From Candidatus Falkowbacteria bacterium RIFOXYC2_FULL_36_12 (GTDB lineage: Bacteria; Patescibacteriota; Patescibacteriia; UBA11705), in assembly GCA_001778235.1 (NCBI GenBank), contig MFGJ01000006.1, forward strand, positions 196,254-240,959: a stretch of 44,706 bases of DNA, in the 5' to 3' direction. The notes beneath the pieces were generated by a model. That model saw only the letters and a program-made list of their open reading frames with translations, had not been told where the DNA came from and made no database searches. The position numbers were made by a program, and so were the translations under genes. This document shows, piece by piece, positions 1 to 44,706 of this stretch (positions are counted from its first letter, which is position 1; every line of letters begins with the position of its first letter).

Positions 1-56
1 TGCAGAAGTGAGTGGTGGGGGTCGCAGAAGTGAGTGGTGTTTATTGTGATTAATTT

Positions 57-353
57 ATGTCAGGTTTTGTATACATAATGTCAAATAGCTTCAATACTGT
101 TTTTTACTGTGGTTCTACTTATGATTTATATAATCGGGTTCTTCAACATAAAGAAAAATTTTTCCCGAATTCATTTTCAGCAAGATATAATTTATTTAAA
201 TTAGTATATTTTGAAAGTTTTGAAGATAGAAGTGATGCGTTGAATCGTGAACGGCAAATAAAGGCTGGCTCAAGACGAAATAAAATTAGGCTTATTGAAT
301 CTATAAATCCTGAATATAAAGATCTGTTTCCTGAATTCGTAGGTGAGACATAA
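57..353 (+). CDS. GIY-YIG nuclease domain protein (UvrC-N/YhbQ-like)
   Basis: 98 aa; N-terminal VYIMSN...YCGSTYDLYNRVLQH and ALNRERQIKAGSRRNKIRLIE match the small GIY-YIG family pattern. Confidence 0.85.
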   Translation: MSGFVYIMSNSFNTVFYCGSTYDLYNRVLQHKEKFFPNSFSARYNLFKLVYFESFEDRSDALNRERQIKAGSRRNKIRLIESINPEYKDLFPEFVGET

Positions 354-365
354 TCATAGAAGTTG

Positions 366-571
366 TTCAGAAGACTGCTTCACCCAAGCATCATGTAGGA
401 AATGGGTTCGCAGAAACGAGTGGTGAGTGGGTGATGTCAATGTCCATCTCTTTTGCGAGGAACGATTTATGAATAAAACATTATTAGTGACGACGCAATC
501 TTATGAACAATTATTCAGAAGACTGCTTCACCCAAGCATCATGTAGGAAGTGGGTTCGCAGAAGTGAGTGA
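366..571. repeat. Pair of 57-bp near-identical direct repeats (366-422 and 515-571) downstream of the GIY-YIG gene
   Basis: ttcagaagactgcttcacccaagcatcatgtagga(a/g)...tgggttcgcagaa...gagtg occurs twice; the terminal part cgcagaagtgagtggtg also occurs twice at 2-38 upstream of the gene. Confidence 0.9.
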
Positions 572-615
572 GACCTGTGTAAAAAATTAGGATTAACGAC
601 TGGTGACTAGAATCT

Positions 616-2151
616 ATGAAAATAACTTTAATTTCATTATCAGAAGATATCGCAGCTCTTGGACTAAGATATTTATCAGCTTACCTAAAGAGACATGGTC
701 ATGATGTCAGGCTGATTTTTTTGCGTGGTCATACGCAGAAAACTGGTTTTGTTTATCAATATTCTGAAAAAATATTAGAGGAAGTAACGGCTTTGTGTCA
801 AAATTCTGATTTGATTGGTATTTCAGTTTATACCAATTATTATGATAGGGTAGTGCAATTGACAAAATGGTTGAAACAACAACTTAAAACTCCGATTATT
901 TGGGGTAATCTGCATGCAACTGTTAGACCTGAAGATAGTTTAAAATACGCGGACATGGTATGTGTCGGTGAAGGTGAGGGGGCGTTGTTAGAACTTGCAG
1001 ATAAAATTGCCAATCATGAAGATTATTCCGAGGTGCAAAATATCTGGCTAAAGATAAATGGTGAAATAAAAAAAAATCCTCACCGAGCTTTAATTCAAGA
1101 TTTGGACAGTTTACCATTTGCTGATTATAACCTTGATGATGATTATGTGCTTGAAGGTGAAGAATTTGTTCAGGTGAAAGTTGACAATTTCCCGGATTAT
1201 TTGCCCAAAACTTTTGACAAAGATCATAACTTGAAAGTTTCTTTTGGTTTTCTTGGTTCACGAGGTTGTCCTCATGCTTGCACTTATTGTGGCAATAATG
1301 TCCGAAAACAACTTTATGAAGGCCAGAGATACTTGCGATTTCGTTCTGCTGAAAATATTGTAAGAGAATTAAAACTTCGGCTAAAACAGTTTCCATATAT
1401 TGAGATGTTTTCTTTTATTGATGATGCGTTTACAGCTCAACCACTTGAAGAAATTGAAAAATTTTGTCAACTGTACAAGGAAGAAATCAATATACCTTTT
1501 CGCTGTTTTGCCAGTCCGATGACACTCACAGCTGAAAAATTGGACTTATTGATAGATGCTGGCTTGCAACATATTGGTATTGGGATTCAAAGTGGGAGTG
1601 ATAGAATGCAAAAATTTTATAAAAGGTATAATAATGCAGAAAAGATACTCACAGCTGGGCAATTATTAAAGAAACATCGGGTTAACATTGCACCGCCATG
1701 TTATGATATAATAGTAGATAATCCTTATGAAAAAAATGAAGATTACATTGAAACCCTGAAATTGCTAATCCAGATTCCAAAGCCATATCATCTTAGTTTG
1801 TTTTCAATTGTTTTCTATCCTGGGACTGAAATGAATAAAATTGCTACGGAAGATGGTTTGCTCAAAGATGAGATTGAAGAAGTATCACGAAAATCCTGGG
1901 GATTGCCTGATTTTTCTGGAATTAATTTAATTTTTTATTTAATCAGTTTCAATGGCAATTTCAAGTGGCTGGCAAAATATTTTGCCAATGAAAAGAGGTT
2001 GGAATTTATAAATAAAAAATCAAGGTATAAAATTTGGAGGCCATTATTTACAGTGGCAAAAATTTTTTTTCTTGGGAAGGAAACTATAAAAGCAATATTT
2101 CGAGGTGATATAATTAAAAAAATAAGATGGGTTTTTGAATCTAAAGGTTAA
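616..2151 (+). CDS. B12-binding-domain radical SAM protein
   Basis: N-terminal cobalamin-binding-like region (ISVYTNYYDRVVQLTKWLK...GNLHATVRPEDSL), then CPHACTYC (CxxxCxxC) [4Fe-4S] motif. Confidence 0.85.
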   Translation: MKITLISLSEDIAALGLRYLSAYLKRHGHDVRLIFLRGHTQKTGFVYQYSEKILEEVTALCQNSDLIGISVYTNYYDRVVQLTKWLKQQLKTPIIWGNLHATVRPEDSLKYADMVCVGEGEGALLELADKIANHEDYSEVQNIWLKINGEIKKNPHRALIQDLDSLPFADYNLDDDYVLEGEEFVQVKVDNFPDYLPKTFDKDHNLKVSFGFLGSRGCPHACTYCGNNVRKQLYEGQRYLRFRSAENIVRELKLRLKQFPYIEMFSFIDDAFTAQPLEEIEKFCQLYKEEINIPFRCFASPMTLTAEKLDLLIDAGLQHIGIGIQSGSDRMQKFYKRYNNAEKILTAGQLLKKHRVNIAPPCYDIIVDNPYEKNEDYIETLKLLIQIPKPYHLSLFSIVFYPGTEMNKIATEDGLLKDEIEEVSRKSWGLPDFSGINLIFYLISFNGNFKWLAKYFANEKRLEFINKKSRYKIWRPLFTVAKIFFLGKETIKAIFRGDIIKKIRWVFESKG

Positions 2152-2152
2152 T

Positions 2153-2998
2153 ATGGAAAATATTGAGAATTACAATGAAATGTTAAACGCTGAAGCTGAC
2201 CACTGGGATGAGTTTGAACGAGATTTTATTGAAAATAAAAAAATAATCCCGTGGTGGCTTGATCTACAGCGAGCATCAAAAGTTGCTCCAAATACGAACG
2301 AGGGGTTAGATCCATACAAGGAAAACTTAGTTAGAGGTAAATATAAACAGAAAATATTAGAAAATTGCAATTCTGGCGATAAGGTGCTTGATATTGGTTG
2401 CGGTTCTGGTTGGTTATCACTCGAATTGGCTAGAAAAGGTTGCCAGGTGACGGCTATTGACATCAGTCCATATAGAATTGCCTTAGCCAAAGCTTATTTG
2501 GCAAAAATTCAAAAAACTGAAACTTTACTTGGATCAATTAATTATATTTGCGGTGATATAAAAGAAGTAGAGTTGGCGAGTCCATTAGATGTAATTGTTG
2601 CTTGGGATTCATTGCATCATTTTCCCAGCTTGGATGAATTGTTTGAAAGATTAAAACAATTTCTCAAGCCAGAGGGAAAAATCGTTTGTTATGACCATCT
2701 GGGATCAAAATTTATAGAGAACCTAGGAAAAATCAGGCGCTATTTTGTTGAAGAAAAGGTATCTGCGTTTGAAGATGTTTCTCAAGATGAAATTCATGAA
2801 TTTATAAACAAGCATTTTCAAATTGAAGAAAAGAGATATAGGATAAGTGCTCCATTCCGACTATTGGCTTTTGCATTGTTTAGATATGATTTTTTTAATT
2901 TCTTAATCAGACCCGCAGTGGCCATGGATGAAATTATTTGCAACAAACTAAAATTTTTAGGTAAGGAATTTATTTTTATAAAAGCTAAAAACAAATAA
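2153..2998 (+). CDS. class I SAM-dependent methyltransferase
   Basis: VLDIGCGSGWLSLELARKGCQVTAIDIS motif; ORF track starts at 2135 but the ATG at 2153 just after the upstream stop is more likely. Confidence 0.85.
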   Translation: MENIENYNEMLNAEADHWDEFERDFIENKKIIPWWLDLQRASKVAPNTNEGLDPYKENLVRGKYKQKILENCNSGDKVLDIGCGSGWLSLELARKGCQVTAIDISPYRIALAKAYLAKIQKTETLLGSINYICGDIKEVELASPLDVIVAWDSLHHFPSLDELFERLKQFLKPEGKIVCYDHLGSKFIENLGKIRRYFVEEKVSAFEDVSQDEIHEFINKHFQIEEKRYRISAPFRLLAFALFRYDFFNFLIRPAVAMDEIICNKLKFLGKEFIFIKAKNK

Positions 2999-2999
2999 A

Positions 3000-5447
3000 A
3001 TGAACAAAAAACAAATATTCATCTTGGTAGGATTACTTTGCGTGCTTTTTGTTTTAGTTTTAATTAATTCTGGTGGATTTATAATGTTGGGTGGAGAGGG
3101 TAATTACTTTCTTGATTTTTCAACCGTAAAGGATTTACACCACCACAGTTGGGTAGATTTTAATTCAGGAACTGGCGCGCCTGGTGTATTGTTCAATTTT
3201 GCTGCTTTAAATTTTGATTTTTTCAGCTTACTGCAGATTATTGGTTTAACCAGATTTTGGTTGGGAATAATCTGGGTGTTTTTGATTTACGCCATGCCTT
3301 TTGTGGCTATGTTTGTTTTACTGTTTAAAACATTAAAAATTGAATTCAACTGGTCAATAATTTTATCACTCTTTTACATCTTAACACCTTTTTCTGTGGC
3401 ACATTTTGATGCTCAAATACTCTGGAGCACTCTGCCATTTTTTGTTTTGCCTGCAGTATTTTCAATAATGCATTATTTTTATGAACAAAAATTAAAACTA
3501 TTCATTTTGTTTGGTCTATTTACCTTTATCTTTAGTTTTACCTTTGCCAATATTCCATACTTAGCTGTTTTTCATATTTTTTTAATTTTGTCATTGATTT
3601 TAATCCCGCTGACAAAAAATAAACGAATTTTAATTGGTAACAGTTTATTAATATTTTTATTACTTGAATTAAGTTTTTTTGTTTTCAATTTTTGGTGGTT
3701 TGTGCCGATGATTTTTTCGTCCTTTGCTACTGGCACAAACCTATATAATGATGATTTTGCAGTTAGCTGGGCTAATTCCGCCATTGCCAATGATGCCCTG
3801 ATTAGGATCTTATCGCTAAGAAGTTTGACCAGCTTCACCCATAAACCAACTTCATTTATAGAAGTTTTTTATAACTTTCCGCTAATAAAAATTTTGCTGT
3901 TTGCTCCGGTTATTTACATTGTTTCTTATTTTGCGAGACTAAAAAAAGCCACCAGTAAATTAATTTACCCTTTATTTGCTTTTTTTCTGTTTTTTATTTT
4001 TTTGAATAAGGGCGCTAATGCACCATTTGGTGAGATCTATGTTTTTTTAATCAAATACTTGCCATTTTTCAATGTATTCAAATCTCCGTGGGAAAAATTT
4101 AGCATTTTATTAATTTTTATTATTGTTGTTTTTCTTGCCATTAGCTTGCCACGAGAAAAGAAAAAATGGTTTTTATATGGCTCAATTATTTACATTTCAA
4201 TTATGGCCATGCCATTTTTTCTCATTCAGTTTAATCCAGCATACCAGATTGAAGCTGATAAATATGTGAGCAAGCAGTTTATTGATAAAATTGCCTATTC
4301 GCAATGGAGAAAAATCGTCAATGATGATCAGCAGGATTATCGAATTTTTAGTCTACCTGGATCGTTGAATTACCAAGTTACAATGTTCAGCCATGACAAT
4401 CTGTATTATCGTGGTATGGACCCGCTAGTATTTGCTGTAAATAAATCTTTTATCACAGTTTATGGCAGTAATAAATTTGAAAATATTTATAAAAATCTAA
4501 ACAATGAAAATATTGAGAATATTTTTGACATCCTCGGTGTTGGAAGAATATTATTAAATACTGACATATACCCATCATTTTTGTTTAAGGAGACTCAATC
4601 TTTTGAAGAATTGGATGAAATATTTTCTGCCAAATTTGAAAAATGGAATGACGGACCAATAAGTATGTATTCTTTACCTACCAGACCGATTGTTTACACT
4701 GCAAATTCAATACAGCAAACAGCTTATAATTTCCAGTCATTAACATCGCTTGTTTCTGATAAAAATTTTGATCCCAAAGCGATTTATCTAATGTCCGATA
4801 CTACAACTCAACAAATCAATTTTGTTTTACCAGAAAAAGAGATAAAGACACCAACTATTGAATTCAAAAAAATCAACCCATCAGAATATAAAGTTATTGT
4901 TCACAATGCTTTAGAAAATTTTCCTTTGATTTTGAATAATACATTTGATGAAAAATGGCGGGTTTATAATACGGACATTGATAAATCAGAAAATTTGGAT
5001 ATAGACAGAATAATTATTAACGAAGGAAATAGTGGAGCTGCCAATAGAGAACAAATTCCAATATATATAAAAAATAATGAAATTTCAGAATTAGGGACTG
5101 AAGATCTGGCTGATTTTATTAGCGCCAAGAGAAATAATGCTATTCAGAATGACAACTTGTCAGATGTGAAACTACGAGAACTATTATCTGCAAATCAGAT
5201 ATCGGCTGATAAACATTTTATTGCAAATGGATTTGCAAATTCATGGTGGATTGATTTATCTGAAATAAAACAAGAACAAAAATTTGTAGATAATGGTGAT
5301 AACACAATTGATTTTGAGCTGACTTTATTTTACGAACCAGAAAAACTTTTAATTGCCAGTAAAATTGTCACTGTCGTAGCCATAATAACTGGAGTCATAA
5401 TATTAATATTTATAAGAAAAAAATATGAGTCTAGAACATCGAATTGA
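3000..5447 (+). CDS. large multi-TM membrane protein, GT-C/YfhO/arabinofuranosyltransferase-like
   Basis: 815 aa, many hydrophobic helices, FNVFKSPWEKFSILL motif and a C-terminal extracytoplasmic region. Confidence 0.5.
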   Translation: MNKKQIFILVGLLCVLFVLVLINSGGFIMLGGEGNYFLDFSTVKDLHHHSWVDFNSGTGAPGVLFNFAALNFDFFSLLQIIGLTRFWLGIIWVFLIYAMPFVAMFVLLFKTLKIEFNWSIILSLFYILTPFSVAHFDAQILWSTLPFFVLPAVFSIMHYFYEQKLKLFILFGLFTFIFSFTFANIPYLAVFHIFLILSLILIPLTKNKRILIGNSLLIFLLLELSFFVFNFWWFVPMIFSSFATGTNLYNDDFAVSWANSAIANDALIRILSLRSLTSFTHKPTSFIEVFYNFPLIKILLFAPVIYIVSYFARLKKATSKLIYPLFAFFLFFIFLNKGANAPFGEIYVFLIKYLPFFNVFKSPWEKFSILLIFIIVVFLAISLPREKKKWFLYGSIIYISIMAMPFFLIQFNPAYQIEADKYVSKQFIDKIAYSQWRKIVNDDQQDYRIFSLPGSLNYQVTMFSHDNLYYRGMDPLVFAVNKSFITVYGSNKFENIYKNLNNENIENIFDILGVGRILLNTDIYPSFLFKETQSFEELDEIFSAKFEKWNDGPISMYSLPTRPIVYTANSIQQTAYNFQSLTSLVSDKNFDPKAIYLMSDTTTQQINFVLPEKEIKTPTIEFKKINPSEYKVIVHNALENFPLILNNTFDEKWRVYNTDIDKSENLDIDRIIINEGNSGAANREQIPIYIKNNEISELGTEDLADFISAKRNNAIQNDNLSDVKLRELLSANQISADKHFIANGFANSWWIDLSEIKQEQKFVDNGDNTIDFELTLFYEPEKLLIASKIVTVVAIITGVIILIFIRKKYESRTSN

Positions 5448-7158
5448 TAATGTAAAGAGGATTGGTTTGTTAAAAAAGAAAATTCAGCAAAAAGGCTTTG
5501 TCAGAATAATTGAAACGCATAATGCTATTTCAGGATTGATTGCAAATGACTCCACGGTTGTACTTGATACAGGTGAACAGCGTGAATTTGATGGTTTTTG
5601 GGAAAGCTCTTTGACTGATTCTGCTTCAAAAGGATTTCCAGACATTGAACTTGTAAGTCTGGATTCACGGCTAGAAACTATTTCTCAAATTTTGGAGGTT
5701 ACTGACAAGCCAATGATTGTAGATGGTGACACTGGCGGAGATTTTAACCAATTTGAGTATATGGTAAAAAAGCTTGAGAGAGCTGGAGTCTCAATGGTGA
5801 TAATTGAAGATAAGGTATTCCCAAAAAGAAATAGTTTAGAAGCTGGAACAAGGCAAACCTTGGAAAAGCCAGAAGTTTTTGCCGAAAAAATTAGACGGGG
5901 AATTGAAATTAAATCTGACCCGGATTTTTTAGTGGTTGCCAGGATTGAAAGCTTGATTGCTGGTTTTGGCTTGCAAGATGCGATTGAACGAGCAGAGCTG
6001 TATTTAAAAGCTGGGGCTGATGGTATTATGATACATTCAAAAGATGCTGACCCAAGTCAAATTATTGAATTTGCTAAAAAATTCAAATCTTTCCCGCCTG
6101 AACTGATCAAGGAAAAACTTCTAATTTGTGTTCCGACAACCTATAACTCATTAACCTGCAGTCAGCTCGCTGGATATGGTTTTAATATTATAATTCATGC
6201 CAATCATAATCTTCGGGCAGCGTATAAAGCGATGGAAGATGTTTGCAAACAAATTTTGACCTATGACCGAACAGCAGAAGCTGATGAGATTTGCACCCCG
6301 ATAAAATCAATTTTTGCTAAAGTTGGATTTTTGTCTGTCAAGGAAAAGGATAAACAAGCAGCTCAAAAACTAAAATCAAAACTTAAGGTTGTGATTCCAT
6401 CGGCTGGGGTAAATGAATTGACACGACAACTCGGTAAACCAATTGCCTTGGTTGAAATTAATAACAAGAAACTGATTGAGAGACAACTGGAAAACTTTTA
6501 TAACTGCGGATTGGACAATATCGTGCTTATCCGAGGATTTGGGGCTGAACTGTTCACTTTGGAAAATATTGAATATTTTGATAACCCGGACTTTGAGAAA
6601 ACATTTGTACTAGAATCATTATTCAAAGCCAAAGAAGCGTTGACTGGATCATTTATCTATATTAATTCTGATTTAATTATTAACGAAAGTATCCTACGAA
6701 ACTTAATGACACTGGAAAAAAATCCTGAAGTTGATGTGGCTGTGGTGGTTGATAATTCTTTCCAATACCATAAACACAACATTGATAAAAAACTTGATTT
6801 AGTTAGAACAAATAAAGGATCAAAAATCGACCCAATAAGATTAATCGCCGATAACTTTAGTGAAGATGCAGAATATATTGGTAAAAATATAGATAGTGAT
6901 ATTGCCCATTATGAATTTATTGGCGTGGCTTATTTTTCAGAAAAAGGCACACAGAAGTTGCACCAAATTTATAACCAAGCAAAAACTGCTAATCGGGCTC
7001 TCCATGAATCAAGTAGCTTTGGAATGAACAGTTTTACAGATATATTGCAAGAATTAATAAATACTGGGACCAAAGTAAAAGTTTTGAAAACATATCAAGG
7101 CTGGATGGAAATTCATAACCAAGAGGATCTTGAAATAGCTAAACAAATTTATGCTTAA
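5425..7158 (+). CDS. phosphoenolpyruvate phosphomutase fused to a C-terminal NTase-like domain
   Basis: EDKVFPKRNS matches the EDKx5NS PEP mutase signature; IVDGDTGGDFNQFEYMVKKLERAGVS is typical of the family; C-terminal half has NTase-like LVEINNKKLIERQLENFYNCGLDNIVLIRGF. Confidence 0.92.
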   Translation: MSLEHRIDNVKRIGLLKKKIQQKGFVRIIETHNAISGLIANDSTVVLDTGEQREFDGFWESSLTDSASKGFPDIELVSLDSRLETISQILEVTDKPMIVDGDTGGDFNQFEYMVKKLERAGVSMVIIEDKVFPKRNSLEAGTRQTLEKPEVFAEKIRRGIEIKSDPDFLVVARIESLIAGFGLQDAIERAELYLKAGADGIMIHSKDADPSQIIEFAKKFKSFPPELIKEKLLICVPTTYNSLTCSQLAGYGFNIIIHANHNLRAAYKAMEDVCKQILTYDRTAEADEICTPIKSIFAKVGFLSVKEKDKQAAQKLKSKLKVVIPSAGVNELTRQLGKPIALVEINNKKLIERQLENFYNCGLDNIVLIRGFGAELFTLENIEYFDNPDFEKTFVLESLFKAKEALTGSFIYINSDLIINESILRNLMTLEKNPEVDVAVVVDNSFQYHKHNIDKKLDLVRTNKGSKIDPIRLIADNFSEDAEYIGKNIDSDIAHYEFIGVAYFSEKGTQKLHQIYNQAKTANRALHESSSFGMNSFTDILQELINTGTKVKVLKTYQGWMEIHNQEDLEIAKQIYA

Positions 7159-8263
7159 AAGTTTTGAAATCATCAATTTATTAAAAGCAAGAAATTTAAA
7201 TTTTATCAGCGGTGTTCCCTGCAGTATTTTCAAGGATTTTTTAATTGAGCTAAATAATGATTCTGACTTTCAACATTTGAGCGCAACCAGTGAGGGTGAA
7301 GCCTGCGGATTGGCTACTGGATATTATTTAGCCACAGCAAAGTTGCCGATAGTTTATATGCAAAATTCTGGTTTGGGTAATTCAGTAAATCCCTTAACCT
7401 CTCTGATGGATGAAAAAGTTTACTCTATTCCGGCGATATTGTTTATTTCTTGGAGAGGTGAACCTGGTATGGCCGATGAACCACAGCATGTGAAGATGGG
7501 TGAGATAACAATAAAACTTTTAGAAACACTTGGGATTGAGTACCAGATTGCTGATGAAAATGTTGAAAAATTTGAAATTCAGCTTGATGAATTGACAAAA
7601 CTGGCTTTTGAAAAATCTCGCGCGGTTGCTTTGGTTTTCAGAAAAGGAATAATTGAAAAAAATGACAAGCCAAAGTCACAGCCTCAATTCACCAGAGAAC
7701 AAGCACTGGAAATTTTGTTAATAAAAATTGGTAAGGCTCCAATTATTTCTACTACAGGGAAAACATCCAGAGAAATATTTGAGTTAAGAGAAAAATATGG
7801 TCAAGATCACGATTCAGACTTTCTGACCGTTGGCTCAATGGGATGTAGTGCCAGCATTGGTTTTTCTATTGCCAAAAATACTGATAAACCGGTATTTGTA
7901 ATTGATGGTGACGGTGCGGTGTTAATGAAAATGGGTACTCTAGCTACAATTGGTAATTATAGTGCTGAAAATTTTATTCATATTGTCGTGGATAACTCAA
8001 GTTATGATAGCACTGGCGGTCAATCTACTGTGTCGAAAATTCTTGATTGGCAAAAATTATTTCAGGCTGTTGGCTATAAACAATGTGTAATCGCTCAAAC
8101 TTCTGAACAATTAGAAAATCTGGATATTACTGCTTTGAAAAAACCGGCGGCTGTTATTGTCAAGGTTGACAAAGGCTCACGAGCAGATTTAGGACGACCA
8201 ACAACCACGCCAAATGAAAATAAGCAAAATTTCATGAAATTCATACAATCACAATTGATTTGA
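7151..8263 (+). CDS. phosphonopyruvate decarboxylase (ThDP-dependent)
   Basis: GVPCSIFKDFL, ATSEGEACGLATGYYLATAKLPIVYMQNSGLGNSVNPLTSL, ISWRGEPGMADEPQH, ThDP motif GDGAVLMKMG...NSS; overlaps upstream gene by a few nt. Confidence 0.93.
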   Translation: MLKSFEIINLLKARNLNFISGVPCSIFKDFLIELNNDSDFQHLSATSEGEACGLATGYYLATAKLPIVYMQNSGLGNSVNPLTSLMDEKVYSIPAILFISWRGEPGMADEPQHVKMGEITIKLLETLGIEYQIADENVEKFEIQLDELTKLAFEKSRAVALVFRKGIIEKNDKPKSQPQFTREQALEILLIKIGKAPIISTTGKTSREIFELREKYGQDHDSDFLTVGSMGCSASIGFSIAKNTDKPVFVIDGDGAVLMKMGTLATIGNYSAENFIHIVVDNSSYDSTGGQSTVSKILDWQKLFQAVGYKQCVIAQTSEQLENLDITALKKPAAVIVKVDKGSRADLGRPTTTPNENKQNFMKFIQSQLI

Positions 8264-8300
8264 GAAGTTGAGTTTTGTGATTTATACTTTTTAGGGCTAT

Positions 8301-9383
8301 ATGCAAGAAATTTATATTGGAATAGAAAAAATTTCAAAACTTGATGAAATTATCAATAAAATTCAGCCTAAAGAAATTTTACTTGTCACTGGCAGTAATT
8401 CTTTTGAAAAATCAGGTGCGAAAAATTTGTTAATGCCAATTTTAGACCATTACAAAATAATTTTATTTGAAAAAAACTCTGGTAGTCCAGAACAAAGTGA
8501 AATTGACCAAGGTGTTGAATCAATGGAAAAAAAATCAGTTCAACTAATTATTGCTGTTGGTGGCGGATCAGTACTTGATACGGCTAAACTGATAAATTTC
8601 CAGTGTTTAAAAGTTCCGTTAATTGCAATACCAACCACGGCTGGTTCTGGGGCTGAATCAACTCATTTTGCAGTTGTTTACAAGAATAAGACAAAATATT
8701 CAATTGCAGATGAAACAATATTGCCAAATTATGTATTTTTATTCCCTGAATTAATCTATAATCTGCCGAAACAAACTTCTGCTACAGCTGGATTTGACGC
8801 TTTGGCCCAAGGAATTGAATCATTTTGGTCAATTAACTCCAATCGTGAATCTGAACGACTTTCAGAACAAGCAATAAAAATTTGCTTCAATTATTTAAAA
8901 CCAGCAGTCTGTGATCATTCAGTTTCGGCGATGCAACAAATGCAGATTGGGGCCAATTTATCTGGACAGGCGATTAACATCAGCCGGACCACTGCTCCCC
9001 ATGCAATATCATACCCGATGACTTCATATTTCAATATTGTTCATGGTCAGGCTGTGGCTCTGACTTTGTCAGAAATATTGAAATTCAACTTTGGGATTAC
9101 TGAAATAGATTGTAATGATAAACGAGGAGTACAATTTGTAAAAAATAAGTTAAATAAACTGTTAAAAATAATCTGCGCTAATACAGCTCAAGAAGCAAGT
9201 GAAAAATTAAAAACATTAGCCAAAGACATTGATTTACAAACGAAGCTTGGTGAAGTGGGGATAGATAGCGATGAAAAAATTGAATTAATACTTAAACATG
9301 GATTCAATTCTGAAAGAATGAAAAATAACCCAAGGGAAATAACACGAGATGATTTAAATACAATTTTGTTTAATTTACGATAA
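8301..9383 (+). CDS. iron-containing alcohol dehydrogenase, probable phosphonoacetaldehyde reductase
   Basis: VGGGSVLDTAK, PTTAGSGAESTHFAV, GFDALAQGIESFWS, APHAISYPMTSYFNIVHG; position directly after the decarboxylase. Confidence 0.8.
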   Translation: MQEIYIGIEKISKLDEIINKIQPKEILLVTGSNSFEKSGAKNLLMPILDHYKIILFEKNSGSPEQSEIDQGVESMEKKSVQLIIAVGGGSVLDTAKLINFQCLKVPLIAIPTTAGSGAESTHFAVVYKNKTKYSIADETILPNYVFLFPELIYNLPKQTSATAGFDALAQGIESFWSINSNRESERLSEQAIKICFNYLKPAVCDHSVSAMQQMQIGANLSGQAINISRTTAPHAISYPMTSYFNIVHGQAVALTLSEILKFNFGITEIDCNDKRGVQFVKNKLNKLLKIICANTAQEASEKLKTLAKDIDLQTKLGEVGIDSDEKIELILKHGFNSERMKNNPREITRDDLNTILFNLR

Positions 9384-9390
9384 ACTTTTT

Positions 9391-10098
9391 ATGCAAGCAT
9401 TAATCCTGGCATCTGGAACTGGTTCAAGACTAAAGCCATTGACTGAAAATTTACACAAATCATTGATTAAGATTGGTGAAAAGGAAATCCTGGCAAGACT
9501 GTTGGAGACATTAATCAGCCATAAAATTTCTGATATTATTATTACGACTGGCCACTTAGCATCACAGATAATGGACTTTACCTCTAAAAATTTTTCCACT
9601 GCCAATATTCAATTTGTACATAGTGATAAATATGATTGTACCAATTATATTTATTCCATGTGGAAAGCAAAAAAGGTTATTTATAATGATTTAATAATTT
9701 TGCATAGCGATCTTTTGTTTGAACCTGCTATAATAGAGAAGTTACTAAACAATGAAAAGAGTGGGGTTTTAATTAAAAATAGTCTAGGTTATCCGAAAAA
9801 AGATTTCAAAGCACTGATTGGAGACAATAGAATAAAAGAAATTAGTACAAAGCTTGACAGTGGTAATTTGAGATTTTGTTTACCTGTATACAAATTATTA
9901 AAAAAAGACTGGGATCTTTGGATAACAAATATTGAGAACTATATTAACCAGAACAAAGTAACAAATTATGCTGAAGATGCTTTGAATGAGATTTTGCACC
10001 AAGTTGTACTTGAACCTGTTTATTTTCATGAAGAACTAGCTATGGAAATAGATGATTTTGAAGACTATGACTTGGCTCAACAGCTAATTTCAGATTAA
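9391..10098 (+). CDS. NTP transferase, phosphocholine/phosphonate cytidylyltransferase-like
   Basis: Intact signature LASGTGSRLKPLT; CTNYIYSMWKAKK and HSDLLFE resemble LicC-type cytidylyltransferases. Confidence 0.8.
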   Translation: MQALILASGTGSRLKPLTENLHKSLIKIGEKEILARLLETLISHKISDIIITTGHLASQIMDFTSKNFSTANIQFVHSDKYDCTNYIYSMWKAKKVIYNDLIILHSDLLFEPAIIEKLLNNEKSGVLIKNSLGYPKKDFKALIGDNRIKEISTKLDSGNLRFCLPVYKLLKKDWDLWITNIENYINQNKVTNYAEDALNEILHQVVLEPVYFHEELAMEIDDFEDYDLAQQLISD

Positions 10099-10100
10099 TT

Positions 10101-11771
10101 ATGAAAAAAATTTTTCAGGCTATAAGTGATTCAAATACCAAACAAAAATTCTATGAGCTTCTGCCATATTTTATAATTGTTTTGATTATTACCCTGCCAT
10201 GGTTTTTCAAGTTTGGTTATTTATTCTTTATGGATATGGTTTGGGGTCCAAACATGAATATTGACTTCACCAGCTCGCTGTCACCATTATTTCTAATCAT
10301 AAATGGATTAGGTGTGATTTTGCCGTTTGGTTTTTTGGAAAAAATGTTTGTTGCTTTGATTTTCTTTTTGATTTTGCTTGCTGGCAGAAAAATCGCCAGC
10401 AATTTTACGGATAATAAATGGCTAGTATTTATTTCCAGCTTATTCGGGCTATTCAATCCTTTTGTCTATGACCGAGCAATGTATGGACAATTCGGTCTGT
10501 TGCTTGCCTTTGGGTTGTTGGCCTATGCAGTCGGGTATTTAATTGATTTTTTAATCTCCAAAAAAGACAATAAAATAATTATTGCCGGGATATTTATTGC
10601 TTTGTCAATCATGTTTTCACCCCACTTCTTGTTTTTTGGAGGAATTTTTTCAATTTTATTTTTCTTACTCTATCTTTACTTGATTTCCAGTGGACATTTT
10701 AAAAAAGAAAAAATTCTAAAGCTCGCTGGCATTTTTCTGGCTTTAATTGTACTAATTAATGCTTTCTGGATTATCGGTTTGATTGTCAATAGTTTTGATC
10801 AGACTAAAGCTGGTAATATTGAGGTGACTGAAAATGATTTATATTATTTTCGAACTACCGGTGAAAATCAACTTGATGCCCTAAAAAATGTGGTTTTAAT
10901 GGTTGGATTTTGGGGTGAAAACCAAAATCGCTATGTTGATCTGAAGGCAGTTGGCGGTTGGTGGAAAAGTTTTTGTGTAATATTGCCAATAATAATCCTA
11001 GGATTTTTTGTCGGATTAAAAGAAAAAAGAAAAGAATTGCGTTATTTATCTTATGGTCTATTAATTGTATTTATTTTAAGCATAATCTTGGCACTGGGAA
11101 TAAGAATTGAATTTTTGAAAAAAATAATGTTTGCTATTTTCCATTATGTTCCTCTGTATAAAGTTTTCAGAGAGCCACAGAAATGGGTTGCAATGCTGGT
11201 TATAATTTATCAAGTTTTTTTAACTTTTGGATTAACTCAATTAGCAAAATTCAAAATATATAAACAAAATTCTGGAATTATCAAAGTAATTTTAGGTGTT
11301 CTGATCATAATGCAAGCACCTCTAATGCTTTGGGGTTTAGGTGGTCAGATAAAACCAGCCAAATATCCTGCAGACTGGCTGACGGCTGATAAATATATCA
11401 CTGAACATTCTGATTGCCAGTCAAAGACATTAATTTTGCCTTGGCATATGTATCTAGGATTTGACTTTACCAAAAGAGTAATTGCCAACCCAACCGATGT
11501 TTTCTTTACTTGCCCAGTTATTCGAGGCACCAACATGGAAGCTGGCGCAATTTATGATAACTCTGGAGATCTTACCAGTAAAGCAATAGTTGAGTGGATT
11601 GATGACAAAGGTCAATCATTGATTTTACAAGAAAATAATTTAAATATCGGCTATATTATATTACTAAAAGAAGTTGACTGGGAATTATATAATTTTCTTG
11701 GTAATGTTGACTATTTGAGTTTGGAAATGGAAACCGAAAATTTAAAACTGTATAAATATAACCTTGAATAA
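10101..11771 (+). CDS. multi-TM membrane protein, GT-C-like
   Basis: 556 aa polytopic; VPLYKVFREPQKWVAMLV resembles the motif in the 3000-5447 protein. Confidence 0.45.
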   Translation: MKKIFQAISDSNTKQKFYELLPYFIIVLIITLPWFFKFGYLFFMDMVWGPNMNIDFTSSLSPLFLIINGLGVILPFGFLEKMFVALIFFLILLAGRKIASNFTDNKWLVFISSLFGLFNPFVYDRAMYGQFGLLLAFGLLAYAVGYLIDFLISKKDNKIIIAGIFIALSIMFSPHFLFFGGIFSILFFLLYLYLISSGHFKKEKILKLAGIFLALIVLINAFWIIGLIVNSFDQTKAGNIEVTENDLYYFRTTGENQLDALKNVVLMVGFWGENQNRYVDLKAVGGWWKSFCVILPIIILGFFVGLKEKRKELRYLSYGLLIVFILSIILALGIRIEFLKKIMFAIFHYVPLYKVFREPQKWVAMLVIIYQVFLTFGLTQLAKFKIYKQNSGIIKVILGVLIIMQAPLMLWGLGGQIKPAKYPADWLTADKYITEHSDCQSKTLILPWHMYLGFDFTKRVIANPTDVFFTCPVIRGTNMEAGAIYDNSGDLTSKAIVEWIDDKGQSLILQENNLNIGYIILLKEVDWELYNFLGNVDYLSLEMETENLKLYKYNLE

Positions 11772-11774
11772 AAT

Positions 11775-12422
11775 ATGGCTAAAAACCGTTTGATTGAAAT
11801 TTTAAAACTACTGGCAAATGATGTTGCGGGGATTTTTCCTTATATTTTATGTTTTTATTTCATTGCTAGAGTAATTGCAAAATTGATTGAAATAGTTTCT
11901 ATTGATTGGACATTATTTAATGTTAATATTTTTATTTTATTAATTATTGCCTTGATAAGTCCAAAATTACAAAATCAAATTTTAGATAAAAAATTGTTGC
12001 GGTCAGAATTGAAAAATAAAAAATTATTCCTGTCAAGAGTTGGGGTTGTTATTTCAGTACTGTTAAAAATACCTCGAAATAAGGTTAAAAACTTCAAAAA
12101 AACTGTTCTAGATATTTTTCATTCTGCATATTTTCAAAAAAGTATAATTATTGCCGTAGTTGTATTATATTTTGCTTTTATCCAAACAGATGTAATGAAT
12201 ATTTTAGCAATATTTTACGCCTTGATATTAATTTTATTCAAATTTACTGAAAAAAGCATAGTCTGGTTGGCTTTAGCATGTTTTGCAGTGACTGTAATTT
12301 TTACTGTTTTCGATCAATTTATTTATGCCAATTTAATGGTTATTAATACTTTTTATCTTCTGACTCTTATTTTTGTTATGAAATTTGTGAACTTTGTAAT
12401 TAACAAACAAAGTGGGGTATAA
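11775..12422 (+). CDS. hypothetical multi-TM membrane protein
   Basis: 215 aa with several hydrophobic segments; 3-nt gap to upstream gene. Confidence 0.65.
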   Translation: MAKNRLIEILKLLANDVAGIFPYILCFYFIARVIAKLIEIVSIDWTLFNVNIFILLIIALISPKLQNQILDKKLLRSELKNKKLFLSRVGVVISVLLKIPRNKVKNFKKTVLDIFHSAYFQKSIIIAVVVLYFAFIQTDVMNILAIFYALILILFKFTEKSIVWLALACFAVTVIFTVFDQFIYANLMVINTFYLLTLIFVMKFVNFVINKQSGV

Positions 12423-12483
12423 ATATTTTTTATTAAGTTTATCCACAATCTAGTTTGGTTTACTTTCTGGAACTAGGGAAAAA

Positions 12484-12492
12484 TGGTATAAT
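12484..12492 (+). promoter_or_regulatory. candidate extended -10 promoter (TGnTATAAT) with a ~160-nt leader
   Basis: tggtataataaa at 12484-12495 upstream of the secreted protein gene at 12657. Confidence 0.45.
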
Positions 12493-12656
12493 AAAAATGA
12501 TTATTATTAAATTCAGTACATGATTTGAAAATTAGTTTAAATTATTAATAGGCCAAGACTTAAGGTAATGATTTAGTCTACTTTCAATCAACTTATCAGA
12601 TAATAAATCGACAGGTCGACTGGTAATAGTACTGACAAATAAAAAGGAAAAACAAA

Positions 12657-14147
12657 ATGGCAAAAAAAATAAAGCAAATCTGGAAAAGCAACAGAAAACT
12701 TAGTAGATTAATATTCTTTGGAATATTGGTATTTATTTTTGTTTCATCTGCCTCAACCTTTATTGCATACGCAAACCAGAACGGGTTTGATGGAGATCAT
12801 TTCGGTTATGGTGCTAGTTCTATGGGTTATGTTTATGGTTATGGATATTGGTCAGAACCTTATCCAACTTTGACAATGACATATGGTTCTTGCACTTCTA
12901 GTTGTAGCGTAGGTTCTGGTAATGGAATGACTATTACCGCAACTTTCTCCTCAACCCCAACAGGTCATCCTGATATTTCACTTGACTTGCCTGGGACAGT
13001 AAATGATGTTGCATATACTGCAATGACAGGAACTGGTGCTGTTTGGACTTATAGTTATACTGCGCCATCAACTGCCTCAAATCAAACTGCAACCGTTGCA
13101 GTTAGAACAATGGGCGGTGGTGGTTATACACCGGTTGCTAGTACTCTGACATTTACTGTCAATGCTTCAGCCGGCGGTGGCTCTGGTTCATCTGGTACAT
13201 CTTCACCATCTGATGATAGCACAAGCGAAGATGAACCGGCAGAAGAAGTAGTTGTTATCGTCGGTGATGGTGAAACAGAATCAATTGATTTAGCTGACTC
13301 AAACCAAACAACATTGGCAACTGGCGCAACTGTAACTTTCTCCGTTGCTGGTGGTGATCATTCATTGGCTGTAAATTCAATCAACTTGACTCTTGGTACT
13401 GCAGTTATTACTGTATCAAGTGATCCAATTGATGTTGATTTAGCAATTGGTGAAACAAGTGATGTTGATGTCAATGGTGATGGAGTTGATGATTTGAGAC
13501 TCACATTAAACGATATCATTTCTGAAACTCAACTTGATTTGACCATTACTGGTCTAAATCTTGATTATACTGTTGAAGAAGAAACTGCTACAGGTGACGA
13601 GCCAACAGCTGAATCAAATGTATCTAGTATTCCACAACGATCTGGCACACCAAATCTTGATAACGAAAAAGAGGGTGTTAAGCATTTCGTTGCATTGACT
13701 GGAAAGACTCCAACTGGTAATCAGTGGTCAGTCGTTCACTTCATTGCATACGGGACAACAGAATCAACTAAGATGTCTGTTCGCGATCGAAAAGGCGTAG
13801 TTGGTGATTATTATGATATCTATGGTAGAGTTCCTGTTTCAAACGATGATTGGTCTGACATTGCGTTAATTCTCACAAGTCACAAACCACATCAGAGAAA
13901 TGTTGAAACAGAAAAACAAGCAATTGTTGATTTTATCAAGGTATATAAGAGATTACCAAACTATAGCAATGTTCATGATGAATGGGCAATGTATTACATC
14001 GCTTACAACATCAGAAATATTGTTAGAAATATTGATGCTGAAAAATCTGCTATCAGTACATTCAAATCTGTATTCAGATATGTACCTAGCACTTCACATC
14101 ATTGGTCAATAATGAGAGCGATTGCCTATTCAGGTGCTTCAAGATAG
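12657..14147 (+). CDS. secreted/cell-surface protein with C-terminal four-repeat domain
   Basis: Signal/TM segment LIFFGILVFIFVSSASTFIAYA, Ser/Gly/Asp/Glu-rich linker, four repeats of A(I/V)xxFxxxxxRxPxxxxxWxxxxxIAY type. Confidence 0.8.
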   Translation: MAKKIKQIWKSNRKLSRLIFFGILVFIFVSSASTFIAYANQNGFDGDHFGYGASSMGYVYGYGYWSEPYPTLTMTYGSCTSSCSVGSGNGMTITATFSSTPTGHPDISLDLPGTVNDVAYTAMTGTGAVWTYSYTAPSTASNQTATVAVRTMGGGGYTPVASTLTFTVNASAGGGSGSSGTSSPSDDSTSEDEPAEEVVVIVGDGETESIDLADSNQTTLATGATVTFSVAGGDHSLAVNSINLTLGTAVITVSSDPIDVDLAIGETSDVDVNGDGVDDLRLTLNDIISETQLDLTITGLNLDYTVEEETATGDEPTAESNVSSIPQRSGTPNLDNEKEGVKHFVALTGKTPTGNQWSVVHFIAYGTTESTKMSVRDRKGVVGDYYDIYGRVPVSNDDWSDIALILTSHKPHQRNVETEKQAIVDFIKVYKRLPNYSNVHDEWAMYYIAYNIRNIVRNIDAEKSAISTFKSVFRYVPSTSHHWSIMRAIAYSGASR

Positions 14148-14171
14148 TATATAATCTTAAATATATACACA

Positions 14172-14200
14172 GAAAAGCAGATTAAATTCTGCTTTTTTGT
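14172..14200 (+). terminator. Rho-independent terminator
   Basis: aaaagcagattaaattctgctttttt stem-loop plus T-run. Confidence 0.8.
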
Positions 14201-14271
14201 TTCAAAAAATATATTTTTATAGTAAAATATTATATGTGATTAATTTAATTTTAAGTATTTCAACGAAATGT

Positions 14272-15402
14272 ATGAAAGATTTAATGAGAATAGTAGTACT
14301 TAGTGCGCTTGTACTACTGATGGCGCTATTTATTGTTGTGCCAGATTCAGCCTCTGCCAGTTCAGGTGTAAGCAATCAGGCTGTTATTAGAAATGATGCA
14401 GGTGGTTCTTTAACTTTATTGACAACTTATGGAACTGTGGCGACAATTGATTGCCCAACAGACTGGGTTGATGTCAATGCTAGAGTAATTCTTGAAGCTT
14501 CAAAACTTGATGAATTAGGTTTAAGTGTACCTAGTTCAACCGGTTACAAAGCAGTAGATGGTTTAATTTTCAAAATTACTGCAGTTGATAATGATAAAGG
14601 AACAACAATTTCAAAATTTAACAAAAATATAAATTTGACTTTTGGTTATTCTGACAAGGTTATCACTGAATCTGGAGTTAATGAAATGACTATGGCAATA
14701 TTTTACTGGGATGAATCTACTGGTAAATGGACCAAGCTTGATTCTAAGATCAATGGAGCGACAAATAGTTTGAAAGCTTCAATTAATCACTTCACAGTCT
14801 TTGCGGTCATGGGTGTGGTTGAAGGGAAAAATCCATCGTTCGGAAATTTTTTAAATGTTGAACAAAATGATTTAACATCTGTTCCAACAAGAATTTCCAA
14901 TCCTAATTTAAATTTTGAAGAGCAAGCAATTAATTACTTTGTTCAGCTTTTTGGACATACCCCAAAAAATGATGAGTGGAAAGTGGTGCATTTTATTGCT
15001 TATGGCACAACTGAATCAAAAAGAATGTCACTACGAGATCGAAAAGGTGTAATTGGAGATTATTATGAGACTTACCATCGAATACCTCTAAATAATTCTG
15101 ATTGGAGTGACATTGCCTCAATTTTAACCAGTAAAAAGCCAAATCAGAAAAGTCAATCAGCTGAAGACCAAGCAATATCTGCTTTTCATAAAATATTTGA
15201 ACGAGTACCAAATGTTAATTTGAACCAGGATGATGAGTTTACTCTAAACTTTATGGCTTATAAACTGCGATCAGTAAACAGAAATCTTGAATTGGAAAAA
15301 GGCGCAATCAGAAAATTCCAATCTATCTATAAATTCATTCCGTCCAGTTCTAGCGACTGGTCAATTGTAAGAGCATTGGCCTATACAGCTTCAACTAAAT
15401 AA
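14272..15402 (+). CDS. secreted/cell-surface protein, paralogous C-terminal four-repeat domain
   Basis: ORF track starts at 14197; ATG at 14272 gives signal peptide MKDLMRIVVLSALVLLMALFIVVPDSASA. C-terminus aligns with the 12657 protein (VVHFIAYGTTES..MS.RDRKGV.GDYY..Y.R.P). Confidence 0.8.
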   Translation: MKDLMRIVVLSALVLLMALFIVVPDSASASSGVSNQAVIRNDAGGSLTLLTTYGTVATIDCPTDWVDVNARVILEASKLDELGLSVPSSTGYKAVDGLIFKITAVDNDKGTTISKFNKNINLTFGYSDKVITESGVNEMTMAIFYWDESTGKWTKLDSKINGATNSLKASINHFTVFAVMGVVEGKNPSFGNFLNVEQNDLTSVPTRISNPNLNFEEQAINYFVQLFGHTPKNDEWKVVHFIAYGTTESKRMSLRDRKGVIGDYYETYHRIPLNNSDWSDIASILTSKKPNQKSQSAEDQAISAFHKIFERVPNVNLNQDDEFTLNFMAYKLRSVNRNLELEKGAIRKFQSIYKFIPSSSSDWSIVRALAYTASTK

Positions 15403-15407
15403 TTGAC

Positions 15408-15435
15408 AAAAAGCAGGCATTGCCTGCTTTTTTAG
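15408..15435 (+). terminator. Rho-independent terminator
   Basis: aaaaagcaggcattgcctgctttttta. Confidence 0.85.
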
Positions 15436-15463
15436 TTGAAAAATATTGATTTTTTGCTATAAT
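15436..15463 (+). promoter_or_regulatory. sigma70-like promoter TTGAAA-16-TATAAT
   Basis: TTGAAA 15436-15441, TATAAT 15458-15463, upstream of ORF at 15484. Confidence 0.6.
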
Positions 15464-15483
15464 ATGTATAATAAATTTTATTT

Positions 15484-15648
15484 ATGAAAATATTAACAAA
15501 AACCTGTATTTATTGCGAAGAAGAAGTGACCAAAGCCGACGCAATAAAAGAATATGGCACTTACTTTTGTTCAGAGCAATGCCTGGCTAAATATAAACAG
15601 GAACTGGAAAAATTAAACAAAGAAACCACACTAGATGATTGTTGCTAA
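15484..15648 (+). CDS. 54-aa TRASH/zinc-ribbon-like metal-binding protein (absent from ORF track)
   Basis: MKILTKTCIYCEEEVTKADAIKEYGTYFCSEQCLAKYKQELEKLNKETTLDDCC*; CxxC...CxxxC plus terminal CC. Confidence 0.75.
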   Translation: MKILTKTCIYCEEEVTKADAIKEYGTYFCSEQCLAKYKQELEKLNKETTLDDCC

Positions 15649-15649
15649 T

Positions 15650-16084
15650 ATGAAATTCGAAAATTTCCAGCTCAAAAATCCTGATAAAAGTGAATTTGAT
15701 TTATACAACTACCTTGGTGAAAACAAAGGTATAATTATTTTTTTTCGTTCAACCTGGTGCTCATTTTGCAAAAGGCAGCTTGCTGACTTTCAAAATCATT
15801 ATGATGATTTTGTGCAGGCTGGAGTAAAAATCATAGCGATTTCCAATGACACTGAACTAAAAACCAGCCTGTTGCAAAATTTCTTATATTTAAAATTCCC
15901 ATTATTATCTGATATAAATTCTGAACTTATAAAAAAATATAATTTATCAACCACTTACAAGGATGAGCTTGTTTCAAAGCCGGCCATATTTATTATTGAT
16001 CAAGAAAAAAATATAAAAAATACTTTCATTTCCGAAGATTATGATAATGTACTTTCGGCCAAAATCATCTTAGCAAAAGTATGA
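15650..16084 (+). CDS. peroxiredoxin-like (AhpC/TSA, thioredoxin fold) protein
   Basis: GIIIFFRSTWCSFCKRQLADFQNHYDDFVQAGVKIIAISND; start at 15650 or 15635. Confidence 0.85.
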   Translation: MKFENFQLKNPDKSEFDLYNYLGENKGIIIFFRSTWCSFCKRQLADFQNHYDDFVQAGVKIIAISNDTELKTSLLQNFLYLKFPLLSDINSELIKKYNLSTTYKDELVSKPAIFIIDQEKNIKNTFISEDYDNVLSAKIILAKV

Positions 16085-17127
16085 ATTTAGACTTATTTAA
16101 TTATAAACTTCCTGAAAAATTAATTGCTACTAAGCCTGCCAGTCCCCGTGATCATTCACGGCTTCTTGTTTTTGATCGAAAAAGCCAAGAGATTAAACTT
16201 CAGAAATTTTTCAATATTACACAATATCTTCAGGCAGGAGATCTAATGATTTTCAATAACACCAAAGTTTTCCCAGCCAGAATATTTGGACAGAAAACTG
16301 AAACTGGCGGAAAAATAGAAATTTTGTTATTGAAAAATTTAATGAGCAAGCTATGGCAAGTATTGATAGGGGGGAAACACTTAAAACCCGGCTTAAAATT
16401 GAGATTTAAGCAAGGTTTAGAAGCTGAAGTAATAAAACCCTTGGAAGGGAAAACTTGGCAAGTAAAATTTAATTTTTCAGGAAAGCAATTTAATGAAATT
16501 ATTAATAAAATAGGAGAGACACCGATCCCGCCATATATTTCATCTAGACTAAATTGTCCAATTTCAAACCTCAAATCAAAATATCAAACGATTTATGCCC
16601 AGAAAACCGGTTCTGTGGCTGCGCCAACCGCTGGTTTGCATTTTACAAAAAATTTATTAAACAAAATTAAAAATAAAGGTGTTGATATTGAGTTTATCAC
16701 TCTTCATGTCGGTATGGGCACTTTCGAACCTGTGTCTGTGAATACAATTGAAAAACATCAGATGCACGCAGAATATGTTGAGCTGAAAAAATCTGTTATA
16801 AGAAAAATCAGACAAGCAAAGCAAGAGGGGAGAAGAATAATCGTTGTTGGCACAACTTCAGCTCGGACGCTGGAAGCATTAGCAGAAGAAATATTGAATT
16901 CAAAACAAATAAAAGATATAAAAAAGGAAGTGAATATCTTTATTTTCCCAGGTTACAAATTTAACCTTGTTGATGCCATGATTACCAATTTTCACTTACC
17001 AAAATCAACACTTCTAATGTTGGTATCAGCTCTGATTGGTCGGGAAAAAACCCTGGAACTTTATAATTTAGCCATTAAAAAAAATTATCGTTTTTATAGT
17101 TTTGGTGATGCCATGTTTTTGAAGTAA
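16081..17127 (+). CDS. queA: S-adenosylmethionine:tRNA ribosyltransferase-isomerase
   Basis: MNLDLFNYKLPEKLIATKPASPRDHSRLLVF; GSVAAPTAGLHFT; HVGMGTFEPV; VGTTSARTLEA. Confidence 0.97.
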   Translation: MNLDLFNYKLPEKLIATKPASPRDHSRLLVFDRKSQEIKLQKFFNITQYLQAGDLMIFNNTKVFPARIFGQKTETGGKIEILLLKNLMSKLWQVLIGGKHLKPGLKLRFKQGLEAEVIKPLEGKTWQVKFNFSGKQFNEIINKIGETPIPPYISSRLNCPISNLKSKYQTIYAQKTGSVAAPTAGLHFTKNLLNKIKNKGVDIEFITLHVGMGTFEPVSVNTIEKHQMHAEYVELKKSVIRKIRQAKQEGRRIIVVGTTSARTLEALAEEILNSKQIKDIKKEVNIFIFPGYKFNLVDAMITNFHLPKSTLLMLVSALIGREKTLELYNLAIKKNYRFYSFGDAMFLK

Positions 17128-17160
17128 AATTAAGATTTTAGATAAGAGATGAATTTCCAC

Positions 17161-17435
17161 CAATAACGAATTAACCACGAATCTACAAATTGAGTTGTGA
17201 GTATGAATAGTTTCCACGAATTGCGAATGGTTTCCACGAATTGCGAATCTGCCACCTGCCTACGCTGACTTCAGCTTCCTCCTGCGCTCTTTAGAGCTTC
17301 GGTGGACAGGTCGGCAGGCAGGCGAATCTACGAATTGAGTTGAATGATGAATGGTTTCCACGAATAACAAATCTGCTACGAATCTACAAATTGAGTTGTG
17401 AACATAACTAATTCCCACGAATTGCGAATTTGCCA
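17161..17435. repeat. Degenerate direct-repeat array interrupted by a palindrome-bounded insertion (~17254-17321)
   Basis: tttccacgaattgcgaat at 17211 and 17231, ttcccacgaattgcgaat at 17412; acgaatctacaaattgagttgtga at 17177 and 17379. Confidence 0.85.
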
Positions 17436-17443
17436 TAAATCCA

Positions 17444-17475
17444 ATTAAAAATAAAAATCTTCTATATTATAGAAG
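17444..17475 (-). terminator. Rho-independent terminator for 17482-17790
   Basis: Minus strand: CTTCTATAATATAGAAG then ATTTTTATTTTTA. Confidence 0.65.
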
Positions 17476-17481
17476 TGAAAA

Positions 17482-17790
17482 TTAACTTTTACGATTAGAA
17501 TCTTCGAAGCCAGTTCTAGTCAGATGAAAACTTGCCAATGTTTTATCACAAAATTGTCTGTCTTCAAACATCTGCATAAACAATCGAAACCAACAGGTGC
17601 CTGAAAAGACTGCTTTTAGTGGGGCAAGCACTTCTTGCCGATCGCGAGTAAAATAGTATGCTCTCATGGAACCTTGCTGTTTGAATATTTCATACAGCAG
17701 TGCAAACAGTTTGAGTTGTTCCGGTCGTAATGAACAAAGTTTCAAATATTCTGGAAAAGTGCTAACATTTTCCTTTTCTCTTTTTCCCAC
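17482..17790 (-). CDS. hypothetical protein (orphan cassette)
   Basis: GTG start preceded by AGGAGG; own promoter and terminator. Confidence 0.65.
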   Translation of the reverse strand: MGKREKENVSTFPEYLKLCSLRPEQLKLFALLYEIFKQQGSMRAYYFTRDRQEVLAPLKAVFSGTCWFRLFMQMFEDRQFCDKTLASFHLTRTGFEDSNRKS

Positions 17791-17817
17791 CTGTTTCCTC
17801 CTGGGCTGTGAATTATA

Positions 17818-17846
17818 AATTTACCAAAAACATTTGCCTGTGTCAA
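17818..17846 (-). promoter_or_regulatory. sigma70 promoter TTGACA-17-TAAATT
   Basis: Minus strand TTGACA at 17846-17841, TAAATT at 17823-17818. Confidence 0.6.
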
Positions 17847-17850
17847 TAAT

Positions 17851-18315
17851 ATGAAATTATCCATTATATTACCTAACATTAGAAGTCTATATAACATTGG
17901 TTCAATATTTCGAACATCTGATGCTGTTGGGGTTGAAAAAATTTATCTGACTGGTTATTCTGGCAGACCGGACAAAAATTTGCAGATTGCCAAGACTGCA
18001 CTCGGAGCTGAACAATCTGTTCCCTGGGAATATTGTTTTCATACTTGGAAAATTATTGAAAAACTAAAACAGCAGAATTATGAAATAATTGCCCTGGAAC
18101 AAAGCAAATCAAGTATTGATTATCGAAAATTCAAACTAGGCAAAACTGATAAAATTGCGCTAATCGTCGGCAATGAAGTCAACGGCTTGTCAGAAAAAAT
18201 ATTAAACAGAGTTGATAGAACAGTGCATCTACCAATGTCTGGAAAAAAAGAAAGTCTGAATGTATCTGTAGCTTTTGGCATAATTGCCTATTATTTGAAA
18301 TTTAAATACAAATAA
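17851..18315 (+). CDS. TrmH/SpoU-family RNA methyltransferase
   Basis: NIRSLYNIGSIFRTSDAVGVEKIYLTG; LIVGNEVNGLS; LPMSGKKESLNVSVAFGI. Confidence 0.93.
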   Translation: MKLSIILPNIRSLYNIGSIFRTSDAVGVEKIYLTGYSGRPDKNLQIAKTALGAEQSVPWEYCFHTWKIIEKLKQQNYEIIALEQSKSSIDYRKFKLGKTDKIALIVGNEVNGLSEKILNRVDRTVHLPMSGKKESLNVSVAFGIIAYYLKFKYK

Positions 18316-18328
18316 CCTTCGTTTAATC

Positions 18329-18426
18329 TGTGAGGAGTGTGTAAACACGACATTACAGTATCTTCTCAATTTTCAGTTGAGATTGTCACGGAGCAAGTTA
18401 AAATTTGTGGAATAATGCTCCTCACA
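18329..18426. ncRNA. candidate structured element with long closing stem
   Basis: TGTGAGGAGTGT (18329-18340) pairs with ATGCTCCTCACA (18415-18426), 12 bp with two G-T wobbles; inner hairpin TCTCAA/TTGAGA (18364-18382). Confidence 0.3.
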
Positions 18427-18440
18427 ATTTAATTAAAAAA

Positions 18441-18461
18441 ACTATCAATGTTATTGATAGT
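18441..18461 (-). terminator. Rho-independent terminator abutting the stop of 18461-18748
   Basis: ACTATCAAT gtt ATTGATAGT followed on minus strand by TTTTTTTAATT. Confidence 0.8.
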
Positions 18462-18748
18462 TATTGTTTTAATCCATGTTCTGCAACAATTTCTGCAAAA
18501 ACCTCTGCAATGATTTCAATTGATTCATTTTCATCAATGCCCAGCACATCTGCCATGGCCCTCACTTGAACCGTAAATGCTGCATTTTTGGAAAGATCAT
18601 CTTCTGTAAGCATTGTATCACGATCAACCTCATCAGGTGTGACAAGGTGGAGCCGTGAATACTCTTGGATTTTTTGTTCTGACCAGATTAAATAATCTCT
18701 GATTGTTTTTTTATAATGTTCCAATGCCTGATCAAGCGATGTGTACAT
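18461..18748 (-). CDS. hypothetical acidic protein (orphan cassette)
   Basis: 95 aa, SD GGAGGG upstream of ATG, own promoter and terminator. Confidence 0.7.
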   Translation of the reverse strand: MYTSLDQALEHYKKTIRDYLIWSEQKIQEYSRLHLVTPDEVDRDTMLTEDDLSKNAAFTVQVRAMADVLGIDENESIEIIAEVFAEIVAEHGLKQ

Positions 18749-18778
18749 CTCTTCCCTCCGTGGTCAGAGTGAAGTATA

Positions 18779-18807
18779 ATATTAGTATAATTATATAATC
18801 TTGTCAA
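18779..18807 (-). promoter_or_regulatory. sigma70 promoter TTGACA-17-TAATAT
   Basis: Minus strand TTGACA at 18807-18802, TAATAT at 18784-18779. Confidence 0.65.
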
Positions 18808-18810
18808 CCT

Positions 18811-19185
18811 ATGAAAAAATTTATTTTACTGGCAGTTGTAGTCTTAATCATTGTTTTGGTTGCAATATTTTTTCTGCCAAAACTTTCTACACACGATCAA
18901 TCAATTACAGCGAACTCTGTGATCGAAGGTGTGTTTAATGAGGGTAAGGGCGGGGGTGGTTATGTCAAAGGTGTGTTTATTCCAGACATGACTGACGAAC
19001 AAATCAGTAAATTTGAAGGCAAGGAAGTCCGGGCATCTGGCAAACTTGTGACAGTTCCATCAAATTGCCCTAATGATAATTCTGGAATTATTTATCAATG
19101 TGTTGAAGGTGATAGGCAAGAATTGCAGGATATAGACTATATAATATTGCTAGATGAGCTTCTGGGAGCAAATGCATCACAATAA
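18811..19185 (+). CDS. hypothetical secreted or membrane-anchored protein
   Basis: N-terminal hydrophobic FILLAVVVLIIVLVAIFFL followed by a soluble region. Confidence 0.65.
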   Translation: MKKFILLAVVVLIIVLVAIFFLPKLSTHDQSITANSVIEGVFNEGKGGGGYVKGVFIPDMTDEQISKFEGKEVRASGKLVTVPSNCPNDNSGIIYQCVEGDRQELQDIDYIILLDELLGANASQ

Positions 19186-19208
19186 ATTTATTTAATAATA
19201 TTTTTAAA

Positions 19209-19239
19209 TGAAAAAAGATTTGGATTTTATCCAACTCTT
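19209..19239 (-). terminator. Rho-independent terminator overlapping the stop of 19227-19625
   Basis: Minus strand AGAGTTGGATAAAATCCAAATCTTTTTT. Confidence 0.65.
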
Positions 19240-19625
19240 TTTAGTTTTGATCTTTTTTCCCAAGGAATCGCTTGCTCCAGAATAGGTTCTTCAACCTGAA
19301 CTGAATAAAACGAATTCCTGTAAACTGATTGATTAATAAGAACAACAATTTTATGAGAAGGAAGCCTGAAAAATACTGCCCGATCAAGTTCAGTTGGATT
19401 AATCACTGCAAAGTAGCTGACACCACCGAAGCTAAAGACGGCAATATTCCCATGGAGTTGATTCTTCTGACTATCCCACAAAAATAGGGCTGAAATACAA
19501 TTGACTTTAAGAAATCTGTTGCCTTGCAAAATATAGTATTTACTCCCAAGTTTGATTAAAGTTTGACTGAAAATCGCAAACTCGGAAACAATATACCGAA
19601 TATTGTCAACGGTGACAAAAGCCAT
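19227..19625 (-). CDS. hypothetical protein (orphan cassette, second gene of a pair)
   Basis: 132 aa; SD GGAGGG before ATG; directly follows 19664 gene. Confidence 0.65.
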   Translation of the reverse strand: MAFVTVDNIRYIVSEFAIFSQTLIKLGSKYYILQGNRFLKVNCISALFLWDSQKNQLHGNIAVFSFGGVSYFAVINPTELDRAVFFRLPSHKIVVLINQSVYRNSFYSVQVEEPILEQAIPWEKRSKLKRVG

Positions 19626-19663
19626 TGTCCCTCCATTGGTTTTCTGTGGTGGGATTGACTGAA

Positions 19664-19981
19664 CTATCTAACAGAAATTGATAATGGAATTGGAACCAGC
19701 GTTAACTGGCTAAAATTTCTTAAGTTCCATTCGGAAATTCCTTGATCCGTAATCTTGAACTTTAGCAAAAGAAACTCATTTTGAGTGTTACGGGATTTCC
19801 ACTCTTCAGCTGTTTCGCGTCGTGATTCAATGTATCCCAAATCACCTAACTCACTTAGCCTGACATAAACTGATCCGTGCTTTATTTGTCCAACTGACGA
19901 TCTGACAATTTCTAGACCAGACATCCAACCTGCCTCTTCAAACAATATTTCCAAAATCTTCCAATGTGATGCGAGTAGCAT
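19664..19981 (-). CDS. hypothetical, possible winged-helix DNA-binding protein
   Basis: LLASHWKILEILFEEAGWMSGLEIVRSSVGQIKHGSVYVRLSELGDLGYIESR resembles PadR-like wHTH; start likely 19981 (SD CAGGAAC) rather than 20053. Confidence 0.5.
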   Translation of the reverse strand: MLLASHWKILEILFEEAGWMSGLEIVRSSVGQIKHGSVYVRLSELGDLGYIESRRETAEEWKSRNTQNEFLLLKFKITDQGISEWNLRNFSQLTLVPIPLSISVR

Positions 19982-20015
19982 GTGTTGTTCCTGTGTGTTG
20001 TTGGGACAGATAAAA

Positions 20016-20044
20016 ATATTAGCACAAAAATATATTAAAGTCAA
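20016..20044 (-). promoter_or_regulatory. sigma70 promoter TTGACT-17-TAATAT
   Basis: Minus strand TTGACT at 20044-20039, TAATAT at 20021-20016. Confidence 0.6.
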
Positions 20045-20063
20045 CTTATTCACATTTTTGTTC

Positions 20064-20092
20064 TTGACATAATAAATATTTTACTGTAGTAT
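20064..20092 (+). promoter_or_regulatory. sigma70 promoter TTGACA-17-TAGTAT, divergent from the previous one
   Basis: TTGACA 20064-20069, TAGTAT 20087-20092. Confidence 0.65.
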
Positions 20093-20125
20093 GGTTATCA
20101 CATCCGACCTGTAGGAAGGTGATTT

Positions 20126-20461
20126 ATGGGCAGAATATTGATAGTGGATGATGACGAAGACATTCGTAAAATCCTGGCAGTCTATGCGCTGAAAGCTGGT
20201 CTACGACCAGTTTTAGCCAAAGATGGCCAGGAAGCGCTTGAACTATTCCTGAGCCGAAAATATCGGTTTGAGATAGTTCTGACTGATCTGCAAATGCCGA
20301 GAATGGACGGCCTGGCCTTGCTTGCTGAAATTGGTAGATTGGCGCCTACAATTATCCGTGTTCTTTCAACTTCAACTGATACTCGAACTGATATTGCAAT
20401 TAATGTTCCAAAACCAGTTCCATTGAAGTTTTTTCAACAATTACAACAAGAATTGATGTAA
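20126..20461 (+). CDS. stand-alone response-regulator receiver domain (CheY-like)
   Basis: ILIVDDDEDIRKIL, VLTDLQMPRMDGLALL, VPKPV; SD GGAAGGTG upstream. Confidence 0.92.
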   Translation: MGRILIVDDDEDIRKILAVYALKAGLRPVLAKDGQEALELFLSRKYRFEIVLTDLQMPRMDGLALLAEIGRLAPTIIRVLSTSTDTRTDIAINVPKPVPLKFFQQLQQELM

Positions 20462-20669
20462 TAATATAAATCTGCTCAATGAAGTGGATTTTTTTTATTA
20501 AAAGACAAAAACAGCCCTTTAATCAATATTTGTCAACTGGTCGTAGCAAATACTTTCTGCTATAATTAACATGAAATAATTAACACAGAATTACAGAAAA
20601 TTACACCAATTATCAAACTCAAGGAGGATTCAGACAGGTAATTTTGGTAATTTTCAGATATCAGTACTT

Positions 20670-21653
20670 ATGAAAACAAGGTTTGTAAAAGATTTAGAGG
20701 CAGGCGAAGAAATCATGGGATTGAGCTTTGCTCTCAATACTTATGAGAATAAAACAGCGGCCAATGGTTCGCAATATTTGAATTTAGCACTTAGTGACAA
20801 GACCGGAGAAATCAATGCTAAAATCTGGGAAGATAATTTAAATAAATGTGACAAAGCCAGTGTTGGAGATATTGTTGCGATTGATGGAACTGTTTCTGCC
20901 TACAAAGGAAGCCTACAAATAACCATCAAGTCGATGCAAAAGCTAGAGGTTGATAAAAATGATTTGTCAGATTTTTTACCAACATCAAAGGCGGACATTG
21001 ATAAACTTTTTAAAAATATTGAAAAAACAATCATCAGTTTTGACAATCAATATATAAAAAAATTATTATCAAATATTTTCAAAGACAAAGATTTTCAACA
21101 AAAGTTTAAACAAGCACCGGCAGCGGAAAAAATTCATCATGCTTATCTCGGTGGTCTGGTAGAACATTTGTCAGAAATGCTGGGATTGGCTGAAAAACTG
21201 TGTGAATTATATCCAAATATTAATAAAGATTTACTAATAGCTGGAGTCTTGTTGCACGATACTGGTAAAATGGACGAACTGACTATGACTACTTGCGTCC
21301 AGAGAACCACGGCCGGCTATTTACTTGGGCACATTTCAATTATTGCCATGAGAGTAAATGAAGAAATTAAAAAAATTGAAAATTTTCCAGAGGAATTAAA
21401 ACTGCAAATACTTCATTTAATCTTGAGTCATCACGGTGAACTAGGCTTTGGCAGTCCAGTAAAACCCATGACAACTGAAGCTTGGGCCTTGCACTACATT
21501 GACCAATTATCAACCAAAGTAAATATAAGTTATAATATTACAGAGGAGCTAAAAGGGCAGGGGATAGAATTTTCTGACAAAGTCTATGCACTTGATAATA
21601 AACTTTTTATTCCACAGGATTCTGCTGATGACAACAAAAAAACATTATTTTAA
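20670..21653 (+). CDS. HD-domain 3'-5' exoribonuclease, YhaM family (OB-fold + HD)
   Basis: N-terminal OB fold (LNLALSDKTGEINAKIWEDN) and HHAYLGGLVEHLSEM...LLHDTGKMDEL HD motif. Confidence 0.88.
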   Translation: MKTRFVKDLEAGEEIMGLSFALNTYENKTAANGSQYLNLALSDKTGEINAKIWEDNLNKCDKASVGDIVAIDGTVSAYKGSLQITIKSMQKLEVDKNDLSDFLPTSKADIDKLFKNIEKTIISFDNQYIKKLLSNIFKDKDFQQKFKQAPAAEKIHHAYLGGLVEHLSEMLGLAEKLCELYPNINKDLLIAGVLLHDTGKMDELTMTTCVQRTTAGYLLGHISIIAMRVNEEIKKIENFPEELKLQILHLILSHHGELGFGSPVKPMTTEAWALHYIDQLSTKVNISYNITEELKGQGIEFSDKVYALDNKLFIPQDSADDNKKTLF

Positions 21654-21664
21654 CTTTGTTTAAT

Positions 21665-22144
21665 ATGAACGATGAACAAATATTACAATTGACTGAAACC
21701 ATCTTAAAAGAAGAAGAAGAATTTCTTGTCCCGATTATCAAGCTTTATGAATTAATGCAATCAGAAAAAGAATTTCTTGATTTTGAAGTTGATCATCTTC
21801 AGAGATTGATTGAATCTGATGATAAATTTCAGATTATTGACAGTCAAAGCACCCAAGAACCTTGGCCTGATGAAGATGACGAAGAAATGCAAAAACTCGG
21901 ATATTATAAAGGACCAAGAGTAATGCTAAAAGAAAAAGCACCGTCAAAAGAAGAAATGATGCAAACAGTTACAGAAAAAATGCAAAATACTCTAAATGCT
22001 CTAAAATCTGCCTATCATGTCAAGCCAGATAATTTGTCGGATGACGAAGAAGAAGAATTTTTACAAATAATGCAGAAGGTAAAAGATTTACAAAAAAAAT
22101 TTGACTCAACCAATAAACCAGATCAGGAAGACGAAGAAATATGA
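21665..22144 (+). CDS. hypothetical acidic coiled-coil protein
   Basis: About 159 aa, Glu/Asp rich; ORF track start 21656, ATG at 21665 also possible. Confidence 0.6.
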   Translation: MNDEQILQLTETILKEEEEFLVPIIKLYELMQSEKEFLDFEVDHLQRLIESDDKFQIIDSQSTQEPWPDEDDEEMQKLGYYKGPRVMLKEKAPSKEEMMQTVTEKMQNTLNALKSAYHVKPDNLSDDEEEEFLQIMQKVKDLQKKFDSTNKPDQEDEEI

Positions 22145-23343
22145 TTCACAATGATATAAAATATGATATTGTGATGTTCAACATGTCCAGCATGTATGAC
22201 TGGGATCATGGGATTGTAAATCGCAATTACAATGTTGTTAATACTTTAGAAAAACGAGAGGATATTCATCGGATTATTTCGGTTGATTTTTTGCCAATTG
22301 GAATAAAAAAAGCCATTGGTCATTATTTCAAAAATATTCTCTGGGAAATAAAAAATGCTGAAATGATTTATGGTGATTTGACCAGTGTTTGTTATCAGAA
22401 ATCTGAAAAACTTTTTGTTTATTCAACCATTGATTCTATTTTTTCGCTAAAAACTGTAGTTAGAGAATTGAAGCGAATTGAAAAAGTCCTAAACCTGCAA
22501 AATGTTATTTTCTGGTCATATAATACATTATTCATTGATTTTATTGGTAAATTAAATGAAAAATTATTTGTCTTTGATACGGTTGACAACTGGTCTGAAC
22601 ATCCAGAATATTTGAAATTAAAACCAAAAGTCAAAATCCTGCAAAATTATCAAACCATTGCTGATAAAGCCAACTTAATTTTCACTGTATCAAATTCTTT
22701 AGTTGATTTTTATTCTGCGCTAAATCGGTCAAAAGATATTTACTGGATTCCGAATGGTGTTGATTATGATTTTTTTAACAATGAAAATATGGCTGATCAA
22801 CAAACTAAACTTGATAATTGCCAAGGTCCAATTATTGGTTATCTCGGTACAATTGAAGAAAGATTTGATATTGATTTACTGGTTGAAGTGGCCAAAGCTA
22901 ATACAGAAAAAACTATTGCCATTTGCGGACCTGTGTGGGATGGTGTGAAAAAGCAGATGCAAAATAAAACTCGTAACTTAGAAAATATAATTTTTACTGG
23001 CAGAATTGATTACAAACTGGCGCCAGCCTATTTGAATAAATTTGATGTAGCCATCATGCCACACAAAGTCAATGATTTTGTAAAATCAATGAATCCAATG
23101 AAAATGTATGAATATTTAGCTTGTGGCAAACCAATTGTTAGTACAAAAGTGGCTGGAATCGAACAATTTGATGATTTAATTTATAGCAGTAATGATACTG
23201 TGGAATTTATCAACCTGATTACCAAAGCCTTGGCTGAAGACAATCTTGATAAACAACAGAAAAGACGACAAGCAAGTAAAAATTGCTCTTGGGATAAGAG
23301 GGTACAAATCATGGTTGATTTGATAAAAACAAAATTGAGTTAA
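22141..23343 (+). CDS. glycosyltransferase family 4-like
   Basis: PIIGYLGTIEERFDIDLLVEVA, IIFTGRIDYKLAPAYLNKFDVAIMPH, PMKMYEYLACGKPIVST. Confidence 0.9.
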   Translation: MIHNDIKYDIVMFNMSSMYDWDHGIVNRNYNVVNTLEKREDIHRIISVDFLPIGIKKAIGHYFKNILWEIKNAEMIYGDLTSVCYQKSEKLFVYSTIDSIFSLKTVVRELKRIEKVLNLQNVIFWSYNTLFIDFIGKLNEKLFVFDTVDNWSEHPEYLKLKPKVKILQNYQTIADKANLIFTVSNSLVDFYSALNRSKDIYWIPNGVDYDFFNNENMADQQTKLDNCQGPIIGYLGTIEERFDIDLLVEVAKANTEKTIAICGPVWDGVKKQMQNKTRNLENIIFTGRIDYKLAPAYLNKFDVAIMPHKVNDFVKSMNPMKMYEYLACGKPIVSTKVAGIEQFDDLIYSSNDTVEFINLITKALAEDNLDKQQKRRQASKNCSWDKRVQIMVDLIKTKLS

Positions 23344-23350
23344 GTTTGTT

Positions 23351-24238
23351 ATGGAATTATCTATTATTATCGTAAATTGGAATGTCAGGGAATATTTACT
23401 GAAAGCAGTTGAATCAATTTTCAAATTTAGCCAAAATTTATCTTTTGAAATTATTGTTGTTGACAATGCTTCAAATGACAAATCGCTTGAAGCGCTTAGA
23501 AATAAATTTTTCGAAAAAATCAAAGAAGAAAAATTAGTTTTAATTCAAAATCATAAAAATTTAGGTTTTGCCAAGGCCAACAATATTGGTCTACGAGAAG
23601 CCAAAGGCGATTATATTTTTTTTGTTAACCCTGATATTGAATTTGTAGAAAATTCTGGCAAAATATTGCTTGATCTGATGAAGGCTAAACAGGAAATTGC
23701 TCTCTGTACTTGCACACTACTATATGGCGATAAAACCACACAACCAAATGTAAAAAATAACCCGACTCTATGTTCACAAATTTTAATTGCTCTGAAATTA
23801 CACCATTTTTCCAAGGCAAAATGTCTTGATCAATATTTGAGAAAGGATTTTGATTATCAAAAAGAACAAGAAGTCAAACAAGTGATGGGAGCCTGTGTTT
23901 TTACCAGAAAAGATCTGATTAGTGGAATTAAAGGTTGGAGTGAAGATTATCCGCTGTGGTGGGAAGATGTTGATTTGTGCAAAAGATATCAACTTCGAGG
24001 ACAAAAAATTGTTTACACCCCAAAAACAAAGATCATTCATTATGAGGGTAAAAGTTTTGAACAGAGATTAAGTTTGGCAAAACAAAAAAGATTTTTACGA
24101 GGTATGCTGACTTATTTTTATAAATATCACAGCAAGTTAGCATTTGGCATTTTATTAATTATCAGTCCACTAAGTTTGTTCCTAGCATTTTTGACTCAAA
24201 TATTTAAAGTAAAACCAAGAACACAATCAAAAATTTAA
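23351..24238 (+). CDS. glycosyltransferase family 2 (rhamnosyltransferase-like)
   Basis: LSIIIVNWNVREYLLKAVESI, VVDNASNDKSLEAL, FFVNPDIEF, GACVFTRKDLI, WWEDVDLCKR. Confidence 0.93.
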   Translation: MELSIIIVNWNVREYLLKAVESIFKFSQNLSFEIIVVDNASNDKSLEALRNKFFEKIKEEKLVLIQNHKNLGFAKANNIGLREAKGDYIFFVNPDIEFVENSGKILLDLMKAKQEIALCTCTLLYGDKTTQPNVKNNPTLCSQILIALKLHHFSKAKCLDQYLRKDFDYQKEQEVKQVMGACVFTRKDLISGIKGWSEDYPLWWEDVDLCKRYQLRGQKIVYTPKTKIIHYEGKSFEQRLSLAKQKRFLRGMLTYFYKYHSKLAFGILLIISPLSLFLAFLTQIFKVKPRTQSKI

Positions 24239-24243
24239 TCCAT

Positions 24244-24681
24244 ATGATGATTATCACACATAAAATCAAACCTTTAATCAAGGTCCAGTCACCGAATTTA
24301 AATTTTTTCCAACTACAAGAACTGATAGAGGAATTTCTGCATGAACATTCTCAACCTACATTTTATCAAGGCAAAATAGTGCCTGCAGTTCATTTAACCC
24401 CAGATGAAAAAAACCTAAACCAAGATTTACAAAATTATTTAAACCGACACAATAATCAAAATTTAAATTTTCAAACATTGATAGGTTATTTTCATTCTCC
24501 AGAAATTGAGCACAGCTGGCTACAATCTAGCGCAGTTCTGATTGATTTAGCTTTGCCAAAGTTTGCTCATTTTCCAGTTTTGCCAACCGAGATCAGAGAT
24601 TTTCTGTCAGATTATTCTTATTTAATTTCTGATAAAATCGATGATAGTCTTTATCGGTTATACATTGAAGAGGTGTTATGA
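24244..24681 (+). CDS. hypothetical protein
   Basis: 145-aa ORF between GT2 and ligase genes, 4-nt overlap downstream. Confidence 0.6.
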   Translation: MMIITHKIKPLIKVQSPNLNFFQLQELIEEFLHEHSQPTFYQGKIVPAVHLTPDEKNLNQDLQNYLNRHNNQNLNFQTLIGYFHSPEIEHSWLQSSAVLIDLALPKFAHFPVLPTEIRDFLSDYSYLISDKIDDSLYRLYIEEVL

Positions 24682-26177
24682 TTGAAATTAATTTATTCAA
24701 AAAATATTTTGTTTGGACACTGATAGCAGTTCTTGTGATTGAAATATTATCTTTCATCGGTCATCAAGTTGCACTGCTTGATTGGATTGTTTTTTTTATA
24801 ATAATAATTGCCACATTTTGCCTGACTTTATTCCAATTAAAATTCGGTATGCTGATTGCGCTGACTGAATTGATAATCGGCTCAAAAGGTCACTTGTTTA
24901 GCATTGATTTTCTTAATTTTACTGTAAGTATTAGAATGGGGTTGTTTGCGGTGATATTTCTTGCCTGGCTGATTACAATTTTCCGTCAAAAAAATAGTCG
25001 AGTATTTTCAAATTTTAGTTTTGTTCCACTGACCGCTGTATTTATAATCATTGTTTTGAATTTAATTAATGCACTGGCAAATCATAATTCTTTGAGTTTT
25101 ATTTTCCAGGATATCAATGCTTGGTTTTATTTTGCCTATGTAGGAATTTTTATTGATGCGATAAAGGATAAAAATATTCTACACCAAGTTTGGCAGGTTG
25201 TTTTAGCGTCAATTACTTGGCTTGGGATTGAGAGCTTAGCTTTGCTGTATTATTTTTCACACAATTTTTCACAGGTTGAAGTTGTTTACAAATGGATCAG
25301 AGATACTGGAGTTGGTGAAATAACTTTGCTGTCTGGCAATGTTTTCCGAGTATTTTCCCAGAGCCATATATATGCTTTGATTGGATTGTTTATTGTTTTT
25401 GTATATTTGTATTTTAATGGTCAAAAAGGGCTTAAAAAGCCTGTCCCTTGGTACTTAAGCCTAATCGTGATTTTGAGCCTTTCTACCACAATTTTGAGCC
25501 TCTCACGCAGTAATTGGCTAGGGCTTGCAGTTGCAGGAATTGGGTTAATTATTTTTGTTTTGGCTAAATTTAGGGTAAAATTATTAGAATTAGGTAAAAT
25601 GTTAGTTTTATCTATTATAATGTTGTCAGCTAGCCTAGTTTTAATCCTTGGCACGGTTTATTTCCCAATCCCAACACCACCAGATATTGATGCGCAGGAT
25701 ATGCTAAAACAACGATTGCAACTGGATGAGTCAGCAGTATCTTCACGCTGGAGTCAATTACCAGTTTTAGAATCTGCAATTTTAAATCATCCAATAATTG
25801 GTTCTGGTTGGGGATCTTCTATAACCTATAAAAGTGCTGATCCGCGAATTGTTGAACAAACTAAAGATGGAATGTATACAACTTTTGCTTTTGAATGGGG
25901 CTGGTTGGATATGGTCCTAAAAACCGGCTTGTTGGGTTTAGTTGTTTATATTTGGTTATTAATTACAATCTGGTTAAAAGGACTGGCGGTTTTTAATCAA
26001 CTTCAAAGTTTGCCTGAAAAATCTTTGATCGCTGGTCTGCTGATTGGTTTGGTTGCTCTTGTAACAACTCATACTTTCAGCCCGTATTTAAATCATCCAC
26101 TTGGAATTGGCTATTTACTTTTAATGATTGGCGTGTTTAGCTTTTATCAATATAATGTTAGGTTATTAAGTGAGTAA
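24678..26177 (+). CDS. O-antigen ligase/polymerase-like (Wzy/WaaL) membrane protein
   Basis: Polytopic; SLSRSNWLGLAVAGIGL and HPIIGSGWGSS motifs. Confidence 0.8.
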   Translation: MIEINLFKKYFVWTLIAVLVIEILSFIGHQVALLDWIVFFIIIIATFCLTLFQLKFGMLIALTELIIGSKGHLFSIDFLNFTVSIRMGLFAVIFLAWLITIFRQKNSRVFSNFSFVPLTAVFIIIVLNLINALANHNSLSFIFQDINAWFYFAYVGIFIDAIKDKNILHQVWQVVLASITWLGIESLALLYYFSHNFSQVEVVYKWIRDTGVGEITLLSGNVFRVFSQSHIYALIGLFIVFVYLYFNGQKGLKKPVPWYLSLIVILSLSTTILSLSRSNWLGLAVAGIGLIIFVLAKFRVKLLELGKMLVLSIIMLSASLVLILGTVYFPIPTPPDIDAQDMLKQRLQLDESAVSSRWSQLPVLESAILNHPIIGSGWGSSITYKSADPRIVEQTKDGMYTTFAFEWGWLDMVLKTGLLGLVVYIWLLITIWLKGLAVFNQLQSLPEKSLIAGLLIGLVALVTTHTFSPYLNHPLGIGYLLLMIGVFSFYQYNVRLLSE

Positions 26178-26216
26178 TTAAAGAAATGCTGAAGTAGTTC
26201 CAAGAGCAACCAAACC

Positions 26217-26455
26217 GTCACCCTGAACTTGTTTCAGGGTCTCCGGAACACGAACAATTTCTTTCACTCTGAAGTTTATTGAGTCCTATAAAGTATTTCC
26301 CAGAGATGCTGAAGTAATTCCCAGAGATGCTGAAGTATTTCCCAGAGATGCTGAAGTAGTTCCAAGAGATGCTGAAACAAGTTCAGCATGACGAGTGGTG
26401 TGGTTCCCGTCACCCTGAACTCCTGCCTGTCGGCAGACAGGTGTTTCAGGGTCTC
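26217..26455. repeat. REP-like palindrome cluster with 21-bp tandem half-units
   Basis: CCCTGAACTTGTTTCAGGG at 26221-26239; agagatgctgaagta at 26302, 26323, 26344 and partly 26365; split palindrome at 26413-26451. Confidence 0.9.
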
Positions 26456-26500
26456 CGCAATATTAATATTTACTAATAATTAATTAAAAAGAAATAAATT

Positions 26501-26998
26501 ATGTTTGAATTTAAAGAACAAAGATTGGGAATGTTGATTGATATTCAAAATCTGTACTATAGCGCAAAAGTTTTGCACAAAAAGAAAGTCAGTTTTACCA
26601 ATGTTTTGAAAGAAGCTGTGGGTGATAGAAAATTAATCAGAGCTGTGGCTTATGGCATTCGTACAGCAGAAAAACATGAAGAAAACTTCCTAAATTCACT
26701 AGAACTTGCGGGGTTTGAAGTCAAGACAAAGGATTTGCAGGTTTTCCCAGATGGTACAAGAAAAGGGGATTGGGATGTTGGAATTGCGGTTGATGCCATT
26801 AAATTAGCCCAAAGCCTTGATGTGATCGTGATTGCTTCTGGCGATGGTGATTTTCTGCCACTGGTAGAATATCTACAAGTAACTTATGGTTGTCGGGTTG
26901 AGGTGATTGCTTTTGTCGAATCTGCCAATGCAGCCTTGATGGAAAAAGTTGATAAGTTTACCAATATGAGCAAAAATAAAAGAAAATTCTTAATTTAA
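26501..26998 (+). CDS. NYN-domain (LabA/DUF88-like) protein
   Basis: LGMLIDIQNLYYSAK, KGDWDVGIAVDAIKLA, VIVIASGDGDFLPLVEYLQ. Confidence 0.93.
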   Translation: MFEFKEQRLGMLIDIQNLYYSAKVLHKKKVSFTNVLKEAVGDRKLIRAVAYGIRTAEKHEENFLNSLELAGFEVKTKDLQVFPDGTRKGDWDVGIAVDAIKLAQSLDVIVIASGDGDFLPLVEYLQVTYGCRVEVIAFVESANAALMEKVDKFTNMSKNKRKFLI

Positions 26999-27007
26999 TT
27001 TTGCCAA

Positions 27008-27037
27008 ACAAAAAAGAGGGGAAGTCCTCTTTTTTGT
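27008..27037. terminator. Bidirectional Rho-independent terminator
   Basis: aaaaaagagg ggaagt cctctttttt between convergent genes. Confidence 0.85.
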
Positions 27038-27038
27038 T

Positions 27039-27737
27039 TTATCCAATCCAATAGTCCAACAATTTTTCAACATCTTGATTTTGTTGCCATTGTTTATTCA
27101 TCTTAGTATAAATTTTTCTGCACTCGGGATATGGTTTGCAATTTTTGCGGACATGAAATATTTTTTTGAACTCGGCTGAATTTTCAATTGTGGTATTAAA
27201 AGCTTCTGATACCTGCCAAATATAATTTTTAGCTTTATTTTTCAACTGACTGTGTTGACCAAGTTTATATTTCTTTTTTACATAATCAAAGAAAATAAAG
27301 TGGAGCAATTCATGGGCAATAGTTTGGATTGGGTCAAGCCTTGAGTCAGAATAGGGAAAGAAAAATGTTTTATTTTTTATATCGCGCGGAAACATTTTGA
27401 AAATAGAGGCATAACCAATGTATTTGCCAGCTGGCCATTTATGGTCTTGGAATAAATCATTAGCAAAGTTGAAAAAACTTTTTTCAGTTTTTTGCCAACG
27501 AAATTTACTTTTTTCAACGCCAGCTTTTATTTGGCCTTTCTTAGCTTCAAAAGTTTGATTAGTATAATCAGTGATGAACTGATTTTTTTGCTTTGTGGAA
27601 TATTTTTCCTCTAAAATAAAATATAGTTCTCTGGGCAAAAACCAATCAACGAACTGACCATTTTTTACAAACCACTTAGCATTCTCAATATCTTGTTTCA
27701 AATCAATTTTTAATTTTATTTTTGGTGATTTTAGCAT
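27039..27737 (-). CDS. putative zincin-type metalloprotease domain protein
   Basis: TIAHELLHFIFFDYVKK (HExxH). Confidence 0.55.
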   Translation of the reverse strand: MLKSPKIKLKIDLKQDIENAKWFVKNGQFVDWFLPRELYFILEEKYSTKQKNQFITDYTNQTFEAKKGQIKAGVEKSKFRWQKTEKSFFNFANDLFQDHKWPAGKYIGYASIFKMFPRDIKNKTFFFPYSDSRLDPIQTIAHELLHFIFFDYVKKKYKLGQHSQLKNKAKNYIWQVSEAFNTTIENSAEFKKIFHVRKNCKPYPECRKIYTKMNKQWQQNQDVEKLLDYWIG

Positions 27738-27785
27738 ACATGAAGTACTCGAGTTAGTTTGACTATTACTTTTATCAAATCAAGA

Positions 27786-28058
27786 TTAGCTTAAATCTTG
27801 CTTTTTTTCTTCATATTCATGTTTATTTATTTCGCCCTTTGCATATCTTTCATCAAGAATTTCTCTTGCTGAATTGCTGGTGGTTTTTCCATTTTTACCT
27901 TGCTCCATTAGCCATTTTATCAAGAAAACAACACCAATTATTAGAACCAACCAAAAAATTCCCATCGAAAGCCAACCAAATGGATAATAACCAAATCCCA
28001 TCATATATTTTTTCTTTAATTTGTATAAAATTTGATAATTTGCACGACTAAATAGCAA
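27786..28058 (-). CDS. SHOCT-domain small membrane protein
   Basis: TM segment plus AREILDERYAKGEINKHEYEEKKQDL. Confidence 0.88.
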   Translation of the reverse strand: MLFSRANYQILYKLKKKYMMGFGYYPFGWLSMGIFWLVLIIGVVFLIKWLMEQGKNGKTTSNSAREILDERYAKGEINKHEYEEKKQDLS

Positions 28059-28111
28059 TTATCCTCCTCCTAATTTAAGATTAACAGATTTATCAGATTC
28101 TAACAATTATT

Positions 28112-28564
28112 TTATTTATCTTTTCCTTCAGTCAAGGCTAAATGAAATTCTTTGTCAGCCTTGTCCACTTCATAAATCAGATTATCAATTATGCCATTGA
28201 ACAATTCTGCACCTTGTTCTTGACCGGCCAATTTTCTATCTTTTAGGCTAAGAACAATATCCGTACTTCTTCTTTGGCCATATTCGAGCAGATTGATCAT
28301 TGCCAGATTGATTTTTGCTTTTAACTCAGATTTAACATATCCAGATAATTCACAGTCATCAATCATGCTGAATAAAGTTTCATAAGTATCATAAAAACCT
28401 GAAATAATTGTGTCTACCGCAACTTTTATTTCATGTTCTTTGTAATTTTTATTTTTTTCTCGAATTTGGCTTTGCCAATCTAAGATGAATTTTGTTCTAT
28501 CCCATAATCGGCTAGGCATTTTGTCTGAAATAGTTGAAAATGGTTGTCCTTCAAATTGACTCAT
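28112..28564 (-). CDS. hypothetical protein
   Basis: 150-aa ORF in a co-directional run. Confidence 0.6.
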   Translation of the reverse strand: MSQFEGQPFSTISDKMPSRLWDRTKFILDWQSQIREKNKNYKEHEIKVAVDTIISGFYDTYETLFSMIDDCELSGYVKSELKAKINLAMINLLEYGQRRSTDIVLSLKDRKLAGQEQGAELFNGIIDNLIYEVDKADKEFHLALTEGKDK

Positions 28565-28579
28565 ATAAAATTTAAAAAA

Positions 28580-28987
28580 TTATAAACAATTTCTAGCTTT
28601 TATTACTTCCAAAGCGCTTGGAGCTGAACCAGCAACAATCTCATCAGCACGAGTTTGGCCGACAGCTTGGATCAGGCACTGTTGCATGGTTGGAGAAATG
28701 CTAGTTGGTAATTGACTGACATCTACGCCGAGATCTTCCAGTTGTTTTTCTTGTGTTGAGTTTAATAATGGGTTGGTGTTGTAATTTTTGGTTGAAGTTG
28801 TGTCTGAAGCAATAACTCCTGACTCTGGCAATGGGGTATAGCCGTCGATTTTTTCACTAAGGAAATTATTAATTGTGTAACTGATGAATTTGGTGCGGTA
28901 GTCAAATAGGTCAAAGCTGAAGACAACTACCAGTAAAATAATGGCAACAAGAATTACAATTAATAAAATCTGGATGATTTTTTTCAT
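28580..28987 (-). CDS. hypothetical membrane-anchored protein
   Basis: N-terminal TM IIQILLIVILVAIILLVVVFSF. Confidence 0.6.
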   Translation of the reverse strand: MKKIIQILLIVILVAIILLVVVFSFDLFDYRTKFISYTINNFLSEKIDGYTPLPESGVIASDTTSTKNYNTNPLLNSTQEKQLEDLGVDVSQLPTSISPTMQQCLIQAVGQTRADEIVAGSAPSALEVIKARNCL

Positions 28988-29073
28988 AAACTTTGATTCA
29001 TAAGTATTTAAAATTTATGGTTTCATTTTTGTAATTTCCCCCGTACCTCCAATAAGTAAAGTGTTCGTCATAT

Positions 29074-29958
29074 CTATAATTTATTTGGATAATCGGATTT
29101 ATGGTTTGTCAGCAAAAAACTGGAGACAAAACAGTTCGAGGCATATTGGCTAATTGGTGTATCCTTTGTTTTTCCATGAAAATCAGAGCCACCGGTATAA
29201 TGAATATAGCGTTCATTTACTATTTTTTCTAATAATTTTATTTGCTCAACAGATGTTCGGTTATGGTACACTTCAATACCGGTCAAGCCAAGATCAAGTA
29301 AGTCCTTGATTTCAGATTCACTTAATGGCAAAGCAACTACGCTTACGGAGACAAAAGGATGGGCAATTATGAGGTCTTGAGCAATCCCTTTGAACTGTTG
29401 GATTATCCATTCTACAGTTACACCACTTCTTTCTACATGACAAACCTTGCCAGGTGCCTGATATTCATAAAAGACATCTTCAGTAGTAAATTCCTTGCCA
29501 AAATTTTTCACAAAGAAGCTTTGGTTGTCACTGTTATCACAGATATCAAGTGCAATTGTTAACGTTACCGGCTGTTTTTCGTTAAGACTTAAACCCTCTG
29601 TTACTTTGAGACCTGCTTTCCTCGAAAGTTCAATGGCTAACTTCATTTCTTTGATTCTTTGGCCATTTACAATTTCATTACGTTCTTTTATTATTTTTGC
29701 TGCCATTTCAATGTCAAAATCATAGGCTAAAACATGTATCTCGTTATTGTGGTACTTAGCTGTGAGTTCAACTGCTGGAATAACTTTGATCTCTGTGTTT
29801 TTTAGAGCTTCTATAAGTTCAGAAACCCCGCTTACAGTATTATGATCAGACAAAGCACAGTATTCAAGTTTCTTTTCTTTAATAATTTCTGTTAGTTGAG
29901 TGACTGACAGCTTTCCGTCAGAATGGGTGGAGTGCATATGTAAATCGAACATGGACAT
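29074..29958 (-). CDS. PHP-domain metal-dependent phosphoesterase
   Basis: FDLHMHSTHSDGKLSVTQL; CALSDHNTVSGV; GSDFHG. Confidence 0.93.
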   Translation of the reverse strand: MSMFDLHMHSTHSDGKLSVTQLTEIIKEKKLEYCALSDHNTVSGVSELIEALKNTEIKVIPAVELTAKYHNNEIHVLAYDFDIEMAAKIIKERNEIVNGQRIKEMKLAIELSRKAGLKVTEGLSLNEKQPVTLTIALDICDNSDNQSFFVKNFGKEFTTEDVFYEYQAPGKVCHVERSGVTVEWIIQQFKGIAQDLIIAHPFVSVSVVALPLSESEIKDLLDLGLTGIEVYHNRTSVEQIKLLEKIVNERYIHYTGGSDFHGKTKDTPISQYASNCFVSSFLLTNHKSDYPNKL

Positions 29959-29961
29959 AAA

Positions 29962-30567
29962 TTATTTTTTTTGAATAATTTTCTTAATTAACTCTGGAAA
30001 CTTACTAACTTGAAAATGTCCCTTTATATTATCTAAAATAATAATCTCTGAATTTGGCAGTTTTTTCCGATATTTTTTGGCATGTGTTAACGGGACAACC
30101 TCATCGCTAGATGAAAAGAATAGTTCTACGTGTTTGCAATTTGTATTTATCATCGAAAGATCGGATTTAAGTTTGAATCCATTTACTAAATCTTCGCCCG
30201 GTAATGTGTTATCGAATGGGGGAGCGATCAAGTAAACTGACTTGATTTTCTTCGGGAATTTGTTTTCTGATAAATATTTTGCGAGGAATGTTCCGCCGAG
30301 TGAAGTACCAATAAGAATTACATTACTTTTTATATGCGGGAAATATCGTTCGAAGTATATTTTCCAGTCTTCGTATTGTGCATTTTCTTTTAATGGCATT
30401 GTTGGACGGATGATCTCAAATTTGTTGCCCAGTTCTTTATCCAAATAACCATCTCGCCAACGAATTCGTGGTTCAGTTGATACCTTCAAGTTTTTTAGGA
30501 AATCTAAGTATGCCTTGCGGGTTTTGAAGGTTGTGCCACCGTGAATTAGTAGGATTTGGGGTTTCAT
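29962..30567 (-). CDS. alpha/beta hydrolase, RBBP9/YdeN-like
   Basis: ILLIHGGTTFKTRKAYLDFLKNL; VILIGTSLGGTFLAKYLSE. Confidence 0.82.
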   Translation of the reverse strand: MKPQILLIHGGTTFKTRKAYLDFLKNLKVSTEPRIRWRDGYLDKELGNKFEIIRPTMPLKENAQYEDWKIYFERYFPHIKSNVILIGTSLGGTFLAKYLSENKFPKKIKSVYLIAPPFDNTLPGEDLVNGFKLKSDLSMINTNCKHVELFFSSSDEVVPLTHAKKYRKKLPNSEIIILDNIKGHFQVSKFPELIKKIIQKK

Positions 30568-30703
30568 AGATTATATTTTTTTGTATATTTATTCTTCATA
30601 ATCAAATATGCTAACATCACTTTTTTGGTAAATTACTAGAATGTAGACAGAGGCCAACAAGCGCAATATCGGCGCGATTGTTCATCTGCCTGACTAATCT
30701 TTC

Positions 30704-30734
30704 AAACTCATGTAAATTTATGTGAGTTTTTTTG
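30704..30734 (+). terminator. Plus-strand terminator-like hairpin with no upstream + strand gene
   Basis: AAACTCATGTA AATT TATGTGAGTTT then TTTT. Confidence 0.6.
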
Positions 30735-30739
30735 ATAAA

Positions 30740-31528
30740 TTATTTTTTCTTCGCAATTGTTAAAGTCATTGCAAAGTGTTTCTGTATACTACCACCAAAT
30801 TTTTCATTAACTAACTCTTTAATTTCTTCCATAAATCTTGCTCGTTGATCTGGTTCCATGGATATTTGTGGTGAATATGTGTTTAACAATTGAGCATATT
30901 CCTCTGCGGAATATGCAATGACAAGTGGGAAAGCTTGGAAGAAAACAGGTCTAAAGAGATTTTCATCAACTTCATCTGCTTTCAATTCGGAAACTTTTTT
31001 ATAACGTAAATCATCGTCATATTTTCCACCTGGTTTGTATTTCTTATAAATAGGTTGTGTAGCAAAGAAAAATTCATCGCCCTTTTCGTCAGAAATGTGA
31101 TTGGTGCCAATAATTGCCAAGTGGCCTCCATCTTTTAAGAGATTGTGGGGTTTGTTGAATTTGAATTCTGGTTTTACCCAATGAAATGCAGTTGCTGAAT
31201 AAACTAAATCAAAAGATGACTTTGATAATTCAACATCTTCGAACGCTCCTGTAATGATTTCGACTTTCTCGTATTCTTCGAACTTTTTTCTTGCGACCTC
31301 TGCGAGTTCTGAACCGAGTTCAACGGCGATTATTTCATAGCCACGTTTAGCTAATGGTTCAGTTGCTTGACCGGTTCCAGGCCCGATTTCTAAAAGCTTT
31401 GAGTTTTCTTGTAATTGAACAATTTTAATCAGAGCATTAATAAGTTCTTCAGGATAAGAAGGTCTAATTAAATCATACAATTCTGCTTCTTTATTGAATG
31501 TCGCACGTAATTTTGTATCTTTATTCAT
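30740..31528 (-). CDS. class I SAM-dependent methyltransferase
   Basis: LLEIGPGTGQATEPLAKRGYEIIAVELG; SATAFHWV. Confidence 0.92.
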   Translation of the reverse strand: MNKDTKLRATFNKEAELYDLIRPSYPEELINALIKIVQLQENSKLLEIGPGTGQATEPLAKRGYEIIAVELGSELAEVARKKFEEYEKVEIITGAFEDVELSKSSFDLVYSATAFHWVKPEFKFNKPHNLLKDGGHLAIIGTNHISDEKGDEFFFATQPIYKKYKPGGKYDDDLRYKKVSELKADEVDENLFRPVFFQAFPLVIAYSAEEYAQLLNTYSPQISMEPDQRARFMEEIKELVNEKFGGSIQKHFAMTLTIAKKK

Positions 31529-31582
31529 AATTTATACTTTACACGAATTTTAATATTAATATTTTATCACAAATCACCCAAA

Positions 31583-31614
31583 AACCAAACAAAAAACCGC
31601 CTCGGCGGTTTCTT
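31583..31614 (-). terminator. Rho-independent terminator downstream of fmt
   Basis: accgcctcggcggt flanked by A/T runs. Confidence 0.75.
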
Positions 31615-31615
31615 T

Positions 31616-32590
31616 TTATTTCAACTGTGACCCGACAAAATTTGGTTGACCATTGATAAAGTCTTTGACTGCCATTGGTTTTTTGCCTTCGAGTTGAACT
31701 TGTTCCAATTCAAGTGCGCCTTTACCACATTTGACGGCAATAAATGACTTATTTTGCTCGTCCATACAGCTGACAACTGTGCCGACCGGTAAATCTTGAT
31801 ACTTTTCCTGATTTTGACAACTAGAAACTACTTTTGATTTTATAATATTTAATTTTTTGTCATTGAAAGTTGTATACACTCCAACTCTTTCCGCAATTGC
31901 GCGGACAAGATTGTTGATGGCACTAGCTGACATTGACCAGATTACTTTGCCCATACTAGATTCAATTTTTGTACAATAACTTGCCCGATCATCATCCTGC
32001 ATTTCCAAATTTAGCTCATCTGTAATATAAGGAATTATCACATCGTCAATCATGCTTGATGCCATTTCAGACATTTTTGTACTAAGAACAGTAAAATTAT
32101 CAGCTGGATTAATCTCAAGGTATTCTGATTTAATTATGTCACCTGTATCCATGCCAAGATCCATTAGGATAATGGACACGCCGGTTTCTTTATCGCCATT
32201 AATCAAAGCTGTCTGAATAGGTGAAGCACCGCGATATTTTGGCAGGATTGAACCATGGATATTTAGACAACCTTGTTCCGGCAAATTAATTATTTCTGGA
32301 GGCAAAATCTTGCCATAAGCCACGACAATAATTATGTCTGGATTTATTTTTCTTAATTGTTCAAAAAATGAATCATTTCGTTTCAGAAAATTTGGCTGAC
32401 TGATGGCCAAACCACGATTTTCAGCTTCAGCCTTGACTGGAGGCGGAGTCATAATCATTTTTCTGCCAGATGGTTTATCTGGAGAGGTGACTACCAATTT
32501 TACATCATAGTTGTCTGCAATTTTTTTAAATATCGGCACTGCAAATTCACTGGTGCCAAAAAAGACTATCTTAATATCTTTTTTTTCCAT
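31616..32590 (-). CDS. fmt: methionyl-tRNA formyltransferase
   Basis: VFFGTSEFAVPIFKKI; INPDIIIVVAYGKILP; NIHGSILPKYRGASPIQTALINGDKETGVSIILMDLGMDTGDI. Confidence 0.97.
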   Translation of the reverse strand: MEKKDIKIVFFGTSEFAVPIFKKIADNYDVKLVVTSPDKPSGRKMIMTPPPVKAEAENRGLAISQPNFLKRNDSFFEQLRKINPDIIIVVAYGKILPPEIINLPEQGCLNIHGSILPKYRGASPIQTALINGDKETGVSIILMDLGMDTGDIIKSEYLEINPADNFTVLSTKMSEMASSMIDDVIIPYITDELNLEMQDDDRASYCTKIESSMGKVIWSMSASAINNLVRAIAERVGVYTTFNDKKLNIIKSKVVSSCQNQEKYQDLPVGTVVSCMDEQNKSFIAVKCGKGALELEQVQLEGKKPMAVKDFINGQPNFVGSQLK

Positions 32591-32593
32591 AGG

Positions 32594-33097
32594 TTAATTC
32601 GATTTCTGTAATTTATAAAGGTTGGCGAGAATTTCTTCTCCGCTGGTAATTTTTTTGACTTTATCAATAAATAAAACACCATTTAAATGATCATTTTCGT
32701 GCTGAATTACTCGAGCCAGCAAACCTTTGGCTCGTAAGGTGAAAGAATCACCATTTCGATCCAAAGCTTTTATCAATAATCTTTTTGACCGCTTAACAAT
32801 CCCAAAAACTTCAGGCACAGACAAGCAACCTTCTTCGTCTTCCACTTTTAGCCATGATTTACTAATAATCTTTGGGTTAACAAAAACTTTTGCACCATCT
32901 TCAGTGGCAATGACAAAAATCTGTAATTGTTTATCAACTTGTGTTGAGGCTAAACCAATGCCATCTTTTTCGCGCATGGTTTGTATTAGATCAATAATAA
33001 ACTTCTGCATGTCTTCAGATTGCAGTTCTTTTGGCTGAACCTCACGAGCTTTTAGCCGGAGATTCTTATTTGGAAGTTTTATTATTTCTAGTAGCAT
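32594..33097 (-). CDS. def: peptide deformylase
   Basis: DGIGLASTQVD; EEGCLSVPE; RVIQHENDHLNGVLFID (QHExDH variant with N). Confidence 0.94.
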   Translation of the reverse strand: MLLEIIKLPNKNLRLKAREVQPKELQSEDMQKFIIDLIQTMREKDGIGLASTQVDKQLQIFVIATEDGAKVFVNPKIISKSWLKVEDEEGCLSVPEVFGIVKRSKRLLIKALDRNGDSFTLRAKGLLARVIQHENDHLNGVLFIDKVKKITSGEEILANLYKLQKSN

Positions 33098-33119
33098 AGC
33101 TTAATGTTAGTGGTGACAA

Positions 33120-33560
33120 ATGGGAGATGCTGAAAACAGTACCCGGAGATCCTGAAACAAGTTCAGGATGACGAGTGGTGTGTAGTCCCGTCACTCTGAA
33201 CTTGTTTCAGGGTCTCCTGAATTTACATTAAAGTAAGGAATGAAAAATTGATTTGATTACAGAATTTAATTTGAATTTTGTAGAATTATACCCTGAAACA
33301 AGTTCAGGGTGACAAGTCGGGGTAAAGAATTATTCCCTGAAATCCATCTTCGTTAAAACTTCCGACTACGCTCTTTTGGGAGATTCGACGGACAAGTCGA
33401 TGGACAAGTAAATTCAGAGCCTGCCCTGAATTTAGTTCAGGGGTGACAAGTGGGAGATCCTGAAACAAGTTCAGGATGACGAGTGCAGGGGTTAGAATGA
33501 CGAGTGGTGTGTGGTCCCGTCACTCTGAACTTGTTTCAGAGTCTCCTGAATTGACATTAA
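33120..33560. repeat. REP-like palindrome cluster between def and priA
   Basis: Palindromes at 33151-33167, 33191-33213, 33291-33309, 33424-33442, 33459-33475, 33520-33542; long direct repeat tgtgt(a/g)gtcccgtcactctgaacttgtttcag.gtctcctgaatt.acatta at 33180 and 33508. Confidence 0.9.
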
Positions 33561-33569
33561 TAATACATA

Positions 33570-35453
33570 TTATACTACATTCAATGGTGTTTTGTCAATG
33601 TATGCATCGGTCGAAACTCCATTAAGTATTTCAGCTTCATATTTGATATTTCCTGGCATAAACTTGAGTAAAATATAATATCTGATTCGTCCCCGAACAT
33701 GATTTTTGTAAAACTTGTAGGGTTTTGAACAGCTAACCTTATATTTCAAACATATTGGAGCGATTTCATTATAAATCAGGGAAATATTGTGCTCTGCTAC
33801 TGATTGTTTTTCATCTTGAACAAAGATTTGAATCAATTGACTAAATGGGGGATATGAATATCTTTGCCGTGATTTTAACTCGTTGACATAATATTGCTGG
33901 TAGCTGTGACCCAGCTTTCTAATAGCTAAATTGTCTCTAAAGTTAGTCTGCAGAAAAATTGGTTCTGTATGATACAGGCGATATTTTGCAATCAAATCCT
34001 GAATTTGATCATAGGCTCGTTCGGTCGTATTAAAATCTGGATTATAAAAAATACTATCAATATGGACTAAAGCCATGAAATCATACTTTTCTATTATATC
34101 AATGGTTAGTGATCCAGCGGTAGTGATTAATATTGTTGGGGTACGATTAGCTTCAGTGGCAATGGATACTTTGGGAAATAGTTTGGTTATTTCTTCGACC
34201 AATTGTTCTTGGCCATAACCAAGGGCAACAAAATCATGCCCAGTACATTTTTGACAAGTAACAGAGTCGGAACTTTGCTTGCAATAAAAACAGTACAATT
34301 TTGATTGTGATAATGTGTAGGGGAGACTACACTTGGGGCAAGTAGGAATCTGACCACAATCACGACAGGTCGAAAAAGAAGCATAGCCACGCTTATTAAT
34401 GACGAGCAGAACTCTAAATTTGCTTACAAGCTTTGTTTTTATTTCATTTATTAATTTCTCTGACAAATAGGTAAAAGCTAAACGACGAACATCTTTCAGA
34501 TCAATTATTTTTAATTTACTGTTTGGCCACTGCTCACCAAGAGAAATTAATTGCCACTTTTCTTCACGCGCGCGATAAAAGTCAGCCACTTTTGGAGCTG
34601 GGCTGGAAAAAATCAGTTGACTAGAGTAAATTTTCTGAATTTGCCTGGCAACTTCAAGAGCATTAAACCTAGGTTCTTGATCCCAATTGATATGATCATC
34701 TGAATGGATATCATCTACGAACATTATTTTCAAATTGCAAAATGGAGCAAATAGAGCAGACCGAGTGCCAATAATTATATTTTTTTTATTATCTTTTATA
34801 CTTTGATAAATTTGATTGTAGCGAGATTTACTAGTAAAAAGTTGGCTATCAACTACAGCGATTGTATCCTGAAACTTTACTGGGATAAAACGCAGAAATT
34901 GTTGAATACTATTTTTATGTGGGAAAATAAAAGCAATTTGTGACAATTTCAGATCAACTTGCTCAATCAAATCAACCATCAGCTCAAATTTGAATTTTGT
35001 ATCATAACTGATTGATAAATAATTTTTCTTGTCGCCCAAAATTTTTTTTGTTAGCTGATGACTTTGGTCAGAACATTTTATGGTTCTATCCCCAGAAATA
35101 ACTATTGGCAAAGTTATAGTAACTTTGTTCTTCAGAGGCTCTGGGAGCATCATCCTGACGGTGGCTGTAAGTGAATAATGATAATAGTTGGCAAACCATT
35201 TAGCCAAAGCCAATTGTTCAGCTTTAATCAATGGGACAGATGATTCAATTGAAGTAATTTGTTTCAAGTTTTCAAATTCAGAATTGTCCGACAACTCAAG
35301 AACAACACCAAATACTTGCCCTGCACGAAAGGGAATTTTTACTAGACTGCCGAGCCTAATTACTGGTTGCAGAGACTCTGGGACTTTGTAATCAAAACAA
35401 TCTATCTGTCTTGGCAGTTTGCGGAAAAGCATGATTTTGGCAATGTTTTTCAT
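33570..35453 (-). CDS. priA: PriA-like primosomal protein N', predicted ATPase/helicase-inactive
   Basis: N-terminal PriA region (FDYKVPESLQPVIRLGSLVKIPFRAGQVFGVVLEL), eight-Cys zinc region, C-terminal YPPFSQLIQI; upstream of def-fmt. Confidence 0.85.
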   Translation of the reverse strand: MKNIAKIMLFRKLPRQIDCFDYKVPESLQPVIRLGSLVKIPFRAGQVFGVVLELSDNSEFENLKQITSIESSVPLIKAEQLALAKWFANYYHYSLTATVRMMLPEPLKNKVTITLPIVISGDRTIKCSDQSHQLTKKILGDKKNYLSISYDTKFKFELMVDLIEQVDLKLSQIAFIFPHKNSIQQFLRFIPVKFQDTIAVVDSQLFTSKSRYNQIYQSIKDNKKNIIIGTRSALFAPFCNLKIMFVDDIHSDDHINWDQEPRFNALEVARQIQKIYSSQLIFSSPAPKVADFYRAREEKWQLISLGEQWPNSKLKIIDLKDVRRLAFTYLSEKLINEIKTKLVSKFRVLLVINKRGYASFSTCRDCGQIPTCPKCSLPYTLSQSKLYCFYCKQSSDSVTCQKCTGHDFVALGYGQEQLVEEITKLFPKVSIATEANRTPTILITTAGSLTIDIIEKYDFMALVHIDSIFYNPDFNTTERAYDQIQDLIAKYRLYHTEPIFLQTNFRDNLAIRKLGHSYQQYYVNELKSRQRYSYPPFSQLIQIFVQDEKQSVAEHNISLIYNEIAPICLKYKVSCSKPYKFYKNHVRGRIRYYILLKFMPGNIKYEAEILNGVSTDAYIDKTPLNVV

Positions 35454-35559
35454 ACCTATGTTTTAACACATTTTTTTTCAAGAATAAAGATTTTCTTCAA
35501 TTTTGTTTGGATAAAAAATAGGGGATAACCCCCAAATTTTTCTAGACGACCTATTTAAA

Positions 35560-36348
35560 CTATTTTAATTTAAATTCAGCCACCAGATGCCCAATACCAA
35601 AAGGTGACTCATAATTCAATACCTGAAAATCATAATTCATGTTTTTTATAACACCGAGCATGATTAGAATACTGCGCAGTCCGCATTCAGCCGCGTCTTC
35701 AACCATGGCCTTGTCTAAATTTAGAATACTTTCAACCTTTTTCTGCTTGAGAAGCTGGATTATTTTTTTATCAAATTCTTTGGCATTGGGTGAGAAACCA
35801 GCTGGTGCTTTTGGTGTCAGTTTGTGGCTAAGTTCTGCTGAAGCAATAATAGCTACTCGCTTGTCTTCACGATAAATTGCTTCTTTCAAGGCTTCACCAA
35901 ACTTTAGATGTTGTTCATAGCTCAAAAATGAATAATTTATTGGCACAATCTTGAAGTTTTTGTAGTTTTCAGCCAAGTAAATCAAAGGAACGGCTGTGGC
36001 ATAATCAATATCAGTAAGTGATTTCAAAGACAAAGACATAGAACTTTCAACTTGCTCCTTGAAACGGTTGATAAAACCAATATCACCTTTGTAAACTTGA
36101 TTGGTTTGAAAATCTCCAAACTCACCAAAATTAACTTTGTATTCTGGCAAAGTATTGATACTAAAAGCTTCAGGATAAATATCACCATGAGAAGTTAGAA
36201 CAATCACTAAATCTGGTCTAGTTGATTCAAAATCCTGACGCAAAATTTTTATTGCTTCAATTGTTTTTTGTAATTTTTTAATATTTTCTTTGCCAATACT
36301 CGGAATGAGAAGAGGCGAATGAGGCAATATAGCTGAAAATACGAGCAT
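35560..36348 (-). CDS. MEMO/LigB-like class III extradiol dioxygenase family (AmmeMemoRadiSam system protein B-like)
   Basis: AILPHSPLLIPSIG; LVIVLTSHGDIYPEAFSIN; VAIIASAELSHKLTPKAP. Confidence 0.75.
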   Translation of the reverse strand: MLVFSAILPHSPLLIPSIGKENIKKLQKTIEAIKILRQDFESTRPDLVIVLTSHGDIYPEAFSINTLPEYKVNFGEFGDFQTNQVYKGDIGFINRFKEQVESSMSLSLKSLTDIDYATAVPLIYLAENYKNFKIVPINYSFLSYEQHLKFGEALKEAIYREDKRVAIIASAELSHKLTPKAPAGFSPNAKEFDKKIIQLLKQKKVESILNLDKAMVEDAAECGLRSILIMLGVIKNMNYDFQVLNYESPFGIGHLVAEFKLK

Positions 36349-36396
36349 AGATTGAAATAAAACTACTTCAAATTAGAAATTAAAATAGAAAATTAC

Positions 36397-37764
36397 TTAT
36401 TCCTTGAATGAAAGATCCAGGGCTTGGCCAAGTGGCAGTACAGCTAAAGAATTTTCAGAAACAACTTTGATTTCAGTCCATTTGAATCCAAGTCTTTCAA
36501 AAACCTCTGCAGTTAAAATTGGTTTTTTCTGTCCACCAGAAACCAGATATACTAAAGGATTTTGGCTAGATTTGAGTAATTCTCCTTCACGAAACTTAAT
36601 TATATCACCTTGGTCGTATTTTTCAAGCTCTTCGGGTGAAACAGGTTGAATTGGGTATTTAGGATAATTTATGGTCATTATCTCTTGGGCAATCAAAGGG
36701 TGACTAACGCCATTTTGGACAAAGAAAATTGCACCAGTCTGATTGTTTTGGAGCAGAGCTCCCATGGGATAAGTGCTCTTGATTGTGATTTCTTCACCAA
36801 GATTATAATCAACTAACTCATCATTTTTTACGCTAACAACTTCTAACATATTGAAACCAAGGTTTCGGAATGTTTCCATTGAGTCAATATGTTTTATCTC
36901 ATCATTTACCAGTAAATAAATTGCACCATCTTCATTTAGCAACAATGAATAATTGGCAAATCTAATGGCTGAACCAAGTTCATATTTTTCAAGTTCAGAC
37001 TGATCAACAAACAATATTTTATTGGGATCAAATCTGGAAATCAGTGAAGACATACTGGCAAAGGGTTTTTTCTCGCCGTATTGAATCAAGTAAACGGTTG
37101 GATTGCTATAACTACGAAGCAGTGAACCGTCAGGATAATATTGTTTGAACCATCTCTGCCAGATTTTCCAAAACAAATAATTGCCGTGAATGTGTGGAGT
37201 GTAGCTGTACAAATTGGCTGTTGCCTGGGAACTTGGAGTTACCTCTGTGCCGTCTATATTATATTTTTGACCAACTTGTTTGAAAGCGTTTGGGTGATCA
37301 GAATACCAACGAATCCGCTCCGTCGCCTTTGTTACTTGATTTTCAAATCCTCTAAACTTTTGAATATCTGGATCGTCCATACTACAACTATCACAAACAG
37401 CATAACCCATGGCCCAGTCATATTGTTTTTGGCTTGGTGACAAGTCTTCAACAATGCTTTGTTCTTTCTGGAGCATGACCAAAATAAATTTTGGATTTAT
37501 CTTGGAGTTTTGGGCTGAAGTAAAAATAACTTCTGCCGCTGTTTTGGTAAGCCCGCTAGCATCAATCATGACATAACTTGCCAGACTGGAGTTTTTTAGT
37601 TCAAGAAATTTCTGGATATCTGTCAAATTCATGGAATTAAAATCATAGAGCTCCAGGTCACTCAAGATAAAATTTTGGTTGAACTCTGCTGCCTGTAGCT
37701 GACTGAAGGGGAACAAAGTACAAAGAAAAGCCACAATTAGAATTGATATTTTTATTTTTTTCAT
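36397..37764 (-). CDS. secreted lysozyme-like-domain protein with four C-terminal repeats
   Basis: Signal peptide; INPKFILVMLQKEQSIV; four units of the type LL.....VYLV..G.KKPI...E.F...GF.......V...EL..Y.LG. Confidence 0.7.
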   Translation of the reverse strand: MKKIKISILIVAFLCTLFPFSQLQAAEFNQNFILSDLELYDFNSMNLTDIQKFLELKNSSLASYVMIDASGLTKTAAEVIFTSAQNSKINPKFILVMLQKEQSIVEDLSPSQKQYDWAMGYAVCDSCSMDDPDIQKFRGFENQVTKATERIRWYSDHPNAFKQVGQKYNIDGTEVTPSSQATANLYSYTPHIHGNYLFWKIWQRWFKQYYPDGSLLRSYSNPTVYLIQYGEKKPFASMSSLISRFDPNKILFVDQSELEKYELGSAIRFANYSLLLNEDGAIYLLVNDEIKHIDSMETFRNLGFNMLEVVSVKNDELVDYNLGEEITIKSTYPMGALLQNNQTGAIFFVQNGVSHPLIAQEIMTINYPKYPIQPVSPEELEKYDQGDIIKFREGELLKSSQNPLVYLVSGGQKKPILTAEVFERLGFKWTEIKVVSENSLAVLPLGQALDLSFKE

Positions 37765-37839
37765 AAAATTTTATTATTTATTCAGACATATTATAGCATA
37801 GAAAATCCCCAGATGCTATTTGTCTATTTTTACAAAAAA

Positions 37840-37865
37840 AACAGTTTGAGATTTATCAAACTGTT
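37840..37865 (-). terminator. Rho-independent terminator overlapping the stop of 37856-38218
   Basis: AACAGTTTGA/TCAAACTGTT then minus-strand T-run. Confidence 0.8.
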
Positions 37866-38218
37866 TCAGAAGAAACAACGCTATAGCTGATTGACCACTT
37901 TAGCAAACTACAGTCTCTGGGTTTGGTAGACCCAAGTTGTTGCCAAATATTTGTTTGTTCAGCTAGACGAATCATTAATTTCAATAAACTTCGACCTTGG
38001 AATTCAATCAAAGCTAAAGTGTGTGAATTCAATGTCATGTCAATCAAATATTGCTCAACAGCTGATTCGATTGTTTGCCACCAAACTGTTCGCAATACCT
38101 CGGCATTACCATTTTCCAAGCGAGAAGCCACCCATTCAGTATACACCTGTTCAGCGAATTGCTTGATAATTTTTCGTCTTTTAGCAAAACCATTAATTAT
38201 TTCAACTGGATTTGACAT
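37856..38218 (-). CDS. hypothetical protein (orphan cassette downstream of clpB)
   Basis: Likely ATG at 38218 with SD AAGGAGGGCG, giving MSNPVEIINGFAKRRKIIKQFAEQVYTEWV. Confidence 0.6.
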   Translation of the reverse strand: MSNPVEIINGFAKRRKIIKQFAEQVYTEWVASRLENGNAEVLRTVWWQTIESAVEQYLIDMTLNSHTLALIEFQGRSLLKLMIRLAEQTNIWQQLGSTKPRDCSLLKWSISYSVVSSETV

Positions 38219-38234
38219 TGCTCGCCCTCCTTTT

Positions 38235-40862
38235 TCAAGCGAAAACAACTGCACGCTGATTCCAGTCAACCTTGACCTGATGTTTTACTTTATTTTTTAT
38301 AATTTGTAAAGCCAATTGATCCAAAATAGTACTCTGGATTAGTCGTTTTAATGGTCGTGCGCCAAAAGCTGGATCATAACCTTGTTTCGCCAACATGTCC
38401 TTTATCGCGTCTGTAAACTCGATAACAATGTCTTTTTGCTGTAATCTTTGTTTGACTTTTTGCAGTTGCAAATCAACTATGTTTCTAATATCTTGCTTTG
38501 ACAAACCATCAAAAATTATGGTTTCATCTATTCTATTTAGGAATTCTGGCTTAAAATATTCTTGCAGTAAATTCATAACTTGCTCTTTTACTGCTTTTTC
38601 TTTGCTCTTGATTGTTTCTGTTTGACCAAAGCCTAAATCTTGTTTTTTGGCTGATGATAAAATTATATCACTACCAATATTAGATGTCATTATTACAATT
38701 GTATTTTTGAAATTTACCACTCTACCTTTGGCATCGGTAAGACGGCCATCATCCAAAATTTGTAATAAAACATTAAAAACATCTGGATGAGCTTTTTCGA
38801 TTTCATCAAAAAGTATTACAGAATATGGGCGTTTTCTGATTTTTTCAGTTAATTGTCCACCTTCCTCATAACCAATATACCCTGGAGGCGAACCAATAAA
38901 TTTCGAGACTGCATGCTTTTCCATATATTCACTCATATCAACTCGGATAATCGCACTCTCGTCATCAAACATAAATTCTGCCAAAGCTTTACCCAGCTCG
39001 GTTTTTCCAACTCCAGTTGGACCAAGAAACAGAAATGATCCAATTGGTTTGTCTTCTTCTGACAACCCGACTCGTGATCGGCGAAGTGCATTGGCGACTG
39101 CTTGGATTGCCGGCTTTTGGCCAATGACTCTTTTGCCCAACTCAACTTCAGCATTAGCCAGTCGTTCGATCTCTGATTGCAACATTTTTTTGACCGGAAT
39201 TCCTGTCCATTTAGCCACAACAGAGGCTATATCCTCATCATCAACTTCTTCTTTTAAGATTTGCCTTCCACCAGGACCAGTTTGGATTGTCTTTAATTTT
39301 AATCGACTGCCCTGTATTTTTTCTTCAAGTTCTGGAATTTTGCCATATCTGATTTCAGCGACTTTATCAAACTCTGATTGTCTCTCAAGTATATCTGATT
39401 CTTGTTTTAATTTATCAATTTCTTTTTGAGCAGTTTGCATTGAATTAATAATTTCTTTTTCTTTTTTCCAATGCAGTTCAAGTTCATTGGCTTTTTCTTT
39501 GATTTCAGCAATTTCTTTTTTTATTTCTTCCAATCTTGACTTGGCAGTGTCGGTTTTTTCTTTTTCCAAAGCTTTTTTCTCAATTTCAAATTTCATTAGC
39601 TTGCGTTTAGCTTGGTCAAGATCTTCTGGCATACTATTTAATTCAATTCGAAGCGCTGAAGTAGCTTCATCAATCAAATCTATGGCTTTGTCTGGTAAAA
39701 ATCTATCAGTAATATATCGACTTGATAATTTCGCGGCAGAAACAATTGCATCATCAGTGATGCGAACACCATGATGAATTTCATACTTTTCTTTTATTCC
39801 ACGCAAAATCGCAATTGTATCTTCAACCGATGGTTCATAAATATAAATTGGTTGAAATCGTCTTTCGAGGGCTTGGTCTTTTTCAATGTGTCTCTGGTAT
39901 TCTTTGATAGTAGTTGCGCCAATACAACGAAGTTCACCTCGGGCTAAAGCTGGTTTAAGGAGGTTTGAAGCATCCATTGAACCTTCAGAAGAACCAGCTC
40001 CGACAATAGTATGAAGCTCATCAATAAAAATTATATATTGATCATTTGAAGCTTTTATTTCTCTTAAAACTGCTCTCAAGCGATCTTCAAATTCACCTCG
40101 AAACTTTGCCCCAGCAATCATTGAGCCAATGTCTATTGACAAGACTTCTTTATTTTTCAAATTTTCTGGGACATCACCAGAGACGATTCTTTGGGCCAGA
40201 CCTTCAACCACAGCTGTCTTACCCGTCCCAGGCTCACCAATCAAGACCGGGTTATTTTTTGTTCTTCGTGAAAGTACTTGCAAAATTCTGCGAATTTCTT
40301 CGTCTCGGCCAATGACTGGATCAAGCTTTTCTTTTCTTGCCAAGTCTGTAAGGTTCAAAGAATATTTTTCTAGAGCTTGGTATTTTGCTTCTGGCTCTGG
40401 TGAATCAACTTTTTGAGCTCCGCGGACTTCTTCAAGAATTGACAAAACACTTTTGTCATCAATACCTAAACTATTTAAAATTAATTGAGTATCTGACTTT
40501 GTTCGGAGCAAAGCTAAAAATAAATGTTCGGTTGAAATAAAATCATCGCCAAGTTCCTTGGCAATTTTTCCTGCAAAAACAACAACCATATTCATTTGTG
40601 GAGTAACCATGACTTGTCCGGCTGGTGCAGATTCAACCTGACCAATAGGTAATTGATTTAGTATTTCTTCAGTTTTTCTAATAATCAAATTTATATCAGC
40701 ATCTAATTTCTTTATAATCGTGACAACAACACTATCCTCCTGCATTAACAAAGAATAGAGTAGGTGAATAATGTCAAGCTGTGCATGGTTTTTTTCATAC
40801 ATTAATGCTTGGGCTTCCTGCAAAGCCTGCTGTGAACGAGTTGTAAATTTATTTAAATCCAT
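38235..40862 (-). CDS. clpB: ATP-dependent chaperone ClpB
   Basis: Walker [14 protein letters not shown] and [12 protein letters not shown]; Clp-N; M-domain coiled coil; [16 protein letters not shown]. Confidence 0.95.
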
Positions 40863-40972
40863 ATGTATTGAGATTATAAATTAGAAATATCAAATTCCTA
40901 ACGCGATTGATGTATTTGAAAATGAATTAAGTAAGATATTTGAAATTTGTAAATTGTTGTTCATTTTTTATA

Positions 40973-40999
40973 TTAGCAGTCTTAATCAATGAGTGCTAA
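40973..40999. promoter_or_regulatory. CIRCE element (HrcA operator)
   Basis: TTAGCAGTC-ttaatcaat-GAGTGCTAA, one mismatch to TTAGCACTC-N9-GAGTGCTAA. Confidence 0.88.
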
Positions 41000-41083
41000 T
41001 TTTATTATAACCTGATTAATAATTGTGTCAAGAGTGTTATAACTGTGCAAAACAAAAATAATTAATAGTCCAGACAAACAAAA

Positions 41084-41112
41084 CCGGGTAGAAATTTTCT
41101 AACCGGCTTTGC
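41084..41112 (-). terminator. Hairpin terminator for 41119-41337
   Basis: aaccgggtagaaattttctaaccgg; minus strand continues to ttttgttt. Confidence 0.65.
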
Positions 41113-41118
41113 CCTCCC

Positions 41119-41337
41119 TTAGGGTACAAGGCGTTGTAGTTGCAGGACCAGCGGAATCCCGCCGATACTTCTAACTGCCTCTTCATGAATCACCCTACGG
41201 GCAGTCTGACGGTTAGCTTCTTTGCCGTCAGGTGAGAGCTCGAGCCGAAAGCTCGAACATCGTTGGAAACTCCTGCCTCTGGGGCAGTGCTGGAACAACC
41301 TGCAGGCCAGGCACGCCAAATATTCTTCGTGAAGCAT
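41119..41337 (-). CDS. hypothetical small protein (orphan cassette), GC-elevated and hairpin-rich
   Basis: SD GGAGAGGAGGT 5 nt before ATG, promoter and terminator present. Confidence 0.55.
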   Translation of the reverse strand: MLHEEYLACLACRLFQHCPRGRSFQRCSSFRLELSPDGKEANRQTARRVIHEEAVRSIGGIPLVLQLQRLVP

Positions 41338-41396
41338 GACAGACCTCCTCTCCGTCGCTTCACGGACAAGGACAACTGCTTTGTCTTTCTATTTAA

Positions 41397-41425
41397 ATAA
41401 TAACATTAAAAATGCTATAATTCAA
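41397..41425 (-). promoter_or_regulatory. sigma70 promoter TTGAAT-17-TATTAT
   Basis: Minus strand TTGAAT at 41425-41420, TATTAT at 41402-41397. Confidence 0.55.
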
Positions 41426-41440
41426 ATAACTTTAGATTAT

Positions 41441-42643
41441 ATGAATACATTTTCTGACAACAATTATAATCAGACTGACAATATTTTGATTCTTGGGGTT
41501 CAAATTGCAAACTTGAGCGAAGAACAGATTATGCGTCATATTGAAAAAATTTTACCCAATGATGTTTTCAATATAATATTCACTCCAAATCCTGAAATTT
41601 GCTTAAAAGCCGAGGCTGATTATGAGTACAAGCAAATACTGAATCAGGCTGACCTTAATATCCCTGATGGTGTTGGTTTGAAACTTGGCGCTGAAATTCT
41701 TGGTCAATCATTAATGCACAGGATTACTGGCGTAGATCTGACCAATAGAATTCTTGAGTATTGCAACAACAGTAATAAAAAATTCAAAATCTATATTTTG
41801 AATCATTATAATTCCTTGTCCAGTTTAAGTTTGATTGAAAAAACCTTAAAAGAAAAATATCCGAACATCTTGATTACAGGTACACAACAAAAATTCAGTG
41901 AGATAGAATCTGTAGCCAATGATATTCTGAATCAAAAACCTGATATTATTTTTTCAACTTATGGCGCACCAGAGCAGGAAAAGCAGATAGTTGAATTGGC
42001 CAATTCAATTGAAGGACCAAAATTAGGAATTGGTGTTGGGGGAACATTTGATTTTATTACTGGCAAAGCAACACGAGCCCCAAAATGGTGGAGAGACCTA
42101 GGAATTGAATGGTTTTATCGATTAATAAAACAACCACAAAGGTTTAGCCGAATTACAGATGCAACCATAAAATTTCCTTTGACCTGTTATAAATGGAAGA
42201 AAAGAATTGACAATATATATAGAAATAATGTTGTGGGAGTAATCGTAAAAGCTGATCAAATCCTACTGCAAAACAATCGACGATTTCCCGGAGACCATTG
42301 GCAGTTGCCCCAAGGTGGGGTTGATGATGGTGAGACTCCAGAACAAGCGGTTATTCGTGAAATATCCGAAGAATTAGGAGTTGATCCAAGTTATTTATTA
42401 ATAGACAGGAAACTGCCTGAAACACATACCTACACTTGGCCGAAATGGGCTCAACTCCAAAAAGGCTACAAAGGCCAAAGGCAAGAAATTTTTATTGTAA
42501 ATTTTTCTGGCGATAATTCTGTTTTTCATTTCAAAGATAGCGAAGAAGTTGAAGATATTAAATGGGTAAAAAAGTCAGACTTGAAACAAACAATGTTTCA
42601 CAAAAGAAGGGGACTGGCAGATATTGTTTTGAAATATTTGTAG
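41441..42643 (+). CDS. WecG/TagA/CpsF (GT26) glycosyltransferase fused to C-terminal NUDIX hydrolase
   Basis: GVGLKLGAEILG...RITGVDL, GVGGTFDFITGKATRAPKWWRDLGIEWFYRL, then Nudix box GGVDDGETPEQAVIREISEELGV; likely start 41441, not 41336. Confidence 0.92.
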   Translation: MNTFSDNNYNQTDNILILGVQIANLSEEQIMRHIEKILPNDVFNIIFTPNPEICLKAEADYEYKQILNQADLNIPDGVGLKLGAEILGQSLMHRITGVDLTNRILEYCNNSNKKFKIYILNHYNSLSSLSLIEKTLKEKYPNILITGTQQKFSEIESVANDILNQKPDIIFSTYGAPEQEKQIVELANSIEGPKLGIGVGGTFDFITGKATRAPKWWRDLGIEWFYRLIKQPQRFSRITDATIKFPLTCYKWKKRIDNIYRNNVVGVIVKADQILLQNNRRFPGDHWQLPQGGVDDGETPEQAVIREISEELGVDPSYLLIDRKLPETHTYTWPKWAQLQKGYKGQRQEIFIVNFSGDNSVFHFKDSEEVEDIKWVKKSDLKQTMFHKRRGLADIVLKYL

Positions 42644-42711
42644 AAGCACAGCAAGTAAAGCAAGTACAGAAGAAAGCCAGTACAGCTTGAATAAAAACCT
42701 ATAAAATCAAA

Positions 42712-42741
42712 AAAACAGACCTGATAATACATGTCTGTTTT
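42712..42741. terminator. Bidirectional terminator
   Basis: AAAACAGAC ctgataatacat GTCTGTTTT. Confidence 0.8.
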
Positions 42742-42744
42742 GTT

Positions 42745-43353
42745 TTAGATGATGGGCTGATAGGAGACGAAATCATCTCCATCAAACACAACTTTTCGAC
42801 TCGCCGAAATTGGAACTGTTTGGCTACCGGTGGAACTGACTCGAATCAAACAGATCACTGCTTGATTGTTGACTTTCGAGGACGAATAATAAGGAATAAC
42901 ATAATCTTCCCCAAAGAACTTCAGCTGACCAACGTCTTCTTCAGTCCAATCTTGTTCATTAACAAAACCAATTGTTCCCTGACAGTCATTTCCACTTGAA
43001 TAAAGGATCGGAATCATGAGGAAAAATTCTCGTCCGCCAATTTCCAGTGAAAAACCAAAAAATTCATTGCAATCTTCCACATACTCAATGGGGACAGGAC
43101 AGTTGTCAAAACCCCGATACCTGAATTTGGTAAGCCTTGTCAGTTGGGAGAAAATCATGCCAAGATCAATCTGATTTATTGATTGCCTCTGCAGTGGTCT
43201 GACAATCACAACCTGTCGATTGTTTTCAGGCTGAAGAGCTATTAGCTGATACTGATCTTCAACTATCAATGTGCTAATTTCTCGGGTTAGGAAAATCGGC
43301 CAAAAGTTCCTTGACACCTTTAGGAACATACCATCCCCGAGAATTCGGCACAT
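42745..43353 (-). CDS. hypothetical protein (orphan cassette)
   Basis: 202 aa; SD GGAGGTG before ATG; own promoter and terminator. Confidence 0.7.
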   Translation of the reverse strand: MCRILGDGMFLKVSRNFWPIFLTREISTLIVEDQYQLIALQPENNRQVVIVRPLQRQSINQIDLGMIFSQLTRLTKFRYRGFDNCPVPIEYVEDCNEFFGFSLEIGGREFFLMIPILYSSGNDCQGTIGFVNEQDWTEEDVGQLKFFGEDYVIPYYSSSKVNNQAVICLIRVSSTGSQTVPISASRKVVFDGDDFVSYQPII

Positions 43354-43401
43354 GGTTCACCTCCGTTCCTTTTTCTTGGGCCTAAATGAATCATTATATT
43401 T

Positions 43402-43430
43402 ATCATATAGGAATATTTTTATCCAGTCAA
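43402..43430 (-). promoter_or_regulatory. sigma70 promoter TTGACT-17-TATGAT
   Basis: Minus strand TTGACT at 43430-43425, TATGAT at 43407-43402. Confidence 0.6.
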
Positions 43431-43472
43431 AGAGATAAGCGAGTACAGCCCTACGATAAATGTTTTAAAATG

Positions 43473-43512
43473 AAAACTTCCCAGGACCGTTGTCATGGGA
43501 AGTTTTGTTTTT
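43473..43512. terminator. Strong 11-bp-stem terminator hairpin
   Basis: AAAACTTCCCA ggaccgttgtca TGGGAAGTTTT gttttttg. Confidence 0.75.
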
Positions 43513-43566
43513 TGAACTCTGTTTTTTTGGCGTTGATTCACGCCGGGTAGGTTGTAGTAGCTGGGA

Positions 43567-44694
43567 CTAGAAGTCCCAGCTTCCGGCGCCGTCCTTGTCG
43601 ATGCGGGTGGGCTTGGTCTCCGGGCGGTCGTTGCCGTCGCCCTTGTAGCCCTTCTTGTTCTTGCCCTTGGTGCGCTTGGCCAGGTAGGACTCGCTGTCGG
43701 CCTCGGCCAGGCGGCGGTGGTCCTCCTCGGCCTTGCGGATCGTGGCCTCCTCTTCCTTGCACCAGGACTGGTGCGAGAGGATGGGGCGGACATTCATGGC
43801 CTGGTAGTGGCTCGCCGACCGGATCTTCGGCTGGTAGCGCGTGCCGACGCGGGAGCGGACCTCCTCCTGCTCCTCGAGCCAGGCGTTGTACTGGCACCGC
43901 GCGAAGCACTGGGCGTCGAACGCGGTGCCGAACACCGCGTGTTCGAAGGTGATGCGCTGGGCCGGCTGGTTGTAGCCGGACTTGACCTTGACGCAGAACG
44001 GCTGCCCGTTCAGCGAGGGGCTCGTCCAGCGGTCGATCGACTCCGGAGCCTTGTCCATGACGCCCGCGAGGAACTCCTTCATCGCCGACTGGTAGGCCGG
44101 CCACTCGGCCGTTCCTGCCAGCCAGGCCATGTGCTCGCGGTTGTTCTCGAGCAGGTCCAGCGCGTCCGTGAGCGTGGAGTTCTCCTCCAGCGCCCGCCGG
44201 CCGATGAGGCTCTCGAGGAGCCAGGACTCGGCCGAGCTCTGGCCCTGGCTCGCCAGGCGCTCGTCGAACTCGTTCACGGTGCGGACCCGGTTGTAGTAGC
44301 TGGCCAGCCAGCCCCGGCTCTTGCCGAAGCCGTGGCGCTGGTCCTCTGCCCGGAAGTACTTCTCCCGCACCGCCTCGATCAGCTTGTTGCTGGCCTTGTC
44401 GGCCAGCTGGTACCGGTAGATGTGCGCCCGCCAGATGTCGAGCACCTCCGGCTCGACGCCGTTGACGACCGACATCTCCTCGTCGTCCTTGCGCGTGATG
44501 CGCAGGGACTCGAGGTTCAGGGTCGCCAGCTGGTCGGTGTTGATGAGCCGGAGCTCGCCGGCCTTGTATGCCGTGTCGAGCTCGACGACGCGCGCGGCCG
44601 CCTTGCGGACGGCCATCACCCAGTCCCTGAAGGACTGGACGAAGCCCCCGTCCCTGCGGACGGGGGAGTCGACGGACGCCATTCGCGCGACCAC
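43567..44694 (-). CDS. GC-rich orphan ORF, open to the window edge
   Basis: 375 aa with strong G/C third positions; internal ATG at 44684-44682 is an alternative start; frame open to 44706. Confidence 0.6.
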   Translation of the reverse strand: MVARMASVDSPVRRDGGFVQSFRDWVMAVRKAAARVVELDTAYKAGELRLINTDQLATLNLESLRITRKDDEEMSVVNGVEPEVLDIWRAHIYRYQLADKASNKLIEAVREKYFRAEDQRHGFGKSRGWLASYYNRVRTVNEFDERLASQGQSSAESWLLESLIGRRALEENSTLTDALDLLENNREHMAWLAGTAEWPAYQSAMKEFLAGVMDKAPESIDRWTSPSLNGQPFCVKVKSGYNQPAQRITFEHAVFGTAFDAQCFARCQYNAWLEEQEEVRSRVGTRYQPKIRSASHYQAMNVRPILSHQSWCKEEEATIRKAEEDHRRLAEADSESYLAKRTKGKNKKGYKGDGNDRPETKPTRIDKDGAGSWDF

Positions 44695-44706
44695 GAACTT
44701 CGTGAT

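Follow-up and report, generated by a model that had tools for sequence, protein, structure and literature searches.

Actinobacterial PriA (NCBIfam PRK14873), which lacks the helicase motifs, is a further PriA pseudohelicase beside that of Deinococcus, and DciA (DUF721) is the DnaB loader in most bacteria. Nearly all bacteria conserve the PriA helicase, yet Escherichia coli survives without it, which is a puzzle. The ATPase-dead K230A variant of E. coli PriA loads DnaB in vitro, PriA–PriB restart in vivo does not need the ATPase, and an aromatic-rich loop after motif II is wedged into the fork junction (PMC10175261). Deinococcus PriA, without ATPase, binds forks with a K_d of ~109 nM (52 nM for E. 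coli PriA) and contacts DnaB (PMC4504706). For Caulobacter, DciA has been suggested to act with PriA (PMC9825169). Our search of the openly accessible literature found no paper on PriA in Patescibacteria/CPR.

We describe a PriA encoded in a stretch of 44,706 nucleotides (the window) from Candidatus Falkowbacteria bacterium RIFOXYC2_FULL_36_12. The source genome and its relatives (Falkowbacteria/Uhrbacteria) belong to a class that we take to be ABY1, referred to below as the class. Coordinates are those of the window, on the minus strand unless marked otherwise.

Identity, motifs and fold of the window PriA

The open reading frame at 33570..35453 starts with ATG, has zero internal stops and encodes 627 amino acids. 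It scores 272 bits against NCBIfam PRK05580.1-3 and matches PDB PriA sequences with an E-value of 4e-40; its TIGR00595 score of 215 bits lies slightly below the curated cut-off of 230. The PriA architecture is present, running from the 3'-DNA-binding domain (3'BD) through the helicase lobes and the Cys-rich region to the C-terminal domain. The 3'BD (aa 1-107, 35133..35453; Pfam PF17764, E 1.7e-21) keeps the FDY motif (D21, Y22) and K64, which correspond to E. coli columns D17, Y18 and K61. The C-terminal domain (~aa 515-627, 33570..33911) matches Pfam PriA_C at a sub-threshold E-value of 0.001 and keeps YPP and the terminal ID..P. In the 3'-end pocket, residue 17 is Thr or Ser in most active Patescibacteria PriAs and Asp in E. 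coli and the pseudohelicase class.

Downstream of priA lie def (peptide deformylase, 32594..33097; Pfam 3.9e-46) and fmt (methionyl-tRNA formyltransferase, 31616..32590; Pfam 1.7e-39), both assignments agreeing with synteny; upstream is a gene for a LigB/Memo-family protein (35560..36348; Pfam 8.4e-38). def adjoins priA in 39 of 41 class loci and the LigB gene does so in 32. The same LigB-priA-def-fmt order occurs at an active-type PriA locus (L076), and this common arrangement supports orthology, as the first-pass annotation had argued from def and fmt. True PriA descent follows from the profile scores, the fold, the gene order and the presence of one copy per genome. A second PriA was sought throughout the source genome (1.09 Mb, 99.8% complete, 8 contigs, MAG-type) and none was found beyond the single match. 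Judged by its sequence, the open reading frame is a true single-copy PriA orthologue, predicted to have no working ATP site.

Other features of the window were recorded alongside. A gene at 36397-37764 encodes a protein of 455 residues that is predicted to be secreted and matches no Pfam family; in 28 of 41 class loci it is kept on the upstream side of LigB-priA. The priA-def gap (33098-33569), like the segment 26222-26387, is dense in a 17-bp palindrome-like repeat, CCTGAACTTGTTTCAGG, arranged in inverted pairs, and a block of 67 bp is duplicated in the gap. Identical copies of the repeat number 37 in the genome, split 29 to 8 between the two strands and frequently paired at short distance; the element is REP-like. 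A gene at 5425-7158 on the plus strand combines a PEP-mutase domain with an NTP-transferase-like domain and lies near a B12-binding radical-SAM gene (616-2151); these are possible phosphonate or surface-glycan modification genes. At 41336-42643 on the plus strand a WecG/TagA-type glycosyltransferase is fused to a NUDIX domain.

Alignment to E. coli PriA and relatives finds motifs Q, I (Walker A), Ia, III, V and VI erased. The motif I position, placed by alignment and by the model described below, reads SYDTKFKFE (aa 149-157, 34983..35009) in place of GVTGSGKTE, and motif III reads SSPAP in place of GSATP. Motif V has become TTAGSLTI (aa 444-451, 34101..34124; GTQMLAKG in active PriA) and motif VI DLIAKYRL (aa 486-493, 33975..33998; QVAGRAGR). 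Motif II (Walker B) is degenerate, with DDIHS (aa 247-251, 34701..34715) aligned to DEEHD. The pattern [AG]xxxxGK[ST] is absent from the whole of the window PriA and of 63 Walker-less relatives, and is present in 28 of 29 active-type Patescibacteria PriAs. The protein thus departs from an active helicase at Walker A, Walker B and motifs III, V and VI and, at the level of sequence, is a PriA homologue with a non-functional ATP site, a pseudohelicase of the Deinococcus type. These alignments leave no doubt that, at the sequence level, the ATP site is gone.

The first-pass annotation had reported the replacement of GxTGSGKT, the change of DEEH to DDIH and the degenerate motif VI, and all three are borne out. 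Its description of a protein stripped of helicase motifs goes too far in one respect, since motifs Ib (GTRSALF) and IV (INKRG) are kept. Alignment to active PriA, which it had proposed as a check, was carried out and found the ATP motifs lost, with no P-loop elsewhere in the protein. It was also right that eight cysteines remain: all eight of these predicted metal (zinc) ligands are present (C363-C403, 34245..34367), and none of them varies among the 42 class members. The loop that follows motif II (aa 252-267, DDHINWDQEPRFNALE, 34653..34700, assigned by alignment) would meet the fork junction; its Pro is invariant among class members and its Arg is present in 39 of 42.

The AlphaFold2 model, built on 11 sequences, has the PriA fold (mean pLDDT 85, pTM 0.83). 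The first nine Foldseek matches are all PriA; by TM the best is E. coli PriA on a fork (8fak, 0.77), and by E-value it is the winged-helix-deleted 6dcr. At the motif I position the model has a strand (145-149) followed by a helix (152-165), without the P-loop glycines. The winged-helix domain, which lies between the 3'BD and lobe 1, is missing: 44 residues separate the 3'BD from motif I, compared with 122 in E. coli and a median of 49 in active Patescibacteria PriAs. The earlier statement that the N- and C-terminal domains remain is therefore correct for the 3'BD and the C-terminal domain but not for the winged helix. Most active Patescibacteria PriAs (L067-L096) are also without a winged-helix domain of the E. 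coli type, so its absence is not diagnostic in this phylum and is not tied to motor loss.

Walker-less PriA across Patescibacteria

A recognisable PriA orthologue was found in 44 of 55 relatives. Every class PriA examined at full length (42 of 42, the window included) has no Walker A and all eight cysteines, and none of 22 full-length Walker-less genes from outside the class has a P-loop. Walker A is thus lost in 64 of 64 Walker-less orthologues examined full-length, and none has a P-loop elsewhere. The survey that the first-pass annotation had recommended consequently reveals the same loss throughout the class members examined and beyond them; other Patescibacteria carry a PriA with a normal Walker A.

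Across 381 Patescibacteria genomes TIGR00595 returns two score groups. The high group (114 genomes) scores 430-640 bits and aligns from Walker A onward; the low group (68 genomes) scores at most 332 bits and aligns mostly from position 10 or beyond, two of its members (G088 and G219) apparently being genes truncated by contig ends. The 199 genomes with no match at E 1e-18 are a mixture of absence and strong divergence. The exact pattern GVTGSGKTE was found in 45 of the 381 genomes and in 0 of 34 class members. Loss of Walker A is old and class-wide, reaches other Patescibacteria and is not peculiar to one genome.

The GTDB family f113 is mixed: one member (L116, genome G272) is Walker-less, and G155, G313 and others are active-type. 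This mixture likely reflects at least one further loss, or transfer. In a PriA tree with the motif columns masked and long-branched rows, the active PriAs of Patescibacteria group together with support. A tree rooted on E. coli implied regain of the helicase; in the AU test, a tree placing E. coli together with all active PriAs has a higher likelihood than the free search (p-AU 0.85). One ancient split between active and Walker-less PriA is allowed, the long branches leaving the number of losses unsettled.

The pattern of retention was examined over 114 reference columns, each at least 90% conserved across 29 active Patescibacteria PriAs. In the class, 34 of the 114 stay conserved at 80% or more, and 34 fall to 30% or less. 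Towards the N-terminus and up to the junction loop the kept columns are Y18, Y88, G302 and R304 of motif Ib, and K328 and P333 in the loop after motif II; the others are N426/G429, the eight cysteines, G488/G490, Q597/T598, R625 with the P631/P632 stretch, and D726/P729 at the C-terminus. The lost columns, Q203, most of motif I, T258-P259-Q260, G355/A357/T358, Q540/K544/G545 and Q580-R587, lie nearly all within motifs Q, I, Ia, III, V and VI. The elements predicted to touch the fork are retained and those predicted to use ATP are lost. Of the SSB-tail pocket, the window PriA retains W83 and Y87, both common in the class; the basic residues of the pocket are not alignable.

Association with DciA and a proposed role

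The source genome encodes a DciA of 97 aa (L141:4911-5204), and 43 of the 55 relatives also have one. Both genes were found in 40 genomes, PriA only in 4, DciA only in 3 and neither in 8 (Fisher p 5e-5). One genome (G029) has a PriA fragment at a contig end and was counted as PriA-positive in a corrected table of 41/4/2/8 (Fisher p 1.6e-5). Six genomes (G014, G022, G025, G028, G040 and G051) have an intact def-fmt pair with no adjoining PriA open reading frame, and in five of these six loci LigB is a few hundred bases away. Of two further genomes without priA, one (G038) has LigB abutting fmt and the other (G037) has an intervening 303-aa open reading frame with no PriA match. The eight priA-less families or genomes also have no detectable DciA. 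RecG is kept in all eight (its matches are split in G037, G025 and G051, which were scored present), so genes for fork repair have not been lost across the board.

On an rpoB tree the eight genomes that lack both genes lie dispersed (7 changes, compared with a mean of 7.6 after shuffling), and three sister pairs, G014/G039, G022/G041 and G028/G036, differ in both priA and DciA. Several independent co-losses are likely, on a tree that omits G023 and is weakly resolved. The pattern is broken by four genomes with PriA and no DciA (G005, G018, G034, G049) and by two with the reverse (G043, G053). The association extends across the phylum (p 8e-13 overall; p 2e-5 for pseudohelicase versus none), these values being uncorrected for ancestry. 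Detectable DciA occurs in only 47% of the low-scoring PriA genomes phylum-wide; some absences may be missed detections because DciA is short and divergent.

We propose that the window PriA is probably a pseudohelicase that serves as an ATP-independent platform for fork recognition and, with DciA, hands DnaB to the fork; we infer this function from sequence and by analogy. PriA would bind abandoned forks and D-loops, with the 3'BD and junction loop sitting on the fork and the zinc region and C-terminal domain surrounding single-stranded DNA. It would open no duplex itself, the lagging arm included, and would recruit or position DnaB, offering a docking surface for DciA-bound DnaB. DciA, in place of DnaC, PriB and DnaT, would deliver DnaB onto the single-stranded lagging strand. 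Any unwinding that exposes this strand may be done by another enzyme (RecG is intact here) or may be needless on forks whose lagging arm is already single-stranded. The first-pass annotation had envisaged binding of DNA structures or loading of DnaB without ATPase activity, and this is the best-supported reading: the putative fork-contact elements are conserved, K230A and K230R E. coli PriA still assemble primosomes, Deinococcus provides a precedent, and genomes that have lost priA lack DciA as well in most cases.

A wider and more tentative proposal, which we hold possible but somewhat short of an even chance, is that the class and several other Patescibacteria lineages share a two-part loader independent of ATP use by PriA, in which a motor-dead PriA would recognise the fork and DciA would load DnaB. 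The two parts would be inherited and lost jointly, and some families would have abandoned the pathway and kept RecG.

A repurposed PriA, binding branched DNA for fork protection or marking, recombination or oriC initiation and not for DnaB reloading, is unlikely but deserves real weight. In its favour, the class has conserved residues of its own (FTYxS and VPDYWxID, seen in the order); however, absence of the gene is shared with the DnaB loader DciA and not with RecG, and the Deinococcus precedent binds DnaB. Decay of a non-functional gene heading for loss is very improbable. priA does evolve fast, a counterpoint to the proposed role, and appears dispensable because several class families have lost it. 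Yet its reading frame stays open over the full length in more than 60 diverse genomes, with eight invariant cysteines, and retention is selective by element and not random. Close pseudohelicase pairs have dN of ~0.19-0.25 and saturated dS of 1.8-3.0, similar to active pairs, and neither dN/dS near 1 nor frequent stops or frameshifts were seen between species. The pseudohelicase gene is under purifying selection.

Still harder to credit is a cryptic ATPase, in which K155 and the DD of motif II would form a diverged nucleotide site that still works. K155 does fall on the Walker-A lysine position, 25 of 42 class members and 17 of 22 Walker-less PriAs from outside the class have Lys or Arg in this column, and D320 is Asp in 24 of 42. 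Nothing else of the P-loop survives, however: its glycines and the Thr/Ser after the Lys have disappeared, as have motif III, the arginine fingers of motif VI and K544/G545 of motif V; the two nearest relatives have no lysine at this position (NHDQEKNNQ and NHDPNKNDQ), and no compensating conserved motif has taken their place. An artefact of frameshift, mis-assembly or a wrongly named gene, with an active PriA elsewhere, has a negligible chance even in a MAG-type genome of 8 contigs, given the single genome-wide match, the same state in 41 other class genomes from independent assemblies and the normal P-loops of RecG and UvrB in the source genome, which argue against poor sequence quality as the cause.

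Comparison with described PriA proteins

A natural set of PriA proteins predicted to be motor-less and fork-gripping would separate the two functions of PriA by evolution and define the minimal residues for fork recognition and DnaB delivery. The data point to DciA as the partner, in line with an earlier suggestion (PMC9825169). For Patescibacteria, mostly uncultured and reduced, this offers a testable restart pathway, together with some natural genomes that are without the pathway entirely.

The nearest orthologues are the active Patescibacteria PriAs (L067-L096), which share the layout without a winged helix, the junction loop (consensus KQxDQNPRY) and, in part, the gene order (L076), but have all helicase motifs intact. 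E. coli and Klebsiella PriA (8fak, 6dgd, 6dcr, 4nl4) share domain order and fold (TM 0.72-0.77), with the 3'BD, zinc region, junction loop and C-terminal domain in common; they differ in having an active ATPase, 3'-5' helicase activity, a winged-helix domain and the partners PriB, DnaT and DnaC.

Among proteins without a motor, D. radiodurans PriA is likewise a PriA orthologue whose ATPase and helicase loss is predicted from motif loss, and it binds single-stranded DNA as well as forks and contacts DnaB (PMC4504706). PriA of Deinococcus-Thermus, however, keeps a recognisable P-loop in which Lys is replaced by Arg, whereas the window PriA has six motifs erased, and the winged-helix domain missing from the window PriA is a further difference from Deinococcus. 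Actinobacterial PriA also has a degenerate helicase core, keeps the Cys region and occurs in organisms that use DciA. The window protein reaches 134 bits at best on PRK14873 and 272 on PRK05580.1-3, and by this comparison of model scores alone it is not close to the actinobacterial lineage. PriA pseudohelicases are thus already a known kind, which the present locus extends by a deeper erosion, a spread across an entire class of Patescibacteria and a loss shared with DciA.
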